In this document: piece after piece, positions 1 through 64,000 of the stretch
Layout: each line of letters begins with the position of its first letter
Position numbering within the stretch: position 1 is the first letter of the stretch
Source of the DNA: Pelagibacterales bacterium SAG-MED20
GTDB taxonomy: Bacteria; Pseudomonadota; Alphaproteobacteria; Pelagibacterales; Pelagibacteraceae
NCBI GenBank assembly: GCA_014653975.1
Contig: JACWDR010000001.1
Location: 90,001 to 154,000 of the forward strand
Direction: 5' to 3'
DNA: 64,000 bases
Program-made: the position numbers and the translations under genes
Notes under the pieces: generated by a model
What the model was told of the DNA's origin: nothing
What the model saw: the letters and a program-made list of their open reading frames with translations, nothing else
Database searches by the model: none

Positions 1-902
1 AATTAAACCACATGCTCCACTACTTGTGCGGGTCCCCGTCAATTCATTTGAGTTTTAACCTTGCGGTCGTACTCCCCAGGCGGTGTGTTTATCGCTTTCG
101 CTGCGACACTGAAAATAAATTTCCAACGTCTAACACACATCGTTTACGGCATGGACTACGAGGGTATCTAATCCTCTTCGCTACCCATGCTTTCGTTCCT
201 CAGTGTCAGTAATGATCCAGAAAGCTGCCTTCGCAATCGGTATTCTTTCTAATATCTACGAATTTCACCTCTACACTAGAAATTCTGCTTTCCTCTATCA
301 TACTCTAGCTGAAAAGTTTTGATGGCAGTTCCAGAGTTAAGCTCTGGGATTTCACCACCAACTTTTTCAACCACCTACGAACTCTTTAAGCCCAGTAATT
401 CCGAACTACGCTAGGTCCCTTCGTATTACCGCGGCTGCTGGCACGAAGTTAGCCGGACCTTCTTATTCGGGTACAGTCATTTTCTTCCCCGACGAAAGAG
501 CTTTACAACCCAAGGGCCTTCTTCACTCACGCGGCATCGCTGCATCAGAGTTTCCTCCATTGTGCAAGATTCCCCACTGCTGCCTCCCGTAGGAGTTTGG
601 GCCGTGTCTCAGTCCCAATGTGGCTGATCATCCTCTCAAATCAGCTATTGATCATAGTCTTGGTAGGCCATTACCCTACCAACAAACTAATCAAGTGCGG
701 GCTCATCCAATGGTGCATAAAGCTTTCTCCGTAAAGACTTATCCGGTATTAGCACAAGTTTCCTCGTGTTATTCCAGGCCAAAGGGTAGATACCCACATG
801 TTACTCACCCGTCTGCCACTAAGTATTGCTACTTCGTTCGACTTGCATGTGTTAGGCGTGCCGCCAGCGTACGTTCTGAGCCATGATCAAACTCTCAAGT
901 TT
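1..902 (-). rRNA. rrs: 16S ribosomal RNA, 5' portion (3' end cut by window edge)
   Basis: Reverse complement contains AGAGTTTGATCATGGCTCAG (876-895), CTCCTACGGGAGGCAGCAGT-like (~580-595), and the 515/907-region motifs (GCCAGCAGCCGCGGTAAT; AAACTCAAATGAATTGACGGGG). Mature 5' end estimated at ~902. Confidence 0.98.
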
Positions 903-1232
903 AAAAACGGCGCACACTAGCTTCATATATGAATTGTAAGAATACAATTCATACGATACTGAAGTGTGTACGACAAATTTTGGTAACCTTAACCGTCCAC
1001 ACTTCTCTTCTTAAATTTTTACTTTTTAAATAGCTAATTAGGTCTAAAATGCCCAATAATCCTCACTAATCTATTGACTAAACAATAATAATACTGAGAA
1101 AGTGGACTGCTTATAAGCTAAAATAAAAGTAAATCAAGTATTTAGCATTTAAATTAATGACTAAATATTCAAGGAAATACAACGTTTTTTTTGATTTATG
1201 GCGATTACTAAATTAATAATTCACAATTAAAG

Positions 1233-2537
1233 ATGATATTTGTTTTAAAAAAGTTGCTAAAATTAATAAAAAAAAATGCTGGTATAGCATTTCTTTTTTT
1301 ACTACTGATCGTCTCTGTTACAAGTACAACATTTTATAATAATAAAAAAATAGCAATTGAAGAATCTTATAAAGATTTAGTAAATAATATTTATTTTCAT
1401 AAAAGTATAAATCATATTTTTAATAATTTAACACCTAGATATAAAAATATAGATCATAAAATTTCAAGAAATGAAACATTTGATAAAATTTTAAAAAAAT
1501 ATTCAATTTCAAATGAAGAAATTATTAAAATAAAAAAAAATTTAAGTTTAGAATATAATGTGAATAACCTTAAAACTAATCTTAATATAAAATTAACTTT
1601 AGACGACTCCAACAATAAAAAAATTACATCGTTTATATTTCCACTATCTCGAACTAAAAAAATTAAATTAACTAGAAATTTAGAAAATGATTTATTTGAA
1701 AAAAAAATAATAGTTACAAATTTAATCAAAAAAAATATTTTTAAAGAAGGAAAAATTTTTCAAAGTTTATATAAAACTGCTATTGATTTAAATGTTCAGC
1801 CAAATATAATTGTCGAATTTGCAAGAATTTATGGATTTCAAGTTGATTTTCAAAGAGATATTAGAAAAAAAGATGTTTTTCAAATTATTTATGAAGTTTT
1901 TGAAGATGAAAATGGTAAAGTTTTTGAAACAGGAAATATTATTTTTGCAGATCTAAAACTTAGTGGAAAAAATAATATACTTTATTATTTTAATAAAAAA
2001 GGAAGCGAAGGACATTATGATAAAAATGGTAAGAGTGTTGAAAAAGCATTAATGAAAACTCCAATTAATGGCGCAAGATTATCTTCTGCATTTGGAATGA
2101 GAAAACATCCTATTGATGGATTTAATAAAATGCATCGAGGAACTGATTTTGCTGCTCCTTCTGGAACTCCAATTATGGCTTCAGGTAGTGGTATTGTTAA
2201 AAGAGCAAGGTGGTGTGGAGGCGGTGGGAACTGTATTAAAATAAGACATAATTCAACTTATCAAACAATCTATGCACATTTAAAAAGTTTTGCCCGTGGA
2301 ATAAAAGAAGGTGTAAGAGTTAAGCAAGGTCAGATAATAGGTTATGTTGGTTCAACGGGAAAATCTACAGGTCCTCACTTGCACTATGAAGTAGTTGTGA
2401 ATGGAAAAAGAGTTAACTCACAAACATTAAAGCTACCCTCTGGTAAGATACTAAAAAATAAAGATAGAAAATTATTTGAGGTTGAAAGAATTAAGTTAGA
2501 TGTTTTGAAATCAGATTTAATTATTGGCCTAAATTAA
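1233..2537 (+). CDS. M23-family (LytM-type) murein endopeptidase, membrane anchored
   Basis: ORF; N-terminal TM; C-terminal SAFGMRKHPIDGFNKMHRGTDFAAPSGTPI...GNCIKIRHNSTYQTIYAHL...GSTGKSTGPHLHYEV motifs. Confidence 0.9.
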   Translation: MIFVLKKLLKLIKKNAGIAFLFLLLIVSVTSTTFYNNKKIAIEESYKDLVNNIYFHKSINHIFNNLTPRYKNIDHKISRNETFDKILKKYSISNEEIIKIKKNLSLEYNVNNLKTNLNIKLTLDDSNNKKITSFIFPLSRTKKIKLTRNLENDLFEKKIIVTNLIKKNIFKEGKIFQSLYKTAIDLNVQPNIIVEFARIYGFQVDFQRDIRKKDVFQIIYEVFEDENGKVFETGNIIFADLKLSGKNNILYYFNKKGSEGHYDKNGKSVEKALMKTPINGARLSSAFGMRKHPIDGFNKMHRGTDFAAPSGTPIMASGSGIVKRARWCGGGGNCIKIRHNSTYQTIYAHLKSFARGIKEGVRVKQGQIIGYVGSTGKSTGPHLHYEVVVNGKRVNSQTLKLPSGKILKNKDRKLFEVERIKLDVLKSDLIIGLN

Positions 2538-2968
2538 CTTGCAACTGATTTTTTTTCTTCTGGTTTTTTATCTGTAGTTTTTATAATTTTTTTAACCTCT
2601 GGTTCTGTGGAAACTTCCTTAATTTCTTTTGAATTGCTAGTTTTTTCACTCTCAGCTAGAGATGAATTTGTTCTTGCCGCCCTAATGCTTTCTTGTTCAT
2701 TTTGAACTCTGGTAAAGTGATCGGCATGTTGAAGATAGTTTTCAGATAAAATTTTGTCCTCGTTTGCAAGTGCCTCTCTAGCTAAATCATTATATTTTGT
2801 AATTAAGTTTGAAGCATTATGGTTATTTCTACCTGGGGCTCTTCTTTGAAAGTTATCATTATTTGAAAATTTTGACCCCTCCTCATTTCTTCTAAATGAA
2901 GGTCTTCTATTGTTGTTACTTCTATAAGAAGATCTTCTATTATTATTGTTGCTTCTAAATGTTACCAT
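2534..2968 (-). CDS. DUF4167-type protein with Asn/Arg-rich N-terminus
   Basis: ORF; basic low-complexity N-terminus followed by ASNLITKYNDLAREALANEDKILSENYLQHADHFTRV, typical of the alphaproteobacterial DUF4167 family; next to prmC/prfA. Confidence 0.8.
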   Translation of the reverse strand: MVTFRSNNNNRRSSYRSNNNRRPSFRRNEEGSKFSNNDNFQRRAPGRNNHNASNLITKYNDLAREALANEDKILSENYLQHADHFTRVQNEQESIRAARTNSSLAESEKTSNSKEIKEVSTEPEVKKIIKTTDKKPEEKKSVAS

Positions 2969-2980
2969 ATATTTTTTTAG

Positions 2981-3823
2981 TTAAATTTTAGTGCTGATTA
3001 TACAGCGATCATTGTTTCCATAATCTTTTATGGATTTATTTATGTAAAAACCTTCTTTTTTTAATATTTCTTTAACTTTATTTTTTTGATTAAAACCAAT
3101 CTCTAAAATAAACTTTCCTTTTTTCTTAATCAAGTTACTTGCTTTATTAATAACTATTCTTATTTTTGAAAAACCATCTAATCCACCACTTAAAGCTAAC
3201 TTTGGCTCAAAATTAACTACATCTCTTTCCAAATATTTTAAATTCAATAATTCAATATATGGAGGATTTGAAACAATAATATCATATTTGCCAATTTTAA
3301 AATTGTCAACACTTGAATAAATAAACCTTGTTCTATTTGTTAAGTGTAGTTTATTTGCATTAAATTTACTTACATTTATACATTTTTTTGAAATATCTAT
3401 TCCTGTTCCATAAAAATTTGGCCTTTCTTTTAGTATTGACAAAAGAATGCACCCAGAACCAGTTCCAATGTCCAAAACTTGTAATTGTGACTCTTTTGAT
3501 GAAATTTTTAATACTTGCTCTATAATTAGCTCCGTATCTGGTCTTGGAATTAAAACGTCTTTGTTTATATAAAATTCATTATTCCAAAAATCCTTTTTTT
3601 TTAAAAGATAAGCAATTGGTTCACCTTTTTTTCTTCTTTCAATTAGGCTTTTAAATTTATTTAATTGTTTTAAGGTTAGAAGTTCTTCATAGTTTAGAAT
3701 TATATGTGTTTTATCTTTTTTGATTGAGCTGGATAACAATATCTCACCATCAAGCCTAGGATTGGGAATTTTATTCTTTTGTAAGATTTCTATACCTTTA
3801 TTTAAAATACTTTGTATTTTCAT
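2981..3823 (-). CDS. prmC: Release factor glutamine methyltransferase
   Basis: ORF with VLDIGTGSGCILLSIL and SNPPYI motifs; adjacent to prfA. Confidence 0.93.
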   Translation of the reverse strand: MKIQSILNKGIEILQKNKIPNPRLDGEILLSSSIKKDKTHIILNYEELLTLKQLNKFKSLIERRKKGEPIAYLLKKKDFWNNEFYINKDVLIPRPDTELIIEQVLKISSKESQLQVLDIGTGSGCILLSILKERPNFYGTGIDISKKCINVSKFNANKLHLTNRTRFIYSSVDNFKIGKYDIIVSNPPYIELLNLKYLERDVVNFEPKLALSGGLDGFSKIRIVINKASNLIKKKGKFILEIGFNQKNKVKEILKKEGFYINKSIKDYGNNDRCIISTKI

Positions 3824-3824
3824 T

Positions 3825-4898
3825 TTAAATAAGACTGCTTAATTTGTCTTCTTGGGCCTGCAATGTTAAAGTTTCAATCATTTCATCAAACGCTTCTCCT
3901 TCTAAAAACTCTTCAAGTTTATGTAATGTAAGATTGATACGATGGTCAGTTACTCTTCCTTGTGGAAAATTATAGGTTCTAATTCTTTCTGATCTATCAC
4001 CTGTGCCAATTTTACTTTTTCTATCTTCGGATCTTTCCTGGTCTATTCTTGATCTTTCAAGATCGTAAAGTCTTGATCTCAAAATCTTCATTCCTTTAGC
4101 TTTATTTTTATGTTGTGATTTTTCATCTTGTTGGGAAACAGATAAACCGGTTGGAATATGAGTGATTCTAACCGCACTATCTGTAGTGTTAACTGATTGT
4201 CCACCAGGGCCTCCAGCTCTAAAAACATCTATACGCAAATCAGACTCATTTATTTTTACATCTACTTCCTCAGCTTCTGGTAAAACTGCTACTGTAGCAG
4301 CAGATGTATGAACTCTTCCTTGAGTTTCAGTGTCTGGAACTCTCTGAACACGATGAACTCCACTTTCATATTTTAAGGTTGAATAAATATTTTTCCCTCT
4401 AATTGATGCAATTACTTCTTTAAGTCCGCCAGCTTCACTTTGCGACATGCTGATAAGTTCTAATTCCCATTTTTTTTTATGACTAACTTTTTCGTACATT
4501 TTAAAAAGATCTGAAGCAAACAAGCTTGCTTCTAAACCTCCTGTTCCTGCTCTAATTTCTATTATTGCATTTTTTTTGTCAGCTTCGTCTTTTGGTAATA
4601 AAAATAATTTTAATTTTTTTTCTATTATCTCATTCTCAGATCTCAGATCTTCTAGTTCTGTTTGTGCCATTTTTTTAAAATCATCATCGCTGGTAGAATC
4701 TTCTAAAATTTTTTCTAAATCTTTTTTTTCACCCTCATATAAAGAGTATTTTTTTACATCATCGATTACTTCATTTAAATCTGAATATTCTTTTGATTTT
4801 TCAGCAAACAATTTTTTATCTACATTTCCTGATGATAATTCTTTTTCTAATAAAGAATGTTTTGAAATTAAATCTTCAATAGTTTTTATAGGTATCAT
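3825..4898 (-). CDS. prfA: Peptide chain release factor 1
   Basis: ORF with [25 protein letters not shown] (GGQ motif). Confidence 0.97.
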
Positions 4899-5998
4899 TA
4901 TAATTTTTTATCTAATTCTGCTGCTTTTTTTTCTACCTGATTTACTACCTCTGTAATGATGTCATCTGTTAATACTTTTTCAGATTGGATACCAGACAAA
5001 TAGAGCATATTGTTTCCCTTTCCGCCGCCCGTAATTCCGATGTCTGTCATAGCAGCTTCTCCGGGACCGTTAACAACACATCCAATAATTGATAGTGTGA
5101 TGGGGGTTTTTATGTGAGAAAGCTTTTCTTCAAGAATTTTAACAGTGTTTATTACTGGAAATGCTTGTCTAGCACATGATGGGCACGATATTATTTTTAC
5201 ACCTCTGTTTCTTAAGTTTAAAGATTTTAGTATTTCATTACCTATTTTAATTTCTTTCGGAGGATCATCAGACAGTGAAATCCTTATTGTGTCTCCAATT
5301 CCATCCATTAAAAGTGATCCTAGCCCTATTGATGATTTTATACTTCCAGAAATAAAACTACCTGCTTCTGTAATTCCTAAATGTAAAGGATATTCAGTAG
5401 CTTTTGAAAGTTGTCGATATGCTGCTATTGATAAAAAAACATCAGAAGATTTAACACTAATTTTAAAATTAAAAAAATCTTGATCTTCTAAAATTTTAAT
5501 ATTTCTTAAAGCGCTCTCAACTAAAGCTTCAGGACAGGGCTCTTTATATTTTTCTAAGATGTCTCTTTCAAGTGACCCTGCATTTACACCTACTCTTAAA
5601 GAACAATTATTATTTTTAGCTGCGCTTAAAACTTCATGTATATTTGATTTATTACCTATGTTACCTGGATTAATTCTTAAGCACTTTGCACCACTTTCAG
5701 CCGCCTCAATTGCTCTTTTAAAATGAAAATGTATATCAGCAACTATTGGGATTGATGTATGACTTACTATTTCTTTAAGTGCTAGAGTAGAATCTTTATC
5801 TGGACATGAAACACGAACAATATCAGCACCCTCTTCTGCAATATCATTTATCTGATTTATAGTTGCTTTAACATCTGTGGTTAAAGTATTTGTCATAGAC
5901 TGAACTGAAATTGGATTATCTCCTCCAACTTTAACATCTCCAACATTAATTACTTTTGTTTTTCTTCGTTTTATATCTCTAAATGGTCTTATACTCAT
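4898..5998 (-). CDS. ispG: 4-hydroxy-3-methylbut-2-enyl diphosphate synthase
   Basis: [14 protein letters not shown]..., [26 protein letters not shown] motifs. Confidence 0.96.
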
Positions 5999-6003
5999 TG
6001 TAT

Positions 6004-7215
6004 TTAATCTAATTTAAATTCTTTATGAAGTGCTACTATAGCTTTTTTTACATTTTTGTTAGAAATCAAAACTGAAATCTTTATTTCAGATGTTGAAATA
6101 ACCATAATATTAATTTTTTTTAAGGCCAGTGCTTGAAACATTCTATAAGTAATTCCTGGTGTTGTAATCATTCCAACTCCTATAATCGATACTTTAGAAA
6201 CATTGTTATCATACGAAATTTTTCTAAAAGAAATATTTTTATTTTGTTTAATGGTTTTTTCAGTTTTTTTTAAGTCTTCTGACCTAATAGTAAATGTTAA
6301 GTCAGTTTCTTTACTATTTAATGAAATATTTTGTACTACCATATCTACATTAATTTGATTAAGTGATAGCGGTTTAAAAATTGAGGCAGCAACCCCTGGT
6401 TTGTCTTTGACACCAATAATAGTAACTTTGGCATCATTTTTTGTTGAAGTAATGCCAGTTATTATTTGATTACTAAAAGCTTTTTTATTTCCCGTTATTA
6501 AAGTTCCTTTTCTTTTTACAAAAGATGATTTTACTGAAAAACTTATATTATTTAATTTAGCGTCCTGAACAGAAGTTGGCTGCATTACTTTTGCACCAAG
6601 AGAAGCCATTTCAAGCATTTCATCATAAGAAATTTTTTGAATTTTTTTTGCCTTTGAATGATTCCTCGGATCTGTAGTGTATACACCATCTACATCTGTA
6701 TAAATATCACATGCGTTAGCATTAAAAAATTTTGCTAACATTATTGCAGAAGCATCAGTTCCACCTCGACCCAAAGTTGTTATCCTGTTATTTAAATTAA
6801 TTCCTTGGAAACCTGTTATAATTGGTATTCCGCCAGAGTTAACAAATTTTAATATTCTATTTTTGTTTATTCTGTTAATTCTTGAAGCACAATGAGGACC
6901 ATCAGTAATAATCGGTAGTTGCCAAGACATCCAAGATCTTGATTTATACCCAAGATGTTTCAATCTTCCCGCTATTAATGCACAAGCTACCTGTTCACCT
7001 GAGGATAATAAAACATCGTATTCCGCAGGATCAAAGTTATTACTTAATTCTTTTGTTTTTTTAATTAAATCATTAGTGGCACCGCTAATTGCTGAAGAAA
7101 CTACTATTACCCCCAATTTTTTCTTTTTATAAGAAACAATTATATTGGCAACTTTTTTTATTCTTTTTATACTTCCTACAGAAGTCCCACCGAACTTTAA
7201 AACAACAGTTTTCAT
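6004..7215 (-). CDS. lysC: Aspartate kinase
   Basis: [15 protein letters not shown]-terminus, [15 protein letters not shown]-terminal ACT domains. Confidence 0.96.
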
Positions 7216-7280
7216 TGATTATTATTTAATTTATATTTGATAAAATACATCTTAATTGTTATGTCCACAAGTGATCTATT

Positions 7281-8003
7281 ATGAATTCAATAAATAAAAA
7301 AGAAATAGAAAAATTTTCTAAAATTGCTGAAGAATGGTGGAATCCTAATGGAAAATTTAAACCTTTACATAACTTTAACCCTATAAGAATTAAATATATT
7401 AAAGATAATATAGTTAAAGATTTTAATATTAAATATTCTAACAGGCCATTAAGAAATATAAGAATATTAGATATTGGTTGTGGAGGTGGATTATTATCTG
7501 AGCCAATGAGTAGACTTGGTGCAAGTGTAGTTGGAATAGATGCATCAAAAAAAAATATTGAGGTTGCAAAATTTCATGCAAAAAAAAATAAACTTAAAAT
7601 AGATTATAAAGTTGCTTCACCTGAAATGTTAAAAACTGTAAAAAAATTTGATGTAGTATTAAATATGGAAATAGTAGAACATGTAGAGGATCTAAATTTT
7701 TTTATTGGAGAAAGCTCAAAGCTATTAAAAAAGAATGGTTTAATGTTTATAGCAACTTTAAACAAAACGTTAAAATCATATGCATTTGCAATTATTGGGG
7801 CTGAGTATATTTTAAGATGGTTACCAATAGGGACTCATGATTGGGAAAAATTTGTTAAACCTGATGATTTAATCAATATTTCAAAAAAAAATGATTTAAC
7901 ATTAAATAAAATAGATGGAATGGAATTTAATATAATAAATAATAGTTGGAAAATAAGTGACGATACTTCTGTAAACTATATTATTAAATTAGTAAAAAAT
8001 TAA
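7281..8003 (+). CDS. ubiG: Ubiquinone biosynthesis O-methyltransferase
   Basis: ORF; AEEWWNPNGKFKPLHNFNPIRI and ILDIGCGGGLLSEPMSRLGA motifs. Confidence 0.95.
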   Translation: MNSINKKEIEKFSKIAEEWWNPNGKFKPLHNFNPIRIKYIKDNIVKDFNIKYSNRPLRNIRILDIGCGGGLLSEPMSRLGASVVGIDASKKNIEVAKFHAKKNKLKIDYKVASPEMLKTVKKFDVVLNMEIVEHVEDLNFFIGESSKLLKKNGLMFIATLNKTLKSYAFAIIGAEYILRWLPIGTHDWEKFVKPDDLINISKKNDLTLNKIDGMEFNIINNSWKISDDTSVNYIIKLVKN

Positions 8004-8422
8004 TTAGTAGTATCATTAATCCAAGGCATCATTTCTATTTCTATACCCTCTTCCTTTAACTCACTAAGCTCTTCTTTAGTTGCAGATCCATAGATACCTT
8101 TGATAGGTTTTTTATTTTTATAATGTAGTAATCTAGCCTCATAAGTAAAATTCTTACCGACATAATCAAAGTTTTTTTTAATAAATCTTTGATATTCAAT
8201 AATCATTTTTTTAACTTTTTTATGTTTATTGTTTGTGATCACAATATTTTTTTTTGGTTTCAATACACTTGGTGACATTAAACTTTTTTCAACTTTTGAT
8301 GAATTACAACTATGACAAATTAAAAAATTTTTTTTTTTTAATTTATCGTACTCTTTAGATGAAGAAAACCAACTATCAAAAAAATTATCACAATTTTTAC
8401 AAATAAGTTTATATTTAATCAT
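8000..8422 (-). CDS. DUF1178 family protein
   Basis: ORF; N-terminal MIKYKLICKNCDNFFDSWFSSSKEYDKL...CHSCNSSKVEKSLMSP zinc-ribbon pattern of DUF1178. Confidence 0.85.
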   Translation of the reverse strand: MIKYKLICKNCDNFFDSWFSSSKEYDKLKKKNFLICHSCNSSKVEKSLMSPSVLKPKKNIVITNNKHKKVKKMIIEYQRFIKKNFDYVGKNFTYEARLLHYKNKKPIKGIYGSATKEELSELKEEGIEIEMMPWINDTTN

Positions 8423-8425
8423 AAG

Positions 8426-9730
8426 TTAACTCCTATAATCTGAATTAATCTCTATATATTTTTTAGTTAAATCCATCGTATAAGTTGTAAAACTTTTCTT
8501 GCCAATATTAATGTCTACTGTTATGTCAATTTTTTTTTCCTCTTTCATGTAAATAAATGCATCGTCCTCTATATATGATTTTAATAATTGGCCCTTTTCC
8601 ACGATCTTAATTTGTCCAAGCTTGATTGAAAGTTTATTTATTTCAATCTCTACTCCTGCTTTACCTATCGCCATTACAACTCTTCCCCAATTAGGATCGT
8701 TGCCTGCAATTGCGGTTTTAACTAGTGGAGAGTTTGCAATTGAGAAAGCAATTTTTTTTGCGTCTTCTTGAGTCTTGCAGGAATTTACCTGTATCGTTAT
8801 AAATTTTGAAGCACCTTCTCCATCTGCAGCTATTCTTTTTGCTAAATTTAAAAGTACAGAATGTAATGCGCTATCAAAATTTTTAATTTTTTCGTTATTA
8901 ATATTTTTTATGTCTTTATTCTTTGCTTTACCAGTTGAAAAGATTGTAACCATATCGTTTGTACTTGTGTCTCCATCACAACTAATCGCATTAAACGTTG
9001 TTTCAATATTTTTTTTTAGTAATTTTTGTAAAATATCATTTGAAAGATTTGCATCTGTAAAAATATATCCCAATGTTGTTGCCATATTTGGAAAAATCAT
9101 TCCCGACCCCTTTGCGATACCATATATTTTAATATTTGTATTTCCAATCCTACATTCTTCCATTGCTAGTTTTGGCTTTAAATCAGTTGTCATAATTCCT
9201 AATGCAGCCTTCATCCAAATTAATTTATTTTGTGTATACCTGATTTTATTAACTAAATTTGGAATATGTTTTTTTATTTTTTCTGTTGGATATTTTTCAC
9301 CAATAGTTCCTGTGCATCCAAAAATAATCTCACTTGATGTAACTTTTTTAGGAAAATCTTCATCTTCAAATTGTTTTTTAGACAATTGGATTGCAAGTTC
9401 ATCTGCTATTTCCCTTAAACCCTGATATCCTTTTGGGCCTGTTAGAGCATTTGCATTTCTAGTGTTGACAATTAATGATTTTATTTTTTTACTTTTTAGA
9501 TTTAAATTCCACTTAATATTTTCTGAAACTATATTTGATTGAGTATAAACTGATGCATAATTAGCCCCATCTCTAAAATAAAACATAACCAAATCATCTC
9601 TCGAATGACTGTATAAATTCGCACAAACAGCTGAAATTGATACACCATCCATATGATCTAAATCTTGAAAGTCATTGATTTTTGACTTTGAAGCTTGTGA
9701 GTTTATAAAGTTTTTAAAGTTAATTGCCAT
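8426..9730 (-). CDS. argJ: Bifunctional glutamate N-acetyltransferase/ornithine acetyltransferase
   Basis: ORF; KGSGMIFPNMATTLGYIFTDA around the autocleavage Thr, NDPNWGRVVMAIGKAG motif. Confidence 0.95.
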   Translation of the reverse strand: MAINFKNFINSQASKSKINDFQDLDHMDGVSISAVCANLYSHSRDDLVMFYFRDGANYASVYTQSNIVSENIKWNLNLKSKKIKSLIVNTRNANALTGPKGYQGLREIADELAIQLSKKQFEDEDFPKKVTSSEIIFGCTGTIGEKYPTEKIKKHIPNLVNKIRYTQNKLIWMKAALGIMTTDLKPKLAMEECRIGNTNIKIYGIAKGSGMIFPNMATTLGYIFTDANLSNDILQKLLKKNIETTFNAISCDGDTSTNDMVTIFSTGKAKNKDIKNINNEKIKNFDSALHSVLLNLAKRIAADGEGASKFITIQVNSCKTQEDAKKIAFSIANSPLVKTAIAGNDPNWGRVVMAIGKAGVEIEINKLSIKLGQIKIVEKGQLLKSYIEDDAFIYMKEEKKIDITVDINIGKKSFTTYTMDLTKKYIEINSDYRS

Positions 9731-9797
9731 ACTGTTTAAAATATCTATTTAATACTTATATTAAAAGTTATAAATAATTAATATATCAAAAAAACAG

Positions 9798-12344
9798 ATG
9801 CTTAATCCCTTAAATCTTCTCTCAAAGTTCATAAAATCAAGCAATCAAAAAGAACTTGATAGAATAGCTAAGATCGTTGAAAAAGTTAACTCTTTTGAGG
9901 GCGTGATTAAAGATTTTCAAAGTGAAGATTTTCCAAAAAAAACTCTAGAATTAAAAGAAAGACTAAAGAAAGACAAAGATATTAATAAATTGTTGCCAGA
10001 GGCCTTTGCTCTTGTCAGGGAGGCTTCTAAAAGAACAAGGAATGAAAGACATTTTGATTCCCAGATAATAGGCGGTGTTGTTCTTCATGAAGGAAAGATA
10101 GCAGAAATGAGAACTGGAGAAGGAAAAACTTTAACAATAAGTCTTGCAGCTTATTTAAATGCTTTAAGTGGTGAGGGTGTACACATTGTTACAGTCAATG
10201 ACTATTTGGCGAAAAGAGACTCCATAGAAATGGGAGAAATTTATAAATTTTTAGGTTTAACTTCTGGTTATATTAATAATGACCAGGATGACTATGAAAG
10301 AAAAAAAAATTATGATTTAGATATTACATATGCAACTAACAGTGAACTGGGATTTGACTATTTAAGAGATAATATGAAATTCTCTAACGACCAAATGGTT
10401 CAACGAGGGCACATTTTTACAATAGTTGATGAAATAGACTCATGTTTAATAGATGAGGCAAGAACTCCTCTAGTTATTTCTGGGGCTGCGGAAGATAAAA
10501 CAGATGAGTATCTTGCAATAGATAATTTAGTCAAAAAACTTAAACCTGAACACTATGAAATTGATGAAAAAGATAAAAATATATTGCTTACTAATGAAGG
10601 TATAAACAGTGTTGAAAAAATATTTTCGAATGCCGGTATTTTAAAGAACAATAACTTTTATGATCCAGAAAATTTAAGCCTTGTTCACCACGTCAATCAA
10701 TCTTTGAGAGCAAATTATCTATTTGAAAAAGGTAAAGATTATATAATTCAAGAGGGGACTTTAAAAATTATTGATGAGCTTACTGGTAGAATATTGGAGG
10801 GAAGAAGATATGGAGATGGGCTTCATCAAGCTCTAGAAGCAAAAGAACATATAGATGTGCAGGCTGAAAATCAAACACTTGCATCAATAACATATCAAAA
10901 TTATTTTAAGCTTTATAATAAAATTTCTGGTTGTACTGGAACAGCAGCAACTGAAGCAGAGGAGTTTTATGAGATATACAATTTGGCTGTTGTAATTATC
11001 CCTACAAATAAAAAAATGATTAGAAAAGATTGGAACGATCAAATCTTTAGGACTGAATCAGAAAAAAATAAAGCAATTATAGAGAAAGTTTTAAACTGTC
11101 ATAATCAAGGCCAACCAATTTTGATTTTTACCTCTAGTATTAATAAGTCAGAAATTTATTCAAAGTTGCTCGATAAAAAGAAAATAAAACATGTTGTTTT
11201 AAATGCTAAAAACCATGAAAATGAAGCTGAAATTATCGCAAATGCTGGAAAATTAAATTCAGTTATAATTACCACAAGTATATCTGGTCGTGGTGTTGAT
11301 ATTCAGCTTGGTGGAAAAAAAGGAAGTCAACCAGATGAGGAGCTTTCTATAAATAAAAATAAGATAAAATCATTAGGTGGTTTATTCGTTATTGGCACTG
11401 AAAGAATGGAGTCTAGAAGAGTAGACAATCAAGCAAGAGGCAGATCTGGTCGGCAGGGTGATGAGGGTAGTTCTATTTTTTATGTAAGTTTAGAAGACGA
11501 TTTAATGAGAATTTTTGGATCTGAGTCTATGAATAACATTCTACAAAAACTAGGACTAAAAGATGGAGAGAGTATTGATCATCCTTGGATCAACAAAGCA
11601 CTTGAGAGAGCACAGCAAAAAGTGGAAGCAAGAAATTTTGATATAAGAAAAACCTTATTAAAATTTGATAATGTTTTAAATGACCAAAGGCATGTAATTT
11701 TTTCTCAGAGAAATAATATTATAAATAGTGAAAAAGTTTTTGATTATTCTGATGAGTTTTTATCAGAAATCATTGTAAATTTGATTAATTTAAAAAATCA
11801 AAATTTATCTAAAACTAAAAATAATGAATTCAATAATCAATTAAAGATATTACTCGCTAAGAGTATTAATGATAAAGAACTTGAAAGTTTTATAGATTTA
11901 AAAGATCAAGAGCTTAAAGAAAAAATTAATTCAAAATTTATAGATGCTAGAAATGAGAGAATAAATGTTTTAAGTGAAGTTGAGGCTAAAGAAATTGAAA
12001 AAAGAATACTTTTACAATGTATTGATTTAAATTGGAAGTCTCATATACAATACCTTGAGCAACTAAGACAAGTAATAGGCCTTAGATCTTATGGACAAAG
12101 AGACCCTCTTGTAGAGTACAAAAAAGAAGCATTCACACTTTTTGAAAACTTATTAAACAAATTAAAGATCGATTTTGTTACAATATTAATTAACTCCAAA
12201 ATAGTTAGGGAAAAATCAAACGAAGAAAAAGAAATTAAATCCTCTAAAATAGACTCAAAATATATTGGGAAAAAGATGAGTCGAAATGAACCATGCTATT
12301 GCGGATCAGGTAAAAAATTTAAAAGATGTTGTGGAGCTCTATAA
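9798..12344 (+). CDS. secA: Protein translocase subunit SecA
   Basis: ORF of 848 aa; MRTGEGKTLTI Walker A, VDEIDSCLIDEARTPLVISG, C-terminal SEC-C zinc motif CYCGSGKKFKRCC. Confidence 0.98.
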   Translation: MLNPLNLLSKFIKSSNQKELDRIAKIVEKVNSFEGVIKDFQSEDFPKKTLELKERLKKDKDINKLLPEAFALVREASKRTRNERHFDSQIIGGVVLHEGKIAEMRTGEGKTLTISLAAYLNALSGEGVHIVTVNDYLAKRDSIEMGEIYKFLGLTSGYINNDQDDYERKKNYDLDITYATNSELGFDYLRDNMKFSNDQMVQRGHIFTIVDEIDSCLIDEARTPLVISGAAEDKTDEYLAIDNLVKKLKPEHYEIDEKDKNILLTNEGINSVEKIFSNAGILKNNNFYDPENLSLVHHVNQSLRANYLFEKGKDYIIQEGTLKIIDELTGRILEGRRYGDGLHQALEAKEHIDVQAENQTLASITYQNYFKLYNKISGCTGTAATEAEEFYEIYNLAVVIIPTNKKMIRKDWNDQIFRTESEKNKAIIEKVLNCHNQGQPILIFTSSINKSEIYSKLLDKKKIKHVVLNAKNHENEAEIIANAGKLNSVIITTSISGRGVDIQLGGKKGSQPDEELSINKNKIKSLGGLFVIGTERMESRRVDNQARGRSGRQGDEGSSIFYVSLEDDLMRIFGSESMNNILQKLGLKDGESIDHPWINKALERAQQKVEARNFDIRKTLLKFDNVLNDQRHVIFSQRNNIINSEKVFDYSDEFLSEIIVNLINLKNQNLSKTKNNEFNNQLKILLAKSINDKELESFIDLKDQELKEKINSKFIDARNERINVLSEVEAKEIEKRILLQCIDLNWKSHIQYLEQLRQVIGLRSYGQRDPLVEYKKEAFTLFENLLNKLKIDFVTILINSKIVREKSNEEKEIKSSKIDSKYIGKKMSRNEPCYCGSGKKFKRCCGAL

Positions 12345-13445
12345 AAAAAACATTAAATAAATTAGAAAAAATATTACAATAAAAGAAATTCCTAAAATAA
12401 TCTTAGATTTCAAAAAACTTTCAATAAAAAGATTGATCTTATTTTTTTTCATGCTTAATGTGTCAATGTTGTCTAACTGACTTACAAAACCTTTATTTCT
12501 TCCAATTGTTAAAAATTTATTCTTTCTTTGATTTAAAATCTCTTCTCTGTTCATATTTTGAAATTCATTTAAATTATTTTTAATTGATTTTCTCACATTA
12601 TCTAAAATTAAATCCCTGTCTCTGTGGGCTCCTCCAACTGGCTCTGGAATAATTTCATCGATGACCTTTAAATTTAAAAGTTCTTTAGCTGATAGTTTCA
12701 TTGCCTTAGCTGCATCAAGAGTTTTTTTTGGATCTCTCCACAAAATCGTGGCACAGCCTTCTGGCGAGATTACAGAATAAATTGCATTTTCTAACATGAT
12801 GACTTTATTTGAAGATGCTAATGCGATCGCACCACCTGATCCACCTTCTCCAATAACAAATGCAAAAGTTGGAACTGTCAGCTCCATGCAGCATTCTATA
12901 GATTTTGCAATAGCCTCAGCTTGGCCTCTTTCCTCAGCTCCAACACCTGGATATGCTCCTGGGGTATCTATGAAAGAAATTATTGGGATATTAAATTTGT
13001 TTGCTAATCTCATTAATCTTATTGTCTTCCTATAACCTTCAGGCCTCATCATTCCAAAATTTCTCTCTATTCTACTCTCAAGAGTGTCTCCCTTTTCTTG
13101 ACCAATAACTAAAACTGACTGTTCATCAAATTTTGCAAATCCTGCTAAAACAGATCTATCTTCACCATAAAATCTATCACCAGATAATAAGATAAAATTT
13201 TCAAATAAATTATCAATAAAAAATTTTGCTTTAGGTCTATTCTCATGTCTTGCAACTAAAGTTGTTTGCCAAGGATCTAAGTTGGAATAAATACTTTGTA
13301 ATTTTTTATCTATCTCTTGTTGAGTTTCTGATATTTTTTTTGTATCAACCTCGGAAAGTCCATCTTGATTATATGGGTCTTTAAGTTTTTCAATTTCGTT
13401 TTCTAAATTCTTGATGTCAGTTTCAAAATTTAAATAATTTTTCAT
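12339..13445 (-). CDS. accA: Acetyl-CoA carboxylase carboxyltransferase subunit alpha, with C-terminal hydrophobic extension
   Basis: ORF; GDRxYGEDRSVLAGFA, RPEGYRKTIRLMRLANKFNIPIISFIDTPGAYPGVGAEERGQAEAIA motifs; ends IILGISFIVIFFLIYLMFFL. Confidence 0.95.
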   Translation of the reverse strand: MKNYLNFETDIKNLENEIEKLKDPYNQDGLSEVDTKKISETQQEIDKKLQSIYSNLDPWQTTLVARHENRPKAKFFIDNLFENFILLSGDRFYGEDRSVLAGFAKFDEQSVLVIGQEKGDTLESRIERNFGMMRPEGYRKTIRLMRLANKFNIPIISFIDTPGAYPGVGAEERGQAEAIAKSIECCMELTVPTFAFVIGEGGSGGAIALASSNKVIMLENAIYSVISPEGCATILWRDPKKTLDAAKAMKLSAKELLNLKVIDEIIPEPVGGAHRDRDLILDNVRKSIKNNLNEFQNMNREEILNQRKNKFLTIGRNKGFVSQLDNIDTLSMKKNKINLFIESFLKSKIILGISFIVIFFLIYLMFFL

Positions 13446-13509
13446 TTTTATAATTTAATTATTAATTAATTATCAAAAAAGGCAATAAAATGTTTTAAAT
13501 AATTAACAA

Positions 13510-13540
13510 TTGACTTAATCATATTAACAAGTAGTCTAAT
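13510..13540 (+). promoter_or_regulatory. Candidate sigma70-like promoter for the riboswitch-glcB transcript (TTGACT ... TCTAAT)
   Basis: TTGACT at 13510-13515 and TCTAAT at 13535-13540, 19 nt spacer, just upstream of the riboswitch P1 stem. Weak because of the long spacer and AT-rich context. Confidence 0.35.
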
Positions 13541-13694
13541 GATATCGGGAGAGACTAAGTTTATTAGCGCCGAAGGAGCAACCACCCCGGAAACTCTCAG
13601 GTAAAAAGGACCGATAACAAACATGACACTCTGGAAAGAGATTTATTCTCGCCGAAGGAGCAAAAACTCTCAGGCAAACATACAGATGGGGTAA
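13541..13694 (+). promoter_or_regulatory. Tandem glycine riboswitch (two aptamers)
   Basis: Two copies of the glycine aptamer core (GCCGAAGGAGCAA...GGAAACTCTCAGGTAAAAAGGACCG and CTCGCCGAAGGAGCAAAAACTCTCAGGCAAA); P1 of aptamer 1 pairs TATCGG (13543-13548) with CCGATA (13611-13616). Directly upstream of malate synthase G. Confidence 0.95.
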
Positions 13695-13704
13695 ATTGGG
13701 TGCT

Positions 13705-15882
13705 ATGAAAAATCAATACACAAAAATACATAATTTATCAGTTTCTAATAAATTGCTTAACTTTGTTAATGAAGAATTACTTAAAGATACAAATATTTCT
13801 TCAGAAAAATTTTGGGAAGGTTTTGACAAAACCGTTCATGAATTAGCTCCAAAAAATAAAAATTTGTTAAGAGTAAGAGAAGAATTACAACAAAAAATAG
13901 ATAATTGGCATATAGCAAACAAGGGTAATGAAATTAATCTAGAAGAATATAAAAAATTTCTAAAAGAAATTGGCTATCTTAAAGAAGAGGGTCCTGATTT
14001 TAAAATTAAAACAAGCAATGTTGATGTGGAAATAACTAATATTGCTGGACCACAATTGGTAGTTCCTATCATGAATGAAAGGTATGCCCTTAATGCTGCT
14101 AATGCAAGATGGATGAGTTTATATGATAGTTTATACGGTACAGATGTAATTGAACAATCTGAAGATAGTACTTCGCAGAGGTATGACCCTTTGAGAGGTG
14201 AAATGGTTATAAAATATGGAAGAGACTTTTTAGAAAAGTATTTTCCTTTAGAGGGATTAAAATGGCACAACATTACAGGATTTAAAATTAATGATGGTAC
14301 TCTAATTGTATTAAATGATGATCTCGAAGCAACTTTAAAAAAGAGAGATAAATTTATTGGTCATAGAGGCAAAGTTAATGCTCCATCTGCAATTATTTTA
14401 AAAAATAATAATCTTCACATAGAAATAATCATAGATTCAAATGCTTTTAGTGCACAACAAGACTCTGCTAAAATTAGTGATATCATTGTTGAAGCAGCAA
14501 TTTCGACAATTTGTGATAATGAAGATAGTGTTGCAGCTGTTGATGCTGATGACAAAGTTATCTGTTATCGTAATTGGCTTGGCTTAATGAAGGGTAATTT
14601 AAGATCAACATTTGAAAAAAATGGTAAGACTTATGAACGTAAGTTAAATCCTGATAGAAGCTATATTTCTAAAGACGGAAAGGGATTAAAATTACATGGA
14701 AGAAGTTTGCTGCTTGTGAGAAATGTTGGGCACCTTATGACTAATCCTGCTATTACTTTACAAGATGGATCTGAAATACCAGAGGGGATTATGGATGCTT
14801 TTATGACTTCAGCAGCATGCCTCCATGATATAAAAAAAAAGAGTAATTCTAGAAGTGGTTCTATTTATATTGTTAAACCAAAAATGCATGGTCCTGATGA
14901 AACTTCATTTACAGATTTAATTTTTACTAGAGTTGAAGAAGTTCTGGGATTGGAAAAATATACATGTAAAATTGGCATAATGGATGAAGAGAGAAGAACT
15001 TCTTCGAACTTAAAAGAGTGTATTAGAACACTTCAAAATCGAGTATTTTTTATCAATACAGGCTTTTTAGATAGAACTGGTGATGAAATGCACACTTCAA
15101 TGGAAGCTGGCCCTATGATTAAAAAAGGAGATATGAAATCATCTAAATGGATTGGTGCCTATGAAAATAATAACGTAGACGTGGGTCTTCAATGTGGTCT
15201 TTCAGGTAAGGCTCAAATTGGTAAGGGAATGTGGGCTATGCCTGACAAAATGAAAGATATGATGGAGCAAAAAACGGACCATCTTAAAGCTGGTGCAAAT
15301 TGTGCTTGGGTACCTTCACCTACCGCAGCAGCACTTCACGCTCTCCACTATCATGAAATAAATATTTTTGAAAAACAAAAAGAATTAGAAAATAGGGAGC
15401 CAGCAAAACTTGATGATCTTTTAACCATACCAATTGCTGATAGGCCTAATTGGTCAATTGAAGAGATAAATTCAGAAATTTCTAATTCTGCACAAACACT
15501 TTTGGGATATGTTGTCAGATGGATAGATCAAGGTGTGGGATGTTCAAAAGTACCTGATATTAATAATATTGGCTTAATGGAGGATAGGGCTACCTTAAGA
15601 ATTTCATCTCAACATATAGCTAATTGGATACATCATGGAATTTGTTCAAGTAAACAAGTTTTAGAAATTATGAAAAAAATGGCTAAAGTTGTTGATGATC
15701 AGAATAAAAATGATGATGCTAACAATCGATCGGGTAAATCAGGATATGAGGCAATGTCACCAGATTTTGAAAAATCAGTAGCTTTCAAAGCAGCTTGTGA
15801 TTTAGTGTTTCATGGTAGATCTCAACCTTCTGGCTATACAGAACCACTACTTCATTTAAATAGATTGATTAAAAAAAATTAA
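13705..15882 (+). CDS. glcB: Malate synthase G
   Basis: ORF (track start 13696 is a TTG; ATG at 13705 is a likely start); GPDETSFTDLIFTRVEEVLGL, KIGIMDEERRTSSNLKECI, FINTGFLDRTGDEMHTSMEAGPM motifs. Confidence 0.96.
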   Translation: MKNQYTKIHNLSVSNKLLNFVNEELLKDTNISSEKFWEGFDKTVHELAPKNKNLLRVREELQQKIDNWHIANKGNEINLEEYKKFLKEIGYLKEEGPDFKIKTSNVDVEITNIAGPQLVVPIMNERYALNAANARWMSLYDSLYGTDVIEQSEDSTSQRYDPLRGEMVIKYGRDFLEKYFPLEGLKWHNITGFKINDGTLIVLNDDLEATLKKRDKFIGHRGKVNAPSAIILKNNNLHIEIIIDSNAFSAQQDSAKISDIIVEAAISTICDNEDSVAAVDADDKVICYRNWLGLMKGNLRSTFEKNGKTYERKLNPDRSYISKDGKGLKLHGRSLLLVRNVGHLMTNPAITLQDGSEIPEGIMDAFMTSAACLHDIKKKSNSRSGSIYIVKPKMHGPDETSFTDLIFTRVEEVLGLEKYTCKIGIMDEERRTSSNLKECIRTLQNRVFFINTGFLDRTGDEMHTSMEAGPMIKKGDMKSSKWIGAYENNNVDVGLQCGLSGKAQIGKGMWAMPDKMKDMMEQKTDHLKAGANCAWVPSPTAAALHALHYHEINIFEKQKELENREPAKLDDLLTIPIADRPNWSIEEINSEISNSAQTLLGYVVRWIDQGVGCSKVPDINNIGLMEDRATLRISSQHIANWIHHGICSSKQVLEIMKKMAKVVDDQNKNDDANNRSGKSGYEAMSPDFEKSVAFKAACDLVFHGRSQPSGYTEPLLHLNRLIKKN

Positions 15883-16490
15883 TCTGAGTTAGTTTTAATT
15901 CCAGCTCTATTTTTAAAAGCTGAATATAAAGTTCCATCGTCTAAACTTTCTATTTCACCACCTACAGGTAGTCCTTGTGCAAGTTTTGTGACCTTTACAT
16001 TTGTTTTTTTAAGACTATCTTGTAAATAATAAGCTGTTGTTTGACCTTCTACTGTTGCGCTAGTAGCAATTATAACTTCTTCAATGTTTTCTCTAGATAC
16101 CCTTTCGACTAAAGAATTAATTAAAAGGTCTTCTTTTCTTTGACCTGGCGAAGAGATTGTACCACCAAGAATATGAAAATATCCCTTATAAATATTTGAA
16201 TTTTCAATCGACCATTGATCAGCAATATCTTCAACAACACAAATTTTATTATATATTACATTTTTGTTCTCACAATTATTACATCCTAATGAATTTGATT
16301 TTAATGCACCGCATGATTGACACCTCACAACATTTTTATAAACCTGCGCTAAAGTGTTTGCCATTGGTCTTACTAACTCATCTCTATTATTAATAAGCTT
16401 CAAAACAATTCTTTTTGCAGATTTAGGGCCAAGACCTGGCAATTTTGCAATTAATTTAATTAGTTCCTCTATTTCATTAATACTTTGCAT
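15879..16490 (-). CDS. recR: Recombination mediator RecR
   Basis: ORF; LPGLGPKSAKRIVL HhH, C4 zinc finger CQSCGALKSNSLGCNNC, Toprim VVEDIAD. Confidence 0.95.
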   Translation of the reverse strand: MQSINEIEELIKLIAKLPGLGPKSAKRIVLKLINNRDELVRPMANTLAQVYKNVVRCQSCGALKSNSLGCNNCENKNVIYNKICVVEDIADQWSIENSNIYKGYFHILGGTISSPGQRKEDLLINSLVERVSRENIEEVIIATSATVEGQTTAYYLQDSLKKTNVKVTKLAQGLPVGGEIESLDDGTLYSAFKNRAGIKTNSD

Positions 16491-16494
16491 CTAT

Positions 16495-16812
16495 CTAAAG
16501 TGGCCATTTAAAACCAGGAATACCAAATTCACTTGTAGATTTTGAAATCTCCTCTGAAGTTTTGGCCTTCAGCTCAGACTTTGCATTATTGTGAGCTGCT
16601 AAAATTAAATCCTCTATTACAACTTTCTCCTCTTTCATAACTTCATCTGATAAATTTACTTTCAACATTTCACTTTCTCCATTTAATGTTACCTTTACTA
16701 AATTTGAGCCTGATGTTCCTTCAGCTTTGATATTTTTTATTTTTTCCTGACTCTCTTTCATTTTGGTCTCTAATTCTTTAGCTTTATCAAGTATTTTTGT
16801 GAAATCAGTCAT
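16495..16812 (-). CDS. ybaB: YbaB/EbfC family nucleoid-associated protein
   Basis: ORF of ~105 aa between recR and dnaX (conserved dnaX-ybaB-recR order). Confidence 0.92.
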   Translation of the reverse strand: MTDFTKILDKAKELETKMKESQEKIKNIKAEGTSGSNLVKVTLNGESEMLKVNLSDEVMKEEKVVIEDLILAAHNNAKSELKAKTSEEISKSTSEFGIPGFKWPL

Positions 16813-18487
16813 TTTTATTATCTTTTAATTTTACATCTATTAGTTCTGCATCAGGAAACTTCAATAGAATATCTTGATAAGTCGATGAATTTTTAAAATT
16901 TTCAATCAACTCCTTATTTAAATTTATTTCTTTTTCTTTCATTGAAGGTTGCCCTTTTGTTTTACTAAGTGTGATTATCCATCTATTATTTGTCCAATCA
17001 TAAAGTTTTGAAGACAAATCTTTAATAAAGTCTTTATCTAAACTTTCATTAAAAGAAATTTCTATTCTTTGATTTTCAAAACTTACTAGATTAACATTTT
17101 TTTCTAATTCATATTTTAACTTTATCTCTTTTTTTAAAGAACAAATTTCTATTAAATCATTAAAGGAATTAATAAGAATTGTTTCTGTTTTAATTTCTTT
17201 ATTTTCTTTTAATTTTAAATCTTTTTCTTGAACAATATTCTTTATCTGACCAACTGTTTCAGCTTTATCCTTTATTTCAAATAAATCATTATTTTCTATT
17301 TTTTGTGATGAGCTTGTATGACTGACCTCTTTATTGTTAGTCAATTCGAGGCTTTCGTAATGAACATTCGAGGAGTCATCAATGCTTTTTAGGTGTATTA
17401 ATCTAATTAAAAACATTTCTATTGATAAATTTTGATTAGACACAATATCAAGTTCCTCTAATGTCTTAATGGTAAACTGCCAAAATAAAATTAAAGATTT
17501 GTTATTTATATTTTCTGAAATTTTTTTAATTTGATTAAATTCTTCATCATTTAATGAAAAATTTGTCCCATCGATATTTAGTGACTCTATATTTTTGAAA
17601 TAATATAGAAGCTCTAAAAAGTCATTTATGAAAACTTTAGGTTCAATTCCTTGGTTATAAATTTCTCTATAAATATTTAAAACTTCTTTTTCTTTTCCTT
17701 CAAATATAAGCTGAAATAAATTAATTAGTTGTGATTTATCAAAATAACCAAATATTTTTTGAGCAGAGATTAAGTCTAATTCTCTATCTTTTTCTAAAGT
17801 AAGTAAAGCGCGGTCTAACAAAGATAAAGCATCCCTAACTGATCCTTCTGAAATTTTAACGATCAATTTAAGAGCGTCCTCTGACACATTTCCACTTTCC
17901 ATATCCTTTATCTTTTTTAAAAAATTAAATAATTCTAAAGATTTAATTCTAGATAAATCGAATCTTTGACATCGCGAAACTACTGTAATCGGAATTTTTT
18001 TAATTTCAGTAGTTGCAAAAATAAACTTTAAATATTCAGGAGGCTCTTCTAAAGTTTTTAATAATGCATTAAATGCTTGTTTGCTTAGCATATGAACTTC
18101 ATCAATAATAAATATTTTGAATTTAGCAGATGTTGGTCCATATCTAGAAAATTCAATTAGATCTCTCACATCATCAACTCCGGTCTTGCTTGCTGCATCC
18201 ATTTCTAAAACATCTATATGATTTGAGTCTGAAATAGCTTTACAATTTTCACATAATTCTTCTTTGCACAGATTATCGATGCCATTAGAGCAGTTTAAAG
18301 ATTTGGCTACAATTCTGGCAGTAGTAGTTTTTCCAATTCCTCTAATTCCAGTAAAAAGATAGGCATTAGGTACTTTATTTGCTTTAATTGAATTTGAGAT
18401 CGTTTCAGCCACAACATCTTGACCTATAAGATCATCAAATGTTTGGGGCCTATATTTTAAAGCTAAAACTTTTGTATTTTTATTCAT
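16805..18487 (-). CDS. dnaX: DNA polymerase III subunit gamma/tau
   Basis: ORF; YRPQTFDDLIGQD, TGIRGIGKTTTARI, C4 zinc motif, IDEVHMLSKQAFNALLKTLEEPP. Confidence 0.97.
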   Translation of the reverse strand: MNKNTKVLALKYRPQTFDDLIGQDVVAETISNSIKANKVPNAYLFTGIRGIGKTTTARIVAKSLNCSNGIDNLCKEELCENCKAISDSNHIDVLEMDAASKTGVDDVRDLIEFSRYGPTSAKFKIFIIDEVHMLSKQAFNALLKTLEEPPEYLKFIFATTEIKKIPITVVSRCQRFDLSRIKSLELFNFLKKIKDMESGNVSEDALKLIVKISEGSVRDALSLLDRALLTLEKDRELDLISAQKIFGYFDKSQLINLFQLIFEGKEKEVLNIYREIYNQGIEPKVFINDFLELLYYFKNIESLNIDGTNFSLNDEEFNQIKKISENINNKSLILFWQFTIKTLEELDIVSNQNLSIEMFLIRLIHLKSIDDSSNVHYESLELTNNKEVSHTSSSQKIENNDLFEIKDKAETVGQIKNIVQEKDLKLKENKEIKTETILINSFNDLIEICSLKKEIKLKYELEKNVNLVSFENQRIEISFNESLDKDFIKDLSSKLYDWTNNRWIITLSKTKGQPSMKEKEINLNKELIENFKNSSTYQDILLKFPDAELIDVKLKDNKND

Positions 18488-18493
18488 TTTTAA

Positions 18494-18582
18494 AAGGAGA
18501 CTAGAACCTGAAAAACTGTCTCTACGACTGCTTCCGTTAAGATCTGGTCGGGTTCAAGCAGCTTTCACCTCTAGCCTCCAGG
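18494..18582 (-). ncRNA. ffs: Signal recognition particle RNA (small bacterial type)
   Basis: Minus-strand GACCAGATCT-TAAC-GGAAGCAGTC matches SRP helix 8 (E. coli GGTCAGGTCC-GGAA-GGAAGCAGCC); closing stem GGAGGCTAG (5') with CTAGTCTCC (3') pairs over 9 bp with one G.U; immediately upstream of dnaX. Confidence 0.88.
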
Positions 18583-18631
18583 AAACTATTATAACAGTAA
18601 TATTTTCCAATCCACAAGAAAAGTTTAGTAT

Positions 18632-19462
18632 CTATTTTTCTCTAAATTTGTCAGCTTCAAAAACACCTAGAACGTGAAAATCTTGACAATGAAGTCCCAA
18701 TTCCTCTAAAGATTTTTGAACTTTTGGATCTTCTATGTGACCATCAAGATCACATAAGAAAAAATATGACTTGAACGAATTTTGTTCAGGATAACTCTGA
18801 AGTTTTGTAAGGTTAACACCATTTATAGCAAAACCACCTAATGATTGATAAAGAGCTGCGGGCTTACTTTTTAATTTAAATAAAAAAGAAGTGATATATT
18901 TTTTATTCTCAAACTCTGGTTGCAAAACCTCTTTACCCATAACTAAAAATCTAGTCGCATTTCCGCTTTCGTTTTCTATATTCGGTGCAAGTATTTTTAA
19001 TTTATAAATGCTTGCACTTAGCGATGAGGCTATAGCCGCTTCACTTTTAATTTTATTTTTTGAAATAGCTTCTGCCGAACCTGCAGTGTCAGCCCTAATA
19101 TGCTCAGTCAAATTATTCTTTTTTATAAATTTCGAACATTGGTATAATCCTTGAGCATGCGAGTAAACATCTTTTATATCACTTAAATTACTATCTGGTT
19201 GACCTAATAAGTTATGTTCAACTTTTAAAAAATGTTCTTCATAAATATTCAATCTATATTTAAAGATTAAATATTCTATTCCTATATTTCCCGTAATTCT
19301 ATTTGACTCAGGTATTACAATTTTTGAATCTTTTTCTGAAGATGCCTGTAAAAAACATTCATCAAAAGTTTTACATGGTATAATTTCTGCCTTGGGTTCA
19401 ATTTCTAATGCTGCTAAATGAGAGTAGGCACCAAAAGTTCCTTGAAAATAAATTTTGCTCAT
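18632..19462 (-). CDS. pheA: Prephenate dehydratase (with ACT domain)
   Basis: ORF; IYFQGTFGAYSHLAA, ACT-domain GGFAINGVNLTKLQSYPE. Confidence 0.93.
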   Translation of the reverse strand: MSKIYFQGTFGAYSHLAALEIEPKAEIIPCKTFDECFLQASSEKDSKIVIPESNRITGNIGIEYLIFKYRLNIYEEHFLKVEHNLLGQPDSNLSDIKDVYSHAQGLYQCSKFIKKNNLTEHIRADTAGSAEAISKNKIKSEAAIASSLSASIYKLKILAPNIENESGNATRFLVMGKEVLQPEFENKKYITSFLFKLKSKPAALYQSLGGFAINGVNLTKLQSYPEQNSFKSYFFLCDLDGHIEDPKVQKSLEELGLHCQDFHVLGVFEADKFREK

Positions 19463-19463
19463 T

Positions 19464-20204
19464 TCAAGATTTATATTCCATAATCTTTTTTATAGCTAGA
19501 TATTCTTCTCTAGTATCAACTCCTATAGGAGAAGAGTTTGCTAACGCAACATGTATTTTAAATTCATTATCTAGCGCTCTTAATTGTTCTAGTCTATTTG
19601 CTTTCTCATTTTTTGTTTGATTTAAATTTACAAGTTTTTCTAATACACTTACTTTATAAGAATAGATTCCTATATGATGATAAATATTTTCACTAATTTT
19701 TGACAGATTTTCTCTAGTAAAATTTAATGCAAGCGTAAAATCATTATCCTCTAATTTGCTTTCTGTTATTACTTTAACTACATTTTTATTGTTTTGCATT
19801 TTGTTATCTTTAATTATGGCTGCCAAAGTTCCAATTTCAGTATTATTATAAACCATTAGATTATTTAAATTAATAATGTCATTCTTATCAATATTAGGTT
19901 CATCTCCTTGTAAATTTATTATGTAATCAATATTTTTTATATCTAGTTTTTTATAGGCTTCAAAAATTCTATCTGTTCCTGTTTTATGATTGCTACTTGT
20001 TAGAATTCCTTTGCCCCCATTTTTTAAAACATCTTCTAAAACTTCCTTATCTTCTGTTGCGACTACCACTTCACCTATATCTGCTTCTTGAGCTCTCTTA
20101 AAAACATGAGAAATTATCGATAAATTATTGATTTTCAAAAGTGGCTTACCTGGTAATCTGGTAGCTGCCATTCTTGAAGGTATTAATATCAGTGTTTTTT
20201 TCAT
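19464..20204 (-). CDS. kdsB: 3-deoxy-manno-octulosonate cytidylyltransferase
   Basis: ORF; LILIPSRMAATRLPGKPL, INLQGDEPNI motifs. Confidence 0.95.
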   Translation of the reverse strand: MKKTLILIPSRMAATRLPGKPLLKINNLSIISHVFKRAQEADIGEVVVATEDKEVLEDVLKNGGKGILTSSNHKTGTDRIFEAYKKLDIKNIDYIINLQGDEPNIDKNDIINLNNLMVYNNTEIGTLAAIIKDNKMQNNKNVVKVITESKLEDNDFTLALNFTRENLSKISENIYHHIGIYSYKVSVLEKLVNLNQTKNEKANRLEQLRALDNEFKIHVALANSSPIGVDTREEYLAIKKIMEYKS

Positions 20205-20299
20205 TATAAAATTACTTACTTTGTGCGTCTAACAGACACAAAATTTAAAATTAACTTTTCTTTAATTATCATGTTATATGTCCAAATAATAATTTTAAA

Positions 20300-20839
20300 A
20301 TGGATTCGTTCGAACTAAATAAAATCATTGCTGCAATCTTAATGGTTGCACTACTTGTAATAGGCTTAGGAAAAATTGCAGATGGTGTTTTTTATGTAAA
20401 AAAACCAGAAAATCCAGGCTACAAAGTTGAAGTAGAAAATCAATCCACTGTTACAGCTACTCAAGTATCAGCAGCTAAAACTAAAATTGATATTGTTGCT
20501 CTAATGGCTAAAGGAGACGTTGAAAGTGGTAAAAAAGTTTTTAAAAAATGTGCTGCATGTCACTCTATCAAAAAGGGTGGTGGAAATAAAATTGGCCCAG
20601 CGCTTTATAATGTTGTTGGTAGAAAGGTTGGGGGTTTAGATGACTATAAATATTCTAAAGCATTGGCTGCATATGGTAAAGAATGGACATTTGAAGAGTT
20701 AAATGGATTTTTACTAAAGCCTGCTACTTATTTAAAGGGAACTAAAATGGCCTATGCTGGTTTAAGAAAAGAGGTAGATAGAGCTTCTGTAATTAAATAC
20801 TTAAATGAAAGTGGTGATACTCCGAAACCTCTACCTTAA
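20300..20839 (+). CDS. Membrane-anchored class I cytochrome c (CycM-like)
   Basis: ORF; N-terminal TM, CAACHSIKKGGGNKIGPALYNVVGR heme-binding motif, GTKMAYAGL. Confidence 0.92.
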   Translation: MDSFELNKIIAAILMVALLVIGLGKIADGVFYVKKPENPGYKVEVENQSTVTATQVSAAKTKIDIVALMAKGDVESGKKVFKKCAACHSIKKGGGNKIGPALYNVVGRKVGGLDDYKYSKALAAYGKEWTFEELNGFLLKPATYLKGTKMAYAGLRKEVDRASVIKYLNESGDTPKPLP

Positions 20840-21760
20840 TTTACCAAAACAATACATTAAAATACTTTTTTGTACATGAACCCTATTTAATGCTTGTATC
20901 CAAACTTTAGAATTTTTTCCTAAAAAGACTTCATCTGAAACCTCTGATCCTCTTGGTAAACAATGTAAAAAAGTTACATCTTTTTTAGCAAAACCAATCA
21001 ATTTAGTATTAATTTGAAAATTCTTGAAGTTTTTAATCTTTATAGTCTTATTAACTTTGTCATTCAAAGAAATAACTTTATCTGAAAAAATTACGTCTGC
21101 ATTTCTTGCTGCTTTTTTAGCATCATGATAAAAATTAATATTTCCTTTATACTTTTTTATCCATTCAAGTACAAATTTTTTAGGTTTATATTTTTTAGGG
21201 CAACCAATACTTAATTTAAAAGAAAACTTAATAGAGGCAGCAATTAAACTATTTAGAACATTATTTGAGTCTCCAATCCAACAGATATTTAATTTTGAAA
21301 TAGATTTTTTTTTAATTTCTTCAACTGTAAAAATATCTGATAAAACTTGTGTTGGATGTGATGATGGACTCAATCCATTAATAATAGGTATTGTTAAAGC
21401 TTTACTAAATTCTTCTATCTTTTTATCACTATCAGTCCTCAACATAAAGCCATCACCATAAGTGGACAAGATTTTTGCAGTATCAGCTAAACTTTCACCT
21501 CCTTTACCCAAATGTAACTCATTAGCTTTAATATTAATTGTCCCTCCACCCAATTGTTTAATTGCAAGATAAAAGCTCAATCTAGTTCTTGAACTTGCCT
21601 TTTCAAACATTTGAATAAGTAATTTTCCTTTTAAAGGATTGTCTTTATCAACATCAAGAGTGTTAAAACTTTTTCTTTTTCTTTTTCTTTTTTTTGCATC
21701 ATCTATGATTTTTCTAAGATCTTTTGCTGGAATATCTTTAAGATTAATAAAATGTTTCAT
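20831..21760 (-). CDS. argF: Ornithine carbamoyltransferase (divergent)
   Basis: ORF; FEKASSRTRLSFYLAIKQLGG, INGLSPSSHPTQVLSDIFT, FLHCLPRGSEV; followed by argD. Confidence 0.88.
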   Translation of the reverse strand: MKHFINLKDIPAKDLRKIIDDAKKRKRKRKSFNTLDVDKDNPLKGKLLIQMFEKASSRTRLSFYLAIKQLGGGTINIKANELHLGKGGESLADTAKILSTYGDGFMLRTDSDKKIEEFSKALTIPIINGLSPSSHPTQVLSDIFTVEEIKKKSISKLNICWIGDSNNVLNSLIAASIKFSFKLSIGCPKKYKPKKFVLEWIKKYKGNINFYHDAKKAARNADVIFSDKVISLNDKVNKTIKIKNFKNFQINTKLIGFAKKDVTFLHCLPRGSEVSDEVFLGKNSKVWIQALNRVHVQKSILMYCFGKLR

Positions 21761-21762
21761 AA

Positions 21763-22929
21763 TTATTTATAGTTTAAACAAACTTTTTTAATAATATTTA
21801 TTGCTAAATCAATTTCTTTTTTTTTAACATTAAGCGGGGGTAAAATTCTTATAACATTTTCTGCCGCTCTTATTGTTAACAACTTATTATCCATTAATTT
21901 TTTAACAAATTTTGTTTGATCATCAAATAATTGTAAACCAATTAAAAAACCTACGCCTCTTACCTCTTTAATAATTTTTGGATACTCTTCTTTAAGTTTA
22001 TTTAGCTCTGAGTGAAAATATTTTGAGAGTTTTTGAACATTTTTAAGAAACCCTTTTTTAAATATTTGATCTAAAACTGCATTACCAACTGACATTGCTA
22101 GAGGGTTTCCACCAAAAGTAGAGCCGTGTGTTCCTGGTGTTATTCCAGAAGCAGCTTTTTTATTCATCAAGACTGCCCCAAGGGGAAAACCACCTCCTAT
22201 ACCCTTAGCTATTGGGACAATATCGGGCTTAACTTTTGAGTTATCAAATGCAAAAAAATTACCTGATCTTCCTATACCACACTGGACTTCGTCTAAAATT
22301 AAAAGAATTTTCTTTTGATTACAAATTTTTCTAAGTTCTTTTAAGCACCAATCAGGCACAACTTTAATGCCTCCCTCTCCCATAACAGTTTCAATCATAA
22401 TTGCAGCTGTTTTACTTGTTATAGACCTTTTTAATGATTTATGATCTCCGAATTCAAAATGATCAAAACCATCAACTTTTGGGCCAAAACCCTCTGTCAT
22501 TTTTTTTGATCCACTTGCGTAAATTGCTGCTAAAGTTCTTCCATGAAATGAGTTTTTAACACAAAGAATTCTATTTTTCTTAGGTTGACCAATCGAATAA
22601 AAATACCTTCTTGCAATTTTAATTGCCGCTTCTGTTGCTTCTGTTCCTGAGTTTTGAAAGATAACATAATCTGCAAATGTTTTTTGAGTTAATCTTTTAG
22701 CTAATCTTTCCCCTTCTGGAATTTGAAAAGAATTAGACACATGCCAAATCTTTTTTGATTGTTTTGTAAGAGCCTTTATTAAATATGGATTTGCATGCCC
22801 AAAAGAATTTACTGCAATTCCACTTACAAAGTCTAAATATTTCTTTCCATTAGTTGAGTATAAAAAACTACCTTTTCCTTTCTTAAATGAAATTTTTCTT
22901 CTATTATAATTTTTTGCTAGAGCACTCAT
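21763..22929 (-). CDS. argD: Acetylornithine aminotransferase
   Basis: ORF; class III aminotransferase LILDEVQCGIGRSG, AKGIGGGFPLGAVL motifs. Confidence 0.93.
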   Translation of the reverse strand: MSALAKNYNRRKISFKKGKGSFLYSTNGKKYLDFVSGIAVNSFGHANPYLIKALTKQSKKIWHVSNSFQIPEGERLAKRLTQKTFADYVIFQNSGTEATEAAIKIARRYFYSIGQPKKNRILCVKNSFHGRTLAAIYASGSKKMTEGFGPKVDGFDHFEFGDHKSLKRSITSKTAAIMIETVMGEGGIKVVPDWCLKELRKICNQKKILLILDEVQCGIGRSGNFFAFDNSKVKPDIVPIAKGIGGGFPLGAVLMNKKAASGITPGTHGSTFGGNPLAMSVGNAVLDQIFKKGFLKNVQKLSKYFHSELNKLKEEYPKIIKEVRGVGFLIGLQLFDDQTKFVKKLMDNKLLTIRAAENVIRILPPLNVKKKEIDLAINIIKKVCLNYK

Positions 22930-22932
22930 ATT

Positions 22933-23745
22933 TTAAGATTTTATTTTATAGCCTTTTTTGTAAAGGTAAAAAGCCATAAACCACATTACAAAACTTAATA
23001 TTAATAAAAATATCATTCCTAAGATAATTGAACCATCTGATGTTCCAAGAAAACCATATCTAAATCCATCAATCATATAAAAAAAAGGATTTATATGACT
23101 TATAGTTTGAAAAAAATTTGGCAGTTTATCAATCGAGTAAAAAACTCCTGATAAAAAACTTAATGGAGTAATTACAAAATTAGTTACAGTGGCTGTGTGA
23201 TCAAATTTTTCAGCCCAAAGACCAGTAATAAATCCTAAACCTCCTAATATAAAAGAGCTTAAAAATCCAAAAATAAAAATGTAAAGAATACTATGTATAG
23301 GGACTTCCACTATTATAGAAAAAACTATTATTGAAATTATGGCAATTAAAAAACTTCGAGTTATAGATGCTAGAATTATTGCTAGTGATACCTCCAGCGC
23401 TGATAAAGGTGCATAAAGCATATCAACAATATTTCCTTGAATTTTAGATATCATTAGAGAAGATACAGAGTGACTAAATGACTGAGTGAGTATACTCATT
23501 GCAATCAAACCAGGTGCCAAAAAGGTAATAAAAGAGTGCCCAAGAACATCCCCTCTATCATTGCCTAAGGCTAAAGATAAAACCGACAAAAAAAGCAAAC
23601 TTGATACAAGTGGAGATAGAAGAGTTTGCTGCCAAACTGCCATAAATCTATTGCACTCTTTTAACCACAAACTTTTAAAACCAATCCAGTTTATAAAACC
23701 AAATCTTATTACTTTAATTTGATATTTTTTATTTAATTCAACCAT
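22933..23745 (-). CDS. ABC-2 type transporter permease
   Basis: ORF (track start 23790; MVELNKK at 23745 more plausible); multiple TM segments, ABC-2 permease pattern. Confidence 0.8.
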   Translation of the reverse strand: MVELNKKYQIKVIRFGFINWIGFKSLWLKECNRFMAVWQQTLLSPLVSSLLFLSVLSLALGNDRGDVLGHSFITFLAPGLIAMSILTQSFSHSVSSLMISKIQGNIVDMLYAPLSALEVSLAIILASITRSFLIAIISIIVFSIIVEVPIHSILYIFIFGFLSSFILGGLGFITGLWAEKFDHTATVTNFVITPLSFLSGVFYSIDKLPNFFQTISHINPFFYMIDGFRYGFLGTSDGSIILGMIFLLILSFVMWFMAFYLYKKGYKIKS

Positions 23746-23869
23746 AAGTAAACATATATAAAGATTTTTAATTAATTGTGTAAAAAACAAAAAAATCTAT
23801 TGTTTTTTTCTACATCCTATGTGATCTATATATAGTTATAATAATTAATTAAAATACTAAATATAGATT

Positions 23870-24373
23870 ATGAGCTGGAATGATGAAAAAGTTGCTAAAT
23901 TAAAAGAGCTTTGGGGACATGGTAATACAGCGAGTCAAATTGCAGAAATTATAGGTGGCATCAGTAGAAATGCGGTTATCGGTAAAGCACATAGATTAAA
24001 TCTATCTTCCAAAATAAAAGTTAGAAATGCTTCATCAAAACAAAATTTTCAAAATAAAGATGAAAATAATAATGGAGTGTCAAAACGAGGGAGAAAAAGT
24101 AAATTTCAGTCTTTAATTATTGAAAAAGATTTTGAACCTGAAAACCCTAAAAAGTTAGAAGAATTAGATGAAAATTCATGTAAATGGCCCATTGGTCACC
24201 CTGAAGAAGAATCATTTTATTTTTGTGGTAGATCCTCTTTAAAAGATTTTTCATATTGTAAACTTCATTTACTATATGCATATCAACAAAAAACTAAAGG
24301 TAAAGAGGATGATGCTTCTGACAAAGAAGAAGAGGCTTCTCAATATACTGAAAAAAAAATTAACACTGCCTAA
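23870..24373 (+). CDS. gcrA: GcrA-family cell cycle regulator
   Basis: ORF; MSWNDEKVAKLKELWGHGNTASQIAEIIGGISRNAVIGKAHRL N-terminus and CKWPIGHP C-terminal motif. Confidence 0.95.
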   Translation: MSWNDEKVAKLKELWGHGNTASQIAEIIGGISRNAVIGKAHRLNLSSKIKVRNASSKQNFQNKDENNNGVSKRGRKSKFQSLIIEKDFEPENPKKLEELDENSCKWPIGHPEEESFYFCGRSSLKDFSYCKLHLLYAYQQKTKGKEDDASDKEEEASQYTEKKINTA

Positions 24374-24505
24374 AATTAATTGTAAAAAAACTTAATATAT
24401 TTTTTATCAGCCTGTTCCATAATAAGTTAGAAAATTAAAAATATTAGAACATAAATAAAATCAGCTGAAGTAAATAATTTATATCTGAATTTTTAAAAAT
24501 TATTT

Positions 24506-25471
24506 TTAATTTATAGTATTATATTTCTTAGTAGAGAACTGCCCACCTTCTCTCCACATATAGCAATATTTTTCAACTTCTTTCTCAAAAACTCTTACGC
24601 TCGGAATTCCTATATCAGAGTTAGTTTGATATTTTTTAGATGGAATATTGTCATATTTTAAAAGTTTAAGCTGGTCTAATGTTAATAATGGTTTTGGAAA
24701 TAATTGAAAAAAATTTGCAGATACTTTTGCTAAAAAAAGAGGCATTGGTAAAAGAATTCTATTTTTATCAATAAGTTTTAATAATTTTTTTAATATTTCT
24801 TTCAGCGAAATTATTTCTGGGCCAACGCACTCAATTGTTTTAGAATATATATTTTTAGAAATAATTTGATAAATTATATCTGTTAAATCAGAGCAATGAA
24901 TTGGGGCAAACTTTGTGACTCCATTATAATAGAGTGGAAAAATTGGAAGTCTATTTAAAAGTGTCATAAAATTTGTAGTAAAATTATCATCCACAGAGTA
25001 AACTATTGATGGTCTTAATATTGTTGCTAAAGGAAAGCTTTTTTGAATACTAGACTCACCTTCTAACTTACTTTTTGCATACTCTGAGTCATTTGCATCA
25101 TTAATGCCTAGTGCTGACAAATGAATAAATTGTTGAACTTTATATTCCTTGCAAAGTTTGGCTAAAATAGATGGAAAAATAGAATGAACATTTTTAAAAG
25201 TACTACCTTTTCCACTTTCATACAAAATACCAATTAAATTAATACAGATATCTGTCTTACTAAATAGTCTTCTAATCTTAGATTCGTCAAAAATATTAGC
25301 TTCTACAATATCTATATAACCTGGATTGGCTTGAGTCTTTATTACATATCCTTTTTGATGGAGATTCCTAGTAACTACAGTTACTTTATAATTATTTTTG
25401 GTAAGCTTTCTAATCAAATGACGACCTATTTGACCGCTCCCGCCAAAAATTAGACAATTTTTTGCTTTCAT
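24506..25471 (-). CDS. NDUFA9-like NAD(P)-dependent epimerase/complex I-associated protein
   Basis: ORF; Rossmann IFGGSGQIGRHLIRKL, FIHLSALGINDANDSEYAKSKLEGE. Confidence 0.82.
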   Translation of the reverse strand: MKAKNCLIFGGSGQIGRHLIRKLTKNNYKVTVVTRNLHQKGYVIKTQANPGYIDIVEANIFDESKIRRLFSKTDICINLIGILYESGKGSTFKNVHSIFPSILAKLCKEYKVQQFIHLSALGINDANDSEYAKSKLEGESSIQKSFPLATILRPSIVYSVDDNFTTNFMTLLNRLPIFPLYYNGVTKFAPIHCSDLTDIIYQIISKNIYSKTIECVGPEIISLKEILKKLLKLIDKNRILLPMPLFLAKVSANFFQLFPKPLLTLDQLKLLKYDNIPSKKYQTNSDIGIPSVRVFEKEVEKYCYMWREGGQFSTKKYNTIN

Positions 25472-25487
25472 ATATATATATTTACAG

Positions 25488-26099
25488 ATGAATATTGATA
25501 TTAAACTTCACAAGAATGATCTACCAGAAGATTTAGATTTAGGCAATATTATAGCGGTTGATGGAGAATTTATGGGACTCAACGTTAAACGTGATCCACT
25601 ATGCCTCATTCAAATCTCTAGCGGAAACTCAGATGCACATATTATTCAGTTGGATAGATCTAATTACAAAGCACCAAATTTAAATAAAATTCTTTCTGAT
25701 GAAAAAATAGCAAAAATATTTCATTATGGCAGAGCGGATATGGCTCACATTAAATACTATTTAAAAACAGAAACTAAAAATATTCTAGACACCAAAATTG
25801 CCTCTAAGTTAGCCAGATCTTATTCTGACAGTCATTCCCTTAAAACTTTAATTAAAGAATTCGTTAATATAGATATTAGCAAACAGTTTCAAAGCTCTGA
25901 CTTCGGAGGCGAACTAACTCCTGCCCAGCTAAAATATTGTGCTAATGATGTAGTTTATTTACATAAAATACATGAAGAACTAAACAAAATTCTTGTACGA
26001 GAAAACAGAATTAATTTGTACAATGATTGTTTAAAATTTTTAAAAACAAGAGTTGAACTTGATTTAGCTTTATTTAAAGATGATATATGGGCTCATTAA
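25488..26099 (+). CDS. rnd: Ribonuclease D (short, DEDD 3'-5' exonuclease domain)
   Basis: ORF; VDGEFMGLNVKRDPLCLIQIS, FHYGRADMAHI, YCANDVVYLHKIH. Confidence 0.9.
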   Translation: MNIDIKLHKNDLPEDLDLGNIIAVDGEFMGLNVKRDPLCLIQISSGNSDAHIIQLDRSNYKAPNLNKILSDEKIAKIFHYGRADMAHIKYYLKTETKNILDTKIASKLARSYSDSHSLKTLIKEFVNIDISKQFQSSDFGGELTPAQLKYCANDVVYLHKIHEELNKILVRENRINLYNDCLKFLKTRVELDLALFKDDIWAH

Positions 26100-27071
26100 A
26101 TGAAAAAAAAAGATTATAAAAAAATTGCAAAAGATGTAATTAATCTAGAAATTCAGGCTCTAAAAAAATTAAAAAAATCTATAAATAGCTCTTTTGAAGA
26201 TGCTGTTACTGCCATTTCAAAATGTCAGTCTAAGGTAGTTTTGTGTGGAGTTGGAAAAAGTGGACTTATTGCTGCAAAAATTGCAGCAACACTTTCTTCA
26301 GTTGGAACCCCTTCGTTTTCTCTCTCAGCAAATGACTGCTCACATGGAGACTTAGGCAGTATTTCAAAAAAAGATATTTTAATATTAATTAGCTATTCTG
26401 GATCTACTGAAGAACTAAAAAATATAATAAAATATGCAAATCGAAATAAAATTACTTTAATTGGCATAATGTCAAAAAAAAATTCAATTTTGTACAAGGC
26501 AGCTGACATTAAACTTTTTATACCTGAAGTTACTGAGGCTGGCCTAGGGATTGTTCCAACGTCTAGCACAATAAATCAATTAAGTATTGGTGATGCTTTA
26601 GCGGTAGCTACATTAAATAAAAAAAATATAGGTAAAAAAGATTTTAAAAAATTTCATCCTTCTGGAAATTTAGGTGCAAAACTTAAGACAGTTGAAGATA
26701 TAATGTTAACTAAAGATAGAGTTCCTTTTATAAATGAAAATTCAAATATGAAAATTGCTCTTAAAACTTTGACTCAAAAAAAATTAGGGACTCTTATTGT
26801 TAAAAATATAAAAGGAGAAACAACAGGGATTATCACTGATGGACAAATAAGACGATTCGGTCAAAAAAACCAAAATTTACATAACTTAAAGGTCAAAGAG
26901 GTTATGACTAAAAACCCAATTAAAGTTAATAAAGATATTTTAGCGCAAAAAGCTCTTTCGATAATGAATGAAAAAAAAATTACAAGTCTATGTGTAAATA
27001 GTTCTAAGAAAAAAAATAAAACAATTGGTATTATTCATATTCATAACATTCTTGGGGCTAATATCTATTAA
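26100..27071 (+). CDS. kdsD: Arabinose-5-phosphate isomerase (KpsF/GutQ family)
   Basis: ORF; SIS domain VVLCGVGKSGLIAAKIAATLSSVGTPSF, C-terminal CBS domains. Confidence 0.93.
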   Translation: MKKKDYKKIAKDVINLEIQALKKLKKSINSSFEDAVTAISKCQSKVVLCGVGKSGLIAAKIAATLSSVGTPSFSLSANDCSHGDLGSISKKDILILISYSGSTEELKNIIKYANRNKITLIGIMSKKNSILYKAADIKLFIPEVTEAGLGIVPTSSTINQLSIGDALAVATLNKKNIGKKDFKKFHPSGNLGAKLKTVEDIMLTKDRVPFINENSNMKIALKTLTQKKLGTLIVKNIKGETTGIITDGQIRRFGQKNQNLHNLKVKEVMTKNPIKVNKDILAQKALSIMNEKKITSLCVNSSKKKNKTIGIIHIHNILGANIY

Positions 27072-27076
27072 AAATA

Positions 27077-27673
27077 ATGCAAAAAAAAGTATTATTACAA
27101 TTTTTTTTATTTTCACTTATTTTGGTGATGGGAATTTTTTTTTATAGAACTTATTTTTACGATAAAAATGAAGAAATACCTTTACAGAACAATACTACTC
27201 AAAAAATGAATAGTGAAAACAAAAAATCTAATATTATTTACAACATTGAGTACATTGCTGAGGACAGAAACGGAAACAGCTATATAATTAAATCTGACTA
27301 TGGAGAATTAAAAAGTGATAATTCAAATTTAATTACACTAAAGGAAGTTTTGGCAGTCATAAATATTAAAAATTCATCTCCCATTAAAATCTACTCAGAT
27401 CATGCTATATACAACAATACAAGCTATGATACCGAGTTTTATGGGAATGTAAGAGTAACCTACATTGATCACAATATTACTTCAGATAATTTAGATTTGT
27501 ACTTTAAAAAAGATTTGGCATATATTTCAAATAATGTGGTCTATAAAAACTTGAATACCACCCTTCAAGCAGATAAAATAGAAATGGACTTAGTAACAAA
27601 AAATTCGAATATATACATGAATAATAAATTTCGAAAAGTAAAAGTTACAAACAAAAAAAATGGCTATAATTAA
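27077..27673 (+). CDS. lptC: LPS export system protein LptC
   Basis: ORF; single N-terminal TM, LptC/OstA-like beta repeats, located between kdsD and lptB. Confidence 0.78.
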   Translation: MQKKVLLQFFLFSLILVMGIFFYRTYFYDKNEEIPLQNNTTQKMNSENKKSNIIYNIEYIAEDRNGNSYIIKSDYGELKSDNSNLITLKEVLAVINIKNSSPIKIYSDHAIYNNTSYDTEFYGNVRVTYIDHNITSDNLDLYFKKDLAYISNNVVYKNLNTTLQADKIEMDLVTKNSNIYMNNKFRKVKVTNKKNGYN

Positions 27674-28436
27674 AAAATTCCGTATAAAGTCTTTTAAGAC
27701 AAAAAAACCAATAATAGAGTTGGACAAGCTATCTCTTTCTTTTGGAAAAAGAACAATTCTTGATAATGTAAGTTTTTCAGTTAATGAAGGACAAATTCTT
27801 GGATTACTAGGACCAAATGGTGTTGGTAAATCAACAATATTTAATTTAATTACAGGACTGATAAAACCAGATTATGGGTCAATAAAAATTCAATCAAAAA
27901 TTGTTAATGATTATCCGATTTACTTAAGAACAAAAAAATTTAAGATTGGTTATGTTCCCCAACATGGTGGATATTTCCACGATCTAACTCTTTTAGAAAA
28001 TCTAAAAGCAATTGGAGAAATTTTACTACCTGATAAAAAAATTAGAGCAGAAAAAATAGACTCTTTAATTGCAAAATTTGAATTAGATCCCGTTACTAGT
28101 GTAAAAGCAAATCACTTATCAGGTGGACAAAAAAAAAGATTGGTAATTGCTCTTGCCTTATTAGGAAGTCCAAAGATTTTACTTTTGGATGAACCTTTTG
28201 CAGCTCTAGATGTTTTAACAATAAAAATGCTTCAACAAATTATTGTAAATTTACAAAGTGAAAATAACATATCCATAATACTATGTGATCATCAAGCAAG
28301 AGATCTCTTGACTTGTGTTGATGTGGCCTTGGTGCTATCAAATTGCAAAGTGATAGCAAGCGGTGCACCTAATCAGTTGGTAAATAACAATGAAGCCAAA
28401 AATGCCTACTTTGGTGAATCTTTTAAAATAAATTAA
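27660..28436 (+). CDS. lptB: LPS export ABC transporter ATP-binding protein
   Basis: ORF; GLLGPNGVGKSTIF Walker A, HLSGGQKKRLVIALAL signature, ILLLDEPFAALD. Confidence 0.93.
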   Translation: MAIIKKFRIKSFKTKKPIIELDKLSLSFGKRTILDNVSFSVNEGQILGLLGPNGVGKSTIFNLITGLIKPDYGSIKIQSKIVNDYPIYLRTKKFKIGYVPQHGGYFHDLTLLENLKAIGEILLPDKKIRAEKIDSLIAKFELDPVTSVKANHLSGGQKKRLVIALALLGSPKILLLDEPFAALDVLTIKMLQQIIVNLQSENNISIILCDHQARDLLTCVDVALVLSNCKVIASGAPNQLVNNNEAKNAYFGESFKIN

Positions 28437-28452
28437 ATAAAATTAATTTCAT

Positions 28453-29778
28453 ATGGCTAATGTCTTAAGGATTAATAAAAAAATTGCATCCTATGATAAA
28501 AAAATAATAGTTGATGGAGATAAAAGTCTATCAATAAGATGGGTGTTGTTGGCGTCGCAATCATCAGGAAAGTCTAAAGCATATAATCTTTTAATGTCAG
28601 AAGATGTTAATGCAGCATTAGACTCTATAAAAAAACTGGGAATAAAAGTTAAGTTACATAAACACTTTTGTGAGATTTACGGAAAAGGAATTAACGGTTT
28701 CAAATACAAAAAAAATTTAATAATTAACGCAAGAAACTCAGGAACACTTGGAAGACTTCTCCTCGGCCTGCTGGTTAAATCAAATAAAAAGATTAAGTTT
28801 GTTGGAGACAAAAGTTTGTCTAAAAGAGATTTTTCTAGAATAACTAAACCACTCAAAAAATTTGGTGCTAAATTTTATCATGAAACAAAAAATAAATTAC
28901 CTTTGTCAATCTTAGGTTCGGAGACTATAAAAGGAATAAATTATTTAGAAAATAAAGGCTCAGCTCAATGTAAGAGCAGTGTAATGCTTGCAGCTCTTAA
29001 CGCTTCAGGCACAACCTCAATAAAAGCAAAAAAATCAAGAAATCATACAGAACTACTTTTTAAACACTTAAAGATACCTATAAAAATTAAGAGATCTAAA
29101 AAATTTGATTATATTGAAATCAAACAACCAAAAAAAATTAAAGCATTCAATTATCATATACCTGGAGATATAAGCTCAAGTGCTTTTTTCATGGCGCTAA
29201 CTACATTGTCTAATAATTCAAAACTAACAATTAAAGATGTAAACACAAACCCCTCGAGAATAGGTGTAATTAAAATTTTAAAAAAAATGGGTGCTAAAAT
29301 ATCATTTAGAAATCAAAGGAATTATAATGGTGAAAAGATTGCGGACATATTAATAAAAAGTTCTAAAAAACTTAAGTCAATAAATTGCCCTCCAGAACTA
29401 AATAGTAGTGCTATAGATGAGTTTTTAATAATTTTTTTAGTTGCTGCAAAAGCAAAAGGAATTTCTCATTTCAAAGATTTATCTGAACTTAACCAAAAAG
29501 AAAGTCCAAGATTGAATTTGGGATCTAAAATTTTAAATATAATGGGAATTAAAACAGAACTGTCTAAAGACTCAATTAAGATATATGGTCAACCAAATTT
29601 AGAGATAAAAAAAACCATTATTGTGAAAGATTACTTAAAAGATCATAGAGTTTTTATGATGAGCACAATTGCAGCTTTAACTTGTGGAGGAAATTGGCAA
29701 ATTCATGATAAAGATTCTGTTAATACTTCCTTTCCATCTTTTTTAAAAATAATTACTAAATTAAAAAATAAACACTAA
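28453..29778 (+). CDS. aroA: 3-phosphoshikimate 1-carboxyvinyltransferase (EPSP synthase)
   Basis: ORF; GDKSLSIRWVLLASQ, RNSGTLGRLLLG, SAQCKSSVMLAAL, NQKESPRL, DHRVFM. Confidence 0.93.
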   Translation: MANVLRINKKIASYDKKIIVDGDKSLSIRWVLLASQSSGKSKAYNLLMSEDVNAALDSIKKLGIKVKLHKHFCEIYGKGINGFKYKKNLIINARNSGTLGRLLLGLLVKSNKKIKFVGDKSLSKRDFSRITKPLKKFGAKFYHETKNKLPLSILGSETIKGINYLENKGSAQCKSSVMLAALNASGTTSIKAKKSRNHTELLFKHLKIPIKIKRSKKFDYIEIKQPKKIKAFNYHIPGDISSSAFFMALTTLSNNSKLTIKDVNTNPSRIGVIKILKKMGAKISFRNQRNYNGEKIADILIKSSKKLKSINCPPELNSSAIDEFLIIFLVAAKAKGISHFKDLSELNQKESPRLNLGSKILNIMGIKTELSKDSIKIYGQPNLEIKKTIIVKDYLKDHRVFMMSTIAALTCGGNWQIHDKDSVNTSFPSFLKIITKLKNKH

Positions 29779-30431
29779 TGAAAATAAAAAATAAAATTAA
29801 AGTTGCTATTGACTCTCCTGCTGCTGCTGGTGCTGGAACTCAAGCAAAATTAATTTCTAAACATTATAATTTATTTTATCTAGATACTGGAAAAATTTAT
29901 AGGTTAATTGCTAATATAAAAATCACTATTCCAAAAAAATATAACTATTCTTTAATAAAAAAGAAAATGAAAAAACTTAGCATGAAAGATCTACAAAATA
30001 AAAAATTATTAACTGATGAGGTTGGAACTATGGCCTCTATAATATCAAAAGATAAAAAAATAAGAAAACTTGTTCATGCTTTTCAAATTAAAAGTGCATA
30101 TGATCCGCCAGAGAAATACAATGGATCATGCTTAGACGGAAGAGATATAACTTATAAAATAATTCCTGATGCTAATTTTAAATTTTTTATAACAGCAAAT
30201 ACAAAAACAAGAGCTTTAAGGAGATATAAAGAGTTAAGAGTGTTAAATAAAAAAATATCTTTTAATGAAGTCCTAAAAAGCATCAAAAAACGTGATAAAA
30301 GCGATTATAACAGAGCAATATCGCCCCTAAAGAAAACTAAAGATTCGATCTTGATTAATACAACAAATTTAACTAAAAGATCATGCTTTTTAAAAATTAA
30401 ACAAATTATAGATAGGAAACTAAAAGCTTAA
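29778..30431 (+). CDS. cmk: Cytidylate kinase with altered P-loop
   Basis: ORF in aroA-cmk-rpsA order; VAIDSPAAAGAGTQAK, YLDTGKIYRLIA, CLDGRDITY, RALRRYKEL, KRDKSDYNRAISPLK. Confidence 0.9.
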   Translation: MKIKNKIKVAIDSPAAAGAGTQAKLISKHYNLFYLDTGKIYRLIANIKITIPKKYNYSLIKKKMKKLSMKDLQNKKLLTDEVGTMASIISKDKKIRKLVHAFQIKSAYDPPEKYNGSCLDGRDITYKIIPDANFKFFITANTKTRALRRYKELRVLNKKISFNEVLKSIKKRDKSDYNRAISPLKKTKDSILINTTNLTKRSCFLKIKQIIDRKLKA

Positions 30432-32158
30432 TGGAAATTTATAAAGACCTTTCAAACCCTGCCTCAAAAGAATTCGAACAACTATTAAATTCTCAGTTTA
30501 CAAAAACAGCTAATCTTGAAGAAGGAAAAATTATCACAGGTTTAGTAAATAAAGTGACAGATAATTTTGTCTTTCTTGAAGTACCAGGATTAAAATCTGA
30601 ACCGATTCTAGATATCAATGAATTAAAAAGCATGGGCATGCTTGATAAAGCAAAAGTAGGTGAAAAAATTTCAGTTCTTCTTGAAAGATTAGAAGACAAA
30701 AAAGGAGAGGTGTTGGTGTCAGCTTCTAAGGCTCAAAAAATTCAAGGCTGGGATAAATTAGTTGAGGCTTATGAAAAAAATGAACCAATCATGGGTAAAA
30801 TTACTGGCCGTGTTAAAGGTGGATGTATAGTGGAGCATATCGATACTGGATCTTTAATGTTTTTACCAGGATCACAAATTTCTGACAAACCTTTAAAAGA
30901 TATAAGCCATTTAATGAATGAACCACAAAAATTTGCTTTAATTAAATTAGATAAAATTAGAGGAAATGCTTGTGTTTCTAGAAGAGAAATTATTTCTTCA
31001 TTTAAAAAAGAAGACAAAATTAAAATTGTTGAAAAATTTAAAATTGGAGATGTTATTAAAGGTGCTGAGGTAAAGGGTTACAGTTCATTTGGTTGTTTTT
31101 TTAGTGTTAATGGTGAACTAGATGTTTTAGTACATCTTCAAGAAATATCGTATTCAAGAGTAAATCATCCTGATGAAGTTTTTAATATTGGAGAAAAACA
31201 TGACTTATTAGTAATATCTGTAGATAAAGAAAAGTTACAAGTTGGTTGTTCTGTTAAACAACTTTCTCCAGATCCTTTTGAGCATATTACAAATTATGAA
31301 TTAAATAAGCCCTATAAAGTTAAAGTTGTTAAGTTAATGGATTTTGGCGCTTTCTGTGAACTAGAGCCTGGTCTTTCAACTTTACTTCACTCAAGTGAAT
31401 TAAGTTGGAGCAAAAAAAATATATCAGCAAAAAAAATGTTTAGGGTTGGTGATGAAATTGATTGTATAATTACTGAAATAGATAAAGAAAAAAGAAGAGT
31501 TGCTATCTCTCATCGTCTTACAACTCAAAACCCTTTCGAAATTTTTGAAAATAAGTATCCAGTTGGATCAGAAGTTGAAGGTGAGGTTGCTAGTAAAAAT
31601 GAATATTCAATTTTTATAAAAATTGAAGATTTAGATATAGATGCTTTCTTACACTGTAATGATCTTACATACCTAACAAATGGAGAAGAAGAGCTTGCCA
31701 AACATAAAATTGGTGACAAATTAAAAGTTAAAGTTTTAGAAATTAAGATAAACGAACAAAAAATAAGAGTTGGTTTACGACAAACTCAACCAGACCCTTT
31801 TGATTGGTTTAAAGATAAAAAAATTAAACAAGCAATTACTGTTAAAATCATTTCAAGTGATAATAAGGGTTTAGTTGTTAGACCTGAAGGTTGTGAGATG
31901 GATTTTAATATTAAAAAATCTGCAATAGCTATCAACGCAGCTGATGCTAGACCCGCAAGATTTACAGGTGGAGAAAGAATTGATTGTGCTATAGCTGAGT
32001 TAGATTTTAGCAAAAGAAAAGCAACATTAAGCATCAAATTACTTGAAGAAATTGAAAGAAAGGTTGCTTTAGATACTTATGGCTCTGAAGCGAGTGGTAA
32101 AAATTTACCTTTCTCTTCATTATCTGACGATCTAGAAAAAAAGAAAAAAGAAGAATAA
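30431..32158 (+). CDS. rpsA: 30S ribosomal protein S1
   Basis: ORF of 575 aa with repeated S1 (OB) domains, follows cmk. Confidence 0.96.
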   Translation: MEIYKDLSNPASKEFEQLLNSQFTKTANLEEGKIITGLVNKVTDNFVFLEVPGLKSEPILDINELKSMGMLDKAKVGEKISVLLERLEDKKGEVLVSASKAQKIQGWDKLVEAYEKNEPIMGKITGRVKGGCIVEHIDTGSLMFLPGSQISDKPLKDISHLMNEPQKFALIKLDKIRGNACVSRREIISSFKKEDKIKIVEKFKIGDVIKGAEVKGYSSFGCFFSVNGELDVLVHLQEISYSRVNHPDEVFNIGEKHDLLVISVDKEKLQVGCSVKQLSPDPFEHITNYELNKPYKVKVVKLMDFGAFCELEPGLSTLLHSSELSWSKKNISAKKMFRVGDEIDCIITEIDKEKRRVAISHRLTTQNPFEIFENKYPVGSEVEGEVASKNEYSIFIKIEDLDIDAFLHCNDLTYLTNGEEELAKHKIGDKLKVKVLEIKINEQKIRVGLRQTQPDPFDWFKDKKIKQAITVKIISSDNKGLVVRPEGCEMDFNIKKSAIAINAADARPARFTGGERIDCAIAELDFSKRKATLSIKLLEEIERKVALDTYGSEASGKNLPFSSLSDDLEKKKKEE

Positions 32159-32161
32159 AAA

Positions 32162-32452
32162 TTGGCAATTGTAAAATCAAAACTTTTAAAAAAACTTTCA
32201 AACAATTATCCAAATTTTTTAAAAAAAGATCTTGAAAAATTTACTAATATTATTTTGGATGAAATTAAACAGGCCTTAAAAAGAGGTGACCGTGTTGAGC
32301 TAAGAGGATTTGGTATTTTTTCAACCAATATTCAAAAAGCTAGAATATCAAGAAACCCAAAAACTGGTGAAAAAGTAAACACCCCTGAAAAAAAAACAAT
32401 TCACTTTAAAATGGCAAAAGAAATGTTTAAAAAATTAAACAATGTCGAATAA
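32162..32452 (+). CDS. ihfB: Integration host factor subunit beta / HU-family protein (TTG start)
   Basis: ORF; VELRGFGIFSTNIQKARISRNPKTGEKVNTPEKKTIHFKMAKEM; follows rpsA. Confidence 0.92.
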   Translation: MAIVKSKLLKKLSNNYPNFLKKDLEKFTNIILDEIKQALKRGDRVELRGFGIFSTNIQKARISRNPKTGEKVNTPEKKTIHFKMAKEMFKKLNNVE

Positions 32453-33119
32453 AAATATTTTTGTAGCCTGTGATGTATCAAGCCAAAAAGAAATATTAGA
32501 TTTATTAAGTTTAATTCATAAAGATATTTCAGGGATTAAAATTGGGTTGCAATATATCACTCGAAGAAGTCCTAAAGACATAAGAGAACTTTCAAAATTT
32601 AAAAAACCTATTTTTTATGATGGTAAATTTTTTGATATTAAAAATACATTAGTTGAGTCAATAAAATCACTTGAAGATCTGAGTGTAAAATATGCTACAG
32701 TTCACCTACTTAATGGTTTTGACGCACTTAAAGCAGCAAATGAAGCCGCAACAAAAATTAATTTAAAATTATTAGGTGTTTCAATTTTAACAAGTTTAAA
32801 TGATGAAGATTTAGAAAGTTTAGGATTTTCAAACAAAATTGAAGATCAGGTTTTAAGATTAATTAAAATTGCAATAGATGCAAATTTATATGGTGTTATT
32901 TGTAGCCCACTGGAGACAAAAATGATTAAAAAAATTGCACCGAAACTAAAATGTTTTACACCAGGAATCAGAATGGAACCTTCAAAAGATGATCAGAAAA
33001 GAACAATGAATGCTGATGAAGCAATTAAAGAAGGCAGCGACTGTCTAATAATTGGTCGACCAATTACTGAGGGTGATCCAAAGGTTAATTTAAAAAAAAT
33101 ACTTTCCTCTATAAATTAA
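32442..33119 (+). CDS. pyrF: Orotidine-5'-phosphate decarboxylase
   Basis: ORF; GIKIGLQYI, YDGKFFDIKNTLVESI (DxKxxD core retained), FTPGIRMEPSKDDQKRTMNADEAIKEGSDCLIIGRPIT. Confidence 0.92.
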   Translation: MSNKNIFVACDVSSQKEILDLLSLIHKDISGIKIGLQYITRRSPKDIRELSKFKKPIFYDGKFFDIKNTLVESIKSLEDLSVKYATVHLLNGFDALKAANEAATKINLKLLGVSILTSLNDEDLESLGFSNKIEDQVLRLIKIAIDANLYGVICSPLETKMIKKIAPKLKCFTPGIRMEPSKDDQKRTMNADEAIKEGSDCLIIGRPITEGDPKVNLKKILSSIN

Positions 33120-33737
33120 ATGAAATCAAAAATTTGTGGTATAAAAGACTTCAAAACTCTAGAGCATATAACAAGCCACCCTCACCCACCTCAATATATT
33201 GGTTTTATTGTAAATTATTCAAAATCAAAAAGATTTATAGAATATAATGAGCTAAAAAAGATCTTAAAAGTTAATAAAAAAAATTCAAAATATGTTGCAG
33301 TATTAGTAAAGCCAGACAATAAAATTTTAGAAAAAATAAAAAACTTACCCTTTGATTATTATCAAATTTATAATCTTAATTCTCAAGAAATTAAATTGAT
33401 TAAAGAAAAGTATAATAAAAAAATTATTGTTGGTATTACAGTTCAAAATAAAAATGATATTTTGAGATATAAAGATTATAAAGATGTGGCTGATATATTT
33501 TTATTTGATAGCAAAGGATATGAAAAAAGTTTATCTTTTGATCATCAGTTAGTTAAAAATTTAAACCTTGATAAAGAGTTGATGATTGCTGGCAACATTC
33601 AAATAGAAGACAATCTTGAAAATTATAAAAAAATAGCCAATACTATAGATATTTCTGGAGGTCTTGAAACATCTGGATTAAAAGATATTTCAAAAATAAA
33701 TATTTTTTTAAATAAAATTAATAAAATTAATGATTAA
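33120..33737 (+). CDS. trpF: Phosphoribosylanthranilate isomerase (divergent)
   Basis: ORF; KICGIKDFKTLEHI N-terminus, IDISGGLETSGLKDISKI C-terminus; upstream of trpB/trpA. Confidence 0.85.
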   Translation: MKSKICGIKDFKTLEHITSHPHPPQYIGFIVNYSKSKRFIEYNELKKILKVNKKNSKYVAVLVKPDNKILEKIKNLPFDYYQIYNLNSQEIKLIKEKYNKKIIVGITVQNKNDILRYKDYKDVADIFLFDSKGYEKSLSFDHQLVKNLNLDKELMIAGNIQIEDNLENYKKIANTIDISGGLETSGLKDISKINIFLNKINKIND

Positions 33738-34965
33738 ACTAAAAAAAAAAATTCCTTTAATTGATCAACATGACAAAAACGGATTTTGGGGAGGTAAATT
33801 TGGTGGTAATTTTATTCCTGAAACCTTAAAAAAACCTGTCGAAGATTTATCAATTCTTTTTGAAAGACTTAGATATAACAAAAGTTTTATTAAACAAAGA
33901 GATTATCATTTTAAGAACTACATAGGTTCACCTACTTCATTTATAAAACTTCAAAAACTGTCTAATCATCTAGGTGGTGCTCAAATATATGCCAAAATGG
34001 TATCAGAGGCGAATGGTGGTGCTCATAAAATTTATAATGCAACTGTTCATTGTCTTATTGCTAAAAAAGCTGGAAAAAAATATGTAGTAGGAGACACAGG
34101 TGCTGGTTACGCTGGAAAAATGTTAAGCATGGCTGCTAAGAGGTTTGGTCTTAAATGTAAAATATTCATGGGTGCAAAAGACATAAAGAGACAAAAACCA
34201 AACGTTGATGCAATGAAAAAAAATGGTGCCAATGTTGTACCTGTTTACTCTGGAAGCCAAACACTCGTTGATGCTGTAAGTGAGTGTATGAGGTATTGGG
34301 TCTCAAATTGTGATAATACTCATATGTGTGTTGGTTCAACAGTAGGCCCAAACATATTTGTAAAAATTTGTGGTTGGAGTACAGCCCAAATTTCAAGAGA
34401 ATTAAAGTTTCAAATTCAATCTGAGTTTAAAAAAATTCCAAAAAAAGTTAAATTGATTAACTGTGTAGGTGGTGGAAGTTCAGCGTATGGTTTTTGGAGT
34501 GAATTCATAGATTATGAGAAAAAACAAATTGAATTAATTGGTGTTGAGGCTGGTGGACCTAGAAGCTCAAAACTTCACGCAGCTCCTTTAACAAACGGTG
34601 CTAAACTTGGTATTTTACATGGTGCCGCTGCTTATGTCTGTCAAAACAGTGAGGGTCAAATTAATGAGACAGATTCTATTTCTGCTGGGTTAGATTATCC
34701 AGGTGTGTCTCCTATTCACTGTTTTTTAAAAGATACCAAAAGAGCAAGATATACATCTGCAACAGACGAACATGCTTTGGATGCTTATAAACTTGTTACC
34801 AAACTTGAAAAAATAAACCCAAGTTTAGAACCTAGCCATGCTTTTGCTGAAGCAATCAAAATAGCACCAAAGTTAGGTAAAAATACAATTATTATAGTAA
34901 ACTCTTGTGGGGATGCTAAAAAAGATCGAGACATATTAAAAGCAAGATTAGGGAACAATAAATAG
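33730..34965 (+). CDS. trpB: Tryptophan synthase beta chain, strongly diverged
   Basis: ORF; GGAHK PLP lysine, DTGAG, FMGAKDIKRQKPNVDAMKKNGANVVPV, CVGGGSSAYG; between trpF and trpA. Confidence 0.85.
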   Translation: MIKLKKKIPLIDQHDKNGFWGGKFGGNFIPETLKKPVEDLSILFERLRYNKSFIKQRDYHFKNYIGSPTSFIKLQKLSNHLGGAQIYAKMVSEANGGAHKIYNATVHCLIAKKAGKKYVVGDTGAGYAGKMLSMAAKRFGLKCKIFMGAKDIKRQKPNVDAMKKNGANVVPVYSGSQTLVDAVSECMRYWVSNCDNTHMCVGSTVGPNIFVKICGWSTAQISRELKFQIQSEFKKIPKKVKLINCVGGGSSAYGFWSEFIDYEKKQIELIGVEAGGPRSSKLHAAPLTNGAKLGILHGAAAYVCQNSEGQINETDSISAGLDYPGVSPIHCFLKDTKRARYTSATDEHALDAYKLVTKLEKINPSLEPSHAFAEAIKIAPKLGKNTIIIVNSCGDAKKDRDILKARLGNNK

Positions 34966-34966
34966 A

Positions 34967-35764
34967 ATGTCATTAATAAACTTAGCATTTAAAAAAGCTA
35001 AAAATAAAAAAAGACCAGCTTTACTAACATACACAGTAGCGGGTGACAGTAGTAAAAAAAAATCATTAGAAATATTAAAATCAATTGCAAAATATGCTGA
35101 TATTTGTGAAATAGGTTTTCCTCATAACACTCCAATCGCTGATGGTGGGCAAATACAATCAAGCGCTTATAGAGCTTTAAAAAATGGAATTAAAATAAAA
35201 GATGTTTTTTCAATAGTAAGAGATTTTAAAAGATCTGCAACACCTAAGCCTATAATTTTGATGGGTTACTACAATATGATTTATCAATATGGTGATAATA
35301 ACTTTATCAATATCTGTAAAAAAAGTGGTGTAGATGGATTAATTGTTGTTGATTTACCCTATCCTGAAAATAAAGATTTTGCCAAAAAATGTAAAAAAAA
35401 AAATATTAGCTTTATTCAGTTAGTCTCTCCTACTACTTCTCTCATTAGAATGAAAAAAATTATTATGGATTCTCATGATATGGTGTATTATATTAGTATG
35501 CTCTCAACGACAGGAGGAAAATTAAAAGTATCTCCTGAAAAGATATTAAAAAAATACAATAAAATTAAAAGTCTAAATAAAAATAAGAATATTGTAATTG
35601 GTTTTGGTATTACTGAAAAAACAATAGCTTCATTAAGAAAAGCTGATGGGTTAGTAGTTGGTAGTGCTTTATGTAAAGAAATATCAAAATCAGTTGAAAA
35701 TCGACAAAATCCTGTCACAAATGTAACTAATATTGTAAAAAGATTAAGAAAAAAAATTTTATGA
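34967..35764 (+). CDS. trpA: Tryptophan synthase alpha chain (diverged)
   Basis: ORF; CEIGFPHNTPIADGGQIQSSAYRAL (catalytic Glu and Asp retained), GVDGLIVVDLPYPE, VIGFGI. Confidence 0.88.
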   Translation: MSLINLAFKKAKNKKRPALLTYTVAGDSSKKKSLEILKSIAKYADICEIGFPHNTPIADGGQIQSSAYRALKNGIKIKDVFSIVRDFKRSATPKPIILMGYYNMIYQYGDNNFINICKKSGVDGLIVVDLPYPENKDFAKKCKKKNISFIQLVSPTTSLIRMKKIIMDSHDMVYYISMLSTTGGKLKVSPEKILKKYNKIKSLNKNKNIVIGFGITEKTIASLRKADGLVVGSALCKEISKSVENRQNPVTNVTNIVKRLRKKIL

Positions 35765-36690
35765 ATTGGATTAAAAAAACTTTACGTTTCGGTGAAAAAA
35801 TAAAAAGAATAATCAAGAAACGTGCAAGTAAAGAGGAAATTGCTAATAGTGACTGGACTTCTTGTTGCAAGGGTCCAATTTTAAAAAAAGATTTAGAAGA
35901 TAATTTGTGGGTCTGTCCATCTTGTAACAAACATCACAGAATAACTCCGACTCAAAGATTCGACGTAATTTTTGGTAAAAATAATTATGAAGTTTTAAAA
36001 ACCCCAATTCCTCAAGATGACCCTTTAAATTGGAATGATTCCAAATCTTATAAGGATAGATTGAAAGCAGCCAGGAAAAAAACAGACATGAACTGTGGTA
36101 TGATGGTGATTAATACCAATATTCAAAGTCTTAAAATTACTGCCATCGCTTCTGATTTTGATTTTGTAGGTGGATCTATTGGTGCAGCTGAGGGTGAGGC
36201 TTTCTTATATGGAATTCAACATGCTATTGAAAATGAACAACCCTTTGTAGTCTTTACTTCTGGTGGAGGAATGAGAATGATGGAATCTTTAATTTCACTT
36301 TCACAGATGACGAGAACCACTTTAGCAATTAATGAACTGAAAAAAAATAACCTTCCCTATATTGTCGTGTTAACAGATCCAACTGCAGGTGGTATCACAG
36401 CATCATATGCAATGCTAGGAGACATTCATATGGCAGAGCCTGGTGCTCTGATAGCTTTTGCAGGAGCTCGTGTAATCCAGGGAACTGTTAAGGAAGAATT
36501 ACCTGAAGGCTTCCAAAGAAGTGAATACGTTGAAAAGACAGGATTTGTAGATTTAATTGTTGAAAGAAAAGACCTAAGGGAAAAATTAGGATTATTATTA
36601 TCAATATTGTTAAAGAAAAATTCTGCTATAAATTCATCAGAAAATGAAACTTCAGAAGATAGTAGAGCGCTTACAAAAGCTGCATCCTAA
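35761..36690 (+). CDS. accD: Acetyl-CoA carboxylase carboxyltransferase subunit beta
   Basis: ORF; DNLWVCPSCNKHHRI, FTSGGGMRMMESLISLSQM, TDPTAGGITASYAMLGDIHMAEPGALIAFAGARVIQGT. Confidence 0.96.
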   Translation: MNWIKKTLRFGEKIKRIIKKRASKEEIANSDWTSCCKGPILKKDLEDNLWVCPSCNKHHRITPTQRFDVIFGKNNYEVLKTPIPQDDPLNWNDSKSYKDRLKAARKKTDMNCGMMVINTNIQSLKITAIASDFDFVGGSIGAAEGEAFLYGIQHAIENEQPFVVFTSGGGMRMMESLISLSQMTRTTLAINELKKNNLPYIVVLTDPTAGGITASYAMLGDIHMAEPGALIAFAGARVIQGTVKEELPEGFQRSEYVEKTGFVDLIVERKDLREKLGLLLSILLKKNSAINSSENETSEDSRALTKAAS

Positions 36691-37909
36691 GGAAATAGAT
36701 CTAAGCCTAGATCGAACTAGAACTCTTTTAAAAAAACTTGGCAATCCTCAAGATAAGATTAATTGTGTATCAGTTGTTGGAACAAACGGTAAGTTTTCTA
36801 CCATACAAGCTCTTTTTGCAATTTTAAAAGAAGCAAATTACAAGTGCAATATCTTTACAAGCCCTCATATTAAAATTATTAATGAGCGGTTTGTATTTAA
36901 TAACAAAATATTAGGAGACAATGAGTTAGTAAATCTTTTTTCTGAAATAGAAGAAATAAATAATGGAAAACAAATTACTTTCTTTGAAATTTTAACTGTT
37001 GCTTATCTACATTATGCCAAAAAATACCCCAAAAACATTAACATAATTGAGTCAGGTTTATTTCATAGGTTTGATGCAACCAATATTCTAAAAAAAAACT
37101 TAGCTAGTATTGTAACGGCTATTGGTCTTGATCATTTAGATTGGCTTCCAAAAGAAGAACGAACAGTTAAAAAGATTATATTTGAAAAAACATCAAATTT
37201 ATTAAATTCTAAAATAATTATTGCCAAACAAAGTTCTGATGAAATTAATAAGAATATTGAAAACACAATTAAAGATAATCCTTCTAAAAAAATAATCTTT
37301 AATAAAAATTATAGTTATATTTTAAAAGAAAATGATTTTTATTTTGAAGATGAGTTTGGTGGTTTAAAACTACCAAGACCAAATTTGCCTGGTGAATTTC
37401 AATTAGAAAATATTTCTACTGCGATTGCAACTGTTAGACAATTAACAGGTTATCTAGTAACTAATGAACATATTAAGAGAGGTATTACTAAAATAAAAAG
37501 TATTGCTCGATTGCAAGAATTAAAATCTGGAAAACTAAAAGATTTAGTTAAAAATAACCTATTATATGTAGATGGATCACATAATCCTCTTGGTGCTAAA
37601 GTATTAAATCAATATCTTCAAAGTATAAATTCTAATAAACATATTATTTTAGGAATGATGTCCAATAAAGATCATAATGAATACATGAGTTACTTTAAAG
37701 ATATCAAATCATTAACAACAATTGATATTCCAAATCAGCCTAATGCTATTAAAGGAAATAAACTTAAGAATAAAATTAAAAACTTTAAAAATATTAAATA
37801 CCAAAATTCAATTAAAGATGCCATTACATCAATTGATCTTCAAGAAAATGATATCATCTTAATCACTGGATCATTATATCTTGCTGGAGAAGTTTTAAAT
37901 TTAAATTAA
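36644..37909 (+). CDS. folC: Bifunctional folylpolyglutamate/dihydrofolate synthase
   Basis: [47 protein letters not shown]; overlaps accD end by 47 nt. Confidence 0.92.
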
Positions 37910-38226
37910 ATATTTTCTTTAATCCAAGCAACAATATCTGATTTCGGTGTTGCACCAACTTTAGTTGATTTTAATTCTCCATCTTTAAACAATAACATTG
38001 TAGGAATTCCTCGAACACCATATTTAGTTGGAGTATTTGGCTCATTATCAATATTGTGTTTGGCAATTGTCACTTGATCTTTCATTTCATCAGAAATTTC
38101 TTCTAACGTTGGTCCTATTTGCTTACATGGCCCACACCACTCGGCCCAAAAATCTACCACAATTGGTTTAGAGGATTTTAAAACTTCTGTTTCAAAATTG
38201 TCGTCTGTAACACTTACTGTTGCCAT
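37906..38226 (-). CDS. trxA: Thioredoxin
   Basis: [39 protein letters not shown]. Confidence 0.97.
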
Positions 38227-38303
38227 AATAAAGTCTGTATATTTGATTTAATTTATAATTCAATGTGTAAAAAAATCTTTTTTTTAATTAATTAACAGAA
38301 AAA

Positions 38304-39731
38304 TTATACACTCTCATATTTTTTTTGAATTCCCTCAACAAACTGATTGATTTCGTCTAAAAATTTGAGCTTTTCCTCATCCTTCTCATTAGTGTACTTC
38401 TCTCTTAAATTATCACATTCAAAGTAAAATTCCTTGCATGTCCACCATTTTTCTTTTTCATCACTAAGTATTCTTTCAGCTATTCCTCTTTTAATTGTTT
38501 TAAGCATGTCTGCGGGTAGTGTGTCTGGAGACTCTTGATAGATTATTTTTTTTCCAAAGCTTACCATTCTTTCATCTTCAAATTTATCTAATAAAATTAA
38601 TTTATCCTTCCATGAAGCTGCGTGCCATTTAGGAAATAAAGCTGTATCTTTCTGAGGAGTGAATTTTTTATATATAGTTTCCTCTGCAAGAAGATCTTCC
38701 TGAGAGTCAAATTGAGCTTTTTCTTCAGCATTTTCCCTTAATGCTGTTAGAATATTTTGTGAAAACTTTTCATTGCTGGTCACTAGTTTTGCTCTTTCTT
38801 TAATCAGATTAGGATCAAGATTGCTATAAGGTTCAACTTGCATTCCATAACTTGCATCTAAAATAATTGGCGCTTTATTAGAACGAATTGTTTTTAAAAA
38901 TTTTAGTTTCTTAATAGCAACTTTAAGTTCTGAAACAGACATATTGAATAATGGTACAGGATCCACTTTAAGATCTACAGCTTGACCCCATTGGTAAATT
39001 GGATGAATACAATACTTAGGATGGAGCGGAGCAACCACATATTTATAATTTTTACCAAAATGATACTCGGCTAAAGTAAAAATTTTTTCTTTCTTTATTA
39101 TTACTTCGGTATCTGCTTTATTTGCTGTTCTTAAAAATGTATCCCAGGTTTGAGGTTGGTTTTTTTTGATTAAACCTAAAACTTTAACAGTGAGTTCTGC
39201 ATCAAATAAAGCTGAGTGAGCTCCAGAAGACTCAAAACCATTCATTCTAGCTAATGACTCCAACTTCATTACAGCGTTTCCTTTTGCATTTATTTCAGTT
39301 TTAACAACGCTCTCATCTACCGCATGAGCACCTCTTGCTATATTGAGCCCGTCATGTCTTTTATTTGGTGTTGCATTGGTGATATAAGGGTATCTAATTC
39401 CTCTAAAAAATTCATTTCTAATCATATCATCATCGAATCCAATATTTGACCAACCTAAAAAAATTGCCGGACTCCATTTTTTAAATGTTGCCTCTAATTG
39501 ACCTAACATTTGATAATGACTTAAATTTCCTTTTGTAAGCAGATCTACACTAGTTTTGTTTACTATCAGTGCCATTGCTTGAGGAATTTCTCCTTCAGGC
39601 AATCTACATCTAAAGTTAAAGCGATCTAACTCTTTAAAATTAGGGTCGACTAAAATTCCTCCTACTTCAATTATACTTCCCCATGAAGTATTAGCACTGC
39701 TAGACTCTATATCCCATATTACTAAATTCAT
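38304..39731 (-). CDS. sbcB: Exodeoxyribonuclease I
   Basis: ORF; DEDD exonuclease VIWDIESSSANTSWGSIIEVGGI, GWSNIGFDDDMIRNEFF, GAHSALFDAELTVKVLGLI. Confidence 0.88.
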   Translation of the reverse strand: MNLVIWDIESSSANTSWGSIIEVGGILVDPNFKELDRFNFRCRLPEGEIPQAMALIVNKTSVDLLTKGNLSHYQMLGQLEATFKKWSPAIFLGWSNIGFDDDMIRNEFFRGIRYPYITNATPNKRHDGLNIARGAHAVDESVVKTEINAKGNAVMKLESLARMNGFESSGAHSALFDAELTVKVLGLIKKNQPQTWDTFLRTANKADTEVIIKKEKIFTLAEYHFGKNYKYVVAPLHPKYCIHPIYQWGQAVDLKVDPVPLFNMSVSELKVAIKKLKFLKTIRSNKAPIILDASYGMQVEPYSNLDPNLIKERAKLVTSNEKFSQNILTALRENAEEKAQFDSQEDLLAEETIYKKFTPQKDTALFPKWHAASWKDKLILLDKFEDERMVSFGKKIIYQESPDTLPADMLKTIKRGIAERILSDEKEKWWTCKEFYFECDNLREKYTNEKDEEKLKFLDEINQFVEGIQKKYESV

Positions 39732-39732
39732 A

Positions 39733-40422
39733 TTAGTTCATATTCCTTTGATGATAAAATTGTTCAACTTTTTCTAAAAACTTATGTTGATATTCTTCTA
39801 GTTTTGCACCTTGAATTCTAAAGTCTTGGAATAAATTATCTACAGTACAAAGTAAAACAATTCCCTGGGTAATTCTTGAATTATACACAACGTTATGAGC
39901 TAATGAATAAGCTCCTAGTTGAAGATAATAGTCCTCAATCCATTCTTCTCTTTTGAGTTTATTAGATTGTTTAAAATCAATAATAGTTTCTTGACCCTCG
40001 TAAACTCCACATGCATCGCAAGTTCCCGCATATTTTCCTGGGTAGTACAATGTTGCTTCTGTACCCCAGATTTCTGTTAGTTTATTTTTTATACCTTGTT
40101 CAATAATTTCATCGGCCATTTTTTTTGATTTATTGTCCCCTTCTTCCAGTAGCTCTAAGTTTAACTGACCTAATAGATACTTTTCTAAAAAAGCATGCAT
40201 TGATGTTCCTCTATTACTTGCATCATTTTTAATTCTATTTGCTTCAGTTATTCCCACTCTTGCCTTCCAATTGGCAAGTGAGGCTTTTTTTTCTTCACTT
40301 TGAGTTGCTTGCAAAATTGAAGTTACAGAGGGTAATTTTTCTTGATTTACAGCATACATTCTTGAGCCACTAATCATTGATCTCATAGATTTTGGGTAAA
40401 AAAATTTACTATTCCACTTCAT
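39733..40422 (-). CDS. PD-(D/E)XK exonuclease, MGME1/phage RecB-like
   Basis: ORF; LPSVTSILQATQ, ASNRGTSMHAFLE, YAGTCDACGVYEGQETIIDFKQSNKLKREEWIEDYYLQLGAYSLAHN. Confidence 0.85.
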   Translation of the reverse strand: MKWNSKFFYPKSMRSMISGSRMYAVNQEKLPSVTSILQATQSEEKKASLANWKARVGITEANRIKNDASNRGTSMHAFLEKYLLGQLNLELLEEGDNKSKKMADEIIEQGIKNKLTEIWGTEATLYYPGKYAGTCDACGVYEGQETIIDFKQSNKLKREEWIEDYYLQLGAYSLAHNVVYNSRITQGIVLLCTVDNLFQDFRIQGAKLEEYQHKFLEKVEQFYHQRNMN

Positions 40423-40468
40423 GAAAATACTTATTACTCATTATTAATTATAATGATATTATAAAATT

Positions 40469-41587
40469 ATGATTGAAGCATTAATATACATTTCTTTTGG
40501 GTTTATTTCTTTTGGAATTGTGTGGCATTTTTTCTTAAGATCAAAAAAAGAGGATGATTCGCAATCTAAACTGGTGCTAGCAACAAGAGATGCTGAACTT
40601 AAAGCGGCTGAAGATGCTAAAGGAGTTTTAAGCTTACAATTACAAAAAATTGAAGATGAAAGAGACAAAGCATATGGAATGATGCAAGACGTAAATGCAT
40701 ATAAAGAACTCACACAAAATTCTTTTCAAAAATATGAAAATGTTGTTACAGAATATAAAAATTTTCATGAAAAATTAACTGGAAATATTAAATATCAAGG
40801 TAAATTTAATGAAATTATTTTAAAAAGATTATTAGAAAAAAATGGTTTTAAAGAAAATATCGATTTCATTGTAGGTAAAAAACAAAGCACTTATGATGCT
40901 GATGAGAATATAACCAAAGATGTAAAACCAGATTTTATTTTACAAATGCCTGAAGGCAAAAATATTATTGTTGATTGTAAAGTATCATTAGATAATTGGA
41001 CACAATTTATTAATGAAAAAGATCCAAAAGAAAGAGATAGGCAGTTAACAAAACATATTGACTCCGTTAAAGATCATATAAAAAAGCTATCTAACAAAAA
41101 TTATAATAAATTATATAATTTGAATTCATTTCAATCAATAATTATGTTTATGCCCTTTGAGACAAGTTACATTAGTGTTTTAGAAAAAGACCAAGAGCTA
41201 TTAGATGAAGCATTTAAGTCGAATATTTTATTATCAGGACCATCTTCATTTATGGCTTTATTAAAAATAATTGAACAATTAAAAAGTCAACAAAAGCAAG
41301 TAGATAATATTAGTAAAGTAATTGGATCTGCTGAAATTATTTTTGATAAATATGTGAATTTAAAAGAGTCCATAAAGAAAGCAATTTCTTCATATAATTC
41401 TCATGCAGGGCATTTGAAAAAAATTGTAACTACAGCCTACGGTAATCAAGGACTTGAAAAACAAATTAAAAAATTAAAGGATGAACATGGTCTTCTACCT
41501 GGAAAACAACTGTCTGAAATCTCATCTGAGGAGAGTGTTGTGGCTAATATTGATGATCCTGAGTCAGAAGAAAATAAATGGAACTAA
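40469..41587 (+). CDS. rmuC: DNA recombination protein RmuC
   Basis: ORF; TM plus coiled coil, then QGKFNEIILKRLLEKNGFKENIDFIV...VKPDFILQMPEGKNIIVDCKVSLDNW. Confidence 0.92.
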   Translation: MIEALIYISFGFISFGIVWHFFLRSKKEDDSQSKLVLATRDAELKAAEDAKGVLSLQLQKIEDERDKAYGMMQDVNAYKELTQNSFQKYENVVTEYKNFHEKLTGNIKYQGKFNEIILKRLLEKNGFKENIDFIVGKKQSTYDADENITKDVKPDFILQMPEGKNIIVDCKVSLDNWTQFINEKDPKERDRQLTKHIDSVKDHIKKLSNKNYNKLYNLNSFQSIIMFMPFETSYISVLEKDQELLDEAFKSNILLSGPSSFMALLKIIEQLKSQQKQVDNISKVIGSAEIIFDKYVNLKESIKKAISSYNSHAGHLKKIVTTAYGNQGLEKQIKKLKDEHGLLPGKQLSEISSEESVVANIDDPESEENKWN

Positions 41588-41709
41588 TTTTTATACTTAA
41601 AATAATAATAATTATAAGTGCAGTTGTTACAGCTTATGCTGTACTTAGAAACCTTGATATTATTAAGATTATTTTAGTTTATTTTAAAGACTTAATTCTT
41701 AGAAAATAA
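41578..41709 (+). CDS. Small 43-aa single-TM protein (absent from the supplied ORF track)
   Basis: ATG within the end of rmuC (10-nt overlap): MELIFILKIIIIISAVVTAYAVLRNLDIIKIILVYFKDLILRK*. Confidence 0.45.
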   Translation: MELIFILKIIIIISAVVTAYAVLRNLDIIKIILVYFKDLILRK

Positions 41710-42384
41710 TTTAACTAACTTTTTAACTAAACTTTTTTTAGTTGATGATTTAGAAATCATCATACAAGCTTCTGATTTTAATATTTCACCATCTTTAAGT
41801 ATTCGAAGATTATTTGCTCTCAAGGTTTCTCCGGTTGATGTAATATCAGTTATAATCTCAGAGGAACCAGTAAAAGGGTATGCCTCCGTTGCCCCTAAAC
41901 TACCGACTAATTTAAATTGAGTAACACCTTTAGCAAATAAAAACTCTCTTGTTAAATTTGGATATTTCGTTGCAACTCTTAATCTTTTATTCTTTCTATC
42001 CTTAAATTCAAAAGCAATTTCTTCTAGATCTGCAACAGTTTGAACATCAATCCAGGGATCTGGAATGGCTACAACTAAGGTTGCTTTACCAAATCCGTAC
42101 TTCTTAACTACATTAATTTTATTTTGAATATTAATTTCACTCTCTTTTAATAAATCATAACCAGAAAAACCAAAATCTAAAGATCCATCTCCAAGTCTCT
42201 CGACTATCTCCCTTGCATGTAAATATAGTATCTTAACATTAGATAAGTTTTTAATGGATCCTAATAAATCTCTTTCTCCTCTTTCAGATACTAATTTTAA
42301 TTTATTCTTTTTAAAAATTCTTAAAATATCTTTTCTAAGACGACCTTTACTTGGAATTCCAATATTGATTATATTTTTTATCAT
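41692..42384 (-). CDS. hisG: ATP phosphoribosyltransferase (short form)
   Basis: ORF; IGIPSKGRL, LDFGFSGYDLLKE, ADLEEIAFEFKDRKNKRLRVATKYPNLTREF; partnered with hisZ. Confidence 0.94.
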   Translation of the reverse strand: MIKNIINIGIPSKGRLRKDILRIFKKNKLKLVSERGERDLLGSIKNLSNVKILYLHAREIVERLGDGSLDFGFSGYDLLKESEINIQNKINVVKKYGFGKATLVVAIPDPWIDVQTVADLEEIAFEFKDRKNKRLRVATKYPNLTREFLFAKGVTQFKLVGSLGATEAYPFTGSSEIITDITSTGETLRANNLRILKDGEILKSEACMMISKSSTKKSLVKKLVKLFSKN

Positions 42385-43436
42385 TAAGAATTTAAATTTA
42401 AAGCAGCTCCTACTGCTGAAACTTGCGTTTTAGATCCAAGATCTGAAATTAATTTGTCATATCGTCCACCATTGATTACGTTAATATTTTTAGATTTAAA
42501 TTTAACATCAATTTTAAAAACCATACCTGTGTAATATTCTAATTGGCGACCAAAAGATGCTGAAAATTTTACATTTAATTTTTGAATTTTGTTTAATGAA
42601 GTTGGGAAATATTTTTGGTCTACAACCAAGTTAATTTTATTTTTTTTAAAGAAGGCATTAAGTTTTTTAGCAGCTTCATTTATTGGGCAATTAATCTTTA
42701 AAAAATCTTTAATAATTTTTGATACATTTTTACCTCTACTTGCTCTTCTTGGATCTTTAATTTTATTATCAAATCTCTTTAAAATTTCTTCAATTGATCT
42801 CCCAGCAACTACTGTTTGTTGCTTACCTTTTAACATTTTTTGATATCTTTTTTTATCAACTTCAACAATTGTTGGATCAACATCTGAATTCGTTTCTAAC
42901 CTTTTTAATAAATCATTAAAGTAATCTTCTCTCCAAAAATGTCTTGAAAGCCTTAGCTTCCATCGTTTTGGAATATCTAACTTTGAAATTAATAAATTGA
43001 AAATCTCAACATTTCCAATCTTTAGAGTTCCTTTTGTATAACTTAAATTTGATAAAGATTTTAAAGCAGTATTAATAATTTCCTTATCATCATTTTTTTC
43101 GTCTTTAGAGCCAATTATTTCAAAGCCCACTTGGTTCCTAATAATTGAGTCTTTTTTATTATTTGATTTTCTGTACGCCTGACCACTATAAAATATTTTT
43201 TCTTTACCACTTAGGTTGTTTTCTAAGTACCTTAAGCACGATGCAATGGTGAGATCGGGTCTGAGACATAGTTCGCTGCCATTCTGATCAATAAATGAAA
43301 AAATAAATTTTCTAAAGCTCTCTCCTGATCTTTGTACAATATGATTAGCTTCAATTACTGAGGGTAAATCAATGTATTTAAATCCCTTCGATTTTACCGA
43401 TCTAAGGATTTTTTCAGATAAATTTTTTGATTTCAT
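42384..43436 (-). CDS. hisZ: ATP phosphoribosyltransferase regulatory subunit
   Basis: ORF; HisRS-like fold protein between hisS and hisG; LRPDLTIASCLRYL, YYTGMVFKI, GGRYDKL. Confidence 0.9.
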   Translation of the reverse strand: MKSKNLSEKILRSVKSKGFKYIDLPSVIEANHIVQRSGESFRKFIFSFIDQNGSELCLRPDLTIASCLRYLENNLSGKEKIFYSGQAYRKSNNKKDSIIRNQVGFEIIGSKDEKNDDKEIINTALKSLSNLSYTKGTLKIGNVEIFNLLISKLDIPKRWKLRLSRHFWREDYFNDLLKRLETNSDVDPTIVEVDKKRYQKMLKGKQQTVVAGRSIEEILKRFDNKIKDPRRASRGKNVSKIIKDFLKINCPINEAAKKLNAFFKKNKINLVVDQKYFPTSLNKIQKLNVKFSASFGRQLEYYTGMVFKIDVKFKSKNINVINGGRYDKLISDLGSKTQVSAVGAALNLNS

Positions 43437-44811
43437 TAATTAAATTTTCTTTAGGAAATGTAACTTGATTGTTTTCACCCTTAACACCTAAAAGGTTTTT
43501 TATAGTAATTGTATTATCTTTAAATTCATTTTCACCACAAATAATGGCAACAGGGCATTGTTTTTTATTTGCATAGGTTAATTGTTTTCCAAGATTTTTC
43601 TTACTATCTAAAAATATTTCAGAATTAATATTATTATCTCTTAATATACTTAAAATCTCATAATAATTTTTCAAATATTTTTGATCCATTACACAAATAA
43701 TAGCCGGTTTTATTTCATCAGCTTCAGTTTGGTCAAGCTGCAACATTGCAAATAATAATCGATCAACTCCAATGCTGAAACCTGTGCCAGGAATATCTAC
43801 ACCCTTAAATCTTGAAATAAGTTTATTGTATTGGCCACCTGAACATATGCTGCCAATATCTACTTCTTTACCCTTACTATTACTGGCTTTGAAATTTAAA
43901 TTTGTTTCTACGCAAAAACCATCATAATAGGCAAGCCCTCTAACAATCGTAAAGTTAGTTTTAATCTGGTCTGAATAATCTCCATAACTTAAAATTCCAA
44001 ATAGTTCTTCTAATTCTTGTATTCCTTCTTGAGATAATGGATTTTTTAAATTTTTTTTTAATTCTTTTAAATTTTTGACTTTTAAGAAATTAATAATCTG
44101 AGAAGCTTCCTTTTCACTTAAATTTGCACCTTTAGTTATTGCCCCACTAGAATCTTTTCTCTCTTTTTTTAAAAGATCTTCTACACCTTTTAAACCAAAT
44201 CCAGGTTTATCTAGTTTATCAATAGCACGCATGACTTTGATTTTTTTTTCTTCAGAAATCTTTAATTCTTCAATTAATCCTTGAACAATTTTTCTATTAC
44301 TTACATTGATAAAGAATTGATCTTTTTTTAAACCACATGCTATAAGGGTGCTTGCTATTAAATTGCAAAGTTCAGCATTTCCTTGTGCGGGATTGATATT
44401 ACCTACTATATCACAATCTGCTTGAGTAAATTCTCTATAACGAGCATTTCCTGCTTTTTCATTTCTAAACACGTTTTGGATCGCATACCTCTTATAAGGT
44501 AAAGGTAGTTCCTGATTATTTTGTGCAACAAACCTAGCTAATGGACTTGATAAATCATATCTAAGAGTAATATTTTTTTTACCATCATTAAATGAGAATA
44601 CATCTGACATAGGATTGCTATCATCATCTGCAAGAAATGATCCTATGTTTTCACTAATTTCAAAAGATGGTGTTTCAAGTGGCTCAAAACCAAATTTTAT
44701 AAAATTATTCTCAATAATTTTAATCAGCTTCTTCTTGAGAACTAATTTCTTATTCCATCTATCTTCAAAACCTGAGGGTAACCCAGGGGTTAATTTATTT
44801 TCTTTATTCAT
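43414..44811 (-). CDS. hisS: Histidyl-tRNA synthetase
   Basis: ORF; start MNKENKLTPGLPSGFEDRW at 44811 (the longer ORF start runs into the tRNA); LRYDLSSPLARFVAQN, GLAYYDGFCVE, GTGFSIGVDRLL. Confidence 0.95.
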   Translation of the reverse strand: MNKENKLTPGLPSGFEDRWNKKLVLKKKLIKIIENNFIKFGFEPLETPSFEISENIGSFLADDDSNPMSDVFSFNDGKKNITLRYDLSSPLARFVAQNNQELPLPYKRYAIQNVFRNEKAGNARYREFTQADCDIVGNINPAQGNAELCNLIASTLIACGLKKDQFFINVSNRKIVQGLIEELKISEEKKIKVMRAIDKLDKPGFGLKGVEDLLKKERKDSSGAITKGANLSEKEASQIINFLKVKNLKELKKNLKNPLSQEGIQELEELFGILSYGDYSDQIKTNFTIVRGLAYYDGFCVETNLNFKASNSKGKEVDIGSICSGGQYNKLISRFKGVDIPGTGFSIGVDRLLFAMLQLDQTEADEIKPAIICVMDQKYLKNYYEILSILRDNNINSEIFLDSKKNLGKQLTYANKKQCPVAIICGENEFKDNTITIKNLLGVKGENNQVTFPKENLINEIKKFI

Positions 44812-44816
44812 TTTTT

Positions 44817-44891
44817 TGGTACCCGGGCTGAGAATCGAACTCAAACTTAAAGTTCCACAAACTTTCGTGCTAACCGTTACACCACCCAGGC
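44817..44891 (-). tRNA. tRNA-His (anticodon GUG), encoded CCA
   Basis: Minus strand GCCTGGG-TG-GTGT/GCAC-G-AAAGT-TTGTGGA-ACTTT-AAGTT-TTGAG-TTCGATT-CTCAG-CCCGGGT-A-CCA folds as a cloverleaf; loop gives GTG anticodon. Confidence 0.95.
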
Positions 44892-45093
44892 ATACTCCTT
44901 GTTTATATTATTTTTATGTGGATTTAAAATTATATTATAAATAAATAGCCTATAGGCTATGGAAACAAACTCTGTGGGTACTTTTTTGAGTCTTTCTATA
45001 TTTAATATTTAAAATCATTGCCGATCTTTTAGACAATTAATAATAATATTCAAGACTTAAATTTAGTTTAACTATTCTATAAATTTAGTTCAA

Positions 45094-45306
45094 CTAGTCT
45101 ATTTTTTTTAAATTAACAGCAGAGGGGCCTTTCGGACCATCCTCAAGTTCAAACTCTAGCTTATCACCTTCATTTAAAAAACGCATTCCTGCAGATTTTA
45201 CAGCTGATGCATGAACAAAAGCATCTTTTTCTTTGTCTTCTCTTTCTATGAAGCCAAAACCTTTTTTACCATTAAACCATTTAACTGTGCCTTTTAGTAC
45301 GCTCAT
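45094..45306 (-). CDS. cspA: Cold-shock domain protein
   Basis: ORF; GTVKWFNGKKGFGFIEREDKEKDAFVHASAV. Confidence 0.97.
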   Translation of the reverse strand: MSVLKGTVKWFNGKKGFGFIEREDKEKDAFVHASAVKSAGMRFLNEGDKLEFELEDGPKGPSAVNLKKID

Positions 45307-45397
45307 TTTTTCTTATCCTTTTTTTTTATATAAAAAAATTATTTTATTTCTTTATTATTTTCAATAGTAATTTGAGTATTCTTATATAATGAAAGTG

Positions 45398-45472
45398 TGG
45401 TGCCTCGAGCATGATTCGCACATGCGACACAAGCCTTTTCAGGGCTCTGCTCTACTCCTGAGCTACCGAGGC
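45398..45472 (-). tRNA. tRNA-Phe (anticodon GAA), encoded CCA
   Basis: Minus strand GCCTCGG-TA-GCTC-AGGAGTA-GAGC-A-GAGCC-CTGAAAA-GGCTT-...-GCATG-TGCGAAT-CATGC-TCGAGGC-A-CCA. Confidence 0.95.
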
Positions 45473-45478
45473 ATCTAT

Positions 45479-45694
45479 TTACCCTCTAAAAGTAATTCTT
45501 CCTTTAGTTAAGTCATATGGGGTCATCTCCACCTGAACCTTATCTCCTTGAAGAACTCTAATTCTATTCTTTCGCAATTTGCCAGCTGCATGTGCAGTTA
45601 CAATATGACCATTTTCTAGTTTTACTCTGAACATTGCATTAGGTAAAAGATCTTCTACAATTCCTGAGAAAGACAGCATTTCTTGTTTTGACAA
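45479..45694 (-). CDS. infA: Translation initiation factor IF-1
   Basis: ORF of 71 aa; [62 protein letters not shown]. Confidence 0.97.
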
Positions 45695-45696
45695 AT

Positions 45697-46983
45697 TTAT
45701 TTTCTCCTAATTCTTTTTTCTACCGATCTAGCGTGTCCTACTAAATTTTCGTAGTTTGCAAGTGTTATAACTGATGGACCAAGGGTTTCAATCCCTTTTT
45801 TTGATAGGTTTATATAAGAAATCCTTTTATAAAATTCATTGACACTAACACCACTTGAATATCTAGCTGAAGAATTAGTTGGTAATATATGATTAGAGCC
45901 AACATTATAGTCAGTCATAGCCATTACGGCATACTTCCCTAAACAAATAGATCCTGAGTTTTTAATTTTTCCAATTATTTTTTTATAATTTTTAATATTA
46001 AGCTCTAAATGTTCTGGTGCAATTTTATTTACAGTTTCAACAATTTTTTTATCAGATTTCATATAAATTAAAATTCCATTGTTAATCAAACTATTTTTTG
46101 CAGTTTTTGTTCTCGGTAAACCTTTTAATTGTTTATTAATTTCTTCATTAACTTTTTTGATAATTAATTTATCTTTTGAAATTAAAATACATTGAGCAAG
46201 ATTATCGTGTTCCGCTTGTCCTATAAGGTCACTTGCAATCCATTCTGGATTTGAAAACTTATCACACACAATTGTAACTTCTGAAGGTCCAGCGATCATA
46301 CCTTCAATTCCAACTTCTCCAAAGACTTCCTTTTTAGCAGCCACCACGTAAGAATTTCCTGGGCCAACAATTTTATCAACTTTTTTAATTTTTTTAGTAC
46401 CATACGCAACTGCTGCAATCGCTGAAGGTCCGCCCATTGAATAGATCTCTCTAATTTTACATTTTTTTGCAGCGTATAATACTGCTGGGTTTTGCTTACC
46501 TTTTTGACCCGGATTAATCATCACCAATCTTTTAACACCAGCAACAATTGCTGGAATTGCATTCATTAAAACACTTGATGGGTATGAGGCAGTTGAACCT
46601 GGCACATAAATTGCAACAGATTCAATTGGAATATACTTATATTCCAATTTATTTTTCAGTTTATCTGTATAAGAAATATCTTTAAATTTTTGCAAGGAGT
46701 GAAATTTATAAATTCGATTATAAGCAAGGTCGATCGCTTTTTTAACTTTTGGATCTAAGGACTTTATTGCTTTAATTATTTTTTGATGATTTGGAATAAT
46801 AATGTTATTTTTATTAAATCTTTTTTCATATTTTAAAACAGCTTTATCACCATTTTTTTTAATATCTTTAATTATTCTAGAAACTGAAACTGAATCAAGC
46901 TGAACTTTACCTTTTCGTTTAGACAACAGTTTAGCTAAAACTAAGTCAAAGTTTTTAATCTTACTATCTAGTATCTTAATCAT
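45697..46983 (-). CDS. hisD: Histidinol dehydrogenase
   Basis: [61 protein letters not shown]. Confidence 0.96.
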
Positions 46984-47378
46984 TAATCTATTTTATTTTG
47001 ATCATCTAGAGTTACTTCAATTATTTCTGTCGATAAAGTTATATACGCATTATTAGTAAAAATTAAGCTTATCTCATAATTGTCATTATTTTTTAGATAA
47101 TCTATAGTTACCAATTCAAGTTTTTGCTCAACATGCTCCTGTTTGATGTTTTTTGACTTTACTCCATCTACAAAATCAAATTTACAAATACTATTTATTT
47201 TTTTTCCCTCATTTTCTGTTTCAATCTTAGTTCGTTTTAAAGATAATAAAAAAACCTTATTTTTTTGAAGATATTTAATATCACCAACTTTTATCTCAGC
47301 TCCAGCACAACATGCTGAAATCATTTGCAACCCCTCATTATCGTTAGCTATAATTTTTGATAAATATTTTTTTTTCAC
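46983..47378 (-). CDS. DUF2948 family protein
   Basis: ORF between murA and hisD, the usual alphaproteobacterial position of DUF2948. Confidence 0.8.
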   Translation of the reverse strand: MKKKYLSKIIANDNEGLQMISACCAGAEIKVGDIKYLQKNKVFLLSLKRTKIETENEGKKINSICKFDFVDGVKSKNIKQEHVEQKLELVTIDYLKNNDNYEISLIFTNNAYITLSTEIIEVTLDDQNKID

Positions 47379-48631
47379 TAATTAACTCTTCTAATTTTAG
47401 CACCAACTTTTTTTAATTTCTTTTCTATATTTTCATACCCTCTATCAAGGTGATATATTCTGTTAATTATAGACCTCCCATTAGATGCAAGCGCTGCAAG
47501 TATTAAGGAGACAGATGCTCTTAAATCTGTTGCCATCAATTCTGCAGCTTCAAATTTAATATTTCCATTAATTGAAGCTTTGTTTCCATTAATAGAAATT
47601 TTTGCTCCCATTCTATTTAACTCTGCTACGTGCATAAATCTATTTTCAAAAATTTCTTCTCTAATGTAAGACTTCTTGTTAGCTTTACACAGTAAGACCA
47701 TAATTTGAGCCTGCAAATCTGTTGGAAATCCTGGGTAAGGTGATGTTTTTACATTTATACTTTTAATCTTTTTACTTCCTTGAATTAATATTTCATTTTT
47801 TTTTTTAACAATTTTTGCTCCCATTTTTTTAAGAATATTAATTTCTGTACTAATAATCTTTGGATCTATTCCTATAATCTTTAAATTTCCTTCGGTTAAA
47901 GCAGCAGCAATTAAGTAAGTGCCTGCTTCTATTCTGTCTGGCATCACATGATATTTTATTTCACTAAGATAATTTACCCCATTAATTTCAATTCTTCTTT
48001 TTGTTAACCATTTAATATCACATCCTAACTTAATTAAAAAATTAACTAAGTCTTTAATTTCAGGTTCTATTGCACAGTTTGATAATATTGTTTTTCCTTT
48101 AGCTAAACACGATGCAATAATTAAATTTTCTGTAGCACCAACTGAAATTTTTGGAAAATTAATACTTGCTCCAACTAAACCCTTAGGAGCATCTGCATAA
48201 ACATACCCTTGGATAATCTTATATTTTACTCCAAGTTTTGATAATGCTTGCAAATGTATATCAACTGGTCTAGTGCCAATGGCACAACCTCCTGGTAAAG
48301 ATACTTTTGCTTTACCAAATTTTGCAAGCAATGGGCCTAGAACTAATATTCCCGCTCTCATAGTTTTAACAAGGTTATAAGCTGCAAAAGTTTTTATTTG
48401 TTTATTGTTATTAACAGTTAATATTTTTTTATTTTCGTCTATAGAAGAACCTAAAGATTTCAACAGGGTTATCATTGTTTCAATATCTTTTACTTTAGGT
48501 AAATTTGTTAGAGATATTTTTTTATTTGATAGTAAAGTGGCAGCTAAAATTGGGAGAGACGCGTTTTTAGAACCTGAAATTCTAATTTGTCCCTTGAGCT
48601 TTGCTGCTCCAAAGACTTCCAGTTTTTTCAT
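47378..48631 (-). CDS. murA: UDP-N-acetylglucosamine 1-carboxyvinyltransferase
   Basis: ORF; ISGSKNASLPILAATLL, LPGGCAIGTRPVDIHL (active Cys), RFMHVAELNRMGA. Confidence 0.96.
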   Translation of the reverse strand: MKKLEVFGAAKLKGQIRISGSKNASLPILAATLLSNKKISLTNLPKVKDIETMITLLKSLGSSIDENKKILTVNNNKQIKTFAAYNLVKTMRAGILVLGPLLAKFGKAKVSLPGGCAIGTRPVDIHLQALSKLGVKYKIIQGYVYADAPKGLVGASINFPKISVGATENLIIASCLAKGKTILSNCAIEPEIKDLVNFLIKLGCDIKWLTKRRIEINGVNYLSEIKYHVMPDRIEAGTYLIAAALTEGNLKIIGIDPKIISTEINILKKMGAKIVKKKNEILIQGSKKIKSINVKTSPYPGFPTDLQAQIMVLLCKANKKSYIREEIFENRFMHVAELNRMGAKISINGNKASINGNIKFEAAELMATDLRASVSLILAALASNGRSIINRIYHLDRGYENIEKKLKKVGAKIRRVN

Positions 48632-48633
48632 GA

Positions 48634-49191
48634 TTATACTTTTGGTAAAGTTACACCTGTTTGACCCATATACTTACCTTTACGGTCCGCATATGAGGTT
48701 TTTGGTGCTTGATCTCCTTTTAAAAATAAAAATTGAGCAACCCCCTCGTTCGCATATATTTTTGCTGGTAGTGGAGTAGTATTAGAAAATTCAAGAGTAA
48801 CTGTGCCAAAAAACTCCGACTCAATGGGTGTTACGTTAACTATAATTCCAGTTCTTGCATATGTACTTTTACCAACAACAATACACATAATGTCTCTTGG
48901 AATTTTAAAAATTTCTATTGTAGTGCCTAAGGCAAAAGAATTAGGAGGGATAATAATATATTCAGAACTTTTTTTTGTAACAAAATTATCTGAAGTGAAC
49001 TTTTTGGGATCAACGATTGAAGAATTTACATTATGAAATATTTTAAATTCATCAGCTACTCTCGCATCATAACCAAATGAACTTAAACCATAAGAAATTT
49101 TACCATCTCTAATTTGCTTATCTACAAAAGGAGAAATCATGGCCTCTTCAAGCGCAAGTTTTCTAATAGATTTATCGGAAAGTACTGACAT
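48634..49191 (-). CDS. dcd: dCTP deaminase
   Basis: [71 protein letters not shown]. Confidence 0.96.
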
Positions 49192-49292
49192 TATTTACTT
49201 TTCTTCTTGTTTTTTTTTTGAAAAATTTTTCTTTTTTTAAGATTTTTTTTAAGCGCTAAACTTAATCTTTCATTTTTTTTTTTAACACTCAT
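49191..49292 (-). CDS. Small Lys-rich conserved-type protein (33 aa, absent from the supplied ORF track)
   Basis: Minus-strand reading [33 protein letters not shown]; resembles alphaproteobacterial RLAxALRxNLRRRKxQ small proteins; TAATG overlaps with both neighbours. Confidence 0.55.
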
Positions 49293-49489
49293 TATTTATC
49301 TGGATTAGTTAAAAAATCTAAAGTGATAGGCTTTGATGCATCTAAAGTTTTCTCTTGTTCTTTTTGTATCTTTGGGCCTTCTTTAGCTTCACGTTTTGCT
49401 TTTTTTTCTGCAAGCTTTTTTTCTCTCTTAGCTTGTTTTTCCATCAGCTTATTGCCTTTAGTAGATTTATAATCGTAATGAATTCCCAT
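49292..49489 (-). CDS. Small charged hypothetical protein (65 aa)
   Basis: ORF; MGIHYDYKSTKGNKLMEKQAKREKKLAEKKAKREAKEGPKI; stop overlaps the next ATG, upstream of dcd. Confidence 0.6.
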   Translation of the reverse strand: MGIHYDYKSTKGNKLMEKQAKREKKLAEKKAKREAKEGPKIQKEQEKTLDASKPITLDFLTNPDK

Positions 49490-49591
49490 AAAATATCCTT
49501 TGATACATATAAATCATTATATGAAAAAAATTAAGGCAATATTTTGAAAAAAATGATTTATTGTAGAAATACTTCAATAAATACCAAAATA

Positions 49592-49665
49592 GCCCCTATA
49601 GTTAAATGGTATAACGTGTCCATGGTAAGGATAAATTTTAAGTTCGATTCTTGATAGGGGCACCA
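49592..49665 (+). tRNA. tRNA-Thr (anticodon GGU), encoded CCA
   Basis: GCCCCTA-TA-GTTA-AATGGTA-TAAC-G-TGTCC-ATGGTAA-GGATA-...-TTCGATT-...-TAGGGGC-A-CCA cloverleaf. Confidence 0.95.
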
Positions 49666-49667
49666 AA

Positions 49668-50387
49668 CTATTTTTTATAGAATATTTTTTTCGCTATAAC
49701 TGTAATTACTAATAAGATTATAAATGCGAATAATGGAATATATATATCTGGTGAATATATTAAATCTATAATTTTTGGAGCTTCTAAATTTTGTTCTATA
49801 ATATTTTCAAGACCACTTCCAATAGAAACAACTAAAAATAATTGTGGTGTTAGTCCTATTAATGTTGCCCAAAAAAAATTACTTACCCTAACATTAAAAA
49901 TACAAGGTAAAACATTTGAGAGTGAAAAAGGAATTCCACCTATAAATCTATAAGCTATAAGATAAATAAATTCTGATTTTTTAAATTTTATTTCTAAATT
50001 TTTAAATCTTTTTAAAAACTTTTCTTTGATCACTTCTTTAAAAAAATAATTGCCCAACATATATAATATTGTAGCACCAATGGTCATTCCAATTACTAAA
50101 ATAAATGTTCCAAACCACTTACCAAAAATGAACCCTGATAAAAGTGCAACTGGCAAACCAAATCCAGCTAATACAACCCAAATAATTGTAGATATTAAAA
50201 ATATTGAACATATTAAAAACAAATTATTCTGCTTTAATCCAGAAAAATAATCTCTATTATTTTTGATAAATTCGTAACTTGTTAATTCTTCAAGGGTGAA
50301 TTTTGAAAAAAAAAAGTATAAAAATGAAGAAACAACTAGAAGATAAAATAAACCTAAAGTTATCTTAACTTTTTTTGATTTTTTCAT
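49668..50387 (-). CDS. TVP38/TMEM64 (DedA-like) family membrane protein
   Basis: ORF; GFGLPVALLSGFIFGKWFGTFILVIGMTIGATILYMLGNYFF, YRFIGGIPFSLSNVLPCIFNV. Confidence 0.87.
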   Translation of the reverse strand: MKKSKKVKITLGLFYLLVVSSFLYFFFSKFTLEELTSYEFIKNNRDYFSGLKQNNLFLICSIFLISTIIWVVLAGFGLPVALLSGFIFGKWFGTFILVIGMTIGATILYMLGNYFFKEVIKEKFLKRFKNLEIKFKKSEFIYLIAYRFIGGIPFSLSNVLPCIFNVRVSNFFWATLIGLTPQLFLVVSIGSGLENIIEQNLEAPKIIDLIYSPDIYIPLFAFIILLVITVIAKKIFYKK

Positions 50388-50478
50388 AATTTATTAGCGC
50401 TATTATAAAATCTTCTATTTGCTATTTATACATATAATTACTATAAAGGGCCAAATTTAATAAAATTAAATCAGGCTT

Positions 50479-50619
50479 ATGAAAAGAACGTATCAACCAT
50501 CAAATATTAAAAGAGCTAGAAAACATGGCTTTAGATCCAAAATGAAAACTAAAGGTGGAATTAAGCTCTTAGCTAGAAGAAGAGCAAAAGGTAGAAAATC
50601 TTTAACCGTATCTGTTTAA
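50479..50619 (+). CDS. rpmH: 50S ribosomal protein L34 (absent from the supplied ORF track)
   Basis: [46 protein letters not shown]; directly upstream of rnpA. Confidence 0.97.
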
Positions 50620-50622
50620 TAA

Positions 50623-50967
50623 ATGAAAAGCAAAATTGTTGCTCTTTCTAAAAACGAAGATTTTAAAAATTTACTCAACAAGAAAAAAGTCTCAAATAAA
50701 TATATCACTTTATTTTTTGGATCAATTAAAGATAAAAATAATAAAAAACTAAATATTAGCTTCGTCACTAAAAAAAAGCAGATTAAAAGTGCAGTTAAAA
50801 GAAACAAAGTTAAGAGAAGACTAAGAAATATTATGAACGATTTAGTTAAAAAGATGTCAATAAACTTTAATTTATCTTACCTTGTAATAGCGAAAACAAC
50901 TATGCTAAACAATGAATATCAGGTAATAAAAGAAACTTTATTTCAAGATTTTAAAAGAATTAAATAA
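50623..50967 (+). CDS. rnpA: Ribonuclease P protein component
   Basis: ORF; AVKRNKVKRRLRNIM motif; between rpmH and yidD. Confidence 0.92.
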   Translation: MKSKIVALSKNEDFKNLLNKKKVSNKYITLFFGSIKDKNNKKLNISFVTKKKQIKSAVKRNKVKRRLRNIMNDLVKKMSINFNLSYLVIAKTTMLNNEYQVIKETLFQDFKRIK

Positions 50968-51209
50968 TGAAAATTATAGCAAATATTCTAATTAGCTTAA
51001 TCAAATTTTATAAAATGGTTATAAGTCCTTACATGGCTCCATCATGTAGATATTCACCTACTTGTAGCGACTACACAATTGACTGTCTAAAAACTTATGG
51101 GCTAATCAAAGGTATTTTTAAAGCAACAAAAAGAATCTTGTCTTGTCACCCTTTTTCTAAAAGAGACAGTTTTGATCCAGTGGTTAAAGAACTAAAGGTT
51201 AAAAGATAA
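50967..51209 (+). CDS. yidD: Membrane protein insertion efficiency factor
   Basis: ORF; FYKMVISPYMAPSCRYSPTCSDYTIDCLKTYGLIKG, RILSCHPFSK. Confidence 0.96.
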   Translation: MKIIANILISLIKFYKMVISPYMAPSCRYSPTCSDYTIDCLKTYGLIKGIFKATKRILSCHPFSKRDSFDPVVKELKVKR

Positions 51210-52885
51210 TGGATAGTAAAAATGTAATAGCTGCTATTTCATTAAGTGCTGCTGTTATAATTCTTTATAGTCTTTTTTTTCAACCGGACCCTGAAGCAAT
51301 AAAACAAAATTTAGCAGAACCAAAAAAAATTGAAACTAATACTGATACACCCAGTCTAGATAAAAATGAAAAAATTACAAAACTTTCAAGACAAGATGCA
51401 TTAAAAGAAGATGAAAGGGTTAAATTTGAAAATAACAGTATAATTGGATCTATTTCTCTAAAAGGAGCAACAATAGATGATTTAACTTTTAAAAATTACA
51501 ATTCTGAACTTAAAGGTAATGAAAAAGTAATTTTACTAAGTCCAAGACATGTTGATGAAGGATATATAATTGAAAGTGGTTTTGTAACAACTAATAAAAA
51601 TATAGACGTACCTGATGCATCTACAGTTTGGAAAATTTCAGGAAATAGAAAATTAACTGTTAATAACCCAATAAAATTATCATGGAGCAATACTCAGGGT
51701 ATTACATTTGAAAAACATTTGACTTTGGATGATAAATTTCTGTTTACTGTAACAGAAAAGATAATTAATAAATCAGATAAATCATATAATTTTTACTCAT
51801 ACGGACAAATAATTAGAAATAAAATTCCTAAAATTTCAGGTTTTTATATACTTCATGAAGGATTTTTATCTGTACTTGATGATGAATTAGTTGAAGAAGA
51901 TTATGATGATATTCAAGAAAAGAAATTTACACGAACAGCACAAGAGGGATTTGTGGGTATTTCAGATAAATATTGGATTACATCAGTTATTCCAAAAAAA
52001 GGTATGGAATTTAAAACAACTTTTGATTATAAAAATAAATTTCGCGCTAATTACATATCTACTCAAGGTACAGAAGTTGGTCCAAATAGTTCTATTGAGG
52101 AAGAGATCCAAATTATAACTGCTGCAAAGAGAGTAAACATAATAGATGGTTATGCAGAAAACTTAAAAATAAATAAATTTGATCTAGTTATTGATTGGGG
52201 CTTTATGTACTTCATAACAAAACCATTATTTTTTGCTCTAGACTATTTTTTTAAATTGCTTGGCAACTATGGCTTGGCAATTATTGCTGTTACAATTTGT
52301 ATTAGATTGGCCTTTTTTCCTCTTGCTAATTTTAGCTTCAAGAGTATGGGTAAAATGAAACTTTTAGCACCAGAAATGGCAAGATTAAAAGAACTTCATA
52401 AAGATGATAAAATGAAACTACAACAGGCAATGATGGCTCTTTATAAAAAAGAAAAAGTTAACCCTATGAGTGGATGCTTACCTATATTAGTGCAAATTCC
52501 AGTTTTCTTTGCATTTTATAAAATTCTTTTTGTAACTTTAGAAATGCGTCATATGCCTTTCTATGGTTGGATAAAAGATTTAAGTGATAGAGATCCCACT
52601 TCAGTATTTAATCTTTTTGGATTAATTCCATGGGATCCACCATCATTCTTATTAATAGGTGCTTGGCCAATCATCATGGGTATCACAATGTATATCCAAC
52701 AAAAATTAAATCCAACTCCTCCAGATCCAATACAAGCCAAAATATTCATGTTTTTTCCATTATTTCTGACTGTAATACTTGCTCCTTTTGCTGCTGGTCT
52801 CGTTATTTACTGGTCATTCAATAATATATTCACAATGATACAGCAGTATATTGTACAAAGAAAAATGACTGTTAAAACAACTTAA
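51209..52885 (+). CDS. yidC: Membrane protein insertase YidC
   Basis: ORF; periplasmic domain plus DYFFKLLGNYGLAIIAVTICIRLAFFPLANFSFKSMGKMKLL. Confidence 0.97.
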   Translation: MDSKNVIAAISLSAAVIILYSLFFQPDPEAIKQNLAEPKKIETNTDTPSLDKNEKITKLSRQDALKEDERVKFENNSIIGSISLKGATIDDLTFKNYNSELKGNEKVILLSPRHVDEGYIIESGFVTTNKNIDVPDASTVWKISGNRKLTVNNPIKLSWSNTQGITFEKHLTLDDKFLFTVTEKIINKSDKSYNFYSYGQIIRNKIPKISGFYILHEGFLSVLDDELVEEDYDDIQEKKFTRTAQEGFVGISDKYWITSVIPKKGMEFKTTFDYKNKFRANYISTQGTEVGPNSSIEEEIQIITAAKRVNIIDGYAENLKINKFDLVIDWGFMYFITKPLFFALDYFFKLLGNYGLAIIAVTICIRLAFFPLANFSFKSMGKMKLLAPEMARLKELHKDDKMKLQQAMMALYKKEKVNPMSGCLPILVQIPVFFAFYKILFVTLEMRHMPFYGWIKDLSDRDPTSVFNLFGLIPWDPPSFLLIGAWPIIMGITMYIQQKLNPTPPDPIQAKIFMFFPLFLTVILAPFAAGLVIYWSFNNIFTMIQQYIVQRKMTVKTT

Positions 52886-53753
52886 ATGTCATTGTTAAAA
52901 GAAGAAGATTTAATAAATATCTTACCTAAAAATGGTCCAACAGTTGAAGAAACTATCAAATATTTAGAAAAATATACTCAAGATTTTATTATAATTAAAA
53001 TGGGGGGCTCTGTTCTCTCTAATAAAAATTTATTTAATAATCTAATTCAAGACATTGTTATTTTAAGAAAATTAGGTTTATCTGTCTTTTTAATTCATGG
53101 AGGTGGATCTAAAATTTCAAAAAAATTAAATGATCTAAATATTCAAAGTAATTTTATTGATGGTTTAAGAGTTACTGATGATAAGATTATAGATATTGTA
53201 GAAGATGTATTGGTTGAATTTAATAAGGAAATTGTTGATGCTTTAAAAAATCAGTCTTGTAGTGCTAAAGGAATTTCTTCAAAAGAAAATAATTTAATAA
53301 TTGTTAAGCCTGAAAACGATATATTGGGCTTTGTGGGTAAACCTACAAAGATTCACGTCAATACTATAAACGAAATTATAAAAGCTAATGAAGTACCAGT
53401 TATTGCATCATTAGGATTGGATGAAAAAAATCAAACCTTTAATATAAATGCAGACAGCGTTGCTGGCGCAATTGCAAAAAAAATTTAAGGCTAGAAGATT
53501 GTTGATGCTAAGTGATGTTGAAGGAGTATTAAACAGAGATAAAAAACTAATTTCTGAAATTAATTCAGAAGAGGCTAAACAAATGATTAAAGATGGAGTT
53601 ATATCAGGAGGAATGATACCTAAAATCAATAATTGCATAGATGTTGCAAAAAATGGTGTCAAAGCCGTATGCATCATTGATGGCAGAAAAAGCCATTCAA
53701 TACTTTTTGAACTACTTTCTGATAAAGGTTCTGGGACTTTAATAAGAGAATGA
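52886..53753 (+). CDS. argB: Acetylglutamate kinase, split by a frameshift at an A8 run (about 53466-53473)
   Basis: Frame 1 (52886-53488) gives IIKMGGSVL...VFLIHGGGSKIS...FNINADSVAGAIAKK then stops; the next frame (ORF 53448-53753) continues KKFKARRLLMLSDVEGVLNRDKKLISEI...GGMIPKINNCI...GRKSHSILFELLSDKGSGTLI. Confidence 0.9.
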
Positions 53754-54421
53754 AAAATTTAATAAATATTAAATATTGGATTTTTGACCTAGATAACACA
53801 CTCTATTCTGGACAAACAAAAGTATTTTCTGAGGTAGATAAAAAGATGAGTGCATTCATATCAAGAAAGATGAGTGTAGATTTAATTAAGGCTAAAGAAA
53901 TCCAGAAAAAATATTTTTATGAATATGGAACAACATTATCGGGATTAATGAAGCAAGATGACATTGATCCTCATGAATTTCTAGAATTTGTACACGATAT
54001 AGATATTAGCTGGCTGCCAAAAGATATAAAGTTAAAAGAAGAGTTAATAAAAATTAAAGAAAAGAAATATATATTTACCAATGGATCTCACGCACACGTA
54101 AAGAATGTAACAAAACAATTGGGTATTGATGGTTTATTTGATGGAGCTTTTGATATAGTAGATGCTAACTTTGTTCCAAAACCTCATGCTGATCCTTACA
54201 AAAAAATAATAAAAAAATTTAATATAGATCCATCAAAATCAATATTAATTGAAGATATTGCTCATAATTTAGAACAAGCAAAAAAAATAGGAATGAAAAC
54301 ATGTTGGCTTGAAAATGAGGAAGCTTTTGCAAAAAAAGATGCTAATAAACCCTATATTGATTATAAGATTAAGAGCTTGCCTTCTTTTCTTCAAGAAATT
54401 AATATATTAAAAGCAGCATAA
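53750..54421 (+). CDS. HAD-family pyrimidine 5'-nucleotidase (SSM1/Sdt1-like)
   Basis: ORF; WIFDLDNTLYSGQTKVFSEVDKKM, FTNGSHAHVKNV, KPHADPYKKIIKKFNIDPSKSILIEDIAHNLEQAKKIGMKT. Confidence 0.88.
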   Translation: MKNLINIKYWIFDLDNTLYSGQTKVFSEVDKKMSAFISRKMSVDLIKAKEIQKKYFYEYGTTLSGLMKQDDIDPHEFLEFVHDIDISWLPKDIKLKEELIKIKEKKYIFTNGSHAHVKNVTKQLGIDGLFDGAFDIVDANFVPKPHADPYKKIIKKFNIDPSKSILIEDIAHNLEQAKKIGMKTCWLENEEAFAKKDANKPYIDYKIKSLPSFLQEINILKAA

Positions 54422-54443
54422 ACCAATCTAATAATAAAAAAAT

Positions 54444-55274
54444 ATGACAAAATTTAAAAAAATAATTAATGATGCTTGGGATAATAAAGATCAAGTAAAT
54501 CAAAATTCGGATAAAAACTTAAAGGATGCAATTAGCCTAATTCTTGAAGACCTGGATAGTGGAAAAGCAAGAGTAGCTGAAAAAATAAATGGTGAGTGGA
54601 TTACTCATCAACATATTAAAAAGGCTATCATGTTAAGTTTTAGAATTCATGGTATGGAAACATTAACCGGACCTTATAGTGCTTGGCATGACAAGGCCCA
54701 TTTACTAAAAGGTAAAACAGCAGGATGGACAAAAGATGACTTTGAAAAAGCTGGTTTTAGAATGGTACCCAACTCTCCAGTTAGAAAGGGATCTTTCATA
54801 GGAAAAAATGCTGTCTTAATGCCATGCTATGTAAATATTGGAGCTTATATTGATGAAGGTACTATGATGGATACTTTCAGTCGTGCTGGCAGCTGTTGTC
54901 AGATAGGAAAAAACTGTCATATATCTGCTGGCTCTGGAATTGGAGGTGTTTTAGAACCTGCTCAAGCACTACCCACAATCATTGAGGACAATGTATTTGT
55001 TGGAGCAATGTCTGAAGTAGTGGAGGGAGTAATAGTCGGAGAGGGCTCTGTATTAAGCATGGGAATGTATATTGGTCAATCAACCAAGATTGTTAATAGA
55101 AAAACAGGTAAAATTATATATGGTAAAATACCACCTTATTCAGTTGTAGTACCTGGGTCTTTACCAGATAAAAATAACCCTTCAGCACCTTCTTTATATT
55201 GTGCTGTAATTATTAAACAAGTTGATGAAAAAACTAGATCAAAAACTTCTGTTAATGATTTATTGAGAGATTAA
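54444..55274 (+). CDS. dapD: 2,3,4,5-tetrahydropyridine-2,6-dicarboxylate N-succinyltransferase
   Basis: ORF; left-handed beta-helix; VRKGSFIGKNAVLMPCYVNIGAYIDEGTMMDTFSRAGSCCQIGKNCHISAGSGIGGVLEP. Confidence 0.97.
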   Translation: MTKFKKIINDAWDNKDQVNQNSDKNLKDAISLILEDLDSGKARVAEKINGEWITHQHIKKAIMLSFRIHGMETLTGPYSAWHDKAHLLKGKTAGWTKDDFEKAGFRMVPNSPVRKGSFIGKNAVLMPCYVNIGAYIDEGTMMDTFSRAGSCCQIGKNCHISAGSGIGGVLEPAQALPTIIEDNVFVGAMSEVVEGVIVGEGSVLSMGMYIGQSTKIVNRKTGKIIYGKIPPYSVVVPGSLPDKNNPSAPSLYCAVIIKQVDEKTRSKTSVNDLLRD

Positions 55275-55275
55275 A

Positions 55276-56430
55276 ATGCTAATTTACAATGAAATTACAC
55301 TCGCAAAGCAGCTAATAAAATTTCCAAGCATTACACCAATTGATGCTGGGGTAATGAAATTTTTAGCAAAAAAACTTACTGCTATTGGGTTCAATTGTAA
55401 AATTTTAGAGTTTAAAGACAAAAACTCTCAACCAGTAAAAAATTTATACGCAAGACTTGGTAAATCTCAACCAAACTTTATGTTTGCAGGCCATTTAGAT
55501 GTCGTACCTCCCGGAAACCTAAAGGATTGGACTGTTAAACCTTTCAGACCTGCTATTAAAAAAAATCATCTCATCGGAAGAGGAGCAAATGACATGAAAA
55601 GTGCAATTGCAAGCTGGGTTGTTGCTGTAAATAATTTTATATCAAATAATAAAAAAATTAATGGCTCTATTAGTTTACTAATTACTGGTGACGAAGAAGG
55701 TGTTGCGATCAATGGAACTAAAAAAGTTGTTGATTTCTTAAAAAACAAAAAAGAAAAAGTAGATTTTTGTTTAGTTGGTGAACCAACTAATCCTAATAAA
55801 CTTGGTGAAATGATTAAAATTGGAAGAAGAGGCAGTATTACTGGAGAGTTAACAGTGATTGGATCTCAAGGTCATGTTGCATACCCTCACCGTGCAAATA
55901 ATCCATCTACTACAATAATCAAAATTCTAAATGAAATAAAAAAAATAAAATTTGATAAAGGAACAAAAGATTTCCAACCTACAAATTTAGAAGTGACTAA
56001 AATTAATATCGATAATACTGCAGATAATATTATTCCAGGTATTGCAAAAGCTACGTTTAATATAAGGTTTAATAATAAATATTCATCTTCAAGCTTAAAA
56101 AATAAATTAAATAAAACTTTTAAAAAAATTACTAAAAAAGATAAGTCTAATTTTAAAATAGAATACCGAATATCAGGAGAATCTTTTTTAACTAAACCTA
56201 ATAAAACTACTTACATGATTCAAAATGTTATTAAAAAGATTACCAAAATTAAACCTCAATTATCTACAACTGGAGGAACTTCAGATGCAAGATTCATTAG
56301 AAAGATTGCTCCATGTTTAGAGTTTGGTCTAGTAGGAAAAACAATGCACAAAGTAGATGAGGCAGTTTCTATTTCAGATTTAAAAAAATTAACAAAAATA
56401 TATACTGAGATTCTTAATAATTATTTTTAA
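55276..56430 (+). CDS. dapE: Succinyl-diaminopimelate desuccinylase
   Basis: ORF; FAGHLDVVPPG, GRGANDMKSAIASWV, TGDEEG, TTGGTSDARFI. Confidence 0.96.
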   Translation: MLIYNEITLAKQLIKFPSITPIDAGVMKFLAKKLTAIGFNCKILEFKDKNSQPVKNLYARLGKSQPNFMFAGHLDVVPPGNLKDWTVKPFRPAIKKNHLIGRGANDMKSAIASWVVAVNNFISNNKKINGSISLLITGDEEGVAINGTKKVVDFLKNKKEKVDFCLVGEPTNPNKLGEMIKIGRRGSITGELTVIGSQGHVAYPHRANNPSTTIIKILNEIKKIKFDKGTKDFQPTNLEVTKINIDNTADNIIPGIAKATFNIRFNNKYSSSSLKNKLNKTFKKITKKDKSNFKIEYRISGESFLTKPNKTTYMIQNVIKKITKIKPQLSTTGGTSDARFIRKIAPCLEFGLVGKTMHKVDEAVSISDLKKLTKIYTEILNNYF

Positions 56431-57359
56431 TGAAAACTGGTTTAATAACCTCTGATACTTATCAAAATCATAATACTGGTGATGGACATCCAGAAAAAAT
56501 TGATAGAGTTACAGCAATTATAGATAATTTCAAAAAATTAAATAATAAAGATCTAATTTGGAAAAAACCTTCAATATTTGATAAAACACTTTTGGAGATA
56601 ACTCATAATTCTGAATACATAAATTTTGTACAAGGATCTTTTCCAAAGAAAGGCTTATCTTTTTTAGATGGAGATACAATTGTCTCCCCAGGTAGTAAAG
56701 AAGCTACATCAGATGCTGTCGGATCAATAATTACAGCAATAGATGGAGTTCAAAATAATGAATTTAAAAATGCTTTTTGTGCCGTCAGACCCCCAGGGCA
56801 CCATGCAGAAAAAAATAAAGCTATGGGATTTTGTATTTATAATAATGTAGCTGTTGGAGCTAATTATTTAATAGATGAGTATAGATTTAAAAAAATTGCT
56901 ATAATAGATTTTGATGTTCACCACGGAAATGGAACCCAAGATATTTTTTATGATAATGAAAAAGTTTTATATATTTCAACTCATCAATTTCCTTATTATC
57001 CAGGGTCAGGTACTGAGCGAGAGAAAGGTAAGTATAATAACATATTAAATATTCCACTACCAGCAGGTACTTCATCACAAGAATATTTAAATGCTTATGA
57101 GTTTGTGCTAAAAAAAATAGAAGAGTTTAAACCTGAGTTTATATTACTTTCTGCAGGTTTTGATGCCCATAAAGACGATCCTTTAGCTCAATTTCAACTT
57201 GAGAGTAAAGACTTTTATGAAATTACAAAAAGAACTTTAGAGTTATCCAAATTACACTGTAATGGAAAAGTTGTTTCAATTTTAGAAGGTGGCTATGATC
57301 TTAATGCACTTAAAGAGAGTACAGCAATGCATGTCAACGCTTTATTAGAATTTAATTGA
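56430..57359 (+). CDS. Histone deacetylase-superfamily deacetylase
   Basis: ORF; AVRPPGHHAEKNKAMGFCIYNNVAVGA, IDFDVHHGNGTQDIFY, LLSAGFDAHKDDPLAQ, EGGYDL. Confidence 0.93.
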   Translation: MKTGLITSDTYQNHNTGDGHPEKIDRVTAIIDNFKKLNNKDLIWKKPSIFDKTLLEITHNSEYINFVQGSFPKKGLSFLDGDTIVSPGSKEATSDAVGSIITAIDGVQNNEFKNAFCAVRPPGHHAEKNKAMGFCIYNNVAVGANYLIDEYRFKKIAIIDFDVHHGNGTQDIFYDNEKVLYISTHQFPYYPGSGTEREKGKYNNILNIPLPAGTSSQEYLNAYEFVLKKIEEFKPEFILLSAGFDAHKDDPLAQFQLESKDFYEITKRTLELSKLHCNGKVVSILEGGYDLNALKESTAMHVNALLEFN

Positions 57360-57390
57360 TAATTATTTAATAAGCATTAAATAGCTTCCT

Positions 57391-57870
57391 ATGAAACCAT
57401 ACAGAATTAAAAAATCAAATATAGATAAAAGAGGTCGTGGTCTTTATGCAATTAGAGATATTAAAGAAGGTGATAGAATAATTAATTATGTTGGAAAAAT
57501 TATTACTAAAAAGCAAACTGAGGAATCTAAAAAATTTGATAATGCAAAACCAATTTATCTTTTCAACTTAAACAAAAAATACGATCTTGATGGTGATGTA
57601 TCATGGAATACCGCTCGTTTAATTAATCACTCTTGCTCTAACAACTGTGATTATAACGGAACAGGATTAAAATTATGGGTAGTTGCTATAAAAGATATCA
57701 AAAAAGGTGAAGAGCTTACCTGTGACTATGGGTTTGGTTACGATGAAGACTATAAACAATTTCCATGTAAATGTGGTTCTAAAAACTGTTGTGGCTATAT
57801 TGTTCGAGCTGAGTCAAGATGGAGAATTAATAAAAAATTTAGTATTGGTCGACAACAATCTAATAAATAA
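57391..57870 (+). CDS. SET-domain lysine methyltransferase-like protein
   Basis: ORF; KRGRGLYAIRDIKEGDRIINYVG, NTARLINHSCSNNC, KKGEELTCDYGFGY, post-SET-like CKCGSKNCCGYI. Confidence 0.92.
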   Translation: MKPYRIKKSNIDKRGRGLYAIRDIKEGDRIINYVGKIITKKQTEESKKFDNAKPIYLFNLNKKYDLDGDVSWNTARLINHSCSNNCDYNGTGLKLWVVAIKDIKKGEELTCDYGFGYDEDYKQFPCKCGSKNCCGYIVRAESRWRINKKFSIGRQQSNK

Positions 57871-58600
57871 CTTTTTCTAAAAATAATCCTTCAGCTGGTG
57901 CAGGGGGAGCACAAAGTGCTCTTTTTTTAGATTTAAAAACAAAGTCAAATTTTTTCAAATCCCATTTTTTTTCAGCTAAATATTTTAGACAACCAACCAT
58001 TGACCTAACTTGTTGTTGTAAAAATGATTGAGATTTAAATTGTATTTCAATTCTTCCTTTATTTGATTTTATTTTAATTGATTTCATAGTTCGAATTGGA
58101 CTTTTAGCATTACAACTTGAAGATCTGAATGTAGAAAAATCTTTTGTTCCCAAAAGTTTTTTTGCACCTTTTTTCATTAACAAGATATCTAACTCTTTAA
58201 TTATATGCCAACATCGGCCCTTTTCTATAGAAGGTTTACTCAATCGATTGAAAATTACATAAGTATAAATCCTTTGTTTTGCAGAAAATCTTGCATGAAA
58301 ATTATTGTTTTTTTTTTTAATTTTTATAATTGAAATATTCATGTTATTTACAAAGTAATTTGCTGATTTTAGAAATTTATCTAAATTTTGAATTTCTTGT
58401 TTGCATTCAAAATGTGCTGATTGTTCAATAGCATGAACTCCTGAATCTGTTCTCCCAGATCCAATCAATACTATTTTTTCTCTTAAAAGATTAGATAGAC
58501 TTCTTTGAATTAATTTTTGAATTGATCTTCCTTTTGATTGAATTTGCCAACCAACAAAATTAGTTCCGACATATTCAATTAAAATTTGATATTTATACAT
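57860..58600 (-). CDS. truA: tRNA pseudouridine(38-40) synthase
   Basis: ORF; YVGTNFVGWQIQ, GSGRTDSGVHAIEQSAHF, QSFLQQQVRSMVG. Confidence 0.96.
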   Translation of the reverse strand: MYKYQILIEYVGTNFVGWQIQSKGRSIQKLIQRSLSNLLREKIVLIGSGRTDSGVHAIEQSAHFECKQEIQNLDKFLKSANYFVNNMNISIIKIKKKNNNFHARFSAKQRIYTYVIFNRLSKPSIEKGRCWHIIKELDILLMKKGAKKLLGTKDFSTFRSSSCNAKSPIRTMKSIKIKSNKGRIEIQFKSQSFLQQQVRSMVGCLKYLAEKKWDLKKFDFVFKSKKRALCAPPAPAEGLFLEKVIY

Positions 58601-59525
58601 TATTCAAGTTTGACCCTTTTTGAATCTTAGATCCAAGCATAAATTCACTAATGTTTTGTGGTCTTTTTCCTTGTCTTTGAATTTCTAAAACTTTTATTGA
58701 TTTATTATTTCCACAACCAATCTTTAAATAATCATCCAATACCTCTCCAATTTTACCACTACCAGGTGCTAAAGCTGCTTTTAAAATTTTATATCTTTCA
58801 CCATTATAAGTAAAAAAAGCACCAGGACTTGGATATAATCCATTTATTTTACCAATAATATTTTCTGCAGTTTCGCTCCATTCTATCTGACCTTCCATTT
58901 TTTCAATTTTTGCTGCATAGCTTGCTTCATCATGATTCTGTTCTTTAAACTCTATTTCATCATCTAAAATTCCATCAATATTGTCTAATATTTTTTCTGC
59001 AGCTAATGTAGATAGTTTTTCAGATACTGTTTCTGCATTATCATCAGGCATAACCTCTATTTTATAAGAATTACAAACTGGTCCTGTATCCAAATTTTCT
59101 CCTAATCTCATGATGCTAATTCCTGTTTCTTTTTCTAAATTCATGATTGATCTTTGAATGGGTGCAGCGCCCCTCCATTTTGGAAGTAGAGAAGCGTGAA
59201 TATTAATAAACCCTTTTTTAACTAAATGTAAATATTCCTTTGGAATAATTTTTCCATAAGCAACAACAATTGCAATATCTGCATTTAACTCTTTTAAATA
59301 GTTATACTCCTCCTTATTTTTGTTTAATGAAACGGGTGTTCTGTGTTCTATTTTAAGGGTTTCTGAAATTCCTTGAATAGGTGATTTATTAATTTTTTGT
59401 CCTCTTTGTGATTTTTGTGGAGGTTGTGTATAAACTACAGATATTGGATATCCATTTTGATATAATGATTTTAATATTGGCACAGCAAAAAATGGTGTGC
59501 CCATAAAAACAATTTTTTTTAACAT
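58593..59525 (-). CDS. fmt: Methionyl-tRNA formyltransferase
   Basis: ORF; IVFMGTPFFAVPIL, INIHASLLPKWRGAAPIQRSI, LYPSPGAFF. Confidence 0.96.
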   Translation of the reverse strand: MLKKIVFMGTPFFAVPILKSLYQNGYPISVVYTQPPQKSQRGQKINKSPIQGISETLKIEHRTPVSLNKNKEEYNYLKELNADIAIVVAYGKIIPKEYLHLVKKGFINIHASLLPKWRGAAPIQRSIMNLEKETGISIMRLGENLDTGPVCNSYKIEVMPDDNAETVSEKLSTLAAEKILDNIDGILDDEIEFKEQNHDEASYAAKIEKMEGQIEWSETAENIIGKINGLYPSPGAFFTYNGERYKILKAALAPGSGKIGEVLDDYLKIGCGNNKSIKVLEIQRQGKRPQNISEFMLGSKIQKGSNLNNV

Positions 59526-59528
59526 TTA

Positions 59529-60047
59529 TTAAACAACAATTCTACTAGACTTATTTTTAGAAAGTTTTTTTAGAATCATAGATTTCTTTAATTTAGACAA
59601 GTAGTCAATAAACAAAATTCCTTCAAGATGATCCATTTCATGCTGGATACAAGTTGCTAATAATCCATCAGCTTTTAATGATTGTTTTTTTCCATTGTAA
59701 TCTAAATATTCAACTTCACATTTATTCGGTCTTTCTATTTCAGCAAACTGATTTGGAACTGACAAACATCCTTCTTCATATGTTGCTTTTTCAGAGTTTT
59801 TATTTTTTATGATGGGATTTACAAAATACATCGGTTCTTTTTTATTTTCATCTTTACTAATATCCATAACTATAATTCTTTTTGGAACCCCAACTTGAAT
59901 TGCTGCAAGGCCAATCCCAGGAGCTGCATACATAGTATCAAGCATATCGTCCATTAGTTTCCGTTCCTCATCACTAACCTTTTCAACTGGGCTTGATACT
60001 TGCCTCAACAGTTTATTTGGTTCTGTTAAAATTTTTTTGACTGCCAT
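59529..60047 (-). CDS. def: Peptide deformylase
   Basis: ORF; GIGLAAIQVGVPKRI, YEEGCLSVPNQ, CIQHEMDHLEGILFIDYLS. Confidence 0.97.
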   Translation of the reverse strand: MAVKKILTEPNKLLRQVSSPVEKVSDEERKLMDDMLDTMYAAPGIGLAAIQVGVPKRIIVMDISKDENKKEPMYFVNPIIKNKNSEKATYEEGCLSVPNQFAEIERPNKCEVEYLDYNGKKQSLKADGLLATCIQHEMDHLEGILFIDYLSKLKKSMILKKLSKNKSSRIVV

Positions 60048-60072
60048 AATAAATTTTATTTTATTATAAATT

Positions 60073-61833
60073 TTAAACTTTTAAAGGAAGAACTTTAAGA
60101 AGAATCTTGTTTCTTATTGGATCAATATCGAGTTGGTTAAGTGTACTAATAATAAAATACATTGTATCTTCATCAATATCTTTAAGATTATCTTGTCCTA
60201 TTACCTCAACAATTCTTAACATTGCTCCAGCCATATCTCCGTTATTAATGAAAACCTGAATATCGGAAGGCATCTCAGATTCGTTTATTTCATAGAGACT
60301 TTTATATTTTTCAGAAACTTTAACTCCATCAGATTTAAGTGTTTCAACTAAAATAACATCTTTTTTTGAAAAAAAATATTTCTTATCTTTTTTTACTTTT
60401 TTTAATAAATCATTTAAATCTTTAGAAATATTTTTTATAGAATTATTTTCTTTAAAATAATTAATTAATTTGGATTGATGTAAAATTTTATTATTTATTT
60501 TAATATTAGTCGATTCAACTTTTTCATCTTCATTATATTTTTCATAAAATGTTGTATAATTTGATGGAACTTCCTCAGGGTCAATTTCACCTAAAAATTT
60601 TTTTAATTCTTGATTAAAAGCATTTTCTATCCCATCATTTTTAAATGAATTTTTTAAAGCATTCATTAGCTGAAGTTTGAATTCAATTTCTGTTGTGATT
60701 AAAATACCTTGATAAATTAAAGCTCTTGTTTCGATAACTGGTAACACTTTTGAAGAGTCTTTAATATTAAGCAATTGGTTAATATTAAATTGAAATCTTT
60801 TATAAAGTTCAAAAAGTTCTTTTTCGCTATAATTTTTTTCATGGGTTGCTTTTTCTATAGTGGCAATTTTATCTATATCTGTAAGTTCAATATCTTGAAT
60901 CTTATCTAGCAAATTTGATGTTGATAGATATTTCCAAATTTGCTTCGAAGTAGAATTTTTTGGTAAAAATTTGAACTCTGGATTTGTTCTGTGTGACAGA
61001 TGAAAGTCTAAAATTGTTTTTTCAGATATAGTTGTTTCTGGACCATCTATATAACCCATTAAGAAATTAATTTTATTTTCATAAAAAACATCTTTAAAGC
61101 CTAATTCTTTTTTTAAATCTAGTAGCAACTGTGCGTCTTCTCTTTTATTATTATTGATTAAACAATAAATTTTAAACTTAGACAAATAATCATCCTCAAT
61201 ATTTTCATCTATTTTAGAAAGTATTTCACATGACTTTTCGACTTCTGACCTAGAAAGATAATAATTAACTAGATATTCTAAAAGTTTTGGGCTTTCATTA
61301 ACTACTTGATTGTTTAATACGTATTTTTCTATCAGTTGAAGTTTTGCATTTTTAATAAGCCAGTTAGATTTTATCTCTAAGAATTGTTCTTTTGAAATAT
61401 TTATTTCTGGATAATAAGCATTTGTTAAAAGTACAATCTCTAAAATTGCTGAAGCATCTTCAGACAAATCCATTTTATTTATTCTTTTAAAAATATTTAA
61501 AATTTGATCACCATTAGACTTAGACCACATATTAATATTCAGACCATTTTGAGCAGGGTCATAAAGACCTTTAATTTCAATTTCTTTTGATATTAGTGTC
61601 TGATCTTGCTCTATATCTAATTGATCAGTTTTTTGAGATTGCATTTCATAAATGATGTTTTGTTGAGTGCCTTTTTTTTCTAGGCCCTCATCTGTTTCAT
61701 TGTTCTCTATAATATTTTTTTCTTCAATATTCCAAATATCAGCTGGTTCTTGAGAGTGAGTAGAAGATCCAAAAAATAAAAGTATTAGTAATATTGATAA
61801 ATAATTTTTATTTAACAATTTTAAGCTTTTCAT
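60073..61833 (-). CDS. Hypothetical exported, helical-repeat-like protein
   Basis: ORF of 586 aa with N-terminal signal-like segment LNKNYLSILLILLFFGSSTHSQ and predicted mostly helical body; no family recognised with certainty. Confidence 0.6.
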   Translation of the reverse strand: MKSLKLLNKNYLSILLILLFFGSSTHSQEPADIWNIEEKNIIENNETDEGLEKKGTQQNIIYEMQSQKTDQLDIEQDQTLISKEIEIKGLYDPAQNGLNINMWSKSNGDQILNIFKRINKMDLSEDASAILEIVLLTNAYYPEINISKEQFLEIKSNWLIKNAKLQLIEKYVLNNQVVNESPKLLEYLVNYYLSRSEVEKSCEILSKIDENIEDDYLSKFKIYCLINNNKREDAQLLLDLKKELGFKDVFYENKINFLMGYIDGPETTISEKTILDFHLSHRTNPEFKFLPKNSTSKQIWKYLSTSNLLDKIQDIELTDIDKIATIEKATHEKNYSEKELFELYKRFQFNINQLLNIKDSSKVLPVIETRALIYQGILITTEIEFKLQLMNALKNSFKNDGIENAFNQELKKFLGEIDPEEVPSNYTTFYEKYNEDEKVESTNIKINNKILHQSKLINYFKENNSIKNISKDLNDLLKKVKKDKKYFFSKKDVILVETLKSDGVKVSEKYKSLYEINESEMPSDIQVFINNGDMAGAMLRIVEVIGQDNLKDIDEDTMYFIISTLNQLDIDPIRNKILLKVLPLKV

Positions 61834-61993
61834 TTGGAATAATTTTTTTTATTTCTTTATTTGGACTTGGAAAATCGATTCTACTTAACAATACGACTAC
61901 ACCAACAATGATAGCTAAAACTGCTACCACTTTAATTAAAATACTTAAATTTTTTCCCCGGTTACCGATGCTTGTATTTTTGGATAATTGCAT
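61808..61993 (-). CDS. Small single-TM hypothetical protein (61 aa)
   Basis: ORF overlapping the start of the 586-aa ORF by 26 nt; ILIKVVAVLAIIVGVVVLL TM segment. Confidence 0.5.
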   Translation of the reverse strand: MQLSKNTSIGNRGKNLSILIKVVAVLAIIVGVVVLLSRIDFPSPNKEIKKIIPNEKLKIVK

Positions 61994-62051
61994 ATAATCT
62001 CTATTAATTTCAAATTAAGACATATTTGTGTTTTTTCAATAAAGAAAATTT

Positions 62052-62564
62052 ATGAATTTAAAAAAAAACCTCGTTTTTTTAGGCATGATGGGGTCTGGAA
62101 AATCCTCTATAGGCAAATTAGTTTCGAAAAAACTAAATATTAAATTTATTGATATAGATAATATAATTGAAGACATGATGAATATGAGTATTTCAAATAT
62201 ATTTAAAGAAAAAGGAGAAGATTATTTTAGAAACCTAGAAGAGAAAGTTACACTTAAAAATTTAAAAATGAATGATACTGTTATTGCTTTAGGTGGTGGC
62301 AGTTTTATTAATGAAAAAATTAGAAAAGAAATTTTAACTAATCACTTATCTTTTTGGCTTTTTTGGGATGATACCATCCTAATTAAAAGAATTAAAGGTA
62401 GTAAGAAAAGGCCATTGGCTGTTAAATCAAAAGATCATGAAATAAAACAGTTAATTAAAAAACGTTCAAAAATATACCAAAAAGCAAGATTTAAAATAAA
62501 CTGTAATAAACTTACAAAAACTGAAATAGTAAAAAATATTATCAATATTTATGAAAGCAATTAA
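62052..62564 (+). CDS. aroK: Shikimate kinase
   Basis: ORF; VFLGMMGSGKSSIGKLV, FIDIDNIIEDM, ALGGGSFI; overlaps aroB start. Confidence 0.95.
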   Translation: MNLKKNLVFLGMMGSGKSSIGKLVSKKLNIKFIDIDNIIEDMMNMSISNIFKEKGEDYFRNLEEKVTLKNLKMNDTVIALGGGSFINEKIRKEILTNHLSFWLFWDDTILIKRIKGSKKRPLAVKSKDHEIKQLIKKRSKIYQKARFKINCNKLTKTEIVKNIINIYESN

Positions 62565-63657
62565 ATTACAAGTTACAACCGCAACTCAAGACTATCCAAT
62601 TATTATTGGAAAAAATATTTTTAATAAACTAAATAGACTTTTAAGAGAAAACTCTATTAGTTTTAATCAATGTTTAGTCGTTCTAGATACTAATATTCCT
62701 AAAAAAATAACAAATGAAATTTTGAATTTTCTACCTAAAAAAAAAATAATTAAACATTATTTTAATGCTAGTGAAATAAATAAAAAACAAAAAAGTGTTG
62801 ATAGAATTCTGTCAATACTTTTAAGTAAAAATTTTAATAGGAATGATTGTTTGATTTCTATCGGAGGGGGCATAACTGGAGACGTATCTGGCTTTGCTGC
62901 TAGTATTTTTAAGAGAGGTATAAAGTGGGTTAATATTCCCTCTACTCTTCTAGCTCAAGTGGACTCATCAATTGGAGGAAAAACTGGAGTAAATAATATG
63001 TATGGTAAAAATCTCATTGGAACATTTTATCAACCAAACTTAGTCTTATCAGATATTAATTTTTTAAAATCACTCCCTAAACGAGAAATCATATGTGGAT
63101 ATGGAGAAATTTTAAAACATTCTTTAATTTCAGATAAAAGATTTTTTTTATTTTTAGATAAAGTTGGATCTAAGATTTTAGAATTGAAAAGCCCCTTTAT
63201 AGAAAAAGCGATTTATAAAAGCTGCATGATTAAAAAAAAAGTTGTTGAGTCTGATGAAAAAGAAACTAGCTTAAGAAAGATTTTAAACTTCGGTCACACA
63301 TTTGCTCATGCATACGAAGCTACACTTGGATATTCAAAAAGACTAAATCATGGTGAAGCTGTTATATTAGGTTTAAAAACAGCGACAAAATTTAGCCAAT
63401 TAAATAAAATTTTAAGCATTAAAGAGTATAAATTAATTGAAAATCATTTAATTAAGTTAAAACTTCCTAGAAATATAAATAAGTTTTTCAAAAAGAATGA
63501 TTTAAAAAAAATTTTATTATTTATGAAAAAGGATAAGAAAAATAATACAAAAAAAATAAACTTGGTATTGCTTAAAAGAATTGGATATCCGATATACAAA
63601 TTACAATTTAACGAAAAAATAATTAATTCTTTTTTAAAAAAAGAATTAGACAAGTAA
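62551..63657 (+). CDS. aroB: 3-dehydroquinate synthase
   Basis: ORF; SIGGGITGDVSGFAASIFKRGIKWVNIPSTLLAQVDSSIGGKTGVN, NFGHTFAHAYE, LNHGEAVILG. Confidence 0.97.
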   Translation: MKAIKLQVTTATQDYPIIIGKNIFNKLNRLLRENSISFNQCLVVLDTNIPKKITNEILNFLPKKKIIKHYFNASEINKKQKSVDRILSILLSKNFNRNDCLISIGGGITGDVSGFAASIFKRGIKWVNIPSTLLAQVDSSIGGKTGVNNMYGKNLIGTFYQPNLVLSDINFLKSLPKREIICGYGEILKHSLISDKRFFLFLDKVGSKILELKSPFIEKAIYKSCMIKKKVVESDEKETSLRKILNFGHTFAHAYEATLGYSKRLNHGEAVILGLKTATKFSQLNKILSIKEYKLIENHLIKLKLPRNINKFFKKNDLKKILLFMKKDKKNNTKKINLVLLKRIGYPIYKLQFNEKIINSFLKKELDK

Positions 63658-63906
63658 TATTTGAATCGAGTGAATGTACTCTTTTAATTCAACATCTAAA
63701 ATATCATAAACTTTTTTTGTTGATTGTATTCTGTTTAATTTAGATAATTCTAGAGATTTAATCGTTAATTTTAAATGAAATTTACCTTCTTGATGGCCTT
63801 TATGACTTTTATGCAAAAAACTCTTGTCTTCAATTATTATATCCTGGATAATAATTTTTGCATTAAGCTTATTTTTAACAATTGCAATTAATTCATTTAT
63901 ATTCAT
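63646..63906 (-). CDS. BolA-family protein
   Basis: ORF (likely start MNINELIAIV at 63906); HKSHKGHQEGKFHLKLTI, short BolA-like fold; next to aroB. Confidence 0.8.
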   Translation of the reverse strand: MNINELIAIVKNKLNAKIIIQDIIIEDKSFLHKSHKGHQEGKFHLKLTIKSLELSKLNRIQSTKKVYDILDVELKEYIHSIQILLV

Positions 63907-63931
63907 AAATATTGTTTTATTATTATATAAC

Positions 63932-64000
63932 ATGAAAAATATTTGTGATTGGAATAATTGTTTTGAAATTGGTGAATATAGAGCACCAGTTGAAAAAGAT
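63932..64000 (+). CDS. DnaJ-domain protein N-terminus (truncated by window edge)
   Basis: MKNICDWNNCFEIGEYRAPVEKD..., resembling the CDWxGCxxxGEYRAPK N-terminus of alphaproteobacterial J-domain proteins near bolA. Confidence 0.6.
   Translation, partial: MKNICDWNNCFEIGEYRAPVEKD

Follow-up and report, generated by a model that had tools for sequence, protein, structure and literature searches.

P-loop NTPases are commonly defined by one catalytic residue, the lysine of the Walker A motif. Details about its contacts have been reported: it touches the backbone carbonyls of the residues five and six positions before it (K-5 and K-6) (PMC9599734), and in the cytidylate kinase (Cmk) of Thermus, the P-loop Lys15 bridges the beta-phosphates of ADP and CDP, while Arg38 binds the CMP phosphate (PMC7259600). 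In fungal Kti12, the natural replacement K14L weakens the binding of MANT-ATP, with a Kd of 25 uM versus 1.5 uM (PMC7363723). In the gp28 terminase of phage Mu, Lys64 was proposed to complement Leu70 (Mitchell and Rao 2004, as cited in PMC7363723). Among open-access papers, we found none on the Cmk of SAR11, on a lysine-less Cmk, or on a lysine-less NMP kinase. The SAR11 Cmk described here is a variant of the known Cmk family.

The cmk gene of the window and its Walker A loop

The window is a stretch of 64,000 nucleotides from the genome of Pelagibacterales bacterium SAG-MED20. Overlapping stop and start codons couple its cmk gene to aroA upstream and to rpsA downstream. The features concerned are the following:

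28453 to 29778, forward strand: aroA (EPSP synthase), conserved upstream neighbor (ORF, Pfam)
29778 to 30431, forward strand: cmk, lysine-less cytidylate kinase of 217 aa (ATG ORF, Pfam and NCBIfam, structure model)
30431 to 32158, forward strand: rpsA (ribosomal protein S1), conserved downstream neighbor (ORF, Pfam)
29814 to 29840, forward strand: deviant Walker A loop SPAAAGAGT, residues 13 to 21 (codons, alignment)
29814 to 29816, forward strand: Ser13 (TCT) where Walker A has its first glycine (all 170 lysine-bearing Cmks have Gly here; 76/77 lysine-less Cmks have Ser)
29832 to 29834, forward strand: Ala19 (GCT) in place of the Walker A lysine (codons, alignment)

The product matches the Pfam family PF02224 over its whole length (142.2 bits against a cut-off of 26; E value, 2.4e-41), and its best NCBIfam model is TIGR00017 (cmk), with 135.0 bits, marginally under the cut-off of 135.55. 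The solved structures closest to it by sequence are those of Cmks. Furthermore, an AlphaFold2 model, for which 34 proteins of the window and the loci were used, reaches a mean pLDDT of 92.9, and its best 21 PDB matches are all Cmks, with a TM-score of 0.78 to the top one. The first-pass annotation had described the Cmk signatures outside the P-loop as intact, and we found all of them (DGRD, RALRRYKEL, and KRDKSDYNRAISPLK), together with the DTGKIYR motif. Its fold, its profile match, its substrate residues, and the place of its gene make the protein a Cmk; its Walker A motif does not fit the signature of the family.

Codons 12 to 21 read GAC TCT CCT GCT GCT GCT GGT GCT GGA ACT (D-S-P-A-A-A-G-A-G-T), which confirms the previously noted replacement of the P-loop lysine by alanine. 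The resulting loop departs from the Walker A pattern GxxxxGK[ST/G]T in the lysine, which is Ala, and in the first glycine, which is Ser. Among the two glycines noted earlier as changed, Gly13 alone is invariant in the family (100% of the 170 lysine-bearing Cmks); the remaining P-loop positions vary freely.

Distribution, copy number, and constraint

We aligned 247 distinct Cmks, collected from genome contigs and from the genomes of SAR11, of the Alphaproteobacteria, and of the phylum at large; 77 of them are lysine-less, 106 are lysine-bearing SAR11 sequences, and 64 come from outside SAR11 (170 lysine-bearing in total). The 77 sequences without the P-loop lysine belong exclusively to SAR11, with none among the 64 non-SAR11 Cmks, and derive from the isolate HTCC9565 (L005), complete genomes, single-cell genomes, and metagenome-assembled genomes. 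No lysine-less Cmk was present among eight Cmk-like contigs of IMG/VR, and a DNA pattern for the [A/G]GT loop, searched in 385 genomes of the class, occurred only in the window's own genome, apart from a match in G603 that is unrelated and interrupted by a stop. The loop is exactly SPAAAGAGT in 65 of the 77 Cmks, and the rest are small variants of it; the lysine position is mostly Ala, Gly twice (L099 and L097), and Ser once (L158). Moreover, positions 19 and 13 changed together. The most divergent sequence, L158 (G184), shows the loop ATAGSGSTS, NGRD for DGRD, and an altered LID tail, and could represent either an intermediate or a copy in decay.

When the P-loop columns and position 39 are left out of the alignment, the tree shows the lysine-less Cmks as monophyletic (support, 98; 99/97 in a careful tree), and no reversion to Lys occurs over the 11.2 substitutions per site of branch length in their clade. 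Since all of them fall in one clade, a single loss of the Walker A lysine, never reversed, accounts for every one. The clade covers the GTDB-style genera g1 and g9, both of which also hold lysine-bearing Cmks, so that the gene tree departs from the genus labels. Its nearest sister may be a group of AroA-Cmk fusions (support, 84/75) or genus g6. The Cmks of g6 feature a normal GPAASGK loop, yet they read DSGKLYR, with a lysine already at position 39. The fusion group, which may be the sister, consists of in-frame AroA-Cmk proteins of 655 to 672 aa with a canonical P-loop, found in g5, g7, and g11 (L114, L116, L129, L130, L131, L136, L137, and L140).

A second or canonical cmk elsewhere in the genome had been named beforehand as a check and, together with relaxed selection, as grounds for rejecting the idea of a functional variant, and none was found. 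This applies to the genome of the window (about 71% complete), where a weak PF02224 match at 62088 to 62351, inside 62052 to 62564, turned out to be the shikimate kinase AroK, with a normal GSGKS P-loop. Each of the complete lysine-less genomes (G012, G066, G067, and G072) contains one PF02224 gene and one full-length gene of the ADK family, and in G012 the sole match to the archaeal-type cytidylate kinase 2 (PF13189), considered as a backup, is cmk itself.

The lysine-less gene lies between aroA and rpsA in 74 of the 77 cases. In 18 related SAR11 genomes, a canonical cmk is found at a different locus (L100 to L107, L164, L166 to L168, and L170 to L175). We found aroA in 13 of these 18, and in all 13 (loci L266, L268, L269, L271, L272, L274 to L278, and L280 to L282), it is directly followed by rpsA, with no cmk between them. 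The two Cmk types were never seen together among the SAR11 genomes whose matches were listed in full. This either/or distribution is most simply understood if the lysine-less and the canonical Cmk share one job.

Some further observations concern the same locus. Beside two of the empty cmk sites, RpsA is 64% (L271, in G022) and 42% (L282, in G197) identical to that of the window, and in other relatives of the genus the identity is 70 to 85%. Five genomes, reported to be 87 to 99% complete, show aroA next to rpsA without cmk and no PF02224 gene anywhere (L267 in G173, L270 in G253, L273 in G192, L279 in G177, and L283 in G038); either sequence is missing or cmk is truly absent there. As to the apparent absence of cmk from some SAR11 genomes of 90% or higher completeness, aroA is missing too in seven of them, whose assemblies thus do not contain the locus.

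With regard to constraint, the substrate-binding and LID residues are located as follows:

30135 to 30146, forward strand: DGRD (residues 120 to 123), contacts to the CMP phosphate, cytosine, and Mg-bound water, kept (conservation; PMC7259600)
30219 to 30224, forward strand: Arg148-Arg149, LID-side arginines, kept in all (conservation)
30291 to 30314, forward strand: Arg172, Asp176, and Arg179 of the LID helix, kept in all (conservation)

R42, R96, Q103, G121, R122, D123, R148, R149, R172, D176, and R179 are present in 77/77 lysine-less Cmks (100%), and among the residues invariant in the family, K19 and G13 are the sole changes. The CMP-binding and LID residues (YR, R96, DGRD, RR, and R..D..R) are common to the 77 lysine-less and the 170 lysine-bearing Cmks, apart from slight differences in a few places. 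The lysine-less Cmks have a median pairwise dN/dS (Nei-Gojobori method, pairs with dS under 1.5) of 0.098, versus 0.135 for the lysine-bearing Cmks of SAR11. The lysine-less cmk is under ordinary strong purifying selection. These values and the retained catalytic residues agree with the initial judgment that the gene is not simply decaying; the two signs named in advance against it, relaxed selection and close relatives with a normal GKG P-loop, were not observed.

Position 39 and the active site

The basic residues that could be involved in replacing the lysine map to the following positions:

29883 to 29903, forward strand: DTGKIYR, NMP-binding loop and start of helix 2 (codons, model)
29892 to 29894, forward strand: Lys39 (AAA), candidate compensating lysine (Lys or Arg in 76/77 lysine-less Cmks)
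29919 to 29921, forward strand: Lys48, second basic residue of most lysine-less Cmks (94% versus 0% elsewhere)

The first-pass annotation took DTGA to be a fixed CMP-site motif and suggested that the lysine in DTGKIYR might be a relocated phosphate-binding residue. Position 39 is in fact variable: canonical Cmks have Leu, Ala, Ser, Thr, Lys, or Arg there. A basic residue is indeed conserved at this position where the Walker lysine is absent, in 76/77 sequences of single origin. However, Lys39 is no novelty tied to the loss, given that 37/106 lysine-bearing SAR11 Cmks, including most of one sister family, combine Lys or Arg at position 39 with a canonical P-loop, as against 3/64 among the other bacterial Cmks. 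Lys39 was thus at best a preexisting or easily gained residue that later became indispensable. The proposed covariation of the P-loop substitution with position 39 is likewise visible in these 76 sequences, but the single loss provides one independent contrast and no replicates, so that 76/77 does not equal 77 independent observations and a formal test cannot reach significance.

Within the lysine-less clade, position 39 became nonbasic once over 11.2 substitutions per site, whereas the sister family f2, which also has Lys or Arg at position 39, has three nonbasic tips over 8.2. These small numbers are suggestive of a stronger retention in the lysine-less clade. The sole exception is L108 (G026), which reads ETGMIYR (Met39) but possesses Lys34 and Arg48. 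The deepest lysine-less branch (L158, L127, L110, and L112) has the basic residue at position 39 and not Lys48, which is also missing in L093. Basic residues at positions 48, 186, and 208 became fixed in the lysine-less clade as well, although Lys codons come cheaply in these AT-rich genomes.

In the structure model, helix 2 begins at residue 38, and Lys39 lies one turn ahead of Arg42, the counterpart of the CMP-phosphate-binding Arg38 of Thermus Cmk. A long basic side chain one turn before this arginine would be reasonably placed to take over from the P-loop lysine. Furthermore, position K-6, whose carbonyl the lysine touches, is that of the Gly13-to-Ser change, which fits a coupled rebuilding of the loop.

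On these grounds we suggest, with a confidence that reaches an even chance, that the protein is the resident active CMP/dCMP kinase of a large SAR11 clade, in which one loss of the lysine went along with a rebuilding of the active site, Lys39 supplying the charge. The P-loop backbone, with Gly18, Gly20, and Thr21 kept, would still cradle the ATP beta-phosphate, and the LID arginines 149, 172, and 179, together with Arg42, Arg96, Arg122, and Asp123, would hold CMP and the transferred phosphate. Lys or Arg39, which the NMP-binding domain carries in the first turn of its helix 2, would reach into the space between the phosphates and give the positive charge by which the P-loop lysine normally bridges donor and acceptor. 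The replacement of Gly13 by Ser may represent a coupled change in that part of the loop which the side chain of the lysine usually braces. We infer both the kinase activity and the role of Lys39 rather than another residue. An active CMP kinase is highly probable, and compensation by Lys39 is plausible. The further proposition, that phosphoryl transfer proceeds without any Walker A lysine and with a bridging charge from the mobile NMP-binding domain, is put forward tentatively, at somewhat less than even chances.

Other explanations have to be considered. The enzyme could be an active CMP kinase in which no one relocated lysine takes part, provided that the LID and NMP-domain arginines, Mg2+, and the P-loop backbone suffice; its ATP affinity would perhaps be poorer, though tolerated at cellular ATP concentrations, and Lys39 would be incidental and partly ancestral. 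The natural K14L variant of Kti12 remains active when ATP is high, although none of its lysines is close enough to compensate (PMC7363723), and the SAR11 Cmks that have a basic position 39 beside a canonical P-loop, as well as Met39 in L108, point in the same direction. However, engineered K14A nearly abolished the ATPase of Kti12 (PMC7363723), and the SAR11 residue is Ala or Gly; the single loss of the basic residue at position 39, against three in f2, also argues, suggestively and on small numbers, for a role of this residue. We regard this explanation as rather unlikely. That Lys48, or another basic residue specific to the clade, acts as the compensator in place of Lys39 is very unlikely. 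Lys or Arg48 does distinguish the lysine-less Cmks from all the others examined, and L108 carries Arg48 where Lys39 was lost, but the residue is missing from the deepest branch and from L093, and, lying six residues past Arg42 on the same helix, it would lie on another face, further from the nucleotides.

It is also conceivable, if improbable, that the protein is no longer a conventional ATP-dependent CMP kinase and that it has become a regulatory or structural protein or uses another donor or acceptor. The lost residue is one regarded as essential for P-loop kinases, the loop is otherwise frozen, as if a new function had been fixed, and some bacteria survive without cmk, though with a growth defect (PMC3603445). 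Against this stand the invariant substrate-binding and LID residues, the complete genomes devoid of any other Cmk-like gene, and the substitution by a canonical Cmk in relatives that, in the fully listed genomes, never have both types. The altered donor or acceptor chemistry raised by the first-pass annotation found no positive evidence. Finally, the chance that we are dealing with an error in sequencing or assembly, or with a pseudogene in decay beside a second cmk, is negligible. The incompleteness of the window genome means that the absence of a second copy there proves little by itself, but the recurrence of the same P-loop change in 77 distinct sequences, among them those of isolate HTCC9565 and of complete genomes, and the dN/dS of about 0.1 refute both readings, and the other weak match of the window is AroK with its loop intact.

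Significance and comparison with known systems

A core nucleotide enzyme of very abundant bacteria has dropped the Walker lysine and yet stays strongly constrained. If the bridging charge does come from the mobile NMP-binding domain, the active site would be completed only upon closure of the acceptor domain, a different way of bridging donor and acceptor in P-loop kinases, and this natural solution would be fixed across a whole clade, in a housekeeping NMP kinase of abundant ocean bacteria. How essential the Walker lysine is, and what replaces it, becomes directly testable in a small soluble enzyme with lysine-bearing orthologues in close relatives. In particular, L108 (Met39), L099 and L097 (Gly19), and L158 (Ser19) are natural exceptions that bear on this question, and L108, with Met39, Lys34, and Arg48, is a ready-made natural test of compensation.

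Compared to canonical bacterial Cmks (E. coli 1CKE and 2CMK, S. aureus 2H92, and Thermus 3AKC), the SAR11 variant has the same fold, length, LID, and DGRD motif, all of the CMP-binding and LID arginines, and the same aroA-cmk-rpsA position. It is different from them in having neither the Walker A lysine nor the first Walker glycine and in the basic residue at position 39. Adenylate kinase (STGDMLR) retains the P-loop lysine and has Asp at the position equivalent to 39; the spacing from the P-loop Lys to GD or GK is 20 residues in both enzymes, with Lys39 presumably aligning with Asp33 of adenylate kinase.

The large terminases of phages, as cited in PMC7363723, share the idea of a relocated phosphate-binding lysine; according to that account, the terminase lysine shifts inside the P-loop, whereas the SAR11 candidate comes from helix 2 of the NMP-binding domain. 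Kti12 of the Eurotiomycetes, with K14L, likewise presents a natural loss of the Walker lysine throughout a clade, with its function reported as kept (PMC7363723). Different from the SAR11 Cmk, however, Kti12 is an ATPase or tRNA modification factor and not an NMP kinase, in which the lysine is replaced by Leu rather than Ala, no compensating lysine is present, and the change is coupled to a long linker (PMC7363723).
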